From positions 310,001 to 374,000 of the forward strand of contig NZ_PIPW01000001.1 in NCBI RefSeq assembly GCF_003987215.1: a stretch of DNA of 64,000 nucleotides, in the 5' to 3' direction. The DNA comes from Pseudidiomarina halophila. Its GTDB lineage: Bacteria > Pseudomonadota > Gammaproteobacteria > Enterobacterales > Alteromonadaceae. The notes beneath the pieces are model-generated. The model was not told the origin of the DNA. It ran no database searches and saw only the letters and a list, made by a program, of their open reading frames with translations. The first letter of the stretch is position 1. Each line of letters opens with the position of its first letter. Shown piece after piece: positions 1 through 64,000 of this stretch. The position numbers were made by a program, and so were the translations under genes.

Positions 1-25
1 AGTTGCCGCAAACCCTAACAGCCCG

Positions 26-52
26 GCGGCCGCACCCCGCGGCCGCTTTATT
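26..52 (+). terminator. Intrinsic terminator of the upstream unit
   Basis: Two 8-base GC arms (26-33 and 39-46, each GCGGCCGC) close a 5-base loop and are followed by a T-rich stretch. It probably ends the gene before the window, which cannot be identified from the few bases left. Confidence 0.6.
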
Positions 53-61
53 AGGTGTTTA

Positions 62-140
62 AACGAACAGCGTAGCGTACGAACAGTGAGACGTAGTCGA
101 ACGTACGAATAACGAATAACGAATATCGAATAACCAATCG
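62..140. repeat. AT-rich intergenic repeat, heptad (T/G)AATAAC type
   Basis: The octamer CGTACGAA occurs at 76-83 and 102-109. From about 107 to 137 comes a run of GAATAAC units ending in a CCAAT motif. The last part matches, almost unit for unit, the right arm of the hairpin before pnp (21531-21566), with G in place of T at the first base of each unit. It looks like a dispersed intergenic repeat; its function is unknown. Confidence 0.6.
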
Positions 141-204
141 TTCTAATCCTATCCCACGCATCCCCCGTACAATAGATTCTTTTTGACGATCGACGAGAGG
201 ATCT

Positions 205-1440
205 ATGCTCAAAACCTGGTTTGCAATTCCGTTCTGGCAACGGGTGCTGGGTGCTTTTGTTCTTGGTGTGACCGCGGGACTCCTGGTGCCGGATTTCGCC
301 GTGGCGCTGAAGCCCTTAGGTGACCTGTTTATTCAAGCTTTAAAGATGCTGGTGGCGCCGCTGATCTTCTGTGCCATCGTTAATGCAATTTTACAGTTTG
401 GTGAAAATGAAAGGCTGGGGAAAATCGGCGCGCAGACCGTTGGTTTGTTCTTGCTGACAGCTGTGCTTGCCAGCATTATTGGCTTAGCCGTAGGTAGTTT
501 GCTGGATGTCTCGCCGACGCAAAATCTGACAGCTGCTGCGGATTACCAGGAGAAGGTTGTCCCGGGCCCAATCGCCGTATTCCTCAATATGATACCGAGC
601 AATCCATTTGCGGCATTGAGTGAAGGTAAAATTCTACAAATTGTTGTTTTCGCGGCTCTAGTCGGTATTGCAATCCGACAGGTAGGCGCGCCGGCACAAG
701 CCCTTGGTAACGTTTTACAGGCAGGCGCTCAGGTGATGTACCGCATCACCAAAATGGTACTGGAGCTGACGCCGCTGGGTGTGCTTGGGTTAATGGCCTG
801 GGTGGTCGGTAGCTATGGTCTGAGCAGTCTTGCGCCGCTGGCTGTGTTTGTTGGCGCTATCTATCTGGCATGTCTGATTCACATCATCTTTGTCTACGGA
901 ACCATGGTGCGGCTGGCGGGCATGTCGCCGTGGTATTTCTTTAAATCTGTGTTCTCAGCACAATTGGTGGCTTATACCACCTGCAGTAGCTTTGGCACCA
1001 TTCCCGCAGCGCATCAGGCAATTACCGAACGCCTTGGTGTAAAAAAATCGTACGCGAGCTTTGTCTTGCCCCTTGGCGCGACCATCAATATGGATGGTTG
1101 CGGCGGTATTTATCCTGCAATTGCTGCGATTTTCATTGCCCAGTTGTACGGCATCCCGCTGGACTGGATGGACTACCTGCTGATTACCGGCACTGCGACG
1201 CTGGCCTCAATCGGCACCGCTGGTGTGCCGGGGACAGCGCTGGTAATGCTGACGGTTACTTTAAACGTTATCGGTTTACCTCTCGAAGGTATTGCCTTCA
1301 TTGCCGCTATTGATCGAATTATCGACATGGCACGCACCGCAACCAACGTTACCGGCGATATGGCGGTTGCAGTTGTGCTGGGGCGTGACGATAATAGGGC
1401 TAATGAAGATTTTGTCGGCAGGGCGCAGGAACAGTCATGA
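205..1440 (+). CDS. Dicarboxylate/amino acid:cation symporter (DAACS family)
   Basis: Inner-membrane secondary transporter that moves dicarboxylates or acidic amino acids with Na+ or H+. The 411-residue length fits the family. It is hydrophobic throughout and carries the two family hallmarks: the serine-rich re-entrant hairpin motif CSSFGTIPA near residue 262 and the NMDG motif near residue 295, followed by a second hairpin region rich in Gly, Thr and Ala. The ATG is preceded by GAGAGGA (195-201), and TACAAT at 168-173 could be the -10 box. Its stop overlaps the dapB start (ATGA), so the two genes are translationally coupled. The exact substrate cannot be read from sequence; aspartate/glutamate or C4-dicarboxylates are the usual ones. 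Confidence 0.85.
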   Translation: MLKTWFAIPFWQRVLGAFVLGVTAGLLVPDFAVALKPLGDLFIQALKMLVAPLIFCAIVNAILQFGENERLGKIGAQTVGLFLLTAVLASIIGLAVGSLLDVSPTQNLTAAADYQEKVVPGPIAVFLNMIPSNPFAALSEGKILQIVVFAALVGIAIRQVGAPAQALGNVLQAGAQVMYRITKMVLELTPLGVLGLMAWVVGSYGLSSLAPLAVFVGAIYLACLIHIIFVYGTMVRLAGMSPWYFFKSVFSAQLVAYTTCSSFGTIPAAHQAITERLGVKKSYASFVLPLGATINMDGCGGIYPAIAAIFIAQLYGIPLDWMDYLLITGTATLASIGTAGVPGTALVMLTVTLNVIGLPLEGIAFIAAIDRIIDMARTATNVTGDMAVAVVLGRDDNRANEDFVGRAQEQS

Positions 1441-2246
1441 AAATAGCGGTTATTGGTGCCAGTGGGCGCATGGGGCAAGCGGTAATGACCGAGCTTGCGG
1501 AGCAACAGTTGAGCTGCAGTGCGGCAATTGTTGCCGCCGGCTCAAAGCATGTTGGTAAAACGGTTACGCAATTCGCTGAGCAGGGTTTATGTTTCAGCGA
1601 TGGTAGTGACCTTAGTGCTGCTGAAGTTGATGTCTTCATCGATTTTAGTCTGCCGGAAGCTCTAGCGCATAACCTGACTCTCGCGCAGCGCTTAGGCGCT
1701 GCTATTGTGGTCTGTACTACTGGTTTAACTGATGCGCAACGGGCGCTAATAACTGAAGCGGCGCAATCTGTGCCGGTACTCTACGCAGCTAATACCAGTG
1801 TCGGTATTTGTGTCATGGAGCAGCTGGTCGCATTAGCCAGTGCTGCGCTGCCTGCTGCTGACGTAGAGATTGTGGAAGCTCATCATCAAGCAAAACGTGA
1901 TGCTCCTTCGGGAACCGCGTTGGTGTTAGCGGCAGCCGCGGCTAACGGCCGCGGAGAGCAGCTTGCGAAGCTTAATGCCGGATTACGTGGTGCCGGGCAA
2001 CGCCGGGCGGGAAGTATCGGTTTTGCGGTTGTGCGCGCAGCGGATATTATCGGTGAACATCAGGTGTTGCTGGCCCAGCCAGGGGAGCGTATTGAGCTAA
2101 CCCATCGGGTAGGCGATCGCAAGGTATTTGCCCGTGGCGCGGTTCAGGCCGCACAGTGGCTGGCATCGCAGCCTACAGGCTATTATGGAATGCGCGACAT
2201 GTTAGATATGAAGGCAACGCTACAGAGGCTAATACACGAAATTTAG
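1437..2246 (+). CDS. dapB: 4-hydroxy-tetrahydrodipicolinate reductase
   Basis: Cytoplasmic enzyme of the diaminopimelate/lysine pathway that reduces 4-hydroxy-tetrahydrodipicolinate with NAD(P)H. The protein has 269 residues, as expected. The N-terminal nucleotide-binding motif GASGRMG is at residues 7-13. The catalytic segment with H149, H150 and K153, then the substrate-binding SGT at 158-160, is intact. The start overlaps the symporter stop by four bases. The product feeds both lysine and peptidoglycan synthesis, which fits the wall genes later in the window. dapB next to carAB is the common gammaproteobacterial order. Confidence 0.97.
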   Translation: MKIAVIGASGRMGQAVMTELAEQQLSCSAAIVAAGSKHVGKTVTQFAEQGLCFSDGSDLSAAEVDVFIDFSLPEALAHNLTLAQRLGAAIVVCTTGLTDAQRALITEAAQSVPVLYAANTSVGICVMEQLVALASAALPAADVEIVEAHHQAKRDAPSGTALVLAAAAANGRGEQLAKLNAGLRGAGQRRAGSIGFAVVRAADIIGEHQVLLAQPGERIELTHRVGDRKVFARGAVQAAQWLASQPTGYYGMRDMLDMKATLQRLIHEI

Positions 2247-2247
2247 C

Positions 2248-2276
2248 TGGACTCGGGCGGCACTTTTCTTTACTAT
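2248..2276 (+). promoter_or_regulatory. Candidate carA promoter
   Basis: A -35-like TGGACT (2248-2253) and a -10-like TACTAT (2271-2276) are separated by 17 bases, starting just after dapB. Transcription would begin near 2283 and give a leader of about 115 bases. Both boxes match consensus at four of six positions, so this is a prediction only. Confidence 0.4.
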
Positions 2277-2344
2277 AGACCCAATTTGCCAACCTGAAGT
2301 TGGTGAGCTGAAAACGCGCACTTTTTAGCTGGTGCAAGGTAATC

Positions 2345-2380
2345 AACGGGGAAGTCATTTTATGATTCACCCGTTTTTTT
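2345..2380 (+). terminator. Terminator-like hairpin in the carA leader (possible attenuator)
   Basis: AACGGG (2345-2350) pairs with CCCGTT (2370-2375). Inner pairs extend the stem around a short loop, and a run of T covers 2374-2380. The carA ribosome-binding site starts seven bases later. A smaller hairpin (CCAAC at 2289-2293 with GTTGG at 2299-2303) lies upstream. If the promoter lies before the hairpin, this is an attenuator; otherwise it simply ends dapB transcription. Confidence 0.6.
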
Positions 2381-2397
2381 ATGTACGGAGGTTAACC

Positions 2398-3558
2398 TTG
2401 AGTATCCTAGCGAGCCATTCAGCGAGTAAAGCCATTTTGGTGCTTGCGGATGGAACTGTTTTTCACGGCACTGCTATCGGTGCTGGTGGCACGGCGGTCG
2501 GCGAAGTTGTTTTTAATACCGCAATGACCGGCTACCAAGAAATTCTCACCGATCCCTCCTATGCTGAACAAATTGTAACCCTTACTTATCCCCACATTGG
2601 CAATTACGGTACCACTCACGAAGACGAAGAATCCAATCGGGTTTGGGCGAAAGGTCTGGTGATCCGTGACTTGTCATTAAAAGCCAGTAATTTCCGTCTT
2701 GAGCAGTCCTTAGGTGATTACCTGCGACAGCGCAACGTGGTCGGCATAGCCGATATCGACACGCGGAAACTGACCCGCCTGTTGCGTGAAAAGGGTGCAC
2801 AGAACGGTTGTATCATGGCAGGGAATGTTGATGGTGAACTGGATATTGACCGGGCGCTGGAGCTGGCGCGAGGTTTTCCAGGTTTGCAGGGCATGGATTT
2901 AGCGAAGGACGTTACAATTCGCGCGCCTCATGAGTGGACCAGTCAGAGTTGGCAACTGGGCAAAGGGTTTAGCGAGTTGACGGACCCTAAGTTTCATGTC
3001 GTCGCTTATGATTATGGTTGCAAGCGTAATATTTTGCGGATGCTTGCAGATCGCGGTTGTAAAGTAACTTTGGTACCGGCCCAAACACCGGCCAGCGAAG
3101 TTTTAGCAATGAATCCCGACGGCGTATTTCTATCCAATGGCCCGGGTGACCCCGAGCCATGTGATTATGCAATTACTGCAATTCGCGAGCTGATGGAAAA
3201 GAAAGTTCCGCTGTTTGGTATTTGTCTCGGACACCAATTGCTGGCATTAGCCAGTGGTGCAAAAACTGAGAAGATGAAATTTGGTCACCATGGTGCCAAC
3301 CATCCGGTACAGGATTTGGCCAGCGGACGGGTGATGATCACGAGTCAGAACCATGGTTTCGCGGTGGCTGAAGACAACCTCCCGGACAATCTTAAAGTGA
3401 CGCACAAGTCGCTGTTTGATGGCACTTTACAAGGCATCCATCGCACTGACGTGCCAGCCTTCAGTTTCCAGGGGCACCCGGAAGCTAGCCCTGGGCCGCA
3501 CGATGTGGCGCCTTTGTTTGACCACTTTATTGACTTGATGAGCCAGCGCGCGCAGTAA
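2398..3558 (+). CDS. carA: Carbamoyl-phosphate synthase small (glutaminase) subunit
   Basis: Releases ammonia from glutamine and passes it to CarB for carbamoyl phosphate, the precursor of arginine and pyrimidines. With the TTG start at 2398 it has 386 residues, close to the E. coli length. GGAGG at 2387-2391 is well placed for this codon, and the family N-terminus begins just after it. The nucleophile is C276 in the motif GICLGHQ, with the catalytic His and Glu in the later [11 protein letters not shown] stretch. An in-frame ATG at 2362 lies inside the leader hairpin and would add 12 residues foreign to the family, so it was not chosen. It is 29 bases from carB. Confidence 0.96.
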
Positions 3559-3587
3559 GCGCTGCCGAACGGAGGACGAACCGACTT

Positions 3588-6500
3588 ATGCCAAAACGTA
3601 CCGACATAAAAAGCATCCTCATTCTAGGCGCTGGCCCTATTGTTATCGGCCAGGCCTGTGAGTTTGACTATTCCGGCGCCCAAGCTTGTAAAGCCCTGCG
3701 TGAAGAGGGTTACAAGGTTATCTTGGTGAACTCAAATCCCGCCACTATCATGACCGACCCGGAAATGGCAGATGTGACCTACATCGAGCCGATTCACTGG
3801 GAAGTCGTGGCAAAAATTATTGAAGTTGAACGGCCAGACGCAGTATTGCCGACCATGGGTGGGCAAACCGCACTGAACTGTGCCCTTGAACTCGACAAGC
3901 ATGGCGTACTGGAAAAATACAATGTTGAAATGATCGGCGCGAATGCTGATGCCATCGACAAAGCCGAAGATCGTGACCGCTTCGATAAAGCAATGAAAGC
4001 TATCGGCCTGGAAACGCCTAACGCCGAGGTTGCACATAACCTCGAAGAGGCGTTCGATATTCTCGGCCGACTTGGTTTTCCGTGTATTATCCGACCGTCG
4101 TTCACTATGGGTGGCAGCGGTGGCGGTATCGCTTACAACCGCGAAGAGTTTGAAGAAATTTGCCGCCGTGGTTTAGATTTATCGCCGACCAAAGAATTGC
4201 TCATCGATGAATCGTTGATCGGCTGGAAAGAATTTGAAATGGAAGTGGTTCGCGATAAAGCGGACAACTGCATTATTGTTTGTGCGATTGAAAACTTTGA
4301 CGCCATGGGCATCCATACCGGTGACTCCATTACTGTCGCTCCGGCGCAGACCTTAACCGATAAAGAATACCAAATCATGCGTAATGCAGCGATGGCGGTA
4401 TTGCGGGAGATTGGCGTTGAAACTGGTGGCTCGAACGTACAGTTTGGGATCGATCCCGATACCGGACGTATGGTTATTATTGAGATGAATCCACGAGTCT
4501 CGCGCTCATCAGCTCTAGCCTCCAAAGCAACGGGTTTCCCAATTGCTAAAGTGGCAGCGAAACTGGCGGTAGGTTACACCCTGGATGAACTCGAAAATGA
4601 GATCACCGGAGGCGTTACACCGGCATCGTTTGAGCCTGCGCTTGACTATGTTGTGACCAAGATCCCACGCTTTAACTTTGAAAAATTTGCAGGCTGTAAC
4701 GACCGCTTAACGACGCAGATGAAATCAGTAGGCGAAGTGATGGCCATCGGTCGTAACCAGCAGGAGTCTATGCAGAAAGCGCTGCGCGGACTGGAAATTG
4801 GCGCCAGTGGATTTGATCCAATGGTTGAGCCAAATGATCCTGAAGCACGTGGCAAGGTGATTCGAGAACTGAAAGAACCTGGCGCTGAGCGTATTTTCTA
4901 TATTGCTGATGCATTCCGCATTGGCATGACAGTGCGTGAAGTCTTCGAACTGACACGGATTGATGAGTGGTATCTGATTCAGATTGAAGAAATCGTGTTA
5001 CTGGAAGCGGAAATTAAAAAGCTTGGCATGATTGGACTCGACGAACGGGTATTGCGTTTACTGAAGCGCAAAGGCTTTGCCGACGAGCGGATTGCTGCAA
5101 TTCTTGATGTTTCTGAAACAGAAGTCCGGCGTCGCCGTCACGAACTGGGCATTCACCCGGTTTACAAACGGGTCGATACCTGCGCTGCAGAATTTGCTTC
5201 TGATACCGCCTACATGTATTCGACCTATGATGACGAGTGTGAAGCTAATCCTACGGATCGTGAAAAGATCATGGTTATCGGTGGTGGTCCAAACCGCATC
5301 GGTCAGGGGATTGAGTTTGACTACTGCTGCGTTCACGCGGCTTTAGCGCTCCGTGAAGATGGTTACGAAACCATCATGGTGAACTGTAACCCTGAGACTG
5401 TGTCCACGGACTATGACACCTCAGATCGGCTGTACTTCGAACCCATTACACTCGAAGATGTGCTGGAAATTGTCAGAATTGAGAAACCTAAAGGCGTTAT
5501 CGTGCAATACGGTGGCCAGACGCCACTGAAATTAGCGCGCGAGCTGGAAGCTAATGGTGTACCTATTATCGGTACCTCGCCAGATGCGATTGACCGAGCT
5601 GAAGATCGTGAGCGTTTCCAGAGCGCAGTCACCCGTTTGGGCTTAAAACAGCCTGAAAATGCAACCGTGACGAAAGTTGATGAAGCTTTACGTGAAGCAG
5701 AGCGCATCGGCTACCCTCTAGTTGTCCGGCCAAGCTATGTGCTTGGTGGTCGCGCTATGGAAATCGTGTATGACGAAAGCGACTTGCACCGTTATCTTAC
5801 CGATGCAGTGAAAGTATCAAACTCAGCACCAGTACTGCTGGATCGTTTCCTTGATAATGCTATTGAGGTTGATGTCGACGCTATTTGTGACGGCGAGCGG
5901 GTTTTCATTGGTGGTATCATGCAACACATTGAGCAGGCAGGGGTACATTCCGGTGACTCTGCGTGTTCATTGCCGCCTTACTCGTTGAGTGACAAGATTC
6001 AGGACGAGTTGCGTGATCAGATGAGCAAACTGGCGTTTGAACTTAATGTACGAGGTTTAATGAACGCGCAGTTTGCGATTAAAGATGACGAAGTTTATCT
6101 GATTGAGGTGAATCCTCGCGCTGCGCGCACCGTGCCATTCGTGTCAAAAGCAACGGGTGTCCCGCTGGCTAAGATCGCGGCACGCGTCATGGTCGGACAG
6201 ACCCTGCAGCAACAAGGCTATGAGAAAGAAGTTATTCCACCGTATTATTCGGTGAAAGAAGTGGTTATTCCGTTTGCTAAATTCCAGGGAGTGGATCCGA
6301 TCCGCGGTCCGGAAATGCGCTCTACGGGCGAAGTGATGGGCGTCGGCGAGAGCTTTGAAGAAGCTTATGCAAAAGCTAATTTGGGCGCTGGCGAAGCACT
6401 GGCGAAAGCCGGAAAGGCATTGCTCTCAGTGCGAGATGGCGATAAAGCCCGGATCTTTGATCTTGCCCGCGGTTTGATTGCGTTGGGCTTCTCGCTCGAA

Positions 6501-6812
6501 GCGACCCGCGGCACAGCAAAAATGTTAAATGAAGAGGGCATTACCTGTACCGTTGTCAATAAACTACAGGAAGGCCGACCAAATATTGTTGATGCAATTA
6601 AAAACGGCGAGTACAGTTACATAATCAACACCGTTGAAGGTCGCCAGGCAATTGAAGACTCGGTCTACATTCGCCGCGAAGCACTCTTGAATAAAGTGAT
6701 TTACACCACCACGTTAAATGCAGCCTTTGCGACCGTAAAAGCAAATACTGCAGATGATCGGGCACGAGTAAACTCACTGCAGTCATTACATAAAAGGGTT
6801 GAAACAGCATGA
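3588..6812 (+). CDS. carB: Carbamoyl-phosphate synthase large subunit
   Basis: Uses two ATP, bicarbonate and CarA-derived ammonia to make carbamoyl phosphate. The 1074 residues have the usual duplicated ATP-grasp architecture: carboxyphosphate domain (about 1-400), oligomerisation domain (about 400-550), carbamate domain (about 550-935) and a C-terminal allosteric MGS-like domain. Both halves open with matching glycine-rich starts (GAGPIVIGQ near residue 14 and GGGPNRIGQ near 565). A good GGAGG precedes the ATG. Its last four bases overlap the greA start. Confidence 0.98.
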
Positions 6813-7285
6813 GTCAGATTCCAATGACAACCCGTGGCGCTGAGATGCTGCGGGAGGAATTAAAGCGTTTAAAAACTGAAGATCGACCGCGCATCATCCA
6901 GGCAATCTCGGATGCGCGTGAGCATGGTGACCTTAAAGAAAATGCTGAGTATCATGCGGCGCGTGAACAGCAGGGCTTTTGTGAAGGTCGGATTCAGGAG
7001 ATCGAGGCGAAGCTTTCAAACGCACAGATTATTGATGTTACTAAGGTACCTAACCAAGGCAAAATAATTTTTGGTTCGACGGTAACTCTCTACAATACGA
7101 CGACTGAGAAAGAAGTGACGTACCGCATTGTTGGTGATGATGAAGCTGATATTAAGCAGAATCTAATTTCAGTGAATTCACCGATCTCGCGTGCGCTTAT
7201 CGGTAAACAAATCGATGACGTTGCCCGCGTGAATACCCCAAGCGGTGAAGTCGAATATGAAGTCGTTAAGGTCGAATACGTCTAG
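6809..7285 (+). CDS. greA: Transcript cleavage factor GreA
   Basis: Binds the RNA polymerase secondary channel and stimulates cleavage of backtracked transcripts. At 158 residues it has the usual size: an N-terminal antiparallel coiled coil (about 1-75) with the conserved acidic tip in the [14 protein letters not shown] region, then a C-terminal FKBP-like domain. It overlaps carB by four bases, as the last gene of the dapB-carA-carB-greA run. An intrinsic terminator for this strand lies at 7321-7348, inside the gene that follows on the other strand. Confidence 0.97.
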
Positions 7286-7304
7286 TCCTCGTTAGCGTAA
7301 TTCG

Positions 7305-7583
7305 TCAATCATTGTCATTTAAGAGCGCGACCAGTTCGCGCTCTTTTTGTTCCCGATCCTGTTTCGTCGCGATAGCAGGGCCATGATAACTCTCGACATC
7401 GGGGAAGACTTCATCTACCGGGCGGCCAAGCGCTTTCGCAATGGCTAACGCCACAGATTTTGAACGCGCTTTGCGTGAAGCTACCTTTGAAATCAGTGAA
7501 GGGCTCTTACCCAGAGCTTTAGCAAGCATCGAAAAATCAAATCCGCGCTGGGCTAATTCCTTTTTAATTTTATTACTATCCAT
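7305..7583 (-). CDS. Small HTH DNA-binding protein (phage Ner/Cro-like)
   Basis: This 92-residue protein has a helix-turn-helix at about residues 17-37 (DFSMLAKALGKSPSLISKVA), a second helix with ALAIAKALG, then the family-like stretch RPVDEVFPD and a charged tail. It has no ligand or peptidase domain. Small regulators of this kind are common in phage immunity regions and as stand-alone repressors. It is divergent from the CI-like gene at 7692 and shares a 108-base intergenic region with a clear palindrome. It sits between greA and yhbY, which are neighbours in relatives, so the pair looks inserted. Target genes are unknown. Confidence 0.7.
   Translation of the reverse strand: MDSNKIKKELAQRGFDFSMLAKALGKSPSLISKVASRKARSKSVALAIAKALGRPVDEVFPDVESYHGPAIATKQDREQKERELVALLNDND
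7321..7348 (+). terminator. Terminator of the greA transcript, inside the facing gene
   Basis: AAGAGCGCG (7321-7329) and CGCGCTCTT (7337-7345) form a perfect 9-bp stem with a 7-base loop, ending in a T run to 7348. It lies 35 bases past the greA stop, within the last codons of the HTH gene on the minus strand. Those codons therefore serve both roles. Confidence 0.8.
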
Positions 7584-7614
7584 CGTCGCTCTGCTGTGGT
7601 TGAATGTAGCTCAT

Positions 7615-7637
7615 TGTGAACTTAAGTGGAGTTCACA
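7615..7637. promoter_or_regulatory. Operator-like palindrome between two divergent regulators
   Basis: TGTGAACT (7615-7622) and AGTTCACA (7630-7637) are perfect inverted 8-base arms around a 7-base spacer. It lies between the starts of the divergent HTH genes (7583 and 7692). A minus-strand -35-like TTGACC is present at 7663-7668. Dimeric HTH repressors bind sites of this shape. Confidence 0.6.
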
Positions 7638-7691
7638 GTGTATTCAAAAGAACTAAAAAATGGGTCAAAAGACAAAAATTAAGGAAAAATA

Positions 7692-8228
7692 ATGTCAAAT
7701 GACACAAAAATAAATACTACACATAGGGCGCCGAAAAGCAAAGTAGAAATACTCAGTATGGATGAGTGTATTGCACGATTACGGCTGTATTACGGTGATC
7801 TGCCGTTGGCGAAGATCATGCGCAAAATTGGTATTCCTAATTCCACCTATGCAAATTGGGTAAAACGCGGGACGGTCACCAGCGATCAGTTAGTCGCCGG
7901 TCTGATTAACGCAGGTATCTCATTAGACTGGTTTTTCTCGCCAGACAAACAGCTGAATTATCCGACACCATCACAATTGCATATTGCTGAAGTGATGCAC
8001 TCGGAGTATCAACGTGCCTCTGAACGAACTCAGATTATCAAGGCTGTGGAAGCTGTTGAGCCATTATTTGAATTATTTAAACTGGAAAAGAATGAGGATA
8101 ATCAGGAACTGCTGGTAGAGACCTATCTGGCCCGGCGATCTGACCATGTAACGGTGAACTTTGCCGTGAAACAGGTTGCGAAGGCGCTTGCCAGCGCCCA
8201 ACGCAGAGCAAAAAAACCGCGCACTTAG
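7692..8228 (+). CDS. CI-repressor-like HTH protein
   Basis: A 178-residue protein whose N-terminal part (about residues 22-85) resembles the bacteriophage CI repressor helix-turn-helix domain. It includes a DLPLAKIMRKIGIPNSTYAN helix-turn-helix and the typical ISLDWFF ending of the domain. The remainder is helical and charged, and I do not recognise it. No LexA/S24 peptidase region is visible, so RecA-driven self-cleavage is not expected. AAGGA at 7681-7685 serves the ATG. A TGTCA/TGACA inverted repeat covers the first codons. The 3' end overlaps yhbY by four bases and shares its terminator hairpin. It is probably a domesticated or leftover phage-type regulator with unknown targets. Confidence 0.65.
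   Translation: MSNDTKINTTHRAPKSKVEILSMDECIARLRLYYGDLPLAKIMRKIGIPNSTYANWVKRGTVTSDQLVAGLINAGISLDWFFSPDKQLNYPTPSQLHIAEVMHSEYQRASERTQIIKAVEAVEPLFELFKLEKNEDNQELLVETYLARRSDHVTVNFAVKQVAKALASAQRRAKKPRT
7693..7704. promoter_or_regulatory. Small inverted repeat over the CI-like start codon
   Basis: TGTCA (7693-7697) and TGACA (7700-7704) are inverted arms two bases apart, covering the ATG and codons 2-4 of the CI-like gene. It could be a second repressor site or a coincidence. Confidence 0.25.
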
Positions 8229-8237
8229 TTGCGCGGT
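8211..8237 (-). terminator. yhbY terminator overlapping two convergent gene ends
   Basis: ACCGCGCA (8216-8223) pairs with TGCGCGGT (8230-8237). On the minus strand the stem is followed by a T run, the complement of the A run at 8211-8216. It spans the last codons of both the CI-like gene and yhbY and their stop codons. Confidence 0.7.
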
Positions 8238-8533
8238 AACTGAATTTTCCCTTCTGGACTTGGTTTGTAGAGCGTAAGAATCTTACCCACGACCTGCACC
8301 CGATAAGCCTGCGTATGAGCGACTATGGTTGCGTAAATTTGTTCACGCAATTCACGGTCATCTTCGGGTACGCGAACCTTAATAAGCTCATGATGGTTCA
8401 AAGCCAGTTCAATCTCAGCCATTACCCCTTCGGTCAGGCCATTGCCGCCTAATAACACCACTGGTTTGAGCTTGTGTGCCAAGCTTTTTAAGTGCTGTTT
8501 CTGTTTATTGCTTAAAGTTAACCCTGCAGCCAT
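8225..8533 (-). CDS. yhbY: Ribosome assembly RNA-binding protein YhbY (CRM domain)
   Basis: Binds the pre-50S ribosome through a single CRM domain. From the ATG at 8533 the protein has 102 residues and begins [20 protein letters not shown], matching the family start. The hallmark [15 protein letters not shown] follows at about residues 23-37. Longer upstream reading frames would add unrelated residues and run into the rlmE promoter region. The gene is divergent from rlmE, the standard arrangement, and its stop overlaps the CI-like gene end by four bases. Confidence 0.95.
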
Positions 8534-8613
8534 GTAATAATATCCCACTATCTCTTGAATTTTCGCTATTCTACCGCCATCTGGGTAGTAGAAGCCAGTT
8601 TGGTATTGAGACA

Positions 8614-9240
8614 ATGGGTAAAAAACGTTCAGCAAGTAGCACACGATGGTTGCAGGAGCACTTTAGTGACCATTACGTACAGAAGGCCCAGAAGCAGGGG
8701 TTGCGTTCGCGTGCGGTATTCAAAATTGATGAAATTCAGCAAAAAGATCGAATCCTGAAGCAAGGAATGACCGTGGTCGATTTAGGCGCGGCACCGGGCG
8801 GTTGGTCACAGTATGTGGTTGATAAACTGGACGGTAACTGCCAGGTCATTGCCTGCGATATCCTGCCGATGGATCCTATTGCCGGGGTGGATTTTCTCGA
8901 AGGAGACTTCCGCGAAGAAAGTGTTTTAGATGCGCTGCTGACCCGAATTGGTGGGAAAAACGTAGATGTAGTGCTGTCCGATATGGCGCCCAATATGAGC
9001 GGCAACGACAATGTCGATTTACCCCGGGCAATGTATCTGGTCGAATTGGCTTTGGAAATGTGCCATCAGGTTTTGAAACCGAACGGTAGTTTTGTCGTCA
9101 AAGTCTTTCACGGTCAGGGTTTTGAAGAGTATTTAAAGGCAGTTAGAGCAGCGTTTACCAGCGTTCGCACACGTAAGCCAGACTCCTCCCGAGCCCGCTC
9201 TCGAGAGGTCTATTTGGTAGCTACGGGATACAAATTGTAG
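8614..9240 (+). CDS. rlmE: 23S rRNA 2'-O-ribose methyltransferase (U2552)
   Basis: Methylates U2552 in the A-loop of 23S rRNA, a late step of 50S assembly. The ATG at 8614 gives 208 residues, against 209 in E. coli. The SAM-binding motif [12 protein letters not shown] (about 57-68), the catalytic Lys-Asp-Lys-Glu residues in their usual regions (including the MAPNMSG stretch) and the C-terminal SREVY segment are present. It lies directly before ftsH, as in E. coli, where rlmE and ftsH form a heat-shock operon. No heat-shock promoter could be confirmed here. Confidence 0.97.
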
Positions 9241-9290
9241 TACGCTGTGGTGAGCGAGCTAAGCAATGTAAATAAATGAGGTAGTCAGCT

Positions 9291-11213
9291 TTGAGCGATA
9301 TGGCAAAAAATTTAATTCTTTGGCTGGTGATTGCTGTCGTATTAATGACGGTGTTCAATAGTTTCAGTCCTGGCAGCGGCACCACCGAACAGGTTCCGTA
9401 TAGCGAATTTGTTTCGCAGGTGAACAACGGCGGTGTCCGTAAAGCTGATATTGATGGGCGGATGATCACTGCGCAATCGCGTACGGGTGAGTCGTTTACT
9501 ACGGTGATGCCGATGAGCGACCCTGAACTTATGAATGACTTACTGCAGAATAATGTTGAAGTGGTCGGAAAACCACCAGAAGAGCCGAGTATTCTTACTT
9601 CGATCTTCATCTCGTGGTTCCCAATGCTGCTGCTTATTGGTGTGTGGATTTTCTTCATGCGTCAAATGCAAGGCGGTGGCGGTGGTCGCGGGGCGATGAG
9701 CTTTGGTAAGAGTAAGGCGCGTCTGATGAGTGAAGAGCAGATCAAAACCACCTTCAGCGACGTTGCAGGCTGTGATGAAGCGAAAGAAGAGGTTTCGGAA
9801 CTGGTTGAGTACTTGCGTGACCCAACCAAGTTCCAGCGCTTAGGTGGTAAAATTCCTACCGGCGTGCTTATGGTAGGACCTCCTGGTACGGGTAAGACAT
9901 TGCTTGCCAAAGCGATTTCCGGCGAAGCAAAAGTCCCGTTCTTTTCTATCTCAGGTTCTGACTTCGTCGAAATGTTTGTTGGTGTCGGCGCATCGCGTGT
10001 GCGTGACATGTTCGAACAGGCGAAAAAGTCAGCACCTTGCATTATCTTCATCGATGAGATTGATGCCGTGGGTCGTCAGCGGGGCGCAGGTCTTGGTGGC
10101 GGACACGATGAACGTGAACAGACCTTGAACCAGATGTTGGTTGAGATGGATGGCTTTGAAGGTAATGAAGGAATTATCGTCATTGCTGCAACCAACCGTC
10201 CTGATGTATTGGATCCGGCATTGCTACGACCTGGCCGTTTTGACCGTCAAGTCATGGTGGGTTTACCGGACGTACGCGGACGTGAGCAGATCCTGAAAGT
10301 CCATATGCGTAAAGTGCCCTTAGGTGATGATGTTGATGCATCAGTCATTGCGCGTGGTACGCCGGGCTTTTCAGGTGCAGATCTTGCTAACCTGGTTAAC
10401 GAGGCGGCGTTATTTGCGGCGCGTTCTAACAAGCGTGTAGTCGCTATGGAAGAATTCGACAAAGCGAAAGACAAGATTATGATGGGCGCTGAACGCCGCT
10501 CGATGGTTATGACGGATGAAGAGAAAGCAATGACTGCTTATCACGAAGCTGGTCACGCCATCGTCGGTCGCTTGGTTCCTGAGCATGACCCGGTTTACAA
10601 AGTTTCGATTATCCCACGCGGCCGCGCTCTTGGGGTAACGATGTACCTGCCGGAGCAGGATCGGGTGAGTCATTCCAAGCAGCATCTGGAAAGCATGATT
10701 TCGAGCTTATTTGGTGGTCGTCTGGCCGAGCAAATCATCTATGGTGATGAGAAAGTCACTACAGGTGCCTCGAATGATATTGAGCGGGCTACGCAGATTG
10801 CCAAGAAGATGGTCACTCAGTGGGGCTTGTCAGAAAAAATGGGGCCGTTGCTATATGCTGACGATGAGAACGAGGTTTTCCTTGGTCGCTCGGTAACTCA
10901 GCACAAACACATGTCCGATGAGACAGCGCGCGCCATTGACCAGGAAGTGAAGCTGTTCATTGACCGTAACTACGATCGTGCGAAGCGGATTCTGGAAGAG
11001 AACGTCGATATTCTGCATACCATGAAAGATGCGTTGATGAAGTATGAAACCATCGATGCGGACCAGATTGATGACCTGATGAATCGTCGCGATGTGCGTG
11101 AACCACGTGACTGGCAGAAGCCGGATCGCAATGATGATACGAGTGGCGGTGCGACAACGAGTTCCGATGAGGAACCGTTGACGGGTAAGCCCGGCGATGC
11201 GCCCGCAAGTTAA
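9291..11213 (+). CDS. ftsH: ATP-dependent zinc metalloprotease FtsH
   Basis: Membrane-anchored AAA+ protease that degrades sigma-32, LpxC and misassembled membrane proteins. The 640 residues contain TM1 (about 7-25), a periplasmic domain, TM2 (about 103-123), Walker A GPPGTGKT at 196-203, the AAA second region of homology, and the zinc motif HEAGH near residue 425. The TTG at 9291 was kept because a GAGG (9279-9282) is spaced for it. The in-frame ATG at 9300 matches the E. coli start but is too far from that site. The terminator at 11219 follows immediately. Confidence 0.97.
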
Positions 11214-11218
11214 TGGAG

Positions 11219-11245
11219 AAAAGCCCCGGTTCGGGGCTTTTTTTT
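11219..11245 (+). terminator. Intrinsic terminator between ftsH and folP
   Basis: AAAAGCCCCG (11219-11228) pairs with CGGGGCTTTT (11232-11241), followed by more T to 11245. It begins five bases after the ftsH stop. The folP ribosome-binding site (GAGGA, 11246-11250) starts right at the end of the T run, so folP expression depends on read-through or a promoter inside ftsH. Confidence 0.85.
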
Positions 11246-11257
11246 GAGGATAGCAGT

Positions 11258-12073
11258 ATGACAGCTGGAACCGCACAGCCCAAAGTAATGGGTATTCTCA
11301 ATATCACTCCGGATTCTTTCTCTGATGGTGGTCGATACGATGGACTTGACCGTGCGCTACGGCAAGCACAGCAAATGGTTGCCGATGGTGCCGAATACCT
11401 TGATGTTGGCGGCGAGTCTACGCGACCAGGCGCTGAGGCCGTAGGAATTCAGGAAGAGCTTGATCGAGTTATGCCGGTGCTCAACCGGTTACGGGCAGAA
11501 TTTGATGTTGCTCTGTCGATCGATACCTGCAAGACCGCAGTTATGGCTGAAGCCTTAGGGCAGGGTGTTGACTTAGTAAATGACATTCGCGCTTTGCAGG
11601 ATGATGGCGCCCTGGCGTTACTGGCTCAACATGATGCTGATGTCTGCCTGATGCATATGCAGGGTGAGCCGCGCACGATGCAGCATGAGCCACGCTACGA
11701 CGACGTAGTAATTGAGGTGAAGTCATTCCTGCAGGAGCGCCTGCGAGCCTGTGAGCAAGCTGGCATAGCTTTAGAACGGATTTATCTTGATCCAGGCTTT
11801 GGCTTTGGTAAAAGCGTCAGGCATAATTATCAGCTGCTGCAACGTATGCAAGCTTTTCACGAGCTGCAACAGCCGTTGCTGATTGGATTATCGCGAAAAT
11901 CAATGTTGGGTCATGTGACCGGGCGCGAAGTGCCGGAACGCTTGCCGGCGAGTATCGCCGCCGCAACGATAGCAGCAATGAAAGGGGCGCGAATTATTCG
12001 TGTACATGATGTCAGGGAAACGGTTGATGCAATGAAAGTGGTTGCAGCAACCTTGGCTGGAGATTTCAGTTGA
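11258..12073 (+). CDS. folP: Dihydropteroate synthase
   Basis: Joins p-aminobenzoate to the pterin diphosphate in folate synthesis and is the target of sulfonamides. The ATG at 11258 follows GAGGA and gives 271 residues. Family signatures are intact: [15 protein letters not shown] near residue 10, [10 protein letters not shown] near 50, DP-GFGFGK in the middle, and GLSRKSMLG with SIAAA near the end. A longer frame starting in the ftsH stop would read through the terminator and is not credible. The stop overlaps the glmM start (TTGA). Confidence 0.97.
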
Positions 12074-13410
12074 GTCAACGTAAGTATTTTGGCACCGATG
12101 GTGTCCGTGGTCGGGTCGGTGACTTTCCGATTACCCCCGATTTCGCCGTCAAGCTAGGCTGGGCCGCTGGGACGGTTTTGTCTAAGTCAGGTAATCAACG
12201 CGTACTAGTGGGTAAAGACACCCGTCTGTCAGGCTACATGTTGGAGTCAGCACTGGAAGCTGGACTGCTTTCGGCGGGCGTTAGTGTCGAGTTTCTCGGC
12301 CCTATGCCAACCCCAGCAGTGGCTTATTTGACACGGAATTTCCGTGCTGCTGCCGGAATCGTTATCAGTGCCTCGCATAACCCGTATTACGACAACGGAA
12401 TTAAGTTTTTCTCTGACTCCGGCAGTAAGCTTGCCGATGCCGTTGAGAGCGAAATTGAGCGATTGCTGGATGAACCGCTCGTTTGCGTTCCATCGGAGCA
12501 AATGGGTCGTGCCAGCCGCATCGATGATGCGCCAGGGCGGTATATTGAATTCTGTAAAAGTGTTTTTCCTTCAGAACTGTCGCTAAGCGGTTTAACCATC
12601 GTGGTCGATTGTGCTCATGGTGCGACCTATCATATTGCACCAGACGTACTGCGGGAACTCGGTGCCACAGTGCATGAAATTGGTACTGCGCCGAACGGTG
12701 TGAATATTAATGCCAAGTGCGGAGCAACGGACTTAGCTGCACTGCAAGCCAGTGTGCGTGAACATAAAGCGGATCTTGGTTTTGCCCTCGATGGTGATGG
12801 TGATCGCTTAATGATGGTGACCGCAGAGGGACGGATCGTCGACGGCGATGATGTTATTTATATTCTTGCCCGGGCGGCCCAGCAGGATGGATTACTGCAA
12901 GGCGGGATTGTTGGCACGCTGATGTCTAACTTTGCTTTGGAAAAGTTTTTCGCCGACCGCAAAATTCCTTTTGTGCGAGCCAAAGTAGGTGATCGTTATG
13001 TCATGGAAGAATTAGTTAAACGTGACTGGAAGATTGGCGGTGAGAATTCCGGACATTTAATCAATCGCCAGTTTCATAGTACCGGTGATGGGATCATCGC
13101 CGGATTACAGGTGTTGACGGCAATGCAGCGTGAACAGTGCAGTTTGACTGAGCTGCTGCGCGGCTTTGAAAAGTACCCACAAGCGCTGATTAACGTGCGG
13201 TTCCAGGCTGGATCAGATCCACTCAATGATGCCGCGGTGCAATCAGCGGTCGCTGATGTTGAACGCCGCCTTGGCAACGAGGGGCGGGTACTGTTGCGCA
13301 AATCGGGCACTGAACCCCTGATCCGGGTGATGGTTGAAGGCCGTGATCCACAGACGGTTAAGACCCTGGCGCAGCAAATTGCCAGTGAAGTTGATGCCGC
13401 GGCGAATTAA
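12070..13410 (+). CDS. glmM: Phosphoglucosamine mutase
   Basis: Converts glucosamine-6-phosphate to glucosamine-1-phosphate on the route to UDP-GlcNAc for peptidoglycan and LPS. The 446 residues match the family. The catalytic phosphoserine is S102 in ISASHNP. The metal loop DGDGDR lies near residue 240 and the substrate loop GENSGH near 325. The C-terminal phosphate loop RKSGTEP is present. The start is TTG, sharing bases with the folP stop, so translation is coupled. Confidence 0.97.
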
Positions 13411-13443
13411 TGAGCAGTCTCACTGTTTTGTAGCATTCAGTAC

Positions 13444-13472
13444 TTGTAAGTTGGCGGCAGGTTATGTAATAT
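13444..13472 (+). promoter_or_regulatory. Candidate tpiA promoter
   Basis: A -35-like TTGTAA (13444-13449) and -10-like TAATAT (13467-13472) are separated by 17 bases, in the 109-base gap between glmM and tpiA. Each matches consensus at four of six positions. Confidence 0.35.
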
Positions 13473-13519
13473 CTCGCCGCTCTTGAGGTAGCATTTAAAC
13501 GCACTTAATAGAGGCATTT

Positions 13520-14296
13520 ATGCAACGGCAACCGTTAGTCATAGCGAACTGGAAAATGAATGGCAGTCGCCTACTAACCAGTCAGTTGGCAGCGGCCTTG
13601 CGCGAGCAAGCAGCCTTGCTGAACGATGTTGCTGTGGTGGTTTGCCCACCAGCAGTGTTGTTACCTAACTGGCAACAGGAAGTGTTTTACGATGCCGTGC
13701 ATCTTGGCGCACAAGACGCCAACGAGCATGCTGCAGGCGCGCACACTGGTGAGCATAGTCTGCAGTTGCTGAGTGAAGCAGGGGCTGACTATGTACTGGT
13801 AGGGCACTCTGAACGCCGTCAGTATTACGGTGATTCCAGCGCCCGCGTTCAGGCTAAAGTAGACGCTGTGCTGGCCCATGCAGGACAAAAGTTAAAGGTC
13901 GTGCTTTGTGTAGGCGAACAGGAACACGAGCGCGATAACGGCGAGACCGTTAAAGTTATTGAAGGGCAATTAGCTACAGCCTTAGCTAATGTCAGCGCGG
14001 CACAACTCGCGCATGTGGTCATCGCCTATGAGCCAGTATGGGCCATAGGTACCGGTAAAACGGCGAGTCCACAACAAGCACAAGAAGTGCATGCATTTAT
14101 ACGTAATTGGTTGCAGCAACAGTACGCTGCTGCAGCAGAAACAGTGCCATTATTGTATGGTGGCAGTGTCAAAGCGGACAGCGCACCTGCGTTATTCGCA
14201 GAAACAGACATTGATGGTGGCTTGATCGGCGGCGCAAGTTTAGAACCAGATGCGTTCCTTGCAATTTGCCGCGCAGCCCAAGCCCGGAGAAGCTAA
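13520..14296 (+). CDS. tpiA: Triose-phosphate isomerase
   Basis: Interconverts dihydroxyacetone phosphate and glyceraldehyde-3-phosphate in glycolysis and gluconeogenesis. It has 258 residues with N10 and K12 of the active site, catalytic H96 in VGHSER and catalytic base E170 in AYEPVWAIGTGK. The phosphate loop GGSV is near residue 214. An AGAGG precedes the ATG. It is followed two bases later by secG, the usual gammaproteobacterial order. Confidence 0.98.
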   Translation: MQRQPLVIANWKMNGSRLLTSQLAAALREQAALLNDVAVVVCPPAVLLPNWQQEVFYDAVHLGAQDANEHAAGAHTGEHSLQLLSEAGADYVLVGHSERRQYYGDSSARVQAKVDAVLAHAGQKLKVVLCVGEQEHERDNGETVKVIEGQLATALANVSAAQLAHVVIAYEPVWAIGTGKTASPQQAQEVHAFIRNWLQQQYAAAAETVPLLYGGSVKADSAPALFAETDIDGGLIGGASLEPDAFLAICRAAQARRS

Positions 14297-14298
14297 CT

Positions 14299-14625
14299 AT
14301 GTACGAATTTTTATTGATTGCGTATCTTATCGTTGCCATTGTGCTGGTCGGAATTATTATGATTCAGCAAGGTAAAGGCGCCGATATGGGTGCGTCGTTC
14401 GGTGCAGGTTCATCGAACACGGTGTTCGGCTCAGGCGGTTCTGGTAATTTCCTGACGCGGACTACCGCAGTTATTGCGATTCTATTTTTCATATTAAGTT
14501 TGATTCTGGGTAATTTGTCTTCAGGTTCAGGCGACGTCGAAAGTGAATTCGAAACTATCGAAACTCCGGCGCCGGTAGCAGAAGAAATTCCAGCGTCTGG
14601 CAATGACGTGCCAGAGTCAAACTAA
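14299..14625 (+). CDS. secG: Preprotein translocase subunit SecG
   Basis: Small inner-membrane subunit of the SecYEG channel. The ATG at 14299 gives 108 residues (E. coli 110). The first membrane helix is at about 2-22, a Gly-rich cytoplasmic loop with QQGKGADMGASFGAGSS follows, and the second helix is at about 55-73. The tail is acidic and proline-rich. The longer frame overlapping tpiA adds residues not seen in the family. tRNA-Leu(GAG) follows 12 bases later, as in E. coli. Confidence 0.96.
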   Translation: MYEFLLIAYLIVAIVLVGIIMIQQGKGADMGASFGAGSSNTVFGSGGSGNFLTRTTAVIAILFFILSLILGNLSSGSGDVESEFETIETPAPVAEEIPASGNDVPESN

Positions 14626-14637
14626 GAAACGATTTAT

Positions 14638-14722
14638 GCGGATGTGGTGGAATTGGTAGACACGCTATCTTGAGGGGGTAGTGCTTTCGGGCGTGCGGGT
14701 TCAAGTCCCGCCATCCGCACCA
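14638..14722 (+). tRNA. leuU: tRNA-Leu (anticodon GAG)
   Basis: This 85-base class II tRNA has the long variable arm typical of leucine. Its acceptor stem (GCGGATG with CATCCGC) is perfect, the TTCAAGT T-loop is present, and CCA is encoded at 14720-14722. The anticodon loop TTGAGGG gives GAG, which reads CUU/CUC codons. Its place after secG matches E. coli leuU. Confidence 0.95.
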
Positions 14723-14741
14723 AATTGGCAGCCTGTTTTGG

Positions 14742-14769
14742 TTGCGTTTCCTGCGGGAATCTTTATAAT
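14742..14769 (+). promoter_or_regulatory. Promoter of the tRNA-fMet/rimP/nusA unit
   Basis: A perfect -10 TATAAT lies at 14764-14769, with a -35-like TTGCGT at 14742-14747 (16-base spacer). It is 17 bases before the initiator tRNA. Confidence 0.65.
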
Positions 14770-14786
14770 ATGGACACGTTTTCGGA

Positions 14787-14863
<77 letters not shown>

Positions 14864-14888
14864 TTTAACAAAGGGTCCAGTGTTCTAA

Positions 14889-14915
14889 AAGCCCCGCAGC
14901 AGTTCGGGGCTTTTT
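14889..14915 (+). terminator. Terminator after the initiator tRNA
   Basis: AGCCCCG pairs with CGGGGCT around an 8-base loop, followed by TTTT. It is the first of two terminators between the tRNA and rimP. Confidence 0.8.
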
Positions 14916-14981
14916 ACTATGTGACCTCTGCTGCAATGCGGTACGACACAGGTTGTCGAGCGAATTAGCAGTCATAACACT

Positions 14982-15002
14982 GGGCGTTTACGCCCTTTTT
15001 TT
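14982..15002 (+). terminator. Second terminator, directly before the rimP ribosome-binding site
   Basis: GGGCG (14982-14986) pairs with CGCCC (14991-14995) around a 4-base loop, followed by seven T. The rimP ribosome-binding site lies only about 6 bases downstream. E. coli also has leader terminators here, which NusA uses for autoregulation. Confidence 0.8.
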
Positions 15003-15021
15003 GTTTCAGGAGTTCAAGAAT

Positions 15022-15480
15022 TTGGCACGTATTGAAGAACGCTTAGTCACCATGATAGAGCCAGCCGTAGCTGCTTTGGGCTTTGAGTTGTGGGGCGTTG
15101 AATTTGTTCGCGCAGGAAAACATTCAACCTTGCGCGTTTATATTGACCATGAAAATGGTATTAGTGTTAACGATTGCGCGGATGTGAGTTACCAGGTCAG
15201 CGCGTTGTTGGATGTCGAAGACCCGATCAATAGTGAGTACTTTCTCGAAGTCTCGTCGCCGGGTATGGAACGTCCATTCTTCAGTGCTGCGCAAATGCAG
15301 GACTATGTAGGTGAAACGGTTGCGGTGGAACTGACCATGGCGCAACAGAACAAACGTAAATTTAAAGGTGTCATCAAAGCAGTTGATGGCAGCTCTGTTG
15401 ATTTCGAAGTTGAGGGTGAACCAATGACGGTCAATTACTCAACAGTGAAAAAAGCTCATTTAGTTCCTCAGTTAAACTAA
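15022..15480 (+). CDS. rimP: Ribosome maturation factor RimP
   Basis: Needed for assembly of the 30S subunit. The TTG at 15022 gives 152 residues (E. coli 150), and AGGAG at 15009-15013 is well placed for it. Conserved blocks include ALGFELWGVEFVRAG, LRVYIDHENGI, the DCADVS stretch and LEVSSPGMERP. The longer frame from 14953 would translate through the leader terminator. It sits 24 bases before nusA, in the same operon. Confidence 0.95.
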   Translation: MARIEERLVTMIEPAVAALGFELWGVEFVRAGKHSTLRVYIDHENGISVNDCADVSYQVSALLDVEDPINSEYFLEVSSPGMERPFFSAAQMQDYVGETVAVELTMAQQNKRKFKGVIKAVDGSSVDFEVEGEPMTVNYSTVKKAHLVPQLN

Positions 15481-15504
15481 GGATTGCGCAGGCGAGGCAA
15501 AATA

Positions 15505-17004
15505 ATGGCAAAAGAAATTTTATTAGTTGCAGAAGCTGTTTCGAACGAAAAAGACGTATCGAAAGAAAAAATCTTTGAGGCTCTTGAGTCTGCGTTAGCG
15601 CATGCAACGAAAAAGAAATATGACGGCGACATCGACGTGCGGGTAAGTATTGACCGTAATACCGGTGACTTCGACACCTTCCGCCGCTGGTTAGTGGTCG
15701 ACGACACGGAACAGCCGCTTGAGCATCCGTATCGCGAGATCAGCCTGGCTGCCGCTCAGTACGAAGACGAATCCGTACAAGCCGGCGATTATGTTGAAGA
15801 AGAAATCGCCTCAATTGAATTTGATCGTATTACTACCCAGACAGCGAAACAGGTTATCGTACAAAAAGTACGTGAAGCTGAACGGGCAAAAGTTGTTGAT
15901 GAGTATCAGGATCAAGTCGGCGAACTGGTGAGCGGTATCGTAAAACGCGCTAACCGCGAGCATGTACTGCTTGATTTAGGTAACAATGCAGAAGCGATGA
16001 TTTATCGTGAAGAAATGTTACCACGCGAATCCGTTCGGGTTGGCGACCGCGTACGCGGCTTGCTTTATGAAGTGCGTCCTGAGGCGCGCGGTGCGCAGTT
16101 GTTTGTCAGCCGTACCAACCCAGATTTCCTGATTGAGCTGTTCCGGATTGAAGTGCCTGAGATCGGCGAAGAAATGATCGAAATCCGCGGCGCGGCGCGT
16201 GATCCTGGTTCACGTGCGAAAATCGCAGTGAAGAGCAACGACCGTCGTATTGACCCGGTTGGCGCTTGTGTAGGCATGCGTGGAGCTCGGGTGCAGGCAG
16301 TTTCTGGCGAGCTTGGTGGTGAGCGTGTCGACATCGTGTTATGGGACGACAACCCTGCTCAGTTCGTTATCAACGCCATGGCGCCGGCAGAAGTCGCTTC
16401 GATTGTGGTCGACGAAGATGCCCACACTATGGATATCGCCGTTGAAGAAGGCAATCTTGCGCAGGCTATTGGTAAGGCTGGACAGAACGTTCGCCTTGCG
16501 AGTCAGCTCACCGGCTGGCAGCTCAATGTAATGTCGCAGGACGAATTTACTGAGAAGAACGAAGCCGAAGCGCAACGACTACTGGACTTGTTTACCAAGC
16601 ATCTTGCTATTGATGAAGATTTTGCTGCAGTTCTGGTCGACGAAGGCTTCTCCTCGTTAGAGGAAGTTGCATACGTACCTATGGATGAGTTATTGACCAT
16701 CGAAGGTATGGATGAAGAGATTGTAGAAGAGTTGCGGAATCGGGCGCGCGGAGTATTAACTACTAAAGCGCTGGCCGATGAAGAATCGCTAGAGAGCGTC
16801 GAACCGGATGAGACCTTACTAAACCTTGAAGGTTTAGACCGTCACCTGGCCTATGTGCTAGCCAGCAAAGGTATCATTACCCTGGAAGATTTGGCTGAAC
16901 AAGGCATTGACGATCTCGCAGAAATTGAAGAATTAACCGAGCAACGAGCTGGTGAGCTAATTATGCAGGCGCGTAATATTTGCTGGTTCGGTGACGAAGA
17001 ATAA
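15505..17004 (+). CDS. nusA: Transcription termination/antitermination factor NusA
   Basis: RNA polymerase-associated factor controlling pausing, termination and antitermination. The ATG at 15505, with GAGG at 15494-15497, gives 499 residues (E. coli 495). Order: N-terminal polymerase-binding domain (about 1-125), S1 domain (about 135-200), two KH domains (about 230-345), and two C-terminal acidic helix-hairpin-helix repeats (about 365-495), as in other gammaproteobacteria. It probably regulates its own operon through the two leader terminators. Confidence 0.97.
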
Positions 17005-17027
17005 GATCAACGGGGGTACGACAGACT

Positions 17028-19697
17028 ATGGATGAAGTAACGCTGGATAAACTAGCTAAAGATGTAGGTACGACAGTTGATCGTTTAGTGACGCAGTTTG
17101 CTGAGGCTGGCATGAAAAAGCAGCCGGGCGATTCGGTCACTGAAGACGAAAAGCAAGCGTTGTTGGCGCATTTGAATAAGTCGCATGGCGGCAAAGGCCC
17201 GCAAGAGCCGAGTAAAATGACGCTGAAACGTAAAGAGAAAAGCACCCTTAGCATTGGCGGTGGCCCGGGTAAGAATAAGTCAGTGCAAGTTGAAGTGCGG
17301 AAAAAGCGTACCTACGTGAAGCGCTCTACGCTGGAAGACGAGCAGAAGGCCGAGCAGGAAAAAGCTGAGCAAGAACGCATTGCAGCTGAAGCGAAACGTC
17401 AGGAAGAAGAGGCGAAGGCAGCGGCAGAAGCGAAAGCGAAGGCCGAGAAAAAAGCTGCTGAAGAAAAAGCGAAGCAAGAAGCAGCACGCAAAGAGAAAGA
17501 AAAAGCCAAAGCCAAGGCTGAAGCCGAGAAACGCGCGGCAATGACGCCTGAAGAGCGTAAGAAGGCTGACGAGGCGAAAGCAGAAGCTGAGCGCTTGCGG
17601 AAGAAGCAAGAAGAAGAAGCTCGTAAGAAAGCTGAAGCTGAAGCAGCGCAACAAGCTGAAGAAGCACGTAAATTGGCGGAAGAAAACTCCGCGCGTTGGC
17701 AGGAAGAAGAAGCCAAACGCAAGCAAGCCGAACAGGAAGATGTTCACTTCACTACCTCAGAGTACGCGAAAGAAGCCGAAGACGAGCAGGACGTTGATGA
17801 AGAGCGTCGTAATCGTAAAAAGCAGAAGCGTCGCCGTGGTGATGATGAACGTGATGAGAATCCGCGTCGTGAAAAACGTCGTAAGGGCTCTAAACGTTCA
17901 ACCTTGCAGCAAGCATTTAATAAGCCAGCTGCGCCAGTAGAGCGCGAAGTTAAGCTCGGCGAAACCATCACCGTTGGTGAGCTTGCAAGCCGTATGGCGA
18001 TTAAAGCAAGTGAAGTCATCAAAACCATGATGAAGATGGGTGAGATGGTTACCATTAACCAGGTTCTTGACCAGGAAACTGCCTCATTGGTGGTCGAAGA
18101 AATGGGTCATAAAGTGGTGCTGGTAAGCGATAATGCATTGGAACAGGAAGTTCTTGCGGATCGTAACGAAGATGACAGCAAGCCGAAGGCGCCACGCGCT
18201 CCGGTAGTTACCGTTATGGGTCACGTTGACCACGGTAAAACATCGCTACTCGATTACATTCGTAAAGCCAAAGTTGCGTCCGGCGAAGCTGGTGGTATTA
18301 CTCAGCATATTGGTGCGTATCACGTGGAAACCGATCATGGCATGATCACGTTCCTGGATACCCCCGGACACGCCGCCTTTACTTCAATGCGAGCGCGCGG
18401 TGCGGGTGCCACGGATATCGTTATTCTGGTCGTTGCAGCTGATGATGGCGTTATGCCACAGACGCTGGAAGCTATCCAGCATGCGAAAGCCGCAGGCGTA
18501 CCCATCGTTGTCGCCATTAATAAAATGGATAAGCCAGAAGCTGATCCTGACCGGGTGAAAAACGAATTAGCGCAGCGCGACGTTATCCCGGAAGACTGGG
18601 GCGGTGAGGTGCAGTTCGTGCCAGTGTCAGCGCACTCCGGTGAAGGTATTGATAGCTTACTCGAAGCCATCCTGTTGCAATCAGAAGTACTTGATTTGCA
18701 AGCGGTTGCCGATGGTATGGCGCACGGTATCGTGATTGAATCACGGCTTGATAAAGGTCGCGGTCCAGTTGCTTCAATCCTGGTTCAGGAAGGCACCTTA
18801 CGCCAGGGCGATATCGTCTTGTGTGGTCTTGAATACGGTCGTATTCGTGCCATGCGTGATGAGCTTGGCCGTGATGTAAAAGAAGCAGGTCCGTCTATTC
18901 CCGTTGAGATTTTAGGTCTGTCGGGTGTACCGCAAGCCGGTGACGAAGCGACCGTGGTCAAAGACGAGCGGAAAGCACGTGAAGTAGCCAACTACCGTCA
19001 GGGTAAATATCGTGAGGTTAAGCTTGCGAAACAGCAGAAAGCGAAACTGGAGAACATGTTTGCGAACATGGAAGAAGGCGACGTGAAAGAGCTGAATGTG
19101 GTCTTGAAATCAGACGTTCAGGGTTCACTTGAAGCTATTGCTGACTCGTTGCAGAAACTGTCTACCGATGAAGTTAAAGTTAACATTATCGGCAGCGGTG
19201 TTGGTGGTATCACTGAAACCGACGCATCGTTGGCAGGCGCTTCAGACGCTATCATCGTAGGCTTTAACGTACGTGCAGATGCTGCGGCGAAGAAGGTTAT
19301 CGAGCAGGAAGCTGTCGACTTACGCTATTACAGCGTCATCTATGACTTGATTGATGAAATTAAGTTGGCAATGGGTGGCATGTTGGCGCCTGAATTTAAG
19401 CAACAAATCATTGGTCTGGCGGAAGTCCGCGACGTGTTTAAATCACCGAAGATTGGTGCCATCGCAGGTTGTATGGTTACCGAAGGTGTGGTCAAGCGTT
19501 CAGCACCGATTCGCGTATTGCGTGACAATGTAGTTATCTACGAAGGTGAGCTTGAATCACTACGCCGCTTTAAAGATGACATCGCGGAAGTTCGTGCCGG
19601 TATGGAATGTGGTATCGGTGTGAAGAATTACAACGATGTTAAAGTCGGCGACCAGATCGAAGTTTTCGAAACCGTACAAATTGAGCGGAGTCTCTAA
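17028..19697 (+). CDS. infB: Translation initiation factor IF-2
   Basis: GTPase that brings fMet-tRNA to the 30S subunit and promotes subunit joining. The 889 residues have an N-terminal helical domain (about 1-50), a long Lys/Glu/Ala-rich coiled coil (about 95-240), a very basic RRKKQKRRR stretch, a second IF2-N domain, then the G domain. That domain carries GHVDHGKT near 397, DTPGH near 445 and NKMD near 500. Two EF-Tu-like domains, domain III and C-terminal domain follow. The strong base bias of the coiled coil makes long false frames on the other strand. Confidence 0.97.
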
Positions 19698-19702
19698 CCC
19701 TT

Positions 19703-20098
19703 ATGGCGAAAGACTATAGTCGTACAGAACGGGTTGGTCAGCAATATCAGCGTGAAATTGCGCTGATATTGCAACGCGAAATCAAAGATCCACGCGTGTC
19801 GATGGTGACTGTATCGGACGTAGAAGTATCCCGAGACCTTGCCTATGCCAAAGTATTCGTTACCTTTATGCAGGATGACGAAGAGCAGGTAAAGCAGGCC
19901 CTGAAGGTACTTAATAATGCCGCTGGTTTTGTCCGTTCTTTACTTGGTAAACGGGTGAAAGCCCGGATCATGCCTGAACTCCGGTTTGTGCATGACCCGT
20001 CGTTGAATGAAGGTATTCGGATGTCGAAATTGGTGGATGAAGCCGTTCGTCGCGACGAACAACGCCATACCCCGAAGGATGACAACGGAGACGATTAA
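19703..20098 (+). CDS. rbfA: 30S ribosome-binding factor RbfA
   Basis: KH-fold protein that matures the 5' end of 16S rRNA and supports cold-adapted 30S assembly. The 131 residues begin near the family start with the [20 protein letters not shown] segment. The KH core includes [14 protein letters not shown] and [12 protein letters not shown]. The tail is charged. It starts five bases after infB, and its stop shares a base with the truB start (TAATG). Confidence 0.96.
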
Positions 20099-21039
20099 TG
20101 GGACGACGTAAATCGGGTCGCGATATTAGCGGCGTGATTGTCTTAGACAAGCCTCTGGAACTAACCTCAAACGCCGCACTGCAAAAGGTGCGGCGTTTTT
20201 TTAATGCCCGCAAAGGCGGACATACGGGCGCGTTAGATCCACTGGCGACAGGCATCCTGCCCTTATGCTTTGGCGAAGCGACAAAGCTGTCGCATTTTGC
20301 CCTTGAAGCCGATAAAACCTATGAAGTGACAGCACACTTAGGTGTGCGAACCACCACCAGCGACGGCGAAGGTGAGGTTGTCGAACAACGTGAAGTCAAC
20401 TTAGACAACGCCACGCTAGAACGCGCATTGCAACATTTCCTGGGCCCGCAACAGCAGTCACCATCAATGTTTTCAGCGTTAAAATATGAAGGCCGACCGC
20501 TGTATTATTACGCGCGGCAGGGCATCGAGGTACCACGCAAGTCACGTGAGATAGTAATCCGGAGTATTCGTCTGCTGGAATTTTCAGGTGATTATTTAAG
20601 TCTGGAAGTAACCTGCAGCAAAGGTACCTATATTCGAACCCTGATTGACGATATGGGCCAATATTTTGGCTGTGGAGCCTATGTCAGTGCGTTACGGCGA
20701 ACCTGGATTGAAGGTGTCGAAGGGCCTATGCATACGCTCGCGGAGCTCGAACATCTGGCAGCACAATGTGATCCGGAACAGGGGGATTACCGCGCGCTGG
20801 ATGCACTCTTGTTACCATGTGACTCGGTGGTCCAGCAAATACCTCAAGTTTGGGTTGTAGATGCTGATGCGGTGCGCTTTGTCGCGGGTAATCCAGCCGC
20901 TCCCGTGGCTGGTCAGACGGATGTAGATCATGAGGTGTTAAGGGTTAAACGCGAAAGTGATGATGCGTTACTTGGGTTAGGCAGCTGGCGGGGTGATAAA
21001 ATTACCCCAAAGCGAGTGCTAAGCATTGCTAAACCCTAG
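20098..21039 (+). CDS. truB: tRNA pseudouridine(55) synthase
   Basis: Makes the universal pseudouridine 55 in tRNA T-loops. The protein has 313 residues. The catalytic Asp is in the motif GALDPLATG near residue 45, with GVIVLDKPLELTSN upstream and the CSKGTYIRTLIDD motif near 178. A C-terminal PUA-like domain follows. It is coupled to rbfA. A likely rpsO promoter is embedded in its last codons. Confidence 0.97.
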   Translation: MGRRKSGRDISGVIVLDKPLELTSNAALQKVRRFFNARKGGHTGALDPLATGILPLCFGEATKLSHFALEADKTYEVTAHLGVRTTTSDGEGEVVEQREVNLDNATLERALQHFLGPQQQSPSMFSALKYEGRPLYYYARQGIEVPRKSREIVIRSIRLLEFSGDYLSLEVTCSKGTYIRTLIDDMGQYFGCGAYVSALRRTWIEGVEGPMHTLAELEHLAAQCDPEQGDYRALDALLLPCDSVVQQIPQVWVVDADAVRFVAGNPAAPVAGQTDVDHEVLRVKRESDDALLGLGSWRGDKITPKRVLSIAKP

Positions 21040-21054
21040 GTGAGTCCGTATAAT
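21026..21054 (+). promoter_or_regulatory. rpsO promoter
   Basis: A perfect -10 TATAAT (21049-21054) and a -35 TTGCTA (21026-21031) are separated by 17 bases. The -35 lies inside the end of truB. The leader to rpsO is about 60 bases. Confidence 0.7.
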
Positions 21055-21122
21055 GCTTGGCGATTCCATCGATGCTGAATTAGTGATTGGCACCGATATT
21101 TTATCTAAACTAGGAGTACTTT

Positions 21123-21392
21123 ATGTCACTAACTGCGGCAAAAAAAGCTGAAATCGTTAAAGAATTTGGGCAAGTTGAAAATGACACTGGTTCGCCAGAA
21201 GTCCAGGTTGCTTTGCTAACTGCAAACATTAACGAGCTGCAAAGCCACTTTAAAGAACACGCGAAAGATCACCACTCACGTCGTGGTCTGTTACGCATGG
21301 TAAGCCAACGTCGTAAACTGTTGGACTACCTGAAGCGTAAAGACAATCAGCGTTATGCATCTCTGATTGAGCGACTCGGTTTACGTCGCTAA
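21123..21392 (+). CDS. rpsO: 30S ribosomal protein S15
   Basis: Primary 16S rRNA-binding protein of the 30S platform. It has 89 residues, the standard length, with the conserved [16 protein letters not shown] helix start and [23 protein letters not shown]-binding segment. AGGAG is well placed before the ATG. In E. coli S15 represses its own translation through a leader pseudoknot. The leader here was not folded in detail. A strong terminator follows. Confidence 0.98.
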
Positions 21393-21401
21393 GCACTGTT
21401 C

Positions 21402-21427
21402 AAAAAGGGGCCGCAAGGCCCCTTTTT
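21402..21427 (+). terminator. rpsO terminator
   Basis: AAAAAGGGGCC (21402-21412) and GGCCCCTTTTT (21417-21427) form a perfect 11-bp stem with a GCAA tetraloop. It partly separates rpsO from pnp, as in E. coli. Confidence 0.9.
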
Positions 21428-21444
21428 ACTTATAGAAAATCGAA

Positions 21445-21566
21445 ATCGAAAGCGTTATTGGTTAGTAAACATCGAAAGCGTTATTGGTTATTAGATATTG
21501 GTTAGTAGAGTGAGGTATTGGTTATTCAACTAATAACTAATAACTAATATCTAATATCCAATAACG
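21445..21566 (+). repeat. Direct repeat and long inverted repeat in the pnp leader
   Basis: ATCGAAAGCGTTATTGGTTA occurs at 21445-21464 and again at 21471-21490. From 21479 to 21566 the sequence folds on itself: 21479-21504 pairs with 21541-21566 with one mismatch (21488/21557) and one G-U pair. Three more pairs (21506-21508 with 21537-21539) follow after one mismatch. An alternative inner hairpin is 21521-21526 with 21532-21537. The right arm belongs to the same heptad family as 107-137. The hairpin ends 38 bases before the pnp start. Confidence 0.8.
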
Positions 21567-21604
21567 AAATTGTATTTAAAGAGAAGAAGGTAAAGGAAAA
21601 AAAC

Positions 21605-23752
21605 GTGAATCCGATTACAAAACAATTTAAATACGGCCGTCATACCGTAACATTAGAAACCGGCGCGATGGCGCGCCAAGCGACTGGCGCAGTACTTGCC
21701 AGTATGGATGACACAACAGTATTGGTTACTGTTGTTGCTAAGAAAGAAGCCAATGAAGGGCAAGATTTCTTCCCACTTACAGTTAATTATCAAGAACGTA
21801 CTTACGCTGCGGGTAAAATCCCAGGTGGTTTCTTCAAGCGTGAAGGTCGTCCGTCAGAAGGTGAAACTCTGACCTCGCGTTTGATTGACCGTCCAATTCG
21901 TCCACTTTTCCCTGAAGGTTTCAAAAACGAAGTGCAAATCATTGCTACCGTCGTTTCTGTAAATCCTCAAATTAGCCCTGATATTGTGGCTTTGATTGGT
22001 GCTTCTGCAGCACTTTGCATTGCAGGCGTCCCTTTTGCTGGTCCGATCGGTGCGGCTCGTGTTGGTGTCATCAATGATGAATACGTATTGAACCCTACCC
22101 TAGACGAACTGACTGAGTCTAAGCTCGATCTGGTTGTCGCCGGTACCAACAATGCCGTATTGATGGTTGAGTCCGAAGCACAATTGCTGTCAGAAGATGC
22201 CATGTTGGGCGCTGTTGTTTATGGTCACGAGCAGATGCAAACCGTGATCGAAAATATTAATGAGTTCACTGCTGAAGCTGGTAAGCCGAAGTGGGAATGG
22301 GAAGCTCCGGCGACCAACGAAGAACTGCTTAACAAAATCAAAGCGTTGGCAGAAGAAGGTATCGGTGAAGCCTACCGCATCACTGAAAAGACAGAGCGTT
22401 ATGAGCAAGTCAAAAAGCTTCGCGACGAAGTGATCGAAAAGCTGACTGCCGAAGACGAAACCTTAGACGCGAAACAAATCGGTAACCTGTTCCACGGTCT
22501 TGAGAGTGATGTGGTCCGTCGCCGTATTATTGCTGGTGAGAAGCGTATCGATGGGCGTGAACCGGACATGGTTCGTGCATTGGATATCGCGACTGGTATG
22601 TTGCCACGTGTGCACGGTTCTGCGGTATTTACCCGCGGTGAGACACAGGCCTTAGTCGCTGCGACTTTGGGTACAGAGCGTGATGCGCAGATGATTGATG
22701 ACTTGATCGGTTCAAGCAACAACCGCTTTATGCTGCATTATAACTTTCCTCCGTACTGTGTTGGTGAAACGGGTTTTGTCGGTTCACCTAAGCGTCGTGA
22801 AATCGGTCATGGCCGTTTGGCGAAGCGCGGTGTTCAAGCTGTTATGCCAAGCCAGGAAGAATTCCCATACACCATTCGTGTGGTTTCTGAAATCACTGAA
22901 TCAAATGGTTCAAGCTCAATGGCTTCAGTATGTGGTACCTCGTTAGCATTGATGGACGCTGGTGTACCTATTAAAGCTTCAGTTGCCGGTATCGCTATGG
23001 GTCTGGTTAAAGAAGGCGACAAGTTCGTCGTTCTATCTGACATCCTGGGCGATGAAGATCACCTGGGTGACATGGACTTTAAAGTAGCGGGTAGCAAAGA
23101 GGGCGTAACTGCCTTGCAGATGGATATCAAAATTGACGGTATCACTCGTGAAATCATGGAAAAGGCACTTGAGCAAGCCAAAGCTGCGCGTTTACACATC
23201 CTGAATGTGATGGACGACGCAATTTCTGGTGCGCGCCAGGAGCTGTCTGATTACGCCCCGCGTTATCACACGATGAAGATCAACCCGGACAAGATCCGTG
23301 ACGTGATTGGTAAAGGCGGAGCGGTGATTCGTGAGCTTACTGAGTCAACCAACACTAACATCGAAATCAACGATGACGGTACGGTTCGCATTGCAGCGAC
23401 TGATCAAGAATCAGCGCAAGCCGCAATTGACCGCATCAAAGAGTTGACTGAAGATGTCGAAGTAGGTCGTATCTATCAGGGTAAAGTTGCACGTATCGTC
23501 GATTTCGGCGCGTTCGTGACCATTCTGCCTGGTAAAGATGGCTTGGTACATATTTCACAAATCGCTGAAGAGCGCGTGAATGATGTCAATGAATACCTTA
23601 ACGTTGGCGACATCGTGCCAGTTAAAGTGTTAGAAATTGATCGTCAGGGTCGTGTCCGTCTGAGCATGAAAGAAGCCGCTGAGAAGCCTGCAGAAGCAGC
23701 GCAGCCAGCAGCTGAAGCCAGCCCGGAGCAAGGTCAGGACGAAGCTGAATAA
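21605..23752 (+). CDS. pnp: Polyribonucleotide nucleotidyltransferase (PNPase)
   Basis: Phosphorolytic 3'-5' exoribonuclease and degradosome partner. The 715 residues contain two RNase PH-like domains (about 1-220 and 310-540) joined by a helical domain. A KH domain follows (about 553-615, with [16 protein letters not shown]), then an S1 domain (about 620-690). The start is GTG at 21605; no nearer ATG exists before family-conserved residues. Purine-rich bases at 21580-21600 supply the ribosome-binding site. The tail is Ala/Glu/Pro-rich. The leader hairpin is a candidate for RNase III processing and autoregulation, as known for E. coli pnp. Confidence 0.97.
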
Positions 23753-23775
23753 ATCAGCTTACAATTGCAAGATGG

Positions 23776-23803
23776 AAAGGGGCTTCGGCCCCTTTTCTTT
23801 TTT
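23776..23803 (+). terminator. pnp terminator
   Basis: AAAGGGGC (23776-23783) and GCCCCTTT (23788-23795) close a TTCG tetraloop, with T-rich sequence to 23803. Confidence 0.85.
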
Positions 23804-23853
23804 CTGCCAAGGTGCGCTATGATGAACGCAAGGATAGGTATTCAGGAGTACTC

Positions 23854-24756
23854 ATGAGTTTTAATCGCGTTGGCTGGTTAATGTTTGTTTGTTGCTTAGG
23901 CATCACTGGCTGCACAACGACCCCTGCACAGAATAACGCTACGCTTGCAAACCTCGTAGTGGTAGAGCCGCAAGCCCCCGATAGCAGGTTTCAGCTTGAA
24001 TTGGCAAAATTAACCGAAATCATGGCGCAGGAACGTGAACAGCTTGATGCTGAGGCGATGGGGCAACTGCTGTATCGCCGTGGCAGTTTGTACGATGCTC
24101 TGGGCCTGACCACGCTCGCGCGGATCGACTTTAATCGTGCCCTCGATTACCAGCCACGCCTGGCTGATGCCTATAATTACCTGGGTATTCATTACACTCA
24201 GGTCGGGCAGTTTGATTATGCTTATGAGGCGTTTGAGTCGGTTCTCGAGCTGGAACCTGAGCATCCTTATGCCTATTTAAATCGTGGCGTTGCGGCCTAT
24301 TACGATAATCGCTTTGATCTCGCGGCAGATGACTTTTCACGTTACTTTGAGACGGATCCCAGCGATCCTTATCGGGCGATTTGGCGCTATCTTGCCGCAG
24401 TTGAATTAACACCTGAGGCGGCGCAGCAAAATCTTGCCAAAGCGCGTCTGGAGCATAGCAATGAAGCCTGGGCCTGGCATGTTGTTGATTTGTACCTTGG
24501 CGCCACCAGCGAACAAGACTTCCTGACCGCTTATGCAACCAAGGGGCTGGCTGCTGATGAAACGCTTACTGAGCGGATGTGCGAAGCTTACTTCTATCTG
24601 GGCAAGCTTAAACAGTTAGAAGGCGAGTGGGATACCGCCGCAGTTTATTTCCGGTTGGCACTGACAACGAATGTGTATATGTTTTTAGAGCATCGTTATG
24701 CCGGAATTGAGATGGATTGGAGTCAACAGCAAGCCAATGCGGAAAAAGTTAAGTAA
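23854..24756 (+). CDS. nlpI: Lipoprotein NlpI (TPR adaptor)
   Basis: Outer-membrane lipoprotein that, in E. coli, scaffolds peptidoglycan hydrolases and brings the protease Prc to its substrate MepS. The ATG at 23854 gives 300 residues. The signal peptide ends in a lipobox with lipid-bearing C20 (GITGC). TPR repeats run from about residue 65 to 185, including the well-conserved YNYLGIHYTQVGQFDYAYEA. A final repeat-like stretch is near 255-285. The place after pnp is conserved. The last 20 bases overlap the next gene, so the two are probably translated together. Confidence 0.93.
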   Translation: MSFNRVGWLMFVCCLGITGCTTTPAQNNATLANLVVVEPQAPDSRFQLELAKLTEIMAQEREQLDAEAMGQLLYRRGSLYDALGLTTLARIDFNRALDYQPRLADAYNYLGIHYTQVGQFDYAYEAFESVLELEPEHPYAYLNRGVAAYYDNRFDLAADDFSRYFETDPSDPYRAIWRYLAAVELTPEAAQQNLAKARLEHSNEAWAWHVVDLYLGATSEQDFLTAYATKGLAADETLTERMCEAYFYLGKLKQLEGEWDTAAVYFRLALTTNVYMFLEHRYAGIEMDWSQQQANAEKVK

Positions 24757-25639
24757 TGCCGCGTCCGTTGCAGCGGTGCTGCTCTCCATGTGTGGGCTGA
24801 TACAGACTGCGAAGAGCGCACAGATTTCGCAGAATTTACCAAGTCTGACCTTAGCCTCATGGTATTCGAGCGACAAGACGGCGAACTATCAACCGGGCTA
24901 TGCGATCGCTACTGGAGCTGCGTGCGAAGCCGATGATTTACCAGTGCAATTGTGGTTGCCTGAAGGTCAGGCTGAACCCGTGCTGCAAACATTGGCGCAG
25001 TGGCCAGAGCATCCTCTGGCAGAATTTTCGAATTGTTTTTCAGTGCGCTGGTATCACGACCTCAAGGATCTGAATTGCGGCGCAACCCGTGGTCGCGGCA
25101 GTCAGCAGTGTGATTTAGCATTGTTGCCCCGCGAGCTGCACCAGCGGCAACTGGTCTTTGTCGCTGACGAGCCCCTGATTGCCAGTGCCAGCACCTGGCA
25201 GATGGTGTTGCCAATCTCTGCCGGTATTGATGTTCTCGCCCATGAAATCGGCCATTGGTTGGGTTTTGCCGACGAATATGCGATGTCGGCTAACCTGGCC
25301 AGAGACTACTGTGAAGGCGATTACCACCACCTTTCAGTTAATGTAGTGACCACCAGCAACGACCAACTTTCCAGTGACGGGCTCAAGGCGCTATGGCAGC
25401 GTCTGCCATGGCATGAAGCCGTTGACGACTGGCGCCAGTTAGGCCAACCGGATGGCAACGGAAAGTGGCGCCTGGGCTCGGATGAAACAGTAACGGTAGG
25501 TTTATTTCCCAGTAACACCTGTGCGGCCGTCACTGGTGTCTATAGCTGGAAACCGGTGGCCCGAATGACTGCCATGGAATACCACGACGTGAATGTATGG
25601 CCACCGATTTATCTCGAAATGTTGCGTCGCTTAAAGTGA
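24737..25639 (+). CDS. Exported zincin-like metalloprotease, uncharacterised
   Basis: This 300-residue protein has an N-terminal signal peptide (about 1-28, ending KSA). The single clear motif is HEIGHWLGFADEY at 169-181, a HExxHxxGxxD zinc-site pattern. H169 and H173 would be ligands, E170 the catalytic base and D179 a possible third ligand. The GFADEY ending recalls M64-type peptidases. At least five cysteines (C63, C100, C114, C125, C192) suggest disulfides and a periplasmic or surface place. I do not recognise a named family over the full length. It overlaps nlpI by 20 bases and converges on the MAPEG gene with a 9-base overlap. A longer start at 24698 would bury the signal peptide. Confidence 0.7.
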   Translation: MRKKLSNAASVAAVLLSMCGLIQTAKSAQISQNLPSLTLASWYSSDKTANYQPGYAIATGAACEADDLPVQLWLPEGQAEPVLQTLAQWPEHPLAEFSNCFSVRWYHDLKDLNCGATRGRGSQQCDLALLPRELHQRQLVFVADEPLIASASTWQMVLPISAGIDVLAHEIGHWLGFADEYAMSANLARDYCEGDYHHLSVNVVTTSNDQLSSDGLKALWQRLPWHEAVDDWRQLGQPDGNGKWRLGSDETVTVGLFPSNTCAAVTGVYSWKPVARMTAMEYHDVNVWPPIYLEMLRRLK

Positions 25640-26029
25640 CAATGCGGTAGCTGTCTGCGCGATCATGATCACCGGACAGAGCAGGGCAAGAAACCAGACT
25701 AAACTGCGTAACTTGTCCCGGTTGGCAAGATAGAGAACATGATAGAGAATACGCAGGCCGACAAAAGCAACAGCCAACCACTGATTGACAATCCCGACAT
25801 GTCCCGTAGCGATGACCAGCAATACTGCCGCCGCAAATAACGGAAAAGCTTCGTAAGCATTGTAATGACCAGCGACGGCGCGCGCACCTATGCCGGTCAA
25901 ACGTTGCTGCTGAGCACGTGGATGTCGATTGTCATAGCCACTATCACGGTTTTGAAAATAAACCACTGGCGCTTTCGCAGCAATTGGCAATAACCCCGCA
26001 ATTAGCAAACACCAAATCAGCGTACTCAT
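25631..26029 (-). CDS. MAPEG family membrane protein
   Basis: This 132-residue, four-helix inner-membrane protein has helices near 1-20, 55-75, 80-97 and 108-128. The family-type stretch RAVAGHYNAYEAFPLFAAAV at about 50-69 is present. MAPEG proteins include glutathione transferases and eicosanoid enzymes, but bacterial members are mostly of unknown substrate. The gene ends inside the zincin-like gene on the other strand by nine bases. It precedes lipA on the map but follows it in transcription, with a 28-base gap. Confidence 0.8.
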   Translation of the reverse strand: MSTLIWCLLIAGLLPIAAKAPVVYFQNRDSGYDNRHPRAQQQRLTGIGARAVAGHYNAYEAFPLFAAAVLLVIATGHVGIVNQWLAVAFVGLRILYHVLYLANRDKLRSLVWFLALLCPVIMIAQTATALSL

Positions 26030-26057
26030 GGCTAGCCTTCCTGTTTAGTTGAAGCTG

Positions 26058-27023
26058 TTATTTAACTTCTTTACCGGCCGCTTGTAAGTCAGCATGGTAT
26101 GACGAGCGTACTAATGGACCGCTGGCGATGTGGGTAAAGCCCATTTTCACACCTTCTTTCCGGAACATCTCGAACTCGTCAGGATGCACGTAGCGTGTTA
26201 CCGGTAAGTGGTGGCGACTCGGTTGCAGATATTGACCAATGGTCAGCATGTCGACGTCATGGGCACGTAGATCGCGCATAACTTCGAGAATCTCTTCATT
26301 GGTTTCGCCAAGGCCTACCATTAAACCTGATTTGGTACGAATATCCGGACGTGCTTCTTTATAGCGCTGCAGCAAATCGAGTGACCACTGGTAATTCGCT
26401 CCAGGGCGCGCTGCTTTATACATGCGCGGCACAGTTTCCAGGTTGTGGTTGAATACGTCGGGCGCTTCACCACTTAAAATATCGAGTGCGACATCCATAC
26501 GGCCACGGAAATCCGGCACCAGTACTTCAACCTGAATACCCGGGCTTTCGGCACGGATCTCCCGGATACAGTCGGCAAAGTGTTGTGCGCCACCATCGCG
26601 CAGATCATCACGGTCAACAGAGGTAACCACCACGTATTTGACTTTCATGTCACGAATGGTTGCACCGAGTTTGACTGCCTCTTCTGGATCCGGGGGCAGA
26701 GGACGCCCGTGAGCGACATCGCAAAACGGACAACGACGGGTACAAATCGCGCCAAGAATCATAAAGGTCGCGGTACCATGATTGAAACACTCAGGTAAAT
26801 TTGGGCAGGATGCCTCTTCACAGACCGAATGTAAGCCATGCTTGCGCATCGCTTGTTTTATTTCGTCAATGCGTTGTGTGGAGGCTGGAAGCTTAACTTT
26901 CAGCCACTCAGGTTTGCGGAGCATCTGATCCCGCTCAGTTGGGACGACTTTCACCGGAATGAGAGCCATTTTATCGGCGTCGCGAAGTTTTACTCCGGGT
27001 TCAACTCTAACTGGCTTGGACAT
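26058..27023 (-). CDS. lipA: Lipoyl synthase
   Basis: Radical-SAM enzyme that inserts two sulfurs into octanoyl groups on lipoate-dependent proteins. The ATG at 27023 gives 321 residues, as in E. coli. The auxiliary cluster cysteines [12 protein letters not shown] and the radical-SAM motif CTRRCPFC are complete, as is the C-terminal RSSYHA that supplies a serine ligand. The start overlaps the lipB end by 17 bases. A longer upstream frame reads into lipB and is not family-like. Confidence 0.98.
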
Positions 27024-27681
27024 AATTGTTGTCGAATCCTGTGTGTTCGTGAATGTTGTGGTAACCGAGCTGTTCGGCAAATAGGGCAGTAACCCGTTCG
27101 GCTGCCGCAGAGACAGTTGCCGGGCCGCCTAACTCTTTACTCTGCACCATCTGCATTCCTGCATAACCACAAGGGTTGATGCGTAAAAATGGACTGAGAT
27201 CCATATTAACATTTAGTGCTAGTCCATGAAATGAACAGCCTTTGCGAATTCTTAGACCTAATGAGCATAATTTAGCGCCATCGACATAAACACCTGGTGC
27301 GTCGGGTCGCGCATTAGCTTCAATACCGGCTTCAGCCATGACCTTTACGATAGTATTTTCGATATGGTTCACCAGCTGACGGACACCAATTTTGAGGCGT
27401 CGGATATCCAGCAGAAAGTAAACCACGAGCTGACCCGGCCCATGGTAGGTCACTTGTCCGCCGCGATCGACTTTCACCACCGGGATATCACCGGGAGCGA
27501 GAATATGCTCAGCTTTACCTGCCTGCCCCTGGGTAAACACAGGGTCGTGTTCAAGTACCCAGAGCTCATCAGGGGTGTTGGCGTCACGCTCATCAGTAAA
27601 TGCCTGCATGGCATGCCAAACCGGCTCATAGGCTTGCCGGCCAAGCTGTCGGACAATTAAATCAGAGCACATAACGGACAT
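27007..27681 (-). CDS. lipB: Octanoyltransferase
   Basis: Moves octanoate from acyl carrier protein to lipoyl domains before LipA acts. The core [12 protein letters not shown], the catalytic Lys-Cys segment [20 protein letters not shown] and NVNMDLSPF are all present. Two starts are possible: ATG at 27681 (224 residues) and ATG at 27672 (221 residues). Both overlap the ybeD end, and neither has a strong ribosome-binding site, which suggests coupling. Order ybeD-lipB-lipA is the standard one. Confidence 0.95.
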
Positions 27682-27928
27682 CTTCAATTGCCGCCAGTGC
27701 CCGGTAAAGGGTTTCAACATGTGACTGACTTTCGACTCGGATCTGAATCGATACAGAATGGTAATTGCCCTTACTACTTGGCTTAACTGCCGGAGTGTAA
27801 TCACCCGGCGCATGTTCTTGTGCGACCGCGACGACGGCATCTGGAAGCTCTGGCTTAGCCAGGCCCATAACCTTAAAGGTAAAGTTGCAAGGGAACTCGA
27901 CCAGTTCATCGAAACGGGTTTTCTGCAT
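27662..27928 (-). CDS. ybeD: UPF0250 protein YbeD
   Basis: Small cytoplasmic protein of 88 residues with a ferredoxin-like (ACT-resembling) fold in its E. coli homologue. The conserved opening [17 protein letters not shown] and the middle [11 protein letters not shown] stretch identify it. Its role is not established; the fixed place before lipB hints at a link to lipoylation. The stop overlaps the lipB start. It begins nine bases after the transaminase gene. Confidence 0.93.
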
Positions 27929-27937
27929 CTGTAACTC

Positions 27938-28783
27938 CTATGCTAAATGCGCGCGCTTACTTTCGTGGAACGCCTCGATTAACTTCTGCGTTAACGGACC
28001 ACAGCGGCCATTGCCAATAATTATATCATCTATTTGGCCAATCGGCTGTACCTCGCGACTCGAGCTGGTAAGGAAAAGCTCATCGAGTTGCGCTAGCTCA
28101 GAAATGTGGAAGGCTTCTTCACGAACCGGTAACTTGAGCTGCTGTGCTAATTCCAGTACCCACATGCGGGTAATTCCGGGCAAAATCAAGTTATCCCTTG
28201 GAGCGGTAAAAATTACGCCGTCTTTTACCGCGAAATAATTACTGGAGGCCCCTTCGGTAACGCTACCGTCACGATGTAACATAGGTTCAATCGCCGCCTG
28301 TTGCTGGGCGTACTGTTTCAGCATGATATTACCGAGCAGGCTGATGCTTTTTATATCACAGCGCAGCCAACGGATATCTTCACATAGCACAACTTTAGCT
28401 GGCTCCGGAGTATCCCAGTGCAGTTCAAGGGGCGATATGCTGGCAAAGATAGTGGGGGTGACAGGCCCCTGTGGTAAGTGCGAACGTTTGCTTTCGGCAC
28501 CACGGGTTACCTGAAAGTAGATGAGGCCATTCTGCATCTCATTACGATCAATAAGTTCGACAACCAACGATTGCCAGAACGCGTCCGGCTGATCGGGAAT
28601 GGCAATTGCAGCCAGTGAGCGGTGCAGTCGATCCAGATGGTATTGAGCGAGAAACGGCCGGCCGTGATAGACAGGTATAACTTCATAAATGCCGTCCGCA
28701 AACAAAAAGCCCCGGTCAAAGACCGAGACTTTCGCTTGTTCAGGAACGAGCCATTCGCCATTAAGATAGACTAAACCGCTCAT
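27938..28783 (-). CDS. dat: D-amino-acid transaminase (class IV, PLP)
   Basis: Converts D-alanine and 2-oxoglutarate to pyruvate and D-glutamate, or related D-amino acids. The protein has 281 residues. The PLP lysine is K145 in the [11 protein letters not shown] segment, the same number as in Bacillus D-amino-acid transaminase. The later TEGASSNYF and LPGITR motifs bind the cofactor phosphate. The [13 protein letters not shown] opening is typical. Specificity could instead be for branched-chain or aminodeoxychorismate substrates, but the location right after dacA, which releases D-Ala, supports a D-amino-acid role. Confidence 0.85.
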
Positions 28784-28791
28784 TTGCAGTG

Positions 28792-29955
28792 TTACTCTTC
28801 GTTAAATTTACGGACAACCCAGTCGGTCAGTTGCTTAAAGAGCCCGCCTTCAGCGACATCAGAAAGGGTAACTAACGGATAGCGGGCAATTGTTTCGCCA
28901 TCCAGCTCAATGCTAACGGTACCTACTTGTACGCCTTTGCTAACTGGTGCTTCGAGTTCAGCATCAAGTTGAATGCTGGCTTTCAGGTTCTCACGTTGGC
29001 CGCGGGGTAGCGTAATTATCGCATCTTCGGCGATCCCCAATTGTACCGTGTCCTGCTCACCGCCCCACACGCGTTGATCAACAAAGCTATCGCCGGCACT
29101 GTAAGCTTGCACGGTTTCATAATAACGGAAGCCATAGTTAAGTAGCTTCTTGCTCTCGATTTTGCGCGCCTGTTCGCTGGTGGTACCCATAACTACAGCA
29201 ACTAATCGCGTGTCGCCTTCGACGGCTGAGGTTACCAGACTATAGCCAGCTTCCTCGGTATGTCCGGTTTTAATGCCGTCAACATTCATACTGGCATCCC
29301 ACAATAATGAATTGCGGTTGTACTGCTTAATAGAATTGAACGTAAATTCTTTCTCTGAGTAGATGGCGTACTCTTCCGGCACATCACGAATCAGAGCGGC
29401 ACCCAGAATGGCCATATCGCGAGGCGAGGTATATTGCTCTGGGTCAGGCAGACCGTGGCTATTGGAGAAATGCGTGTTGGTCATGCCGAGTTCGAACGCA
29501 TAATTGTTCATCAGGTCAGCAAAAGCTGACTCACTGCCGGCGATATGCTCTGCCATGGCAACACAGGCATCGTTACCCGATGAGATGATGATGCCACGAT
29601 TAAGATCGGCAACGCTAATCTGCTTACCTACTTCAATAAACATCTTTGACGATTCAGGGAAATTCTTAGCCCAGGCGTTCTCGCTAATGGTAACCAAATC
29701 GGATGGATGAATACGACCCTCCTGGATCTCCCGGCCGATAATATAGCTGGTCATCATTTTGGTCAGACTCGCCGGAGCAAGCTGCTCATCCGCATTACCT
29801 TCCGCAATCACATAGCCGGTGGTGTAATCCATCAGGATATAACCTTTGGCATTCACTTTCGGAGGCGGTGGAATAATCGAAGCTTGCGCGACGAGGGCGG
29901 TTGCACCAGCGAGCAGTGCAACAGTTCGAATCAACTGTTTAAATACAGAATGCAT
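28792..29955 (-). CDS. dacA: D-alanyl-D-alanine carboxypeptidase (PBP5/6 type)
   Basis: Trims the terminal D-Ala of peptidoglycan stem peptides on the periplasmic face. From the ATG at 29955 it has 387 residues: signal peptide (about 1-26), then SxxK at 63-66 (SLTK), SGN at 126-128 and KTG at 229-231. A C-terminal beta domain follows, with a final amphipathic helix (QLTDWVVRKFNEE) that anchors the protein to the membrane. The upstream ATG at 29979 is possible but lacks a ribosome-binding site. It begins the run of wall genes that ends in mrdA. Confidence 0.95.
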   Translation of the reverse strand: MHSVFKQLIRTVALLAGATALVAQASIIPPPPKVNAKGYILMDYTTGYVIAEGNADEQLAPASLTKMMTSYIIGREIQEGRIHPSDLVTISENAWAKNFPESSKMFIEVGKQISVADLNRGIIISSGNDACVAMAEHIAGSESAFADLMNNYAFELGMTNTHFSNSHGLPDPEQYTSPRDMAILGAALIRDVPEEYAIYSEKEFTFNSIKQYNRNSLLWDASMNVDGIKTGHTEEAGYSLVTSAVEGDTRLVAVVMGTTSEQARKIESKKLLNYGFRYYETVQAYSAGDSFVDQRVWGGEQDTVQLGIAEDAIITLPRGQRENLKASIQLDAELEAPVSKGVQVGTVSIELDGETIARYPLVTLSDVAEGGLFKQLTDWVVRKFNEE

Positions 29956-30046
29956 GGTCGGATTGTCTCTAGTTGTCATCGTTAGTAAGAATACATCGCG
30001 CAAATACTAACATAGTTGCGCACTTTAGTTCGATAAAAGGCCAGTG

Positions 30047-30838
30047 CTAAGGGCTGACTGGTACGCGAAAAACGTCAGTATAACCGTCTGCACGAAGTTG
30101 ATTAAGCAGCTTGTCCGTTTGTGGTTCAGCAAAGGGTCCCAGCATCACAGCGTGTAGACCATTTTTTGCCTGAGTAGTTGCAGGGACCTGATAGATTTGT
30201 GCCAACTTTTCAGCTTCTTGGGTTAGGCGATTTCGATCGCTGCCGGCAACGACCTGGACATAGAACTGAGCCTGGTTCACCGCCTCTAACGGCGTGGTCA
30301 CCGCGAGTTGTTGATTTTCAGCTTCAGGGTGGAGGGCCTCGATACGCACCCGTGACGTTCCTGTCGCAAGCATACCAAGCTTGTAGGCGGCCACATAGGA
30401 AAGGTCGATGATACGGTTATCGTGAAATGGGCCGCGGTCATTGACCCGGACAACGACAGAACGTTGATTCGCCAAATTAGTGACCCGCACATAAGTAGGC
30501 AAGGGTAAGGTTTTATGCGCGGCACTCATGGCGTACATATCGTAAATCTCACCATTTGAGGTCAGGTGGCCATGAAACTTTTCGCCATACCATGAAGCCA
30601 TTCCTTCATCGGTGAAACCGCGGGCGTCAGGCAAGATGTTATAGGTCTGCCCGAAAAGTGAATAGGTGCGGTTACCTTGTCGGCTTGGCACTTCTACCTT
30701 TGGAATTGGCTCGACTAGTTCAGCAGAGGTCGGCAGCCGCGACGGTATACTGTCATGGGTTTGACTGTAACGACTTTTCGGGGCTGTGCTACAACCGATT
30801 AGCAGTAACGTCAAAACTATGGCAAGGACGCGTTGCAT
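30047..30838 (-). CDS. rlpA: Septal-ring lytic transglycosylase RlpA family lipoprotein
   Basis: Lipoprotein that binds denuded glycan and, in some species, cleaves it. The protein has 263 residues, with a lipobox Cys at C16 (LLIGC). A double-psi beta-barrel domain spans about 78-170, including GMASWYGEKFHG and VRVNDRGPF, and a SPOR domain of about 75 residues ends the protein. The DRGPF segment with its Asp is intact, so catalytic activity is possible. It lies between dacA and mltB, as in many gammaproteobacteria. Confidence 0.94.
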   Translation of the reverse strand: MQRVLAIVLTLLLIGCSTAPKSRYSQTHDSIPSRLPTSAELVEPIPKVEVPSRQGNRTYSLFGQTYNILPDARGFTDEGMASWYGEKFHGHLTSNGEIYDMYAMSAAHKTLPLPTYVRVTNLANQRSVVVRVNDRGPFHDNRIIDLSYVAAYKLGMLATGTSRVRIEALHPEAENQQLAVTTPLEAVNQAQFYVQVVAGSDRNRLTQEAEKLAQIYQVPATTQAKNGLHAVMLGPFAEPQTDKLLNQLRADGYTDVFRVPVSP

Positions 30839-30852
30839 GGCCGGAAATTCCT

Positions 30853-31833
30853 TTAACGGGCAGCAGCGAGCTGCTGACTAAACTGGTGGACTACCATCGC
30901 ATAGAGCGGGCTGCGATTGTAACGGGTAATCACGTAAAAGTTATGCAAACCGAGCCAGTAATCGGCGTCATCGGGTTGTTCAAAACGAAATACTTTGGCT
31001 TTCATGTCGCCGTCGAGTTCGGTATTTTCCGGCAAGTCGAGACCTTGCTTCTGCAGTTCCGCAATAGTGGCGGTTAACTTGAGTCCATCGCTGGCCAGGT
31101 CGGCATTTGCTGCTGTCGCGGGTAGCTCTACCGCGACGCGTTGTTGCGGACGCCAGCCATTTTTCAAAAAGTAGTTGGCCACGCTACCAATGGCATCGAC
31201 TGGATTGGACAGCAGGTCACGGACCCCATCGGCATCAAAATCGATCGCATAATGGCGGTATGATGACGAAATGAACTGACCATAACCCATAGCGCCGGCG
31301 TACGATCCCTTAAGCTCTGTCGGAGATAGTTTCTCCGCCCGGGTTAGTAACAGAAACTCTTTAAGTTCTGAGCGGAAAAATGTCTGCCGCGGTGGGTAAT
31401 GGAACCCTAGCGTGGTGAGTGCATCAAGCACTTGATACTTGCCTAAATAACTACCGTAAAAGGTTTCAACACCAATAATGGCAACAATAACTTCTGCCGG
31501 AACGCCAAATTGTTGCTCGGCGCGGGCTAAAGTTTCAGCATGTTCCTGCCAAAACTCAAGTCCTGCGGCTAAGCGTTTTTCAGTGAGAAAAATCGGATAA
31601 TACTGATGCCATGGTTTGGCTTCCCATGGGCGTTGAATGGCATCCAGAATTTCTTGATTAGGCTCGGTCTGACTTAACAGTGCGGCCAGCGCTTCGCGCT
31701 CGAAGCCGTGCTCCACGACAAGTTCGTCAATAAATGCTAATTGCTCAGCGGTCAAAGCGTCGGTGGCGGCATAACTGGTGGTACAGGTTAGTAGAGCTGC
31801 AGCTGCGATGCTTCGTGTGAGTTGTTTGAGCAT
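30853..31833 (-). CDS. mltB: Membrane-bound/soluble lytic transglycosylase MltB
   Basis: Cleaves peptidoglycan to form 1,6-anhydro ends. The protein has 326 residues. The catalytic Glu is E123 in IGVETFYGSYLG, and the YAGAMGYGQFISSSY block and DFDADGVRDL calcium-loop-like segment follow. E. coli MltB is a lipoprotein. Here the only early Cys, C17, is in the poor context LLTC, while a good signal-peptidase I site follows SYA (about 22). This form is therefore probably soluble in the periplasm. It is 39 bases from rodA. Confidence 0.93.
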   Translation of the reverse strand: MLKQLTRSIAAAALLTCTTSYAATDALTAEQLAFIDELVVEHGFEREALAALLSQTEPNQEILDAIQRPWEAKPWHQYYPIFLTEKRLAAGLEFWQEHAETLARAEQQFGVPAEVIVAIIGVETFYGSYLGKYQVLDALTTLGFHYPPRQTFFRSELKEFLLLTRAEKLSPTELKGSYAGAMGYGQFISSSYRHYAIDFDADGVRDLLSNPVDAIGSVANYFLKNGWRPQQRVAVELPATAANADLASDGLKLTATIAELQKQGLDLPENTELDGDMKAKVFRFEQPDDADYWLGLHNFYVITRYNRSPLYAMVVHQFSQQLAAAR

Positions 31834-31872
31834 ACCTATCTCCCGGGTTATCGTGGTCAGCGCTTAATAAAC

Positions 31873-32985
31873 TTAAGCATGAATTAAGCGGCGGTTGGTG
31901 GCAATAGCCATTAGTAAACCAAAGCCGGCGAGCAATGTCACCATTGATGTCCCACCATAAGAAATCAAAGGCAGTGGTACACCAACGACCGGCAGTAACC
32001 CGGATACCATACCGACATTTACCATGACATAAATGAAGAAGGTCATAGTAAGACTACCGGCGAGTAATTTCTGATACACCCGTTGCGCGCGCATGGCGAT
32101 AATCATGCCGCGAAAGATGATAAAACCATAGAGCAAGAACAAGCCGATTACGCCGACCAGACCAAATTCTTCACTAAACACCGAGAAAATAAAATCGGTA
32201 TGCCGCTCGGGCAGAAATTCAAGTTGCGACTGGGTGCCCTGCAACCAGCCTTTACCTTCAACTCCGCCGGAGCCTATCGCAATTTTCGACTGGATGATCT
32301 GGTAGCCTGCGCCCAATGGATCGCGCTCGGGGTTGAGGAAAGTAAGTACTCTCTGGCGCTGATAATCCCGCATCAGGAAAATCCACAGTATCGGCGTAAA
32401 TGAACCGATAGCAACGGCAAAAAAGGTAATGATCTTCCAGGACATGCCGGCGAGGAATAACACAAAAATACCGGATGAGGCGATCAGCAACGAGGTGCCT
32501 AAATCGGGCTGTTTGGCGATCATCAATACCGGTATCAGCAGTAACAGAAAGGCACCGGCGAGACGTTTCAAGGTCGGCGGCAGACCCTGTTCAGCGATAT
32601 ACCAGGCGACCGCCATGGGCACCGCGAGCTTCATAATTTCTGATGGTTGAATAGTAATAAAGCCAAGATTCAACCAGCGTTGTGCACCCTTACTGGACTC
32701 GCCAACCAGCAGTACTGCAAGCAGCAGCACAATACCTACCGCAAACAGTGGCAATGACCAGCGTTGAACCGTGTCCAGCGGAATCTGTGCGATGACGAAC
32801 ATCGCGAAGAACGCAGCACCTACGCGAATAGCCTGGCGCTCTGTCATACCAAGATTTTCACCGCTGGCAGAATAAACCGTAAAAATACTCACCACCGCAG
32901 TGATAAGCAGCGCGAACAGAAGTGGAGCGTCCATGTGCACGCGCTGTAGTAATGAAGTGCGTTGCTGATCAGGGTGCATTTTCAC
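31873..32985 (-). CDS. rodA: Rod-shape peptidoglycan glycosyltransferase RodA
   Basis: SEDS-family polymerase of the elongasome, working with PBP2. It has 370 residues and about ten membrane helices. The SEDS hallmarks are present: a QPSEIMKLA block near 120, the DLGTSL motif near 160 and a late PVVGVPLPLISYGGTS block. It overlaps the mrdA end by 17 bases, consistent with the two proteins forming one enzyme pair. Confidence 0.97.
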   Translation of the reverse strand: MKMHPDQQRTSLLQRVHMDAPLLFALLITAVVSIFTVYSASGENLGMTERQAIRVGAAFFAMFVIAQIPLDTVQRWSLPLFAVGIVLLLAVLLVGESSKGAQRWLNLGFITIQPSEIMKLAVPMAVAWYIAEQGLPPTLKRLAGAFLLLLIPVLMIAKQPDLGTSLLIASSGIFVLFLAGMSWKIITFFAVAIGSFTPILWIFLMRDYQRQRVLTFLNPERDPLGAGYQIIQSKIAIGSGGVEGKGWLQGTQSQLEFLPERHTDFIFSVFSEEFGLVGVIGLFLLYGFIIFRGMIIAMRAQRVYQKLLAGSLTMTFFIYVMVNVGMVSGLLPVVGVPLPLISYGGTSMVTLLAGFGLLMAIATNRRLIHA

Positions 32986-34849
32986 CTACCACGGGTTCGT
33001 CTTGAAAATAGAAGTCCATAAGCTTGCGCGCCATCGGTGCGGCAACACTACCGCCACCGCCAACCACGTTTTCGGCAGTGATTATGACCACCATCTCTGG
33101 CGCCTCGACCGGAGCGTAGCCAACGTACATGGCGTTATCCCGGTATTTTTCGGCAGTGGTTTCCGCGTCATACTCTTCGTCCTGGCCAATGCTGCGAACC
33201 TGTGCCGTACCCGTTTTTCCACCGGAGGTGTAGGTGGCGCCTTTAAACGCTGTGCGGGCGGTACCTTTAACGCTGCTGACAACATCTTCCATAGCATTAA
33301 GTGCAACACTCCAATTCTCCGGGTTGTTCAGCTGTACCGGCGGCTTTTGTTCGTGCACTGCAGGTAGTTCGACGCCGCCATCGCGGATGGCGCGTAATAA
33401 TCTCGGGACCGGTCGGCTGCCGCGATTGACAACCACAGCAGTGGCGACCGCAAGTTGCATCGGGGTAACGGTCCAATAACTCTGGCCGATACCAATAGAT
33501 ACGGTTTCACCCGCATACCAGGGTTGGTTAAAGCGAGCACGTTTCCAGCCCCGACTCGGCATAACAGCCGACGATTCTTCACCGATATCAATGCCGGTGA
33601 GTTCGCCAAAACCATAACCCACCATATGCTCAGAAATGGTATCGATGCCCAGATTTAACGCCAAATCGTAGTAAAAAGTATCGCAGCTCTCGACAATGGC
33701 ACGGTCGACGTCGACCCAACCATGGCCCCAGGACAACCAGTCGCGGTAGCGGTGGTCGACACCTTTAATCTGGAACCAGCCCGGATCCCAGATTTGTGTG
33801 TCGGTGGTAATAATACCTTCTTCTAAACCAACGATAGCGAGCTGCGGCTTGATGGTTGAAGCCGGCGGATAACCACCTTGCGTAGCACGGTTGAGCAGCG
33901 GTGAGTGACGCGAATTTAGCAGTCCCCGATATTGATCAACGGAAATCCCCCGGGCGAACCAGTTGGGATCGTAGCTGGGCTGACTAATCATTGCCATTAT
34001 CGCGCCATCACGCGGGTCCATGACAATGATAGAGCCACGGTTGTCACCTAATATTTCCTGTGCTTTTTGTTGCAGCGCGATGTCAATCTCCAACACCAGA
34101 TCCTGACCCGGGATCGGTGGCTCAATTTCCAGCGTTCTTAATGAACGCCCGTGAATATCCACTTCAACCTGCTGGTAACCCACTGCGCCGTGCAGTTGTT
34201 CTTCGTAGTAACCTTCAACGCCAAGCTTGCCGATGGTTCGGGTTGCGGCGTAGTTGGCGTCCAGGCCTTGCTCTTTGAGCCGCTGGGCGTCGCGCTGGTT
34301 AATCTTGGCAACATAGCCCAATGCGTGAGTGAGACTCTCACCATAAGGGTAATGCCGAACCAGGCGCGCTTCGATGCTGACTCCGGGGAAATCGTGCTGG
34401 CGCGCCGCGAAAATAGCAGCCTGTTCTTCGTTAAGTTGATCGAGCAGAATAACCTGTTCAAAGCGGCGCTCACGTTTACGATTGCGTTCGAAGCGCAGCA
34501 GTTGTTCAGCGTTGATGTTCAGTAATTCAGCAAGACGGGCTACGGTACTTTCCAGATCTTTAACACGCTCAGGAATCAGTTCTAAGCTTAATACCGGACG
34601 GTTTTCGGCCAGAATACGGCCTTCACGATCATAAATAATGCCGCGATTCGGGGCCAGCGGCACGACTTTGATGCGGTTATCGTTGGAGCGGGTCTGGAAA
34701 CTTTGATGTTGGATAACCTGCAACTGGTACATATTGCCGAGCAATATGCCAAAGACCGCGACCACAATAATTAAGGATACCACCACGCGCCGACCAAACA
34801 GAGCTGTCTCGGCGTGATGATCACGAATTGTGGAACGGCGTCTTCTCAT
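32969..34849 (-). CDS. mrdA: Penicillin-binding protein 2 (transpeptidase)
   Basis: Class B PBP that cross-links new wall during cell elongation. The protein has 626 residues, a single membrane anchor (about 20-42), a pedestal domain and a C-terminal transpeptidase domain. The active-site S331 and K334 are in STIK. SCD is near residue 386 and KTGT near 545. It is coupled to rodA and starts two bases from the rlmH end. Confidence 0.97.
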   Translation of the reverse strand: MRRRRSTIRDHHAETALFGRRVVVSLIIVVAVFGILLGNMYQLQVIQHQSFQTRSNDNRIKVVPLAPNRGIIYDREGRILAENRPVLSLELIPERVKDLESTVARLAELLNINAEQLLRFERNRKRERRFEQVILLDQLNEEQAAIFAARQHDFPGVSIEARLVRHYPYGESLTHALGYVAKINQRDAQRLKEQGLDANYAATRTIGKLGVEGYYEEQLHGAVGYQQVEVDIHGRSLRTLEIEPPIPGQDLVLEIDIALQQKAQEILGDNRGSIIVMDPRDGAIMAMISQPSYDPNWFARGISVDQYRGLLNSRHSPLLNRATQGGYPPASTIKPQLAIVGLEEGIITTDTQIWDPGWFQIKGVDHRYRDWLSWGHGWVDVDRAIVESCDTFYYDLALNLGIDTISEHMVGYGFGELTGIDIGEESSAVMPSRGWKRARFNQPWYAGETVSIGIGQSYWTVTPMQLAVATAVVVNRGSRPVPRLLRAIRDGGVELPAVHEQKPPVQLNNPENWSVALNAMEDVVSSVKGTARTAFKGATYTSGGKTGTAQVRSIGQDEEYDAETTAEKYRDNAMYVGYAPVEAPEMVVIITAENVVGGGGSVAAPMARKLMDFYFQDEPVVGENAP

Positions 34850-34851
34850 GC

Positions 34852-35322
34852 TTAATCACGGTGATACGGGTGGTTGGCGTTAATGCTCCAGGCTCGGTAC
34901 AGAGCCTCAGCTACAATAACCCGCACCAAGGGGTGTGGCAAGGTTAAGGGAGATAAACTCCAACGTTCATCGGCGATGGCGCTGCAAGCTTCGGCCAAAC
35001 CTTCAGGTCCGCCAATTAGTAAACTGACATCGCGGCCGTCCATTTGCCAGTCCGCGAGACGTTCGGCCAGTTTCGGTGTTGCCCACGGCCGACCTTCGAC
35101 TTCTAACGTGACGACGCGATTACCTTTACCTATGGCGGCCAGCATTGCCTCACCTTCTTGCCTGGTCAGGCGCGCAACATCGGCATTTTTGCCACGCTTA
35201 CCGGCGGCAATCTCAATCAACTGTAACTGACAGTCGGCCGGTAAACGCTTCGCGTAGGTGGCGAATCCAGTGCTGACCCAACTTGGCATTTTCTGGCCAA
35301 CTGCAATCAGCTGGATGCGCAT
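34852..35322 (-). CDS. rlmH: 23S rRNA pseudouridine(1915) N3-methyltransferase
   Basis: SPOUT methyltransferase acting on helix 69 of 23S rRNA in the 70S ribosome. It has 156 residues, one more than E. coli. The SAM-binding knot includes LLIGGPEGL and the C-terminal [20 protein letters not shown] with the YRAW segment. Its ATG shares one base with the rsfS stop, so translation is coupled. Confidence 0.97.
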
Positions 35323-35645
35323 TAACGCGGCCCCCAGAGTTTTTCCAACTCATAGAAGTCACGAATAGATTCCTGCATGATGTGAACGACAACATCGCCT
35401 AAATCAACCAGTACCCATTCTGAAGTGTCAGCACCTTCGACACCAATGGGGGGCACACCAGAGTGTTTGCTTTCAGTGGCAACGTGGTTGGCAAGACTTT
35501 TGACGTGCGTTTTTGAATTGCCTGAACAAACGACCATGTACTCAGCAATGTCAGTTTGTTCGTGGACATCAAGGACTTTGATGTCACGACCCTTGAGGTC
35601 TTCTAATTTATCTACAACGAAGTCGCGTAATTGTTCAGCTTGCAA
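35322..35645 (-). CDS. rsfS: Ribosome silencing factor RsfS
   Basis: Binds ribosomal protein L14 and blocks subunit joining under starvation. The 107 residues show the family blocks [16 protein letters not shown] and [15 protein letters not shown] near the C-terminal half. It precedes rlmH with a one-base overlap and follows nadD after a 73-base gap, the usual order. Confidence 0.96.
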
Positions 35646-35718
35646 AAGTGAAACTCTCCTAAACAGACGGTTTTAACGGCGCATAGTTTACCACGACTGT
35701 TTCGGAAAAGCAGTTGCC

Positions 35719-36354
35719 TTAAGCTGTTTGATAGAGTTGCTGTTGTTTAATGTAATCCGCGACGCCGGCAGGCACGTGTTGCTCCCATGGGCCATGTGCC
35801 GCCATAGCCTGGCGCAACTCGGTCGCTGATAATGCAATTTCGGGGGTAGGTAGGCAAATAATCGCGCCGTTAGGGGTTTGGTGCAATTTATCAATTTCCT
35901 TCACCTGATGGCGTTGCGCTAAAGCCTGCACTTCGGACGACCATTCTTTGGTTTCGTGGGGGCGTTGCATAACAGCTAAATGGGCAACGTCCAGGAGTTG
36001 TTGCCAGCCGTGCCAGGTGTGGAGTTTGGCAAACGCATCATTGCCCAGTAAAAATACGAGCTTATCTTCCGGCCACTGGTTGTGCATTTCCTGTAACGTC
36101 AGCAAGCTGTAGGAGGTACGTTCGCGTTGCAATTCCCAGGGCTCTGCGCACACGTCTGGCTGATCGGCATACGCCAGACGTACCATTTCCAGACGCTGAG
36201 CCGCGCTAGCGCCGGGAAAATCGCGATGGGGCGGTTGGGCGCTGGGCATGACATGCAGCTGATCACCTTTTAATAAATGAAAGGCGAAGAGTGAGGTCAG
36301 CACGTGGCCATTGTGGATGGGGTCGAAGGTGCCACCAAAAATTACGCGTAACAT
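35719..36354 (-). CDS. nadD: Nicotinate-nucleotide adenylyltransferase
   Basis: Forms deamido-NAD from nicotinate mononucleotide and ATP. The 211 residues begin with the nucleotidyltransferase motif GGTFDPIHNGH (about 7-17). The ISATELR-type motif near the end appears here as LSATELRQAM. It overlaps the holA end by 13 bases. Confidence 0.96.
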   Translation of the reverse strand: MLRVIFGGTFDPIHNGHVLTSLFAFHLLKGDQLHVMPSAQPPHRDFPGASAAQRLEMVRLAYADQPDVCAEPWELQRERTSYSLLTLQEMHNQWPEDKLVFLLGNDAFAKLHTWHGWQQLLDVAHLAVMQRPHETKEWSSEVQALAQRHQVKEIDKLHQTPNGAIICLPTPEIALSATELRQAMAAHGPWEQHVPAGVADYIKQQQLYQTA

Positions 36355-37367
36355 GTGCTTAAAAACTCAGGGTCACGTTGCGGCTGGCATAACAGGATAA
36401 GGGCATGGCAGTACAAGGTCGCCAGCGATTCACCGGAGTCGCGCTTGAACGCGAATTCAAGACGTACCAGCAATTGCTGCAGCCGGGCAAGATATTGCGG
36501 CTGTACGCGCTGAGCGAATGCACGGTAGGCCGCTTCCTGATTGCGCCAGATGCCCAAGGACATGAGCTCTTTGCTGCTTAACTGGCGTTGCTGCAGTTGC
36601 TGCAGTTTTTGCACCTCGCGCTGTAACATCCAGTTGAGAATGGCGATTTCAGTTTCTTCCTCAAGTAAGCGTTGCAAGCGGCGTAAGGCATTTGTAAGGT
36701 CGCCTTGTAAAATCGCTTCCTGCAGCGCAAACACGGTGAACCGGCTCTGGTCGTGTGCCGCCTCGGTGATGAACGCTGGGGTTAAAGGCTGCGGAGCATC
36801 CATTAGCGCGAGCTTTTGCAACTCCTGATCAAGGGCGAGCAGGTTGCCCTCAAACCAATCAGCCAGCAACTGGGTTGCCTGGCCATCAATAGTCAGTTGA
36901 TAACGTTGTGCCCGTTGTTGGATAAACTGTGGCAACTGGCGGCGTTCAGGACTATTGGCCTGCACGACGGGGCCGGCGGCTTGTAACAGCTGAAACCACT
37001 TCGCTTTCAGTTGCTCTTGTTTGAGTTTAGGCCCGGTGAGTACCAAAATCTGGTCGTCGGGCAGCTCTGCGCAATAACGTTTTAACGCCTCCGCTCCCTC
37101 GCGGCCCGGCTTGGCGTCGGGCAGTTCAACTTCGATCATGCGCAGGCTGGAAAAGAGTCCGAGATTCACGCTGTCGGTTTGTAACTGACCCCAGTCAAAC
37201 TGTGCGTCCTGAATAAAGCGTTGCCGCTCATCAATACCTTGTTGCCGGGCCTGCTGCCGAATCAATTGCAGGGCATCATCAACCAGCAATGGCGTATCGC
37301 CAAACACGCAAATTAATGCAGGTAATCCGTGCTGTTGCAGGTGACCTTGCAGTTGCGCTAATTGCAT
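36342..37367 (-). CDS. holA: DNA polymerase III delta subunit
   Basis: The clamp-loader subunit that opens the beta clamp. It has 341 residues with the family layout: an AAA-like N-terminal domain starting after QLQGHLQQHGLPALICVFGD, a middle domain and a helical collar domain (about 210-330) rich in Gln and Leu. No ATPase motif is expected in delta. It is four bases from lptE and overlaps nadD. Confidence 0.93.
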   Translation of the reverse strand: MQLAQLQGHLQQHGLPALICVFGDTPLLVDDALQLIRQQARQQGIDERQRFIQDAQFDWGQLQTDSVNLGLFSSLRMIEVELPDAKPGREGAEALKRYCAELPDDQILVLTGPKLKQEQLKAKWFQLLQAAGPVVQANSPERRQLPQFIQQRAQRYQLTIDGQATQLLADWFEGNLLALDQELQKLALMDAPQPLTPAFITEAAHDQSRFTVFALQEAILQGDLTNALRRLQRLLEEETEIAILNWMLQREVQKLQQLQQRQLSSKELMSLGIWRNQEAAYRAFAQRVQPQYLARLQQLLVRLEFAFKRDSGESLATLYCHALILLCQPQRDPEFLSTCYA

Positions 37368-37371
37368 AGGC

Positions 37372-37845
37372 TTATTCGCTTACCTGAGCGATGACCTGAC
37401 GCACCAGTTGCTGCGCTGCCTGTTCACGCATTTCGGCAACTAAGACCTCGCGTTCACGGGTTTTTGCCAGAGCAAAATTCGGGTCATCCTGATAGTCCCG
37501 ATAAACTTCAACCTGCAGTGCCTTACTTTCCCCCTGGCGGGGGACTAGCAGATAATTTACCGCATAAATCAATTCGTATTCTGCCACCTGACCACTCGCT
37601 GAAAGGCTTAAGGTACGGCGGCTGAGACTGTCATTGAGGATCTCAACGTGGGTTGCTGAACTGTCATTAACCAGAGTTGCGCCCGCGAGGCGAAAGCGCT
37701 CACGGGCTTCATCGGCAAATTCACTAAACTGTGGCGCGCTGACGCGTAACTGCTCCAGCTCGGCAGGAAGTTGGTAATTGCCCTGCAGTTGAAAACCACA
37801 GCCAACCAGAAGAAAAATCAGCCCACCAAGCAGCAATGTACGCAT
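37372..37845 (-). CDS. lptE: LPS-assembly lipoprotein LptE
   Basis: Outer-membrane lipoprotein that plugs LptD and helps insert lipopolysaccharide. The 157 residues start with a signal peptide and lipobox LLVGC (Cys at about 16), followed by the usual GFQLQGNYQLP segment. Overall sequence is variable in this family, so the call also rests on its fixed place between leuS and holA. Confidence 0.92.
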   Translation of the reverse strand: MRTLLLGGLIFLLVGCGFQLQGNYQLPAELEQLRVSAPQFSEFADEARERFRLAGATLVNDSSATHVEILNDSLSRRTLSLSASGQVAEYELIYAVNYLLVPRQGESKALQVEVYRDYQDDPNFALAKTREREVLVAEMREQAAQQLVRQVIAQVSE

Positions 37846-37873
37846 GTATCGTCCTAACAGTGTTTAGCTTGCA

Positions 37874-40486
37874 TTAATTCGCAACAATATTTACCAGTTT
37901 ACCCGGCACGTAGATTTGTTTGCGAATGGTTTTGTCCGCGATAAAGCGCTGGACATTCTCGTCGGCGACCGCAGCAGCAATAACCGAAGCCTGATCAGCG
38001 TCAGCCGCAACGTTAATTTTACCGCGAACTTTACCGTTAACCTGAATGACAACCAGGATCGTCGATGCCACTAAAGCCGAAGTATCAACTTCAGGCCATG
38101 AGGCAAAGGTAATGTCGTCCTGATGACCCAACTGCTGCCAGAGCACTTCACTCAAGTGCGGGGTGACAGGAGCTAACATTAACACGACTGCGTCCAGTGC
38201 CTCACGCATAATGCTGCGATCAACGGCAGTGGTCAGTTCAGCTTTCTGGAGTTTGTTCAACACTTCCATAATTGCTGCAATTGCGGTGTTAAAGTTTTGC
38301 CGGCGGCCCATATCATCAGAAACTTTCTCGATGGTACGGTGCACTTCGCGGCGCAGGTCTTCCTGTGTACTGGTTAAGTCGCTGAAATCAGAGCTATGCT
38401 CTTGCTCTGCTACGGCTTTGTAGTCCGCGACTAAGCGCCACACACGGCGTAAAAAGCGTTGCGCGCCTTCCACCCCTGAATCTGACCATTCTAATGTTGC
38501 TTCAGGCGGAGCTGCGAACATCATAAACAGACGTACGGTATCGGCGCCGTATTTGTCGATCATCAACTGCGGATCAATGCCGTTATTCTTCGACTTCGAC
38601 ATTTTTGTCATGCCGCCGTAGGTGACTTCTTTGCCGTCACTACGCAGTACCGCTTTGGCGATACGGCCCTTGGTATCGCGTTCGACAATGTCGACATCAA
38701 GCGGCGAGTACCAGGTGATCTTGCCAGTAGCGTCTTCGCGGAAATAGCTATCGGCCAGCACCATACCTTGCGTCAACAAACGCTTGAACGGCTCATCGGA
38801 ATTCACCAGACCGGTGTCGCGCAAGAGCTTGTGGAAGAAGCGGGCGTACAACAAATGCAAAATGGCATGTTCAATACCGCCGATGTACTGATCCACAGGT
38901 AGCCAGTAGTTTGCTTGTTTCGGATCCAGCATACCCTCATGGAAATTGGCACTACAGTAGCGGGCGTAATACCAGGAAGATTCCATAAAGGTATCAAAGG
39001 TATCGGTTTCGTGTTCTGCAGGTTCACCTTTGTAGGTGGTCTTACGCCATTCAGGGTCTGCTTTAATCGGCGATTGTGTACCGCTCATGACCACATCTTC
39101 AGGTAAGCGTACCGGCAACTGATCTTCCGGCACCGGCGCGGAACTGCCATCCGCCAGTTTTAGCATTGGAATGGGTGCACCCCAGTAGCGCTGGCGCGAC
39201 ACACCCCAATCGCGCAGACGGTAATTTACCTGGCGGCGGCCAATAGTTTGCTCGGCCAGCGTTTTAGCGATAGCTTCGAATGCTTCTTCACTGCTCAGGC
39301 CAGTATAAGGTCCTGAATCAATGGTGGTGCCTTTTTCAGTGATGGCGGCGAGCTTGATATCATGCTCGCCAGTAGCAGGTTCAATGACCGGCTTGATCGG
39401 CAGCTCATAGGCGGTGGCGAACTCCCAGTCACGTTGATCGTGAGCGGGTACTGCCATAACTGCACCACTACCGTAATCCATCAGGACAAAGTTCGCGACC
39501 CAAATCGGAATCGCCTCGCCGGTCAGCGGATGGGTAGCAAAAAAGCCCGTTGGCATGCCTTTTTTCTCAATAGTGGCAAGCTCGGCTTCGGCCATTTTTG
39601 AATTCTTGATCGAGTCAATAAAGCTGGCAAGTTCAGGGTTGGCAGCGGCCGCTTCCTGGGCCAACGGATGTTGTGCTGCGACGGCCATATAAGTGACACC
39701 ATAAAGGGTATCAGGACGGGTGGTATAAACCGTCAGCGGCTGCTCGTGGTCAACCACTGAAAAGTCAATTTCGACCCCTTCAGACCGGCCAATCCAGTTA
39801 CGTTGCATGGTTTTAACCTGTTCCGGCCAGCCGTCAAGCTGATCCAGATCTTGCAATAACTCATCGGCATAAGCGGTGATTTTGATAAACCACTGCGGGA
39901 TCTCTTTCTGTTCGACTTTGGCACCTGAACGCCAGCCACGCCCGTCAATGACCTGTTCATTGGCGAGTACGGTTTGATCGACCGGATCCCAGTTAACTGT
40001 CGCATTCTTTTTATACACCAGGCCTTTTTCATAAAGCTTGGTGAAAAACCACTGCTCCCAACGGTAATAGTCGGGGCGGCAGGTCGCGATTTCCCGCGAC
40101 CAGTCATAACCAAAGCCTAGAGACTTTAGCTGATTGCGCATGTAATCAATATTTTGATAGGTCCACTTTGCCGGCGCTGTTTCATTTTGAATTGCAGCAT
40201 TCTCAGCAGGTAGACCAAACGCATCCCAGCCCATAGGTTGCAGTACATTTTTGCCTTGCATGCGCTGGTGCCGGGCGACTACGTCGCCAAGGGTATAATT
40301 GCGCACATGGCCCATGTGCAGCTTGCCACTTGGGTAGGGGAACATCGACAAGCAATAGAATTTTTCTTTATCCGGCTGCTCGCTGACTTCGAAGACTTTA
40401 TCACGCTCCCAGCGTTGCTGGACGGCGGTTTCGATTTGCGCTGGATCGTAGTTATCCTGCATAACTTTTGACATCTGAGAATCCAT
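37874..40486 (-). CDS. leuS: Leucyl-tRNA synthetase
   Basis: Charges tRNA-Leu with leucine. From the ATG at 40486 it has 870 residues. The class I HIGH-type motif is HMGH near residue 57, the editing domain occupies the middle (about 230-430, with the Thr-rich TTRPDTLYG), and KMSKS is near residue 630. An internal ATG at 40462 aligns better with the family start (MQDNYDP) and may be the true one; neither has a clear ribosome-binding site. Confidence 0.97.
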
Positions 40487-40516
40487 TTATTCGACGGCGT
40501 GAGAGTGAAAAACGAG

Positions 40517-40711
40517 TTACAGGGCGTACCACATCAGGAGCATAACAACGAGGCCTGCCAGACCAAAAAAACCGTATTCGAAGCGGTTACGTTGCTGCGC
40601 ATCACGATCGTCAGGATCACGATAAAACACAAACATACCCAGGCTAGTAACGCCCAAAGTACCTGCTGCGGTGAGAACCGCAAAAATGATTGCTGCGATG
40701 ATGTTTTCCAT
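40517..40711 (-). CDS. Small two-helix membrane protein, unknown
   Basis: A predicted 64-residue protein with two hydrophobic helices (about 3-28 and 48-64) flanking a very charged loop (RDPDDRDAQQRNR). The ATG at 40711 has GGAA seven bases upstream; a GTG at 40741 could extend it by ten residues. It lies between lnt and leuS on the same strand. I do not recognise the family. A shadow frame is possible, but the two clean helices and the packed operon place favour a real gene. Confidence 0.6.
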   Translation of the reverse strand: MENIIAAIIFAVLTAAGTLGVTSLGMFVFYRDPDDRDAQQRNRFEYGFFGLAGLVVMLLMWYAL

Positions 40712-40757
40712 GGTTTGTTCCAGTTTTTGGTTAAGGGACACTAAAACTGCTTACAGT

Positions 40758-42296
40758 TTACTTATTTTGGCGCCGATTGACTACGGGCAATACGCCGAGA
40801 ATCACGATCAGGAGCGCAAACATCCAGCTTCCATAAGCCCCCCAAAGGAAGTAGGGAGTCAGTCCGCTGACTAAAGGTACCTGCGCCGACAAGGTGGTGC
40901 TGGAAAATTGCGGTGCCCGGGCCAGCCAGTCACCGTTTTCGTCAACCATTGCAGTAATGCCGCTATTGGTCGAGCGTATCAGCGGGCGACCAAGTTCTAT
41001 CGCTCGCATGCGGGCGATTTGCATATGCTGCGCGGGGCCATGGGAGCGGCCAAACCAGGTATCATTGCTGACGGTTAACAGAAATTCGGTGGTACTGGTG
41101 AAGTTTGCCCGCACGTGTCCGGGGAAGGCGATTTCATAACAAATCGCAGTGGCAAATTCCCAGCCGTGAGCTCGCAAAGGCTCTTGCACTGCGTAGCCGC
41201 GGGAAAAAGACGACATTGGTAAGTTAAACAGCGGCGCCAGGGGGCGCAATAAATCGCCAAATGGCACAAATTCGCCAATGGGCAGCAACTGATGCTTCTG
41301 ATAACGGTTACTGTGGCCGTGCTGATAGGCTTCGTGAACCGCTTCAAGACCGTCCTGACCGAGTGCTATCACTGAGTTAAAGTAGTTATCGCGATCAATA
41401 TCAATGATTCCGGTGATGAAGGCCGTCTGTGTGGTCGCCATCTCATCATGAATTACCGCCAGAATATCGTCAGTATAAGGCTCTGGCATGGTCACCGCAG
41501 ACTCTGGCCAAATGATAACGTCATGGGTGTTGTACAACGGGCGGCTTAAATCGAGATAGCGACTTAAATTGGGCCAGTGCTGATCCGGATCCCACTTTAT
41601 CGACTGATTAATATTGCCCTGTACCAGAGCTATGCTGGCATTGTCACCCGTTCGTGAGACAGCGGTTAGCTGCGACAACAACAGTGGCAACAAAAGCAAT
41701 GATGCGATGAGTGCGGGGGCATGCCAGGAACGCTGTTTAAGCCAATAAACGGTGAGCAAGGCAAGGGTTATCAGTACGGTGGTGATACCGCTGCCGCCGA
41801 ACCAGGGCGCGTAACTTGCCAGCCAGGTATCGGTTTGCGTGTAACCTAACTCTAGCCAGGGGAACCCAGTTAGCAACCAGCCCCGCAGGGACTCGGCAAT
41901 AAGCCAGGTTAATGGCAGACTCCAGTACGCCTGCGCATGAACGCGGACGGTGAGCCAGCGCCAGGACCAGAACGCCAGTGCCGGAAACAGACTCAGATAG
42001 AGAAACAGTAGCATCAGGATGCCGACAGTAGCGATGGGGTGCAGTCCGCCAAAGGTATCAATACTCACGTAAATCCAGCTGAGCCCCGCGGCAAACCAGC
42101 CAAAACCAAAATAGTAACCGAGGCGCCAGACGTCGGCAGGGGCTTTGTCCTGCAACAGCCAGATCATCAGCGCCAGAATTGGCAAGGGTAACCAGGCCTG
42201 ATTAAATGGGGCGTAGCTGAAAACCAGCAGCACACCCAGTAATACACAAGCAATTCGGGTCAATGCAGCTTGCCAGCGGCGATGCCGAGATGCCAT
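40758..42296 (-). CDS. lnt: Apolipoprotein N-acyltransferase
   Basis: Adds the third acyl chain to lipoproteins at the inner membrane, allowing Lol export. The protein has 512 residues with about eight membrane helices and a periplasmic nitrilase-like domain. The catalytic triad is E265, K334 and C386, matching E. coli positions within two residues. Its products here include NlpI, RlpA, LptE and LolB. It is two bases from corC. Confidence 0.97.
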   Translation of the reverse strand: MASRHRRWQAALTRIACVLLGVLLVFSYAPFNQAWLPLPILALMIWLLQDKAPADVWRLGYYFGFGWFAAGLSWIYVSIDTFGGLHPIATVGILMLLFLYLSLFPALAFWSWRWLTVRVHAQAYWSLPLTWLIAESLRGWLLTGFPWLELGYTQTDTWLASYAPWFGGSGITTVLITLALLTVYWLKQRSWHAPALIASLLLLPLLLSQLTAVSRTGDNASIALVQGNINQSIKWDPDQHWPNLSRYLDLSRPLYNTHDVIIWPESAVTMPEPYTDDILAVIHDEMATTQTAFITGIIDIDRDNYFNSVIALGQDGLEAVHEAYQHGHSNRYQKHQLLPIGEFVPFGDLLRPLAPLFNLPMSSFSRGYAVQEPLRAHGWEFATAICYEIAFPGHVRANFTSTTEFLLTVSNDTWFGRSHGPAQHMQIARMRAIELGRPLIRSTNSGITAMVDENGDWLARAPQFSSTTLSAQVPLVSGLTPYFLWGAYGSWMFALLIVILGVLPVVNRRQNK

Positions 42297-42298
42297 GT

Positions 42299-43180
42299 TT
42301 AATTTTCCGTATCGGTAGTGGTTGTCCGCTCAGGAAAACTAACCTGCAACTGCGATATGCGTCGTTTATCGGCGCCAGTCACCTTAAATGCGATGCCACC
42401 GATAGTGATTTCTTCACCTGGTTTGGGTAAGTGACCAAAACCATGGGCCACCATGCCACCGATGGTGTCGTATTCTTCGTCACCAAACTGGGTACTGAAG
42501 TAATCGTTGAAATCTTCAATGGTGGTGAGTGCTTTAACCGAAAAACGCGACTTGTTGATGCGTCGGATATCGGCTTTGGAATCTTCGTTGTAGTCGGTTT
42601 CGTCTTCTATTTCGCCAACGATTTCTTCCAGAATGTCTTCGATCGTCACCAGACCTGACACGCCGCCATATTCGTCGACTACGATGGCCATGTGGTAACG
42701 CTGCGAGCGAAACTCTTTGAGTAACACATCCACCCGTTTGCCTTCTGGGACAATGACTGCCGGGCGAATAACTTTAGCCAGGGAAAACTCGTCGTCGGTC
42801 ATGCCGAAGCCGTAAGCCAAAAGATCTTTGGCCAGCAGAATGCCTTCAATGTGGTCTTTGTTTTCACTAACGACGGGATAGCGACTGTGCTGGGAGTCAA
42901 TCACAATAGGTAAGAAGGCATCCACCGTTTGATTGATATCGATGGTTACCATTTGCGAGCGCGGCACCATGATGTCGCGAACCTTGAGTTCCGCAACGTC
43001 GAGGACGCCTTCAATCATTTCCTTGGTGTCGTTGTCGATCAGGTCGCGTTCTTCTGCGTCCTGAATCATATCGACTAACTCTTCGCGGCTATTCGGCTCT
43101 CCGGTAAACAGTTGCAACAATTTGGTTGCCCACGATTTACTCGCAGAACCGTTGGTAGAGTGGGGATGGTCATCGCTCAT
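42299..43180 (-). CDS. corC: CorC/YbeX family Mg/Co efflux-associated CBS protein
   Basis: Cytoplasmic protein with two CBS domains (about 65-190, starting at [10 protein letters not shown] and including [20 protein letters not shown]) and a C-terminal CorC_HlyC transporter-associated domain. The ATG at 43180 gives 293 residues, matching E. coli YbeX. Longer starts reach into ybeY. YbeX is linked to magnesium homeostasis and ribosome quality. It overlaps ybeY by 11 bases. Confidence 0.95.
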
Positions 43181-43670
43181 TAGCTGGTGCTTGCTCCGTT
43201 TGGTTACCAACTTCAGCATAAGGGTCACTATACCCTAAGCCGGTTAGAATCGTTGTTTCAAGGCGCTCCATGTGTTCCGCCTCGGTATCTTCAATATGGT
43301 CATAACCTAGCAAATGCAAGGTTCCGTGTACAATCATATGCGCCCAATGTGCGTCCAAGGTCTTACCTTGCTCTTGCGCTTCGCGCGCTACCACCGGAGC
43401 ACAAACGACCAGATCGCCAAGTAAAGTTACCGGCATCGGAATCGGTGCGCTAAAAGGAAACGATAGCACATTCGTCGCATAGTCGCGTTCACGGTAGTCA
43501 CGATTGAGTTCGAGACCTTCATCCTCAGCAACGATGCGAACGGTAAGTTCGACCTCGCCATCGTTCCATTCATGCCCTTGCAAGGCGGCCTCTACCCACG
43601 ACTGAATGTCATCCGTGGAGGGTAGCTTGGCGCCATTGGAGGCATCCTGAATATCTACTGTAACTGTCAT
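43170..43670 (-). CDS. ybeY: Endoribonuclease YbeY, rRNA maturation factor
   Basis: Zinc metalloprotein needed for 16S rRNA 3' end maturation and ribosome quality control. The protein has 166 residues. The zinc motif HGTLHLLGYDH (about 115-125) is complete, and RDYATNVLSFPF lies in the middle. The ATG overlaps the ybeZ stop by four bases. Confidence 0.97.
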   Translation of the reverse strand: MTVTVDIQDASNGAKLPSTDDIQSWVEAALQGHEWNDGEVELTVRIVAEDEGLELNRDYRERDYATNVLSFPFSAPIPMPVTLLGDLVVCAPVVAREAQEQGKTLDAHWAHMIVHGTLHLLGYDHIEDTEAEHMERLETTILTGLGYSDPYAEVGNQTEQAPANER

Positions 43671-44653
43671 TTGCGTTGGTCGAATTCTTCGTAAGCTTGC
43701 ACAATACGCTGGACTACCGGGTGGCGAACAACATCGGTGGCCTGAAAGAATGTGAAGCTTAAATCTTCTACGTTAGTGAGAACTTCAATAACGTGGCGCA
43801 ATCCTGATTTTTGTCCGCGTGGTAAGTCAACCTGGGTAATATCACCGGTGATGACCGCGCGTGAGTTGAAACCAATACGGGTCAGGAACATTTTCATTTG
43901 TTCGCAGGTGGTATTCTGGCTCTCATCGAGAATGATAAAAGCATCATTTAAGGTACGACCGCGCATGTAGGCCAGCGGTGCGACCTCGATAACATTACGC
44001 TCGAGCAATTTTTCAACCCGCTCAAAGCCAAGCATCTCAAATAACGCGTCATAAAGCGGACGTAAATAAGGGTCGACTTTTTGGGCCAGATCGCCAGGCA
44101 AAAAGCCTAACTTTTCGCCTGCTTCAACGGCAGGGCGCGTCAGTAAGATACGACGAACTTCCTGGCGTTCCAGCGCATCTACGGCACATGCGACCGCGAG
44201 ATAGGTTTTGCCGGTACCGGCCGGACCGATGCCAAAGTTGACATCGTGGCTCAGAATCGCGCGCACGTACTCAGCCTGATTGTGATTACGTGGCTTGATC
44301 ATGCCGCGTTTGGTTTTGATGTGGGTCATTTTTTCTGCAGCCGGGTCGCCTTTGCCCTGCTCCAGAACGTTCGCTTGTTGAATCGCAAGGTGGACCTGCT
44401 GCGGTGTAATCTCGCCAGGTGCGCCTTTGACCGTGGCTGTTTCCACATAAAGGTCGCGCAATAATTTCTCTGCGGCTTTGACCGTATGTTGCGGGCCAAT
44501 CAACCGGAATGCCTGATTGCGGTAAGTAATTTCAACACCCAGTCGCCGTTCAATATGTTTGAGATTTTCATCAAACGGGCCACAGAGTTCAGCTAAACGC
44601 CGGCTGTCTGCCGGCTCTAGTTCGATATCAAGGGTGGTAACTTTTGGACTCAA
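43667..44653 (-). CDS. ybeZ: PhoH-like ATPase YbeZ
   Basis: PhoH family ATPase/helicase that in E. coli partners YbeY in RNA processing. The protein has 328 residues. An N-terminal KH-like part precedes Walker A GPAGTGKT near residue 142. Walker B-type FIILDESQN is near 238. The late RGQKSGLRHV block is typical. It is four bases into ybeY and 14 bases from miaB. Confidence 0.96.
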   Translation of the reverse strand: MSPKVTTLDIELEPADSRRLAELCGPFDENLKHIERRLGVEITYRNQAFRLIGPQHTVKAAEKLLRDLYVETATVKGAPGEITPQQVHLAIQQANVLEQGKGDPAAEKMTHIKTKRGMIKPRNHNQAEYVRAILSHDVNFGIGPAGTGKTYLAVACAVDALERQEVRRILLTRPAVEAGEKLGFLPGDLAQKVDPYLRPLYDALFEMLGFERVEKLLERNVIEVAPLAYMRGRTLNDAFIILDESQNTTCEQMKMFLTRIGFNSRAVITGDITQVDLPRGQKSGLRHVIEVLTNVEDLSFTFFQATDVVRHPVVQRIVQAYEEFDQRK

Positions 44654-44667
44654 AAGGACCTCTTTGG

Positions 44668-46110
44668 TTAAGACTGTTGGGGTGGAATGAAGCTCGCCAC
44701 ACCCAATGCATCAGGTTGTGTGCGTGCTTGTTTGGCAAGAATGGTCTGCGGTGCTGTATCCACCCGCAGGCCCATCTCATCTTCCACTCGAATCACGTCG
44801 CCGCGCAGTGAATTGGCAAATGCATCGGTAATTTTTACGTCAACAAAGCGACCAATCATGGATGGGTCACCGACAAAGTTAACCACCCGGTTATTTTCCG
44901 TGCGTCCACTTAGCTCCATTGGATCTTTTTTCGACGGACCTATCACCAAAATACGTTGTTCAGTAGCAACCATGCGACGTGCGTGAGCATGCGCCTGCTG
45001 ATTTAAGCGTTGCTGCAGAATTTGTAAGCGCTGTTTCTTGGTCTCTTCACTGATGTCGTCAGGCAGATCTGCCGCTGGCGTGCCTGGTCGCGCGCTGTAA
45101 ATAAAACTGAAGCTCAGGTCAAAGTCGATAGCCTGAATGAGGTCCATGGTCGCTTCAAAGTCGGCATCAGATTCACCCGGGAAGCCAATAATAAAGTCGG
45201 AGGACATTGCCATGTTTGGCCGGATGCGCTTCAGCTTGCGAATTTGCGATTTGTATTCAAGTGCGGTGTGGCCGCGCTTCATTAACGTTAGTACCCGGTC
45301 AGAGCCACTTTGCACCGGCAGATGCAGGTGATTGACCAGTTCAGGAATGGTGCCATAAGCTTCAATAATATCGTCGGTAAACTCTACCGGGTGCGACGTG
45401 GTATAGCGAATACGGTCAATGCCATCAATCGCAGCAACCAGATGAAGCAGTTCTGAGAAACGGCAAACTGAACCATCGAAGCTTTCGCCGCGATAGGCAT
45501 TCACATTCTGTCCCAGAAGATTGACTTCACGCACGCCTTGCTCTGCCAGTTGGGCAATTTCATACAGCACATCGTCAACAGGACGACTGACTTCCTCGCC
45601 ACGGGTGTAAGGCACCACGCAGAAGGTGCAGTACTTACTACAGCCTTCCATAATGGAGACGAACGCAGTCGGGCCTTCAGCTTTTGGCTCGGGCAGGCTG
45701 TCGAATTTTTCAATTTCCGGAAACGAGATATCAACCATCGGGGTGTGATTGGTTTGCACTTCTTTCACCATTGCTGGCAAGCGGTGCAGGGTTTGCGGTC
45801 CGAACACGATATCAACGTAAGGTGCGCGGGCGCGGATGTGTTCACCTTCTTGTGAGGCAACACAACCACCGACCCCAATCACTAAATCAGGATTTTTATC
45901 TTTTAATGTTTTCCAACGGCCAAGCTGATGAAAGACCTTTTCCTGGGCTTTCTCACGAATCGAGCAGGTGTTGAGCAGGATCAAATCGGCATCTTCTGGC
46001 TCGTCTGCGACTTCATAGCCATGGGTTGCGCCCAGCAGATCAGCCATCTTCGCTGAATCGTACTCGTTCATTTGGCAGCCCCAAGTTTTGATGTATAACT
46101 TCTTGCTCAT
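44668..46110 (-). CDS. miaB: tRNA-2-methylthio-N6-dimethylallyladenosine synthase
   Basis: Radical-SAM methylthiotransferase acting on A37 of tRNAs reading UNN codons. The protein has 480 residues. The N-terminal cluster cysteines are in [13 protein letters not shown] and NTCSIREKA, plus a third in GGCVASQEG. The radical-SAM motif CSKYCTFC is near residue 156, and a TRAM domain ends the protein. miaB-ybeZ-ybeY-corC-lnt is the classic operon. Confidence 0.98.
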
Positions 46111-46175
46111 AACTTCGCTTTACTCACTTGCGTTGGTGTATCTCAAAAGGGACATTATTTTAGCCTGTTCTGTGC

Positions 46176-47063
46176 TCAACTGCCAACTTTGCCGCCAGTT
46201 TCTGCTTTGCGCCGGGTACGAATCGCTAAATAGCCTGCCAGAGTAATAATGGCTGCACCGCTAAGCATGTGCCAGGTAATGGGTTCCTGCCAAAACCAAT
46301 AGCCCATGAGTGCGGCGAAAATAACTGAACTGTAGGTAAAAACACCGACCTTGGCAGCCGGGGCTAAAGAAAACGCTTTGACCATACCGAGCTGGCCGGT
46401 CACCGCAAGTCCACCCATAGCAAAGATACCGAGCCAGTGTTCTGTAGCGATCGGAGAACCCAGCCAAATCAGTGGAATGCCCGAGAGTACTGTCGACAGA
46501 CCGGAAAAATAAAAAACAATTTTGCTGGATGACTCTGTCGCAGACATCTGACGGATCAGAGTTTTGGTAAATGCTGCCAGACAGGCCGCTATAAATGCGA
46601 TGCCAACAATCGGTGAGAGCTCAGCGGCAACCGGGTTGAGAAAGATGAATACGCCAACAAAACCGATTGCGATGGCAATCCAGGTTTGCGGTAAGACGCG
46701 TTCTGATAACCACAGTCGGCCAATGACCGGAATTAAGAAAGGTGACAACAACAGCACCAGAGTGGCCTGCGCTAAAGGTATATGCGCGATGGCATAGAAG
46801 AACAGATACATTGCCGCCAGCCCGGCAATACCGCGGCTCAAATGAAAGCCCCAGGCCTTTGTCTTAAAGGCCGCCGGACCTTTACGCCAGAGCCAGGGCA
46901 AGAGCACGACAAAAGCCATCAGACTGCGGAAGAACACCAGCTGTTCCGAAGGTACATCGGTACTCAAATACTTTACCAGGGCACTGACGCCGGCAAAGCA
47001 AAGCTCTGCGCCAAGCACAAGTAGTGAAGCGATGACCACGGTACGTTGAGGAGTTTCTATCAT
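46176..47063 (-). CDS. EamA/DMT family transporter
   Basis: A 295-residue inner-membrane protein with about ten helices in two EamA halves (about 10-140 and 150-285). Substrate unknown; this family includes metabolite and amino-acid exporters. It lies between miaB and ubiF, which are adjacent and divergent in E. coli, so it is a lineage-specific insertion in that gap. Confidence 0.88.
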   Translation of the reverse strand: MIETPQRTVVIASLLVLGAELCFAGVSALVKYLSTDVPSEQLVFFRSLMAFVVLLPWLWRKGPAAFKTKAWGFHLSRGIAGLAAMYLFFYAIAHIPLAQATLVLLLSPFLIPVIGRLWLSERVLPQTWIAIAIGFVGVFIFLNPVAAELSPIVGIAFIAACLAAFTKTLIRQMSATESSSKIVFYFSGLSTVLSGIPLIWLGSPIATEHWLGIFAMGGLAVTGQLGMVKAFSLAPAAKVGVFTYSSVIFAALMGYWFWQEPITWHMLSGAAIITLAGYLAIRTRRKAETGGKVGS

Positions 47064-47220
47064 TGGCTAGGCCGGACGAGCAATTTAAGTCGTTATATTA
47101 GCACGATCCTACCGCCGACTTTTAGCAATGTTTTTGTCGGGAATCCTGTATTCTTCAGGTAGTATTTTTTATGATGTGAGCATGGTTTAGCTAAATCAGT
47201 GAAGCGAAAAGGAAACGAGC

Positions 47221-48360
47221 ATGCATGTGGTGATTGTCGGGGGAGGACTGGTGGGTGCCGCCGCAGCGGTAACTGCGCAACAAGCCGGCTACCGGGTGAC
47301 GTTGCTTGAGCGCGGTGCCTCACCGCTAAGCACGCCAGAGCAAGCGCCATGGGATTTGCGCATTTCTTCAGTGCACGAAAAAAATCGCCACTGGTTACAA
47401 CGGCTGGGGGTGTGGTCACGTGTCGAATCTTCGAAACACCTTGCCTATGATGCCTTAAGTGTTACAACCCGCGACGGTCTGAGTGTCACTTTTACCGCCG
47501 CAGAAGTTGATCAGCCGCAACTCGGCGTTATGGTCGAAAACAATGCACTGATACGTGCCATGTGGCACTACGTCGCTGAACATTCACAGGTGGAGCTGCG
47601 CTCTGATACTGCAGTGCAGTCCTATGATCTCAGCGGGCAACAGTTGCATTTTGCAACGGGTGAGGCACTAAGTTATGACTTACTGATTGGCGCTGACGGG
47701 GCGAATTCCGCCGTGGCGCGTGCGGCCGGTATCGGTATGCGCGGTTGGGATTACGACATGCGCTGTTTGCTGGCTATCGTCGAGACGGAGAAACCTGTTG
47801 CGCCTGCGACCTGGGAAATCTTTCGTGAGCAGGGACCTTATGCTTTGTTACCTTTAGATCAACACCGGGCCTGTCTCATCGATTACCGCTCCGAACAGGA
47901 ATGGCGCTCAGCGGATGAAGCGGCTATCGCCGAGGGGCTGGAACAAACCTTTGCACCCCATATTGGCAGCTTTGAACTGCAACGTCATGGCAGTTTTCCC
48001 CTGCGCCGGCAGCGGGCGCTCAGGTATATCGATACGCGCGGAGTCGTATTAATTGGTGATGCTGCCCACAGCATTCATCCCCTTGCCGGACAAGGTGTAA
48101 ATCTTGGCTTTGCGGATGTACAGGAACTTTTCGAGCAGCTTGCGCAGAAGCCACTTGACCAGGCTTTACGTGGTTATGAGCGTAAACAAATGGCGGTAAA
48201 CCAGCAGATGATGCGGGTTATGGATGCGATTCATGTTGGATTCCGCTCGGAGCATCTGGCGGCACGCGCAGCTGTTGCGCTAGGCTTAACTGCAGTGAGC
48301 AAGTTGGCGCCATTGCGGAAACAAATTATTCGCGCGGCAATGGGCGATTCGCAGATATAA
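47221..48360 (+). CDS. ubiF: FAD-dependent 3-demethoxyubiquinol 3-hydroxylase (UbiF-like)
   Basis: Flavin monooxygenase of ubiquinone synthesis. The 379 residues show the N-terminal dinucleotide motif GGGLVG (7-12), the DG motif LLIGADGANS near 157 and the GDAAHSIHPLAGQGVNLG block near 280. These are typical of the UbiH/UbiF/UbiI group. The group is hard to separate by sequence alone; the place next to miaB and a glutamine/methionine/leucine tRNA cluster, as in E. coli, points to UbiF. A purine-rich AAAAGGAAACGAG precedes the ATG. Confidence 0.85.
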   Translation: MHVVIVGGGLVGAAAAVTAQQAGYRVTLLERGASPLSTPEQAPWDLRISSVHEKNRHWLQRLGVWSRVESSKHLAYDALSVTTRDGLSVTFTAAEVDQPQLGVMVENNALIRAMWHYVAEHSQVELRSDTAVQSYDLSGQQLHFATGEALSYDLLIGADGANSAVARAAGIGMRGWDYDMRCLLAIVETEKPVAPATWEIFREQGPYALLPLDQHRACLIDYRSEQEWRSADEAAIAEGLEQTFAPHIGSFELQRHGSFPLRRQRALRYIDTRGVVLIGDAAHSIHPLAGQGVNLGFADVQELFEQLAQKPLDQALRGYERKQMAVNQQMMRVMDAIHVGFRSEHLAARAAVALGLTAVSKLAPLRKQIIRAAMGDSQI

Positions 48361-48385
48361 AAAAAACCGCCAGCTGGCGGTTTCT
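48361..48385. terminator. Bidirectional terminator between ubiF and the tRNA cluster
   Basis: AAACCGCC (48364-48371) and GGCGGTTT (48376-48383) are a perfect 8-bp stem around a short loop. T runs on both strands (complement of the A run at 48361-48366; TTTCTT at 48381-48386) let it serve ubiF and the minus-strand tRNAs. Confidence 0.85.
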
Positions 48386-48415
48386 TCGCTTTGTTGCAAA
48401 CACCATTAATTAAAA

Positions 48416-48502
48416 TGGTGCGGAGGGGGGGACTTGAACCCCCACGTCCTTTCGGACACTAGCACCTGAAGCTAGCGCGTCTACCAATTCCGCCACCACC
48501 GC
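48416..48502 (-). tRNA. tRNA-Leu (anticodon CAG)
   Basis: An 87-base leucine tRNA with a long variable arm and encoded CCA. The anticodon loop TTCAGGT gives CAG. The acceptor stem (GCGGTGG with CCTCCGC) has a U-U mismatch at position 5:68; E. coli tRNA-Leu(CAG) also has a mismatch there. Last gene of the cluster. Confidence 0.93.
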
Positions 48503-48518
48503 AACAAGCAGATGAGAG

Positions 48519-48593
48519 TGGCTGGGGTACCAGGATTTGAACCTGGGAATGGCGGGATCAAAACCCGCTGCCTTACCGCTTGGCTATACCCCA
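48519..48593 (-). tRNA. tRNA-Gln (anticodon TTG), copy 1
   Basis: A 75-base tRNA. The acceptor stem and T-arm are fully paired, the anticodon loop TTTTGAT gives TTG, and CCA-equivalent GCCA is encoded. It is identical to the copy at 48617-48691. Confidence 0.95.
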
Positions 48594-48616
48594 ACTCTCG
48601 GAAAACAGCTTTTAAG

Positions 48617-48691
48617 TGGCTGGGGTACCAGGATTTGAACCTGGGAATGGCGGGATCAAAACCCGCTGCCTTACCGCTTGGCTATACCCCA
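48617..48691 (-). tRNA. tRNA-Gln (anticodon TTG), copy 2
   Basis: Identical in sequence to copy 1, 23 bases away, so a recent duplication or kept identical by gene conversion. Anticodon TTG reads CAA and, by wobble, CAG. Confidence 0.95.
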
Positions 48692-48729
48692 ACTTAGGCT
48701 TAAAAACTTTGCCCTCGACCGAAGAAGGT

Positions 48730-48814
48730 TGGTGCGGACGGAGAGACTTGAACTCTCACGCCGTGAGGCACTGGAACCTAAATCCAGCGTGTCTACCAAT
48801 TCCACCACGTCCGC
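48730..48814 (-). tRNA. leuW: tRNA-Leu (anticodon TAG)
   Basis: An 85-base leucine tRNA. The anticodon loop TTTAGGT gives TAG, the T-loop TTCAAGT is present and CCA is encoded. Position after the methionine tRNA matches E. coli metT-leuW. Confidence 0.95.
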
Positions 48815-48835
48815 CCATGCAATTTAATTTTTGGT

Positions 48836-48912
48836 TGGTGGCTACGGCGAGATTCGAACTTGCGACCCCAGCATTATGAGTGCTGTGCTCTAACCAGCTG
48901 AGCTACGTAGCC
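48836..48912 (-). tRNA. metT: Elongator tRNA-Met (anticodon CAT)
   Basis: A 77-base tRNA closely matching E. coli elongator tRNA-Met. Acceptor GGCTACG is fully paired, unlike the initiator. The anticodon loop CTCATAA gives CAT. CCA is encoded. It is the promoter-proximal gene of the five-tRNA unit. Confidence 0.95.
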
Positions 48913-48956
48913 ATACCAAAAACTTTTTAAAACTGCGCTCGGTGAGTGCGGCGCGT

Positions 48957-48985
48957 ATTATGCAAATCAGGGGCTCTAGCGTCAA
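48957..48985 (-). promoter_or_regulatory. Promoter of the tRNA-Met/Leu/Gln/Gln/Leu cluster
   Basis: On the minus strand a -35 TTGACG (48985-48980) and -10 CATAAT (48962-48957) are separated by exactly 17 bases. A GC-rich discriminator (ACGCGCCGC) follows, as in stringently controlled stable-RNA promoters. Confidence 0.8.
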
Positions 48986-49066
48986 CCTCTTTTTCGCAAA
49001 AATACGCGTTTAACCGCGCGATTGATTAAAAAACCGATAGTTTGGTTATTTAATCGGCGAAAGGGG

Positions 49067-49735
49067 TTACCAGGGTAAAGTTTCGCCGTTGCTATGGCGG
49101 AACGAGCCGGTACTGTCGAGGTCAAGTTCATCCATGCGTTGTACAAGCCGGCTGGCTGCTTCGCTGGCGGAGATATCGCCGCGGTTACCGACCATATCGG
49201 TTTGCACATAGCCTGGGTGCAGCATGCCAACGGCGATGCCATCATCTTTGAAATCGTTGGCGAGGGATACGCCAGCGGCATTGAGCGCGGCTTTACTCAT
49301 ACGATAACCGTATTGGCCACCAGAACCGTTATCGCCCATAGAGCCCATGCGTGAGGTAATCATAATAACCTTGCTGCCTTGTTTGAGCTGCTGGCGCAGG
49401 GCTCGCGTTAATGCCAGCGGACCAATAGCGTTGACTTCAAACTGGCGTTTAAGGTCGGCCTCTTCGAAGTCATGAAACTTATCTCCTTCGAGGATGCCGG
49501 CATTGTTAACCAGTAGATCAATGGTTTCATTTTCCAGCCGCTCGGCGAGTAACTGGCGTGCATCAGTATCGGTGACATCAATACCGTCGATGATGGCAAC
49601 GCCAAGATCTTCGAGTTCTGGTGAAGGCTTACGGCACACGGCAGTGACGTTGTCGCCACGTTCGTGAAATTGTCGGGCCAGAGCAAGACCAATACCGCGA
49701 TTGGCACCAGTTATAACAACATGCTTAGCACTCAT
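49067..49735 (-). CDS. Short-chain dehydrogenase/reductase (SDR) family
   Basis: NAD(P)-dependent oxidoreductase of 222 residues. It has the GANRGIG nucleotide motif (10-16), NNAG near 78-81, the catalytic Ser in ITSRMGS, and the YxxxK pair in YGYRMSK. The sequence is of the C-factor/CsgA-like SDR type. Its substrate is unknown. It starts two bases after the fumC stop, so the two are co-transcribed. Confidence 0.9.
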   Translation of the reverse strand: MSAKHVVITGANRGIGLALARQFHERGDNVTAVCRKPSPELEDLGVAIIDGIDVTDTDARQLLAERLENETIDLLVNNAGILEGDKFHDFEEADLKRQFEVNAIGPLALTRALRQQLKQGSKVIMITSRMGSMGDNGSGGQYGYRMSKAALNAAGVSLANDFKDDGIAVGMLHPGYVQTDMVGNRGDISASEAASRLVQRMDELDLDSTGSFRHSNGETLPW

Positions 49736-49737
49736 AA

Positions 49738-51141
49738 TTACTCCTTATCGTTTGAGGTCCCGGGGATGCCCCCATGGGTAAGTTGTTTCGGGTCGAGCAG
49801 GCGTTCCAGTTCGTCCCGTGAAAGATCGGTCATTTCGTCAGCGACATCGATGATCGGACGTTGTTCTTTGTATGCCTGTTTGGCGATCGCGGCGGCCTGG
49901 TTATAACCGATCACCGAGTTCAGGGCGGTGACCAGAATAGGATTGCGTGCTAACGCCTCATTCAGGCGTTCATGCTTAACGGTGAAGTCGGCAATGGCCT
50001 GATCTGCCAGTGCTGTCATGGCATTAGCGCTGATTTCAATCGATTCCAGCAAGTGATAAGCCACCAGGGGTAACATCACATTCAACTGAAAGTTACCTTG
50101 CTGGGCTGCGGTAGCAACGGTTGAGTAACTGCCGGCAAGATGCGCTGACACCATGGCGACGGCTTCGGGAATGACCGGATTCACTTTGCCCGGCATGATA
50201 CTACTGCCCGGTTGCAGGGCGCGCAGTTCAATTTCACCTAAGCCGGCCAGAGGGCCGCTGTTCATCCAGCGCAAGTCATTGCTGATTTTCATGAGCACCG
50301 CACCACAACTATTCAGGGCGCCTGCCAATTGTAGGTTCAGTTCCTGCCCGGAAATTCCGGCAAAAGGGTTGTCTGCCGCGCGAAATGTCTGTTCGGTGCG
50401 CTCGCTTAGTGCGTCACAAAAAAGCCTGCGGAAGTCATGTGGAGCGTTGATGCCGGATCCCACCGCGGTACCCCCTTGCGGTAATTCCCGCAGCCGTTCG
50501 ATGACCTCATTGACATTGGCCTGACAGTGGTGCAGCTGGGTGCCCCAGGCACGAAGTTCCTGAGCCATGGTGATAGGCATCGCATCCATCAGGTGCGTGC
50601 GACCGGTTTTTACGACCTCTTCAAGTTCGCGCGCTTTAGTTTCGATGGTGTGTTGCAGGTGAATAATGGCGGGTAACCAGTGTTGTGTTAAGGCCAGTAC
50701 CGAACTTACCTGAATACAGGTTGGGATCACGTCGTTACTGCTCTGGCTGCAGTTGACATGGTCATTCGGATGAACCTCCGGGCCGTTGGCACGGCTAACG
50801 GTTTCCGCCAGCACTTCATTCATATTCATATTAGTACTGGTACCCGAGCCGGTCTGAAAAATATCCAGCGGAAAGTGTTGGGTAGTTTGTTCATTAATGA
50901 CACTTTCTGCGGCGCTAACGATGGCGTCAGCTTGCTCTTTAGTAAGCAGGTCGAGCTCAGCATTGGCTTCTGCCGCGGCCGCCTTGATTTGCGCAAGGCT
51001 GTGAATAAAGCGCAGCGGAAAGCGCAAGGTGCTGAGGCCAAAGTTTTGCCGTGCGCGTTCCGTTTGCGCTCGCCACAATGCATCTGCTGGTACGTCTATC
51101 TCTCCCATGCTATCTTTTTCAGTACGAACTTGAGTCGACAT
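49738..51141 (-). CDS. fumC: Class II fumarate hydratase
   Basis: Iron-independent fumarase of the citric acid cycle, converting fumarate to malate. The ATG at 51141, with GAGGAA upstream, gives 467 residues (E. coli 467). The signature GSSIMPGKVNP contains the catalytic Ser, with the active-site His in GRTHLMDA. The C-terminal domain is present. A longer frame to 51222 would run into the opposite promoter. FumC is typically used under oxidative or iron stress. Confidence 0.98.
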   Translation of the reverse strand: MSTQVRTEKDSMGEIDVPADALWRAQTERARQNFGLSTLRFPLRFIHSLAQIKAAAAEANAELDLLTKEQADAIVSAAESVINEQTTQHFPLDIFQTGSGTSTNMNMNEVLAETVSRANGPEVHPNDHVNCSQSSNDVIPTCIQVSSVLALTQHWLPAIIHLQHTIETKARELEEVVKTGRTHLMDAMPITMAQELRAWGTQLHHCQANVNEVIERLRELPQGGTAVGSGINAPHDFRRLFCDALSERTEQTFRAADNPFAGISGQELNLQLAGALNSCGAVLMKISNDLRWMNSGPLAGLGEIELRALQPGSSIMPGKVNPVIPEAVAMVSAHLAGSYSTVATAAQQGNFQLNVMLPLVAYHLLESIEISANAMTALADQAIADFTVKHERLNEALARNPILVTALNSVIGYNQAAAIAKQAYKEQRPIIDVADEMTDLSRDELERLLDPKQLTHGGIPGTSNDKE

Positions 51142-51168
51142 TATAGGTTCCTCATTGATCAAGTGTTT

Positions 51169-51195
51169 TTGGACAACTAGTGATCTAGTTATAAG
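51169..51195 (+). promoter_or_regulatory. Promoter with palindrome before the cupredoxin operon
   Basis: AACTAG (51175-51180) and CTAGTT (51185-51190) are perfect inverted arms with a four-base spacer. They lie between a -35-like TTGGAC (51169-51174) and a -10-like TATAAG (51190-51195), with a 15-base spacer. An activator or repressor that binds the spacer dyad would control this promoter. It is also 28 bases before the fumC start region on the other strand. Confidence 0.45.
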
Positions 51196-51207
51196 CATGG
51201 GGTGTAG

Positions 51208-51870
51208 ATGCGAAACTTTCAAATAGCAGCGCTGTTATTTCTTCTGGGGAGCGCTGCTGCCAATTTCAGTCACGCCCGTGAACTCACCGTACGCGTGAAC
51301 GATGAGAAGGGCGCGCCATTACCAAAAGTCATCGTATCAACCGAACATCCTGGTGCAGAATCTTCGTCGGATAACGCTGTCATGGATCAGGTCGACAGAC
51401 TATTTAAACCCTTTATTCTCACCATCAAGCCAGGTACAGCGGTAAACTTTCCAAATAGTGACAACATTCGGCACCAGGTGTACTCATTTTCGCCGGCAAA
51501 AACCTTTGAAGTGCCACTTTACAGCAATCGGGAGGCGCCGCTGATCACTTTCCCCAGTGCCGGCGTAGTGGTATTAGGTTGTAATATCCATGATCACATG
51601 CGCGCATACATTTATGTCAGTCCGCATGCTCAATCAGTGCCGACAGATGCCCAGGGAGAGGCCATCTTGGAAATAGCCGACGGCGCGACCGCAGTCAACT
51701 TCTGGTACCCCGGACTGGGTGAAAGTGCCACCGCAGAATACACGGTGGCCGTTGGCGCTGAACAGAGCTCACTGAACGTCACTTTACCGGTGACACGACA
51801 GCAACAAAACCCGCCAGAGACATCACCCTTGCAAGAGCGTTTTAACCGGCTGAAGCAGAATGTTAACTAG
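51208..51870 (+). CDS. Exported cupredoxin with amicyanin-type copper loop
   Basis: A 220-residue exported protein with a signal peptide (about 1-23, ending SHA). The beta-rich core looks like a type 1 blue-copper domain. The likely ligands are H89 (in NIRHQVYSF) and the loop CNIHDHM with C125, H128 and M131. That C-x2-H-x2-M spacing is the one of amicyanin, and homologues are often labelled methylamine-utilization protein. No methylamine dehydrogenase genes are nearby, so that role is not supported. First gene of a four-gene operon, overlapping the next by 11 bases. Confidence 0.8.
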   Translation: MRNFQIAALLFLLGSAAANFSHARELTVRVNDEKGAPLPKVIVSTEHPGAESSSDNAVMDQVDRLFKPFILTIKPGTAVNFPNSDNIRHQVYSFSPAKTFEVPLYSNREAPLITFPSAGVVVLGCNIHDHMRAYIYVSPHAQSVPTDAQGEAILEIADGATAVNFWYPGLGESATAEYTVAVGAEQSSLNVTLPVTRQQQNPPETSPLQERFNRLKQNVN

Positions 51871-54154
51871 TTTTCGCAGCAGATTATTATTGCTCTTTAT
51901 CGGCCTCGCAGGTGGGGTGTTGGTGGTGACGCTCATCGCAGTAACCGTAGCGACACAGAATCAGGCGAAACTGACAGTGGAACGCGAGTTGGTGGTCAGT
52001 GAGCGGGTATTGGGCGAGCTGATTAGTATTCGTGGCGAACAGTTGCTGCAAGCCGCTCAGGTACTGGCTGATGATTTTGGCTTCCGCGAAGCCGTAGCCA
52101 GCGGTGATCAGGATACTTTGATCTCCGCTATGGTCAATCACGGAGAACGGATTGGTACTCAGTTGATGGCCTTGTACCGGCCTGACGGTACCGAGCTGGC
52201 GACCACCCATGATTTACCTGCGATCCAGTCGATTGCTGATTTCCGCGGTATTCGCCGCGTTGATGACGAGTTGTTCCAGCTGGTTACGGTACCGGTGCGG
52301 GCGCCGGACGTGATTGCTTATGCGACGCTGGGCTTTGTAGTCGATGATGCCTTAGCGCAATCGATGAAACAGCTGACGAATGCTGATATTACTTTTTTTG
52401 ATGCCGACAGCAGCCAAATTTTTGCCTCAAGTTTACCGCTTTCCCAACGGCAGGGATTATTAGACGCAGCGCAACAAGAGCGCGTAGAGGACTGGCTTAC
52501 TGAGGGCGGTCTGGCGGGTCACTTAGCGGAATTGAACGAGGTTAATTTGTTGGTCAGTGCCTCGCGCGCAGAAGCTACTCAGGAATACCAGACCCTGCGC
52601 AGTCAGTATTTTGGCTTTGGTCTGGCAACCTTGTTAGTGGCGCTGGCTCTTGCGATTGCCACCGCTCGTCAGTTTAACAAGCCGTTAATGCGTCTGACCG
52701 CGGCCGCTGAAGCGCTGCGCCAGGGGGATTATGACGAGCCTGTTGAGCTTGAGCGCGACGATGAGTTCGGTAAGTTGGGTGAAACTTTTAATACCATGCG
52801 GGGTGCTATTGCTGAACGTGAACAACGCATTATCTATCAGCTCGAGCACGATATTCTGACGGGTCTACCCAATCGTAAATCTCTGCATCACTATCTTCAG
52901 GCGCAACTCGAGGACCAACAAAGTGGTTATGTGGTAACCATGAATATTCTGCGGTTCCGTGCGCTTAACGATCGACTTGGCCAGGGCTTCGGTGACAAAA
53001 TTCTGCAGTTGGTCGCTCAGCGCCTGAAGCAGGAATTTATGACTGATTGTTTTATTGCGCGTCTGGCGGGTGATGAATTTGTCCTGGCGTGCAATGAGAA
53101 CTTGAAAAAAGCGGAGTTACAACAGCGTTTACAACGTTTGGTAAATGAACCCTGGCAAGTTGGTGAGACCCCTTACCGACTTGAGTTTCGTGCGGGCCTG
53201 GTGCGTTACCCTGAGCAAGGGGATGAGGTTGATGCGTTATTGCGCCGGGCGCAACTGGCGGCACGGTTGGCGCAACAGAGTAAGCAACTGCTGGCGGCCT
53301 ACCAGCAGGGCAGTGACGAAGACTACATGCGCCGTTTACAAATTCTGCAAGCGCTTCCTGAAGCCATTAGTGCGCGCAAACTTAATCTCCATTATCAGGC
53401 AAAGCTTTGTTGTCGCAGCGGTGAAGTTTTAGGTGTTGAAGCCCTGATCCGTTGGCAGCATCCCCAGCTTGGTGTGATCCGTCCTGATGAGTTTATTCCG
53501 CTGGCAGAACAATCCGGCGATATCCTGCGGGTAACGCGTTGGGTTTGCGAAACCGCACTTGATCAACAGCAGTACTGGCTGGAACAGGGACGCAAATTGC
53601 AGGTGGCGATTAATTTATCAGCAATTGACTTACAGGACGAAAAGCTGGTCGAATTTATTCGACAGCAACTGGAAAAACGCAAGTTAGCGGCGGCTAATCT
53701 GACGCTGGAAGTAACTGAAAGTGCGGTAATGGCAGATCTTGAACAGGCGCAGGAGCGCTTAGCTCAGCTACGACATCTGGGCGTAAAAATCGCGCTTGAT
53801 GACTATGGCACGGGTTACGCATCATTGGCACAACTGAAGTATTTACCCGTTGACGAACTGAAGCTCGATCAAAGCTTCATCCGGGGTTTAAAAGACGATG
53901 CCAACGACCGCATTATTGTCCGCTCAACCCTACAGTTAGCCTCGCAACTGCACCTAACGACGGTCGCTGAAGGGGTGGAAGAGCAATCGGTCTGGTACCT
54001 GCTGCAGGAAATGGGTTGTGATACATTGCAAGGTTATTACTTTAGTCGCCCTTTAGCCGCACAGGAATTCGAACAATGGCTTGGCGAGCAGGCGTTAACT
54101 TTCTCTCAGCAAGCCCGGGACAGCGGAAAACAGCATGATAAAACTCTACTCTAA
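51860..54154 (+). CDS. Membrane sensor with GGDEF and EAL domains
   Basis: The 764 residues run: TM helix (8-30), periplasmic sensor region (about 31-250), TM helix (252-269), HAMP (about 270-325), GGDEF (about 326-485), EAL (about 495-745). In GGDEF the signature is AGDEF (403-407), but the metal-binding segment reads MNILRF (361-366) where DxD-F is expected, so cyclase activity is doubtful. The EAL half has EAL at 527-529, the LEVTES glutamate, DDYGTG at 647-652, LKLD near 667 and AEGVEE at 703-708, so it looks like an active c-di-GMP phosphodiesterase. The sensor faces the periplasm, where its two exported neighbours act. Confidence 0.88.
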   Translation: MLTSFRSRLLLLFIGLAGGVLVVTLIAVTVATQNQAKLTVERELVVSERVLGELISIRGEQLLQAAQVLADDFGFREAVASGDQDTLISAMVNHGERIGTQLMALYRPDGTELATTHDLPAIQSIADFRGIRRVDDELFQLVTVPVRAPDVIAYATLGFVVDDALAQSMKQLTNADITFFDADSSQIFASSLPLSQRQGLLDAAQQERVEDWLTEGGLAGHLAELNEVNLLVSASRAEATQEYQTLRSQYFGFGLATLLVALALAIATARQFNKPLMRLTAAAEALRQGDYDEPVELERDDEFGKLGETFNTMRGAIAEREQRIIYQLEHDILTGLPNRKSLHHYLQAQLEDQQSGYVVTMNILRFRALNDRLGQGFGDKILQLVAQRLKQEFMTDCFIARLAGDEFVLACNENLKKAELQQRLQRLVNEPWQVGETPYRLEFRAGLVRYPEQGDEVDALLRRAQLAARLAQQSKQLLAAYQQGSDEDYMRRLQILQALPEAISARKLNLHYQAKLCCRSGEVLGVEALIRWQHPQLGVIRPDEFIPLAEQSGDILRVTRWVCETALDQQQYWLEQGRKLQVAINLSAIDLQDEKLVEFIRQQLEKRKLAAANLTLEVTESAVMADLEQAQERLAQLRHLGVKIALDDYGTGYASLAQLKYLPVDELKLDQSFIRGLKDDANDRIIVRSTLQLASQLHLTTVAEGVEEQSVWYLLQEMGCDTLQGYYFSRPLAAQEFEQWLGEQALTFSQQARDSGKQHDKTLL

Positions 54155-54989
54155 CTTTCTTGTGAGCGGTGTGCTGGCCAGTACTATTCTACTGTGCCCA
54201 ATCGCCTATGCCGATAATGGTAAACTGCTGGGCACCGGCGCCGTAACCAGTATCGAAGGTGCTGGAGGTGGTGGCATCGTGCCCTGGGCGACCACGGCAA
54301 GTTACGCAGAGAAAGGCGAGTGGGGCTTCACTGTGAACGGGAACTTTGCTGATGTTGACGACTTTCAATTAGGAGTCCAAAGCTTAAATGCGACCTACGG
54401 CAATCGCATAGAAGTGAGCTACGCGCAGCAGCGGCTGGGCCTGAATACCATTGGTGGTGACTTAAAACAAGAAATCTACGGGTTAAAAGTACGGGTTGCG
54501 GGTGATGTGATATACGGCGATTTACCGCAGTTGAGCGTCGGTGTTCAGCATAAACGCAATACCACCTTTGCCTTGCCAGAAGCGGTCGGAGCCACCGATG
54601 ACACTGGCACCGACGTTTATGTCAGTGCGGCTAAAGCGTGGCTTGCCGGTCCTTTTGCCCGTACCTGGGTGGCGAATCTCACTTTGCGTGCGACCAAGGC
54701 AAATCAGTTGGGTTTATTAGGCTTTGGTGGTGATAAAAATGACGACTACGAGGCGATGGCCGAAGCCAGTCTCGGCATGTTTATTAACCGACACTGGCTG
54801 GTCGGAGCCGAATACCGGCAGAAACCAGATAACTTAGGTTTTGCTCAGGAATATGACTGGCGTGATGTTTTTGTCGGTTGGTTTCCGAATAAGTCGGTAG
54901 CAGTGGTGGTTGCTTATGTCGATCTGAAATCGATTGCCGGGTTGCCCGATCAAAGCGGCGCCTACGCTTCTGTACAAATTAGCTTTTAA
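54135..54989 (+). CDS. DUF3034-like outer-membrane beta-barrel protein
   Basis: A 284-residue protein with a signal peptide (about 1-26, ending AYA) and the Gly-rich LLGTGAVTSIEGAGGGGIVPW start of the DUF3034 family. It has alternating polar/hydrophobic strands and ends in Phe, which suggests an outer-membrane beta barrel. No function is established. It overlaps the GGDEF/EAL gene by 20 bases, so translation is coupled, and is followed 12 bases later by the globin gene. Confidence 0.75.
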   Translation: MIKLYSNFLVSGVLASTILLCPIAYADNGKLLGTGAVTSIEGAGGGGIVPWATTASYAEKGEWGFTVNGNFADVDDFQLGVQSLNATYGNRIEVSYAQQRLGLNTIGGDLKQEIYGLKVRVAGDVIYGDLPQLSVGVQHKRNTTFALPEAVGATDDTGTDVYVSAAKAWLAGPFARTWVANLTLRATKANQLGLLGFGGDKNDDYEAMAEASLGMFINRHWLVGAEYRQKPDNLGFAQEYDWRDVFVGWFPNKSVAVVVAYVDLKSIAGLPDQSGAYASVQISF

Positions 54990-55001
54990 TAAGGTGAGGC
55001 G

Positions 55002-55430
55002 ATGAATTACTTTGCAATTCTGCTTGCTGCGCTGGCGCTATTGCTAGGCTCAACAACCGCGCAAGCCCGCACGGATGCGTCACTCTATCAGGAGTTGGGC
55101 GCGAAACAGGGCATAAGCGATCTGATGGCGGTGTTTGTACTGGAAATCGCTCAGGACGAGCGCGTTATCCACCATTTTGATAACGTCGATATCGACCGTT
55201 TCCACCGTATGCTAAGCCAGCACTTGTGTGAACTGACCGGCGGCCCTTGTGAATATACAGGAGCTGACATGGTGGAGGTGCATACGGGGATGGCGATCAC
55301 CAGAGCCGAGTTTAATGCCATTGTTGAAGACTTAATTACCGCCATGGAAAAAGAGGGGATTGCGGTCAGCACCCAGAATCGATTATTGGCGATATTGGCG
55401 GAGTTTCATGGGGAAATTGTGGGTCAGTGA
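55002..55430 (+). CDS. Exported group 1 truncated haemoglobin
   Basis: A 142-residue 2-on-2 haem globin with an N-terminal signal peptide (about 1-22, AQA), unlike cytosolic trHbs. The likely proximal haem ligand is H94 in EVHTGMAIT. The pair C76 and C83 in CELTGGPC could form a disulfide in the periplasm. Group 1 trHbs bind O2 and NO and can carry out NO dioxygenation or electron transfer. It is the last gene of the operon and is followed by a strong terminator. Confidence 0.85.
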   Translation: MNYFAILLAALALLLGSTTAQARTDASLYQELGAKQGISDLMAVFVLEIAQDERVIHHFDNVDIDRFHRMLSQHLCELTGGPCEYTGADMVEVHTGMAITRAEFNAIVEDLITAMEKEGIAVSTQNRLLAILAEFHGEIVGQ

Positions 55431-55457
55431 TTGCGCTGCATAAGCATTGCGAATAAT

Positions 55458-55486
55458 AAAAAAGGCCGCTTCAGTAGCGGCCTTTT
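55458..55486. terminator. Terminator after the globin gene, bidirectional
   Basis: AAAAAAGGCCGCT (55458-55470) pairs with AGCGGCCTTTTT (55475-55486) around a short loop, with A and T runs on both sides. It separates the operon from the ychF 3' end on the opposite strand. Confidence 0.88.
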
Positions 55487-55505
55487 TCGATTAGAGCGTA
55501 TGCAG

Positions 55506-56597
55506 TTAAACGTTAAAGCGGAACAGAATCACATCACCGTCTTTTACGATATATTCTTTGCCTTCTTCGCGGCGTTTGCCGGCTTCTTTAGCACCTTGCT
55601 CACCTTTGTGCGTGACGTAATCGTCAAATGCCACCACGACTGCGCGGATAAAGCCTTTTTCAAAGTCGGTATGAATTTTACCAGCGGCTTGTGGCGCGGT
55701 CGCACCGATCGGAATGGTCCAGGCGCGAACTTCTTTCGGTCCAGCGGTAAAGTAGGTCTGCAAGTTCAGTAGTTCATAACCACCACGAATGACCCGGTTC
55801 AGGCCTGGCTCTTCAATACCAAGGTCGGCCATAAACTCAGCTTTCTCGTCATCATCAAGCTCGGCGATTTCCGATTCGATCTCGGCGCAGACAGGAACCA
55901 CGATTGCATCTTCGTTAGCAGCAATTTCGCGGACTTTATCTAAGTACGGATTATTCTCGAAGCCATCATCATTGACGTTGGCAATGTACATGGTCGGCTT
56001 CAGAGTTAATAAATTATACGAACGAATGGTCGCGCGCTCATCTTTAGTCAGAGCGATGGAGCGGGCCATCTCGCCATTTTCCAGCGCCGGTAACAGCTTT
56101 TCCAGCACCTGAATCTCGGCGACTGCTTGCTTGTCACCACCTTTTGCTTTCTTCGACTGGCGATGAATAGCTTTTTCAACACTGTCTAAGTCAGCCAATG
56201 CAAGTTCAGTATTGATGATTTCAATGTCGGCTTGCGGGTCAACTTTGCCTGCAACGTGGACAATATTATCGTTTTCGAAGCAGCGCACGACGTGGCCGAT
56301 AGCATCGGTTTCACGAATGTTAGCAAGGAACTGGTTACCTAAGCCTTCGCCTTTGGAAGCGCCTTTTACCAATCCGGCAATGTCGACGAACTCCATGGTC
56401 GTCGGTAGCACCCGCTGCGGATTAACGATTGCAGCCAGCTCATTTAAACGCGGATCAGGAACCGCAACCACACCAGTGTTTGGCTCAATGGTGCAGAATG
56501 GGAAGTTAGCTGCCTCAATACCTGCTTTGGTGAGGGCGTTGAACAAGGTTGACTTACCAACGTTAGGTAAACCAACGATACCGCATTTAAATCCCAT
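55506..56597 (-). CDS. ychF: Redox-regulated ribosome-binding ATPase YchF
   Basis: OBG-family P-loop protein that prefers ATP, binds 70S ribosomes and responds to oxidative stress. The ATG at 56597 gives 363 residues. P-loop GLPNVGKST is at about 8-16, [16 protein letters not shown] follows, and a coiled coil and C-terminal TGS domain complete it. The longer frame reads back into pth. It starts one base after the pth stop, the usual order. Confidence 0.97.
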
Positions 56598-56598
56598 C

Positions 56599-57192
56599 TT
56601 AATTCTCGCTCTGTGCTTTGAAACTGTGTAATTGCTGTTGTGCTGCCCGCATGTCGCCATTTATCAATAGCTCGATGCTGGTGCAGGCTTGCGTAATGGT
56701 ATCGTCCATCAGATGCTGTTCGGCAGCCGGAGCTTTACCGAGTACATAACCTGTCACTTTACTTTTATGGCCAGGATGACCGATACCAATACGTAAGCGA
56801 TGAAAGTCCGGGCTACCAATAGCCGCGGTGATATCTTTAATTCCATTATGACCGCCACTACCCCCACCGGTTTTAAATTTTGCCACACCGGGTGGTAAGT
56901 CGAGCTCGTCGTAAGCCACTAAGATTTCATCAGGTTGGATCTTAAAGAAGTTTGCAAGTGCCGCTACTGCCTTGCCGCTTTTGTTCATAAAGGTCATGGG
57001 CTCGAGTAAACGTACGTCCCAACTGCCTTTTTGCAAGCGGGCGGTGTGGCCAAAATATTTAGGTTCGGGCTGCAAGGTTTGTCCGTGTCGGCGAGCGAAT
57101 TCTTCGACCAACCAGAAGCCTGCATTGTGGCGGGTTTGCAAATATTCGGGGCCTGGATTACCCAGGCCCACGATTAAACGAATTGTCGACAT
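56599..57192 (-). CDS. pth: Peptidyl-tRNA hydrolase
   Basis: Releases peptides from tRNA after abortive translation. The ATG at 57192 gives 197 residues. The catalytic H22 lies in TRHNAGF, after the LIVGLGNPG opening. Conserved [16 protein letters not shown] and GSGGHNGIK blocks follow. The longest open frame starts in rplY and is a read-through of its acidic-tail codons, so it was rejected. It is 7 bases from rplY. Confidence 0.98.
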
Positions 57193-57199
57193 GACAGAC

Positions 57200-57886
57200 T
57201 TATTCTTTGTCTTGCTTGTCTTCGTCTTCGCCTTCTTCACTTTCTTTAGTGGTTGGAACTTCCGCAGAAACTTCTTCAGCTTCTGGTTCTGGTTCTTTTT
57301 CAATACGTGGTGCAACGATAGATACAACCGCCTGATCGTGATCTTCACCTTTCGTCAACTCAACCAGTTCAACGCCGTTTGGCAATTGCAGGTCGGTCAA
57401 GTGCAGGTTACTACCCATCTCAAGGTTTGCTACATCAACTTCCAGATATTCTGGTAAGTCTTTCGGCAAGCACGTAACTTCCACGTCGTTCACATGGTGA
57501 ACGATAACACCGCCGTCGTCTTTTACGCCTTTCGCAGTCGTCTCGTTCAGGAAGTGCAATGGAACGTGAGTATGCAATTTCTGACCTTTCTCAACGCGTT
57601 GGAAGTCAAGGTGAGTCAGTTTTGGCTTGTAAGGGTGGCGTTGGATATCTTTCAAGATCGCCTGATGCTTTTTGCCGTCAATGACTAAAGTCAAAATGTG
57701 CGAGTAAAAAGCTTCGAAGTCCGCCATGTTGTTCACTTTGTTGTGATCCAAGGTTAGCGAAACCGCTTCTTTGTTCGCACCGTACAAAATTGCAGGCACT
57801 TTTTCTGCGCGACGCAGGCGGCGGCTCGCACCTTTCCCTGTATCCTGACGCAGTTCTGCTTGAATAGTAAAATCTATAGTCGACAT
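57200..57886 (-). CDS. rplY: 50S ribosomal protein L25/general stress protein Ctc
   Basis: Binds 5S rRNA. At 228 residues it is the long Ctc/TL5 form, with an N-terminal L25 domain (about 1-95) and a C-terminal beta domain (about 98-190). E. coli has only the short form. It ends in a very acidic Glu-rich tail (about 195-228). It lies between prs and pth, the usual neighbourhood. Confidence 0.96.
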
Positions 57887-57965
57887 ATGGAGTGTCTCCG
57901 TTAAATAAAAATAAGCCGGCTATTCGCGACCAAATACCCGACACTTTCCTGAAATTCTTTTTGTC

Positions 57966-58008
57966 AATTTCGAGGGCGCGGAATAGTACCACTCGCGCCC
58001 TCGAAATT
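57966..58008. repeat. Perfect 15-bp inverted repeat between prs and rplY
   Basis: 57966-57980 (AATTTCGAGGGCGCG) and 57994-58008 are exact reverse complements with a 13-base loop. It starts three bases after the prs stop. No T run follows on either strand, so it is not a clear intrinsic terminator. It may protect or process the prs-rplY mRNA. Confidence 0.75.
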
Positions 58009-58011
58009 CAA

Positions 58012-58959
58012 TCAATACTCGAACATTGCCGAGATAGACTCTTCATTGCTGACGCGGCGTAGGGCTTCAGACAACATGCCACTGAGGGTAAGCTGATGAA
58101 CTTTGTCCAGTGCTTTCATTTCGGCACTCAACGGAATGCTATCGGTAACGATCACCTGATCAATGTTTGATTCGCGAATATTCTTCACCGCATTACCTGA
58201 AAATACAGGGTGGGTAGCGTAAGCGAATACCCGTCGTGCGCCGTTTGTTTTTAATGCGTCAGCGGCTTTACACAAGGTGCCGCCGGTGTCGATCATATCG
58301 TCAACGATGATGCAGTCACGGTCCTGAACGTCACCAATAATGTGCATGACTTGTGATTCATTAGCGCGTGGGCGACGTTTGTCGATAATCGCCAGGTCAA
58401 TATCGTTCAACAGTTTGGCGATAGCACGTGCGCGCACTACACCGCCAATATCCGGCGAGACGACGACCGGGTTGTAGAACTCCTGCTGGCGCAGATGTTC
58501 GAGTAGTACCGGGCTACCGAATACGTTATCGACCGGAACATCGAAAAAGCCTTGAATCTGTTCGGCATGTAAATCGACGGTCAACACGCGATCAACGCCA
58601 ACGCTGGATAAAAAGTCAGCGACAACTTTAGAGGTAATAGGAACCCGTGCTGAGCGTACCCGGCGATCCTGGCGAGCATAGCCAAAATAGGGCATTACTG
58701 CGGTAATACGACCGGCAGAAGCACGGCGCAGCGCATCAACCATCACGATGAGTTCCATCAGGTTGTCATTGGTTGGTGCGCAGGTAGATTGCAGAATAAA
58801 AACGTCAGAACCGCGGACGTTCTCATTAATCATAACGCTGATTTCACCGTCACTAAAACGGCCTACTTCGGCGTCGCCGAGTTTAATAAAGAGTCGGTCA
58901 GCAATTTTCTGGGCGAGTTCTGGCGTGGCGTTGCCAGCAAAAAGCTTCATGTCAGGCAC
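58012..58959 (-). CDS. prs: Ribose-phosphate pyrophosphokinase
   Basis: Makes PRPP for nucleotides, His, Trp and NAD. The GTG at 58959 gives 315 residues, exactly the E. coli length, and the encoded start MPDMKLFAG equals that of E. coli. GAGG is well placed before it; the ATG nine bases downstream is inferior. Blocks include [16 protein letters not shown], the [19 protein letters not shown] flexible-loop region and the PRPP loop [11 protein letters not shown]. The end overlaps nothing, but its ribosome-binding site lies in the ispE stop region. Confidence 0.97.
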
Positions 58960-58967
58960 ACTAAACC

Positions 58968-59849
58968 TCAATCATGGTTGGTCAGGTTGTCAGTTGAAGC
59001 CTGCCGCAGTAGCTGGCAGACCGGGGATTCATTCAGGCCTCGCGCGACAAATCCGGTCCATTGTGCAGGCATCCTTGCAAGGGCAGCGCGTGCCATCTCT
59101 TGGCTTTCAAATGATCCGAACAGGCATGCTCCGGTACCGGTAAGCCGAGTCGGCGCGTATTCTACCAACCAGTCGAGGGCATTGGCAACTTCGGGATACA
59201 AACGTCGGACCAAAGGTTCGATTACATTTTCTGTTTGTTGGCTCTGCCAGTCATGGCTGGCAATAGGCGGGCAATCGCGCCGCAGGTCCGGATGCTGGAA
59301 GATACTCGCTGTGCTTATCTGCACTCTAGGATCAACGACCAGGTACCAGGGGCTGCTCGGCGTTACCGGGGTAAGCTGTTCGCCAACACCTTCCGCAAAC
59401 GCAGCATGGCCATTAACAAATACCGGCACGTCGGCACCAAGCTGTAAGCCAAGAAGCAATAAATCAGAGGTACTGATCGGCAACTGCCATAGCTGGCGCA
59501 GTGCTAATAAAGTGGTTGCAGCATCCGATGAACCACCACCCAAACCACCACCGTAAGGCAATCGTTTGTCGAGAATAATGCGCACCCCTTGTGGTGGCAG
59601 CTGGTTTTCCTGTGCCCACTGCTGCAACAGGCGTGCGGCACGCACCACCAGATTATCGTCGTTCTCGAGGACGGGATCGGAACACTGAAACTCCAGTGTT
59701 GGTGTCACTAACCGGGTAAAGCTGAGACTGTCCTGGGCATCCAGAAACTGAAATACAGTCTGCAGCTCATGATACCCATCTTCGCGCCGACCGGTAATAT
59801 GCAGAAATAAATTGAGTTTGGCTGGCGCCGGAAGAATTAAAGTTTCCAC
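58968..59849 (-). CDS. ispE: 4-diphosphocytidyl-2-C-methyl-D-erythritol kinase
   Basis: GHMP kinase of the non-mevalonate isoprenoid pathway. The GTG at 59849 (AAGG upstream) gives 293 residues and begins next to the family-conserved [10 protein letters not shown]. An ATG at 59876 adds nine residues without a ribosome-binding site. The ATP motif [14 protein letters not shown] and the late [11 protein letters not shown] are intact. It overlaps the lolB end by 13 bases. Confidence 0.96.
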
Positions 59850-60466
59850 TGGCGGACCTTGAGTTTGATTCGCCATTCGGCGCTGGCAAGTTCCAGTTGA
59901 TGAGCGAGCAGATACTGTTGCTCAGCCTGGTAGTTGCTTAGCTCAACCTGCCAATTTTGCGTCGGGGTGGTCACTACATACCGATTCAACGTGGCGTAAG
60001 GCTGACCGTTCAGCTCATGCAACTGATAGCTCAGTTGCACTGCGTCCTCCGGTCGCCGGCCGGTGATGACCTCGCTGAGCAGCTGCAAGGGCAGCTGATA
60101 ATCGAATATGCGTGCAATCAGTTGCTCGGCAGTGACGCCGTAATAAGCCTGCCCATCCTGATCGAAGAAGGTGGCACCGGTAAGATCTTCCTCGAGCCGC
60201 GCCAGGGTGCCTTTCAACGGATGATAAAAACGCAGATTCATTTTGGCAGGGGTGTGACTCCACTCAAGGTAAACCGCGTCACGGTCATCCTCATTGAGAT
60301 TAATCATCGCGATTTGTCCGCTGATGCTCCAGTCAGTCAAGCTGGCTATGGCCTGCTGGTGGCGAGCAGCGGCATTACGATCGACTTCACTCAGCGGAAT
60401 TTCCGGAGGTGCTGCCGCACAGCCACTCAGGAGTAAGGCAACGATTAGCAGTAGACGTACTTTCAT
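59837..60466 (-). CDS. lolB: Outer-membrane lipoprotein receptor LolB
   Basis: Accepts lipoproteins from LolA and inserts them into the outer membrane. It has 209 residues, with a lipobox Cys (LLSGC, about residue 16). The SDR-unrelated LolB fold is read from the N-terminal ASLTDWSISGQIAM and middle LEWSHTP blocks. It is divergent from hemA, sharing a 96-base promoter region, as in E. coli. Confidence 0.94.
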   Translation of the reverse strand: MKVRLLLIVALLLSGCAAAPPEIPLSEVDRNAAARHQQAIASLTDWSISGQIAMINLNEDDRDAVYLEWSHTPAKMNLRFYHPLKGTLARLEEDLTGATFFDQDGQAYYGVTAEQLIARIFDYQLPLQLLSEVITGRRPEDAVQLSYQLHELNGQPYATLNRYVVTTPTQNWQVELSNYQAEQQYLLAHQLELASAEWRIKLKVRQWKL

Positions 60467-60490
60467 CAGGGTTTCCCGCAGTTGGTGTGC

Positions 60491-60519
60491 TTTTCATCAT
60501 CCGGCCTTTAACGTACAAT
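60491..60519 (+). promoter_or_regulatory. hemA promoter
   Basis: A -10 TACAAT (60514-60519) and a -35-like TTTTCA (60491-60496) are separated by 17 bases, 43 bases before hemA. Four or five of six positions match consensus. Confidence 0.5.
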
Positions 60520-60562
60520 TAGCGGCGTTTCGCAGTGCCAGAGGCTCGCATACGTTCTCATT

Positions 60563-61825
60563 ATGACTATTTTTGCACTCGGTGTTAACCATAAAACCGC
60601 TTCGGTTGATTTGCGCGAGCAAATTGCCTTCTCTCCTGAGCAGCTGCATCAGGCCTTGCCGGCCTTGCGAGCGCAACCAGGTGTGCGCGAAGCTGTTATT
60701 GTTTCGACCTGCAACCGTACCGAGATTTATTGTCACGCGGATGGTCATGACGGGCCGTCTGCGGATCTGCTGCTGGGCTGGTTAGCAGGGTACCATGGGG
60801 TATCAGCAACCCTATTGCAAGAACACAGCTACTGCCATACGGATGCTGAAGCCATTGACCATCTGATGCGGGTCGCCAGTGGCCTGGATTCACTTATCCT
60901 TGGTGAGCCGCAGATTTTAGGGCAGGTAAAGCAGGCTTTTCAATTTGCCAAGAATCAGGCCAGCGTCGGCGGAATTTTAGAGCGTTTGTTTCAACAGACG
61001 TTTCATATTGCGAAACGGGTGCGTAGTGAAACTGCGGTCGGCGAGAATGCCGTTTCCGTGGCATTTGCAGCGGTCAATCTGGCGCGGCAGATATTTGCCG
61101 ATTTAAATCAGGCTTCAGTGCTGTTGGTGGGCGCAGGGGACACCGCCGAATTGGTTGCCCAGCATCTTACTGAAATCGGGGTCAAGCGCCTCAGTGTTGC
61201 CAATCGGACGTTAATGCGCGCAGAAGCTGTCGCAGGTATGTTTGGCGGTCAGGCTCATACTCTCGGTGAATTACCCGAGTTACTGCCGCAGGCTGATATC
61301 GTTATCAGCTCTACCGCCAGTACCCTGCCTATCATTGGTAAAGGCTTAATCGAGAGTGCCCTGAAGCAGCGCCGGCGCAAACCCATGTTGTTGATTGACC
61401 TGGCGGTGCCTCGTGATATTGAAGCTCAGGTGAACGAACTCAATGATGCGTACCTGTATAGTGTCGATGATTTACAGGGCATTATTCAGGAAAACCTGCG
61501 TAACCGCGAGGAAGCAGCGAGTCAGGCACACAGCATGATCGCAGAACAAACCGCAAGCTTTATCAGCTGGTTGCGGACCCTTGATCACGTCGATATCCTG
61601 CGTGACTTCCGGCAACAGACAGATCAGTTGGCGCAGGAACAATTACAACGGGCGCGCAATCAACTCGCGGCCGGCAAGCCTGCAGAAGAAGTACTGGGTG
61701 AGTTAACCCAACGTTTAACCAATCAATTCCTGCACGCACCCACACGGATGATGCGTGAGGCCGGGGCAAAAGGCGATTATCAGACCTTGGCCATATTTCA
61801 ACAAATCTATAATGATAACGACTAA
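60563..61825 (+). CDS. hemA: Glutamyl-tRNA reductase
   Basis: First committed enzyme of the C5 route to haem, reducing Glu-tRNA to glutamate-1-semialdehyde. The 420 residues match the family, with catalytic C50 in VSTCNRTEIY. The NADPH-binding domain is near 190-230 and the dimer helix at the end. A haem supply gene beside a haem protein operon a few kilobases away may be coincidental. Confidence 0.98.
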   Translation: MTIFALGVNHKTASVDLREQIAFSPEQLHQALPALRAQPGVREAVIVSTCNRTEIYCHADGHDGPSADLLLGWLAGYHGVSATLLQEHSYCHTDAEAIDHLMRVASGLDSLILGEPQILGQVKQAFQFAKNQASVGGILERLFQQTFHIAKRVRSETAVGENAVSVAFAAVNLARQIFADLNQASVLLVGAGDTAELVAQHLTEIGVKRLSVANRTLMRAEAVAGMFGGQAHTLGELPELLPQADIVISSTASTLPIIGKGLIESALKQRRRKPMLLIDLAVPRDIEAQVNELNDAYLYSVDDLQGIIQENLRNREEAASQAHSMIAEQTASFISWLRTLDHVDILRDFRQQTDQLAQEQLQRARNQLAAGKPAEEVLGELTQRLTNQFLHAPTRMMREAGAKGDYQTLAIFQQIYNDND

Positions 61826-61837
61826 GGTTTCTTTGCA

Positions 61838-62932
61838 ATGATGAATCCTTCAATTACCCGTAAGCTTGAAGCTTTGCTCGAACGCTATGAAGAAGTCCAG
61901 CACTTACTCAGTGACGCGGGGATTATTGCTGATCAAGATCGTTTTCGCGCTTTGTCGCGGGAATACTCGCAGTTAGAAGAATTGGTAAAATGTTTTCGCG
62001 ATTATCAACAGGTACAGGAAGACGCTCAGGCTGCTGAAGAAATGCTGGCCGAAGATGATGCCGAAATGCGTGAAATGGGCCAGATGGAGCTTGATAGCGC
62101 CCAGGCTAAGCAAGAAGAGCTTGAAGAACAGTTACAAATTTTGCTGTTGCCGCGCGATCCCAACGATGACCGGGCGTGTTACCTTGAGATCCGGGCCGGA
62201 GCAGGAGGCGATGAAGCCGCTATCTTTGCCGGTGACCTGTTCCGTATGTACAGCCGTTATGCTGAGCAGCAAGGGTGGAAAGTTAGCATTGTGAGCGCCA
62301 ATGAAGGTGAACACGGTGGTTACAAAGAAGTCATTGCGCATATCTCCGGCGACGGAGCCTATGGACGCATGAAGTTTGAATCTGGCGGCCATCGGGTACA
62401 GCGTGTGCCAGAAACTGAATCCCAGGGTCGGGTCCATACCTCGGCCTGCACGGTGGCGGTGTTACCGGAAGTACCGGAAGCGGAAGCTATTGAGATCAAC
62501 CCAGCTGATCTACGCGTAGATACTTTCCGTGCCTCAGGTGCTGGTGGCCAGCACGTGAACCGTACGGATTCCGCAATACGCATCACCCATCTACCTTCAG
62601 GGTTCGTGGTTGAGTGTCAGGACGAGCGTTCACAACACAAAAATCGGGCCAAAGCCATGTCGGTGTTGCAGGCTCGCTTACAGCAACAGGCCGACGACAA
62701 ACGCCAGCAGGAAGAGCAAACCACTCGTCGCAGCCTGGTAGGTAGTGGCGATCGCTCTGAGCGCATTCGAACTTACAACTATCCCCAGGGCCGCGTGAGT
62801 GACCACAGGATCAACCTGACCCTTTATCGGCTGGATGAGGTGCTGGGCGGTTCACTGGATTTGCTGCTTGATGCGATCGTGCAAGAGCACCAGGCCGATC
62901 AGCTTGCGGCGCTAGCCGAAGCTCAGGGTTAA
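61838..62932 (+). CDS. prfA: Peptide chain release factor 1
   Basis: Reads UAA and UAG and triggers peptide release. From the ATG at 61838 it has 364 residues; the ATG at 61841 is equally plausible. The codon-recognition tripeptide is PET (in [10 protein letters not shown]) where E. coli has PAT, and the catalytic GGQ is in GAGGQHVN. Its stop shares a base with prmC, which methylates that glutamine. Confidence 0.98.
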
Positions 62933-63831
62933 TGACAGCATCACTGCCAGCGCAGTCTCTGCGTGCAGCCATAGAATGGGCGCAGGGGCAGCTCAACAGC
63001 AGCGCATCGGCGCGTCTGGATGCGGAAGTGTTGCTGGCGCATGTGTTGAATAAATCCCGCACCTATTTGCATACCTGGCCCGAGCGCGAGCTCGATGCGC
63101 AGCAGCAAAAACAGTACGCGAACCTGGTCGCAGCCCGGGCGAGCGGAAAGCCAGTTGCACACTTAACCGGCACCCGGGAATTCTGGTCACTTGAGCTGTT
63201 GGTCAATGACAGCACTTTAATTCCGCGTCCCGATACTGAAATACTGGTCGCCAGGGTGCTGCAACTTGACCTGCCGCAGCAGGCGCAGGTACTCGATTTG
63301 GGGACTGGCACCGGTGCCATCGCGCTGGCACTGAAAAGCGAACGGCCCGGCTGGTCGCTGGTCGCGTTGGACCAATCCCCGGCGGCAGTGGCTTTAGCGC
63401 AGCGCAACGCCGCTCGTCTGGAACTCGATCTTAAGGTCATGCAAAGTCATTGGTTTAGCGCGCTGCAATCAGCTGAGACAGGCGGTTTCGATGCTATTGT
63501 TGCCAATCCACCTTATATAGCTGCTGACGACCCGCACTTACAACAGGGCGACGTGCGCTTCGAACCTCACTCCGCGCTGGTCGCTGAACAAGAAGGTCTG
63601 GCTGATCTGATGCACATCATTGCTCAGGCGCGGAGCTTTCTCAATGATGGCGGCTGGTTAGTGCTTGAACATGGCTGGCAACAAGCCGCTGCCTGCCGGG
63701 ACTATTTAACGGCTGCAGGCTATACAGCTGTAGCGAGTGGCAGGGATTATGCTAATCTGGAACGCATTAGCTATGGTCAGTGGCGCCACACTGGTGGAAA
63801 AACAAGGAGCGCAGTTAACCATGTCGAATGA
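62932..63831 (+). CDS. prmC: Release factor glutamine methyltransferase
   Basis: Methylates the GGQ glutamine of release factors. The 299 residues have a helical N-terminal domain (about 1-90), SAM motif LDLGTGTGAI (121-130) and catalytic NPPY at 192-195. It overlaps prfA by one base and the next gene by 11 bases. Confidence 0.97.
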   Translation: MTASLPAQSLRAAIEWAQGQLNSSASARLDAEVLLAHVLNKSRTYLHTWPERELDAQQQKQYANLVAARASGKPVAHLTGTREFWSLELLVNDSTLIPRPDTEILVARVLQLDLPQQAQVLDLGTGTGAIALALKSERPGWSLVALDQSPAAVALAQRNAARLELDLKVMQSHWFSALQSAETGGFDAIVANPPYIAADDPHLQQGDVRFEPHSALVAEQEGLADLMHIIAQARSFLNDGGWLVLEHGWQQAAACRDYLTAAGYTAVASGRDYANLERISYGQWRHTGGKTRSAVNHVE

Positions 63832-64000
63832 TTTTATTTTTGCCAATGATCCGCAAGAGCCTGCGAAAGCGGAAACGTCGAATACTAAGGTGAAATGGAA
63901 GTTACTTATTGTCGATGATGAAAAAGAAGTTCATGCAGTAACACGGCTGGCACTGATGGACGTGCTTTTTGAGGGCGCGGGACTGGAGTTTATTAGTGCG
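63821..64000 (+). CDS. Response regulator, 5' part only
   Basis: The window ends 60 codons into this gene. AGGAG at 63805-63809 precedes the ATG, which overlaps the prmC stop. After an acidic, low-complexity start comes the REC opening KWKLLIVDDEKEVH with the paired Asp residues of a receiver domain. The beginning resembles response regulators carrying a DUF3369 and HD-GYP or GGDEF output, which would make it another c-di-GMP protein, but the output domain is not in the window. Confidence 0.75.
   Translation, partial: MSNDFIFANDPQEPAKAETSNTKVKWKLLIVDDEKEVHAVTRLALMDVLFEGAGLEFISA

Follow-up and report, generated by a model that had tools for sequence, protein, structure and literature searches.

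The operon at positions 51208-55430 of the window, by which we mean the whole 64,000-nucleotide stretch of Pseudidiomarina halophila DNA that we analysed, probably encodes a four-protein signalling cassette of the cell envelope (Table 1), and we lean slightly towards redox or a gas as its signal. In our reading, it is an envelope sensor for redox, copper or gas that has so far not been described; a literature search covering mainly open-access papers, with bioRxiv outside its scope, returned no description of it. At its core, a periplasmic type-1 copper protein would be the dedicated partner of a dCache_3-HAMP receptor, and an accessory pair, a DUF3034 barrel and an exported globin, would supply or modulate the signal.

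Table 1. Features of the four-gene operon and its terminator, in window coordinates
Feature	Position	Strand	Basis
Exported cupredoxin, 220 aa	51208-51870	+	ORF, model, conserved ligands
Membrane receptor and likely c-di-GMP phosphodiesterase, 764 aa	51860-54154	+	Pfam
dCache_3 domain, periplasmic	51977-52489	+	Pfam, 8e-10
HAMP domain	52661-52810	+	Pfam, 3e-13
GGDEF domain	52847-53284	+	Pfam, 8e-27
EAL domain	53348-54052	+	Pfam, 6e-76, 255 bits
DUF3034 protein with signal peptide, 284 aa	54135-54989	+	PF11231
Exported group 1 truncated haemoglobin, 142 aa	55002-55430	+	Bac_globin
Intrinsic terminator	55459-55487	+	12-pair stem, 5-base loop, ending in T5

According to the ORF list of the window, all four genes lie on the forward strand. 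The cupredoxin and receptor ORFs overlap by 11 bases (51860-51870) and the receptor and DUF3034 ORFs by 20 bases (54135-54154), and a 12-base gap (54990-55001) separates DUF3034 from the globin. The dense packing of four same-strand genes in front of a strong terminator, as described in the original prediction, is borne out by these coordinates and by folding. The 61-nt segment around the terminator stem (55440-55500) folds with -23.3 kcal/mol (z -4.5), and 0 of 200 shuffled sequences were as stable; the hairpin is absent from the list of a consensus terminator scan. The downstream gene at 55506-56660, presumably ychF, converges on the terminator, which may thus serve both strands. A perfect palindrome upstream of the operon (AACTAG-TGAT-CTAGTT, 51175-51190) was rejected as a control element, as it was found with at most three mismatches in only one of 81 upstream stretches, the window's own. 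FNR-type boxes upstream were at background level (12, compared to 5, 6, 8, 9 and 14 in five shuffles), and a scan of the operon for tandem repeats found none. The signal peptides of the operon products were read by eye.

Rare co-occurrence of the four families in other genomes had been named beforehand as one of two findings that would refute the prediction of a common system; this check did not refute it and revealed a strong linkage. The order cupredoxin, EAL, DUF3034, globin is exact in 75 of the 80 named loci. DUF3034 is present in 49 of the 396 sampled Pseudomonadota genomes. At thresholds chosen after inspection of the matches (at least 105 bits for the globin and 100 bits for the cupredoxin; the raw counts at E 1e-5 are 101/396 and 92/396), the globin occurs in 49/49 DUF3034 genomes compared to 2/347 others, and the cupredoxin in 48/49 compared to 18/347. 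The globin lies within 1 kb of DUF3034 in 48/49 genomes and the cupredoxin within 4 kb in 43/49, where the count includes one genome (G240) whose lower-scoring cupredoxin piece was retained because it adjoins DUF3034, and which would otherwise lose its cupredoxin within 4 kb. Caballeronia has the full set in another order (DUF3034-globin-cupredoxin-EAL), and Novosphingobium keeps it as two divergent pairs.

The cassette is made up of two sub-units, cupredoxin plus receptor and barrel plus globin, and either of them is found alone in some genomes. For instance, one genome (G132) contains DUF3034 and the globin without a cupredoxin match. The cupredoxin is found without DUF3034 in 18 genomes, and thus the gas half of the chain proposed below is not universal. 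Furthermore, distances between cupredoxins correlate with distances between receptor domains (r 0.80 across 94 loci, uncorrected for species relatedness; matched in 0 of 500 permutations). Clustering of the ORFs that flank 42 of the 84 loci L029-L112 gave two clusters reaching at least four genera (one with 6 loci from 5 genera, the other with 5 loci from 4), and we adopted no further recurrent partner from these flanks.

The first protein had been predicted to be blue-copper-like, and both its predicted fold and its His, Cys, His, Met ligand set agree with this. We call it a cupredoxin because of the PDB matches of the predicted model (pLDDT 89; best Foldseek matches pseudoazurin and amicyanin) together with the conserved ligands H89, C125, H128 and M131, as a search against Pfam and NCBIfam gave no match above cut-off. 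The ligands are kept in 80 of 81 cupredoxins, the remaining one being gapped at three ligand positions, and are likewise conserved in 80/81 of a second set; judged by its sequence and model, the protein would carry type-1 copper. The copper domain spans about residues 61-137 (window 51388-51618) and is followed by a CarboxypepD_reg-like domain (residues 137-193, a weak Pfam match below cut-off) and a C-terminal helix (residues 207-219). A plasmid annotation names the protein 'methylamine utilization protein', and its C-x2-H-x2-M loop has the spacing of amicyanin. However, the amicyanin model TIGR02657, whose cut-off is 110.2 bits, gives the protein 13.9 bits, and we give virtually no credence to a role in methylamine use. 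The methylamine dehydrogenase heavy chain (PF06433) has zero matches in this genome and in the control genomes alike.

The second protein of the core pair is the receptor. Its EAL residues E527, N585, E617, D647, D648, K668, E704 and Q724 are invariant in two alignments (n=81 and n=25), and we take them to be the full metal and substrate set of phosphodiesterases. The first metal position of the GGDEF domain is Asp in 14 of 81 sequences, and this domain is probably inactive as a cyclase. A search of the PDB with the receptor domain sequence gave one match, which is weak and looks unrelated. Given the invariant catalytic set, c-di-GMP breakdown is the likely output in this genome, as originally proposed. 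Yet it is not the essence of the system, because the same input pair also occurs where the output is a Ser/Thr kinase, a class III cyclase or a histidine kinase. Among 81 cupredoxin loci, drawn from 92 that were fetched, we found an EAL output in 43, a Ser/Thr kinase in 10, a class III cyclase in 6 and a histidine kinase in 2, a split that is not a natural frequency since loci L140-L231 were picked for exceptions and for families with other outputs. Of the remaining loci, 8 have a receptor for which no output was found and 12 have no adjacent receptor.

Pfam confirms example outputs of the non-EAL receptors. The domain probes found no output in two loci (L157 and L158) where Pfam shows hybrid histidine kinases; in another locus the cyclase lies in a second frame (L204), and one locus ends close to the contig edge (L207). 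Several non-EAL receptors have a dCache_3 match below the Pfam cut-off or none at all, and in one of them CHASE4 matches better (L221). Barrel and globin accompany the Ser/Thr kinase version in three loci (L206, L208 and L221). On the cupredoxin tree, 39 of whose 103 inner branches are weak, we counted at least seven output changes, leaving aside the rows labelled 'none' and 'stub'. These sequence comparisons indicate that the cupredoxin and its dCache-type receptor form an input module whose outputs are swappable.

Some cupredoxins without an adjacent dCache receptor adjoin a possible porin instead; the possible porins beside two cupredoxin relatives (L147 and L181) are both below the Pfam cut-off. 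They would fit copper sensing, where copper or a copper chelate would enter through the barrel, the cupredoxin would report its metal loading, the dCache_3 domain would read apo versus holo protein and the globin would be protective or tuning. The strict conservation of the copper site and the occurrence of the core pair without globin and barrel point in the same direction. However, a buried type-1 site fits electron transfer better than metal exchange, the flanks show no recurrent copper pump, chaperone or regulator, and the linkage of DUF3034 to the globin is left unexplained. We therefore regard copper sensing as rather unlikely, if the strongest competitor of a redox or gas signal.

The DUF3034 protein matches PF11231 with 3.4e-99 and 331.9 bits (curated cut-off 25), and a search of the PDB with its sequence gave no detectable match. 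That it is barrel-like, as the original prediction had it, is supported by the predicted model, a 12-stranded outer-membrane barrel (pLDDT 77.6, pTM 0.75) in which the conserved N-terminal Gly-rich motif region (residues 19-52) is modelled at low confidence. In the portions of the literature that we retrieved, DUF3034 appears in a legend otherwise about DUF3037, and as a Streptomyces membrane protein. Foldseek placed outer-membrane channels at the top of the matches, and the best of them, FapF (E 1.2e-7), would suggest a c-di-GMP-controlled system for secretion or surface polymers with the barrel as a FapF-like exporter. We consider this very improbable: the TM-score is about 0.47 at 10% identity, other channels were also matched (OmpG, KdgM and a COG4313 channel), no gene for a secreted fibre recurs nearby, and c-di-GMP is not always the output. 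FapF was dropped as a functional lead, as the likeness is to the general class of 12-strand barrels only. The genetic setting differs as well.

The identity of the last protein as a truncated haemoglobin is upheld by its Bac_globin match (2.5e-12, 47.5 bits against a cut-off of 21), by its best PDB matches, which are group 1 structures, and by the proximal histidine, His94, which is present in 85/85 globins; from its sequence we expect it to bind haem. Further key residues are Phe59 (CD1), the near-invariant Cys76 and Cys83, and the distal Val46 and Leu71, and the family has an apolar haem pocket. The distal columns, which we take to be B10 and E11, were derived from alignments to a Tetrahymena globin. 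The signal peptide of the window's globin has no lipobox. Across the family, about 67 of 85 globins match a lipobox by a regular expression on their N-termini (by eye, one match is false, L030, and one was missed, L086), and the globin is thus predicted to be usually lipid-anchored.

Group 1 includes NO dioxygenases such as HbN, and a detoxification pair can be imagined in which the globin destroys NO or peroxide, the cupredoxin, as a possible electron donor, re-reduces it, and the EAL protein only times the genes or the biofilm state. In HbN, however, NO dioxygenation is linked to the distal pair TyrB10/GlnE11. Both residues are replaced in the window's globin, B10 is Tyr in 3/85 globins and in 0/37 of a second set, and E11 is Leu in 74/85. 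Moreover, the cupredoxin tracks receptors even where the globin is absent, and we find detoxification improbable. Compared to HbN and the Tetrahymena group 1 haemoglobins, with which it shares the family and the proximal histidine, this globin is exported, usually lipidated by prediction, equipped with a cysteine pair and apolar on the distal side.

Returning to redox or gas sensing, the parts of the cassette have relatives in known systems. The cupredoxin shares its fold and type-1 ligand set with amicyanin and pseudoazurin, at about 20-25% identity over the domain, and has an additional C-terminal domain and helix; its family is linked to receptors and not to an electron-accepting enzyme. 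YfiBNR/TpbABC and NspS-MbaA have a periplasmic protein that governs a GGDEF or GGDEF-EAL protein of the membrane, and YfiBNR/TpbABC adds an outer-membrane part. The partner families differ from those of the cassette, and we know of no metalloprotein or globin in either system. A close parallel is HmsC/HmsD of Yersinia pestis, in which the redox state of a periplasmic protein controls a transmembrane c-di-GMP enzyme; HmsC relies on pairs of cysteines, and the enzyme it inhibits is a diguanylate cyclase (PMC8846402). In contrast, the window's cupredoxin has Cys125, a copper ligand, as its sole cysteine (the cysteine pair is instead carried by the globin), the output is likely a phosphodiesterase, and barrel and globin are added. 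The same review describes globin-coupled sensors and H-NOX pairs, in which haem proteins provide the input to c-di-GMP enzymes or kinases; the examples described are either fused to the output or auxiliary NO sensors (PMC8846402). Here, the truncated globin is exported and encoded by a separate ORF, alongside a barrel and a copper protein.

For the cassette, we infer the docking of the cupredoxin, a chain from gas to haem to copper, and the direction of control. The haemoglobin would encounter O2 or NO close to the outer membrane, and haem chemistry would alter the cupredoxin's redox state. The copper protein would convey its own redox or copper state by docking to or departing from the dCache_3 domain, and HAMP would relay the change to the output, here the EAL phosphodiesterase and elsewhere a Ser/Thr kinase, class III cyclase or histidine kinase. 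This particular chain is a tentative proposal with less than even chances. More tentative still is the possibility of a new class of receptor, in which dCache-type receptors have the blue-copper protein as their physiological ligand and it relays an electron or copper signal to interchangeable outputs from a haemoglobin-barrel complex of the outer membrane, with the lipid-anchored globin sitting in the DUF3034 barrel or displayed through it in most lineages.

If that last reading were true, gas or redox would be sampled at or beyond the outer membrane. The cassette gives DUF3034 and a conserved exported haemoglobin a proposed function that can be tested. Should the docking be right, the blue-copper protein would be a signal carrier and not the electron shuttle of an enzyme, and a single input would serve four kinds of output. 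Among the named carriers are Pseudomonas, Xanthomonas, Marinobacter, Halomonas, Shewanella and Idiomarina, and the system may thus be relevant to lifestyle decisions across many environments.

The four-gene cassette encodes a cupredoxin, a membrane receptor, a DUF3034 (PF11231) protein and a truncated haemoglobin, and re-examining the open reading frames of the window bore out the original prediction's description of these genes. As the genes overlap by 11 and 20 bases, are separated by a single gap of 12 bases and end in a strong terminator, they likely form a single operon. The cassette is flanked by a divergent and a convergent gene, which we take to be fumC-like and ychF-like, respectively. 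The perfect palindrome immediately upstream of the operon was absent from the other 80 upstream stretches scanned.

Features of the cassette (window positions) and related loci in other genomes
Feature	Position or loci	Length (aa)	Details
Palindrome	51175-51190		AACTAG-TGAT-CTAGTT
Four-gene cassette	51208-55430 (+)		
Cupredoxin		220	exported
Membrane receptor		764	dCache_3, HAMP, GGDEF, EAL (Pfam)
DUF3034 protein		284	
Truncated haemoglobin		142	exported
Terminator	55459-55487		strong
Second dCache-GGDEF-EAL gene	L081, L083, L096, L101, L102, L104		upstream
Second dCache-GGDEF-EAL gene	L105, L108		downstream
Second dCache-GGDEF-EAL gene	L197		
Histidine kinase output	L156, L210		Pfam
Hybrid histidine kinase output	L157, L158		Pfam
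Class III cyclase output	L153, L202, L209		Pfam
Ser/Thr kinase output	L151, L174, L206, L208, L221		Pfam
Decaying or fragmented copies	L032, L069, L102, G132:C3:72197-73313		

To examine the linkage of the four families, we scanned a DUF3034 alignment against a public genome collection, kept the best 80 named loci and added four plasmid loci. The one-strand order cupredoxin, EAL receptor, DUF3034, globin was found in 75 of these 84 loci, all within the best 80. Among the five exceptions in the best 80, three (L039, L049, L106) are cut by a contig end, one (L102) has a fragmented EAL gene, so that an upstream EAL gene scored best, and one (L051) is genuine, with DUF3034 and the globin alone and 9 kb present on each side. 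As DUF3034 was the search bait, this count reflects conserved surroundings and not how often the other three families occur on their own. To count the families independently of one another, 396 genomes were sampled evenly over the phylum, of which 49 contain DUF3034. With presence thresholds that we set at 105 bits (globin) and 100 bits (cupredoxin), the globin occurs in all 49 compared to 2 of the 347 other genomes, and the cupredoxin in 48 compared to 18. In 48 of the 49 genomes the globin is no more than 1 kb from DUF3034, and in 43 the cupredoxin is no more than 4 kb away. The association of the four families exceeds chance, so that rare co-occurrence, which would have refuted the original prediction, was not seen.

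Within the genus of the window, PF11231 is present in 21 of 26 genomes (its own counted), and in 28 of 59 relatives overall; among the DUF3034 matches listed, the closest named relatives are Pseudidiomarina. DUF3034 is also found on 13 plasmid records, four of which we inspected. Two Caballeronia loci have the order DUF3034, globin, cupredoxin, EAL, a third locus has this order with the receptor gene cut off, and a Novosphingobium locus is arranged as two divergent pairs. Since the members are constant while the gene orders differ, we argue for a functional unit. Decaying or fragmented copies comprise a cut-off receptor gene (Caballeronia), split EAL frames (two loci) and one DUF3034-globin copy broken into pieces with stop codons.

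Eight EAL residues with catalytic roles are invariant in the receptor alignments, and the first metal position of GGDEF is Asp in just 14 of 81. The window's receptor is thus likely to be a phosphodiesterase, which agrees with the c-di-GMP breakdown originally proposed. In the periplasmic domain, conservation stays below 85% at every Cys, His and Met, so that metal binding by the receptor itself is unlikely. In some Pseudomonas loci a second related dCache-GGDEF-EAL gene adjoins the operon, as if one cupredoxin were common to two phosphodiesterases.

Cupredoxin relatives distant from DUF3034 point to other receptor types. Pfam places dCache_3 above its cut-off in L153, L202, L151 and L174 and below it in L156, L210, L206 and L221 (the last scoring better with CHASE4), and does not list it in L157, L158, L208 and L209; a profile from the sensor part of the window's receptor matches all 12 of these receptors (57 to 281 bits). 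Among the 81 cupredoxin-holding loci of 92 fetched, the output is EAL in 43, Ser/Thr kinase in 10, cyclase in 6 and histidine kinase in 2; eight have a receptor without an output found and 12 no adjacent receptor. The copper ligands are retained in 80 of these 81 loci, the exception being a short frame in L204. The cupredoxin tree (n=106) requires at least seven changes of output label, and cupredoxin distances correlate with receptor-domain distances (r 0.80 across 94 loci, 0 of 500 permutations), with species kinship not factored into r. DUF3034 and the globin also accompany kinase-type receptors in L206, L208 and L221 and, in L225, L227 and L228, receptors for which no output was identified. 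Next to the cupredoxin, L225 (a fragmented assembly), L227, L228 and L229 encode receptor stubs that match the sensor weakly and have membrane segments, with no output domain recognised by Pfam; three of these four loci also have DUF3034 and the globin. In L141, L146 and L147 the gene after the cupredoxin relative encodes about 400-420 aa, and one of these three products has a weak, sub-cut-off porin-like match; L141 and L146 have a PKHD-type hydroxylase gene upstream, and L141 a TonB-dependent receptor gene. In L157, cupredoxin and hybrid histidine kinase are separated by a gene for a MauG-type di-haem peroxidase.

The predicted cupredoxin model (mean pLDDT 89) structurally matches pseudoazurin and amicyanin; methylamine use is an unlikely function for the cassette. 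H89, C125, H128 and M131 are kept in 80 of 81 cupredoxin sequences. The main rival to a redox or gas signal is that the cassette senses copper. An alignment of 25 cupredoxins has 22 invariant positions, and the 18 in addition to the ligands possibly form a docking face.

By sequence, DUF3034 has no match in the PDB. Its predicted model of 12 strands (pLDDT 77.6, pTM 0.75) resembles outer-membrane channels, among them FapF, OmpG and KdgM; that the barrel serves secretion is unlikely. The globin is a group 1 truncated haemoglobin with the proximal His in 85 of 85 sequences and Cys76 and Cys83 in 83 each. B10 is Leu in 67 and Tyr in 3, and E11 is Leu in 74; in a second set, His, Cys76 and Cys83 occur in 37 of 37 and B10 Tyr in none. 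An NO-detoxifying enzyme pair is disfavoured, as this distal pocket is apolar. The lipobox pattern matched 67 of 85 globin N-termini, with one match wrong and one further lipobox missed; in the window's species and the related Idiomarinaceae, the globin carries a signal peptide without a lipobox.

No description of the cassette was found in the openly accessible literature searched. We likened it to periplasmic-partner receptor systems, but found the defining features of none of those tested. The review PMC8846402 covers globin-coupled sensors and H-NOX pairs as well as HmsCD, a redox pair; the word 'copper' is absent from its main text.

We conclude that the cupredoxin and the receptor's sensor are the constant core and that barrel and globin are a second constant pair. 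In the simplest reading, the cupredoxin would be the ligand of the receptor, with its redox or metal state as the message. Where barrel and globin are present, the haemoglobin would convert a gas into a cupredoxin state, and the signal may thus pass from gas to haem, copper and receptor.
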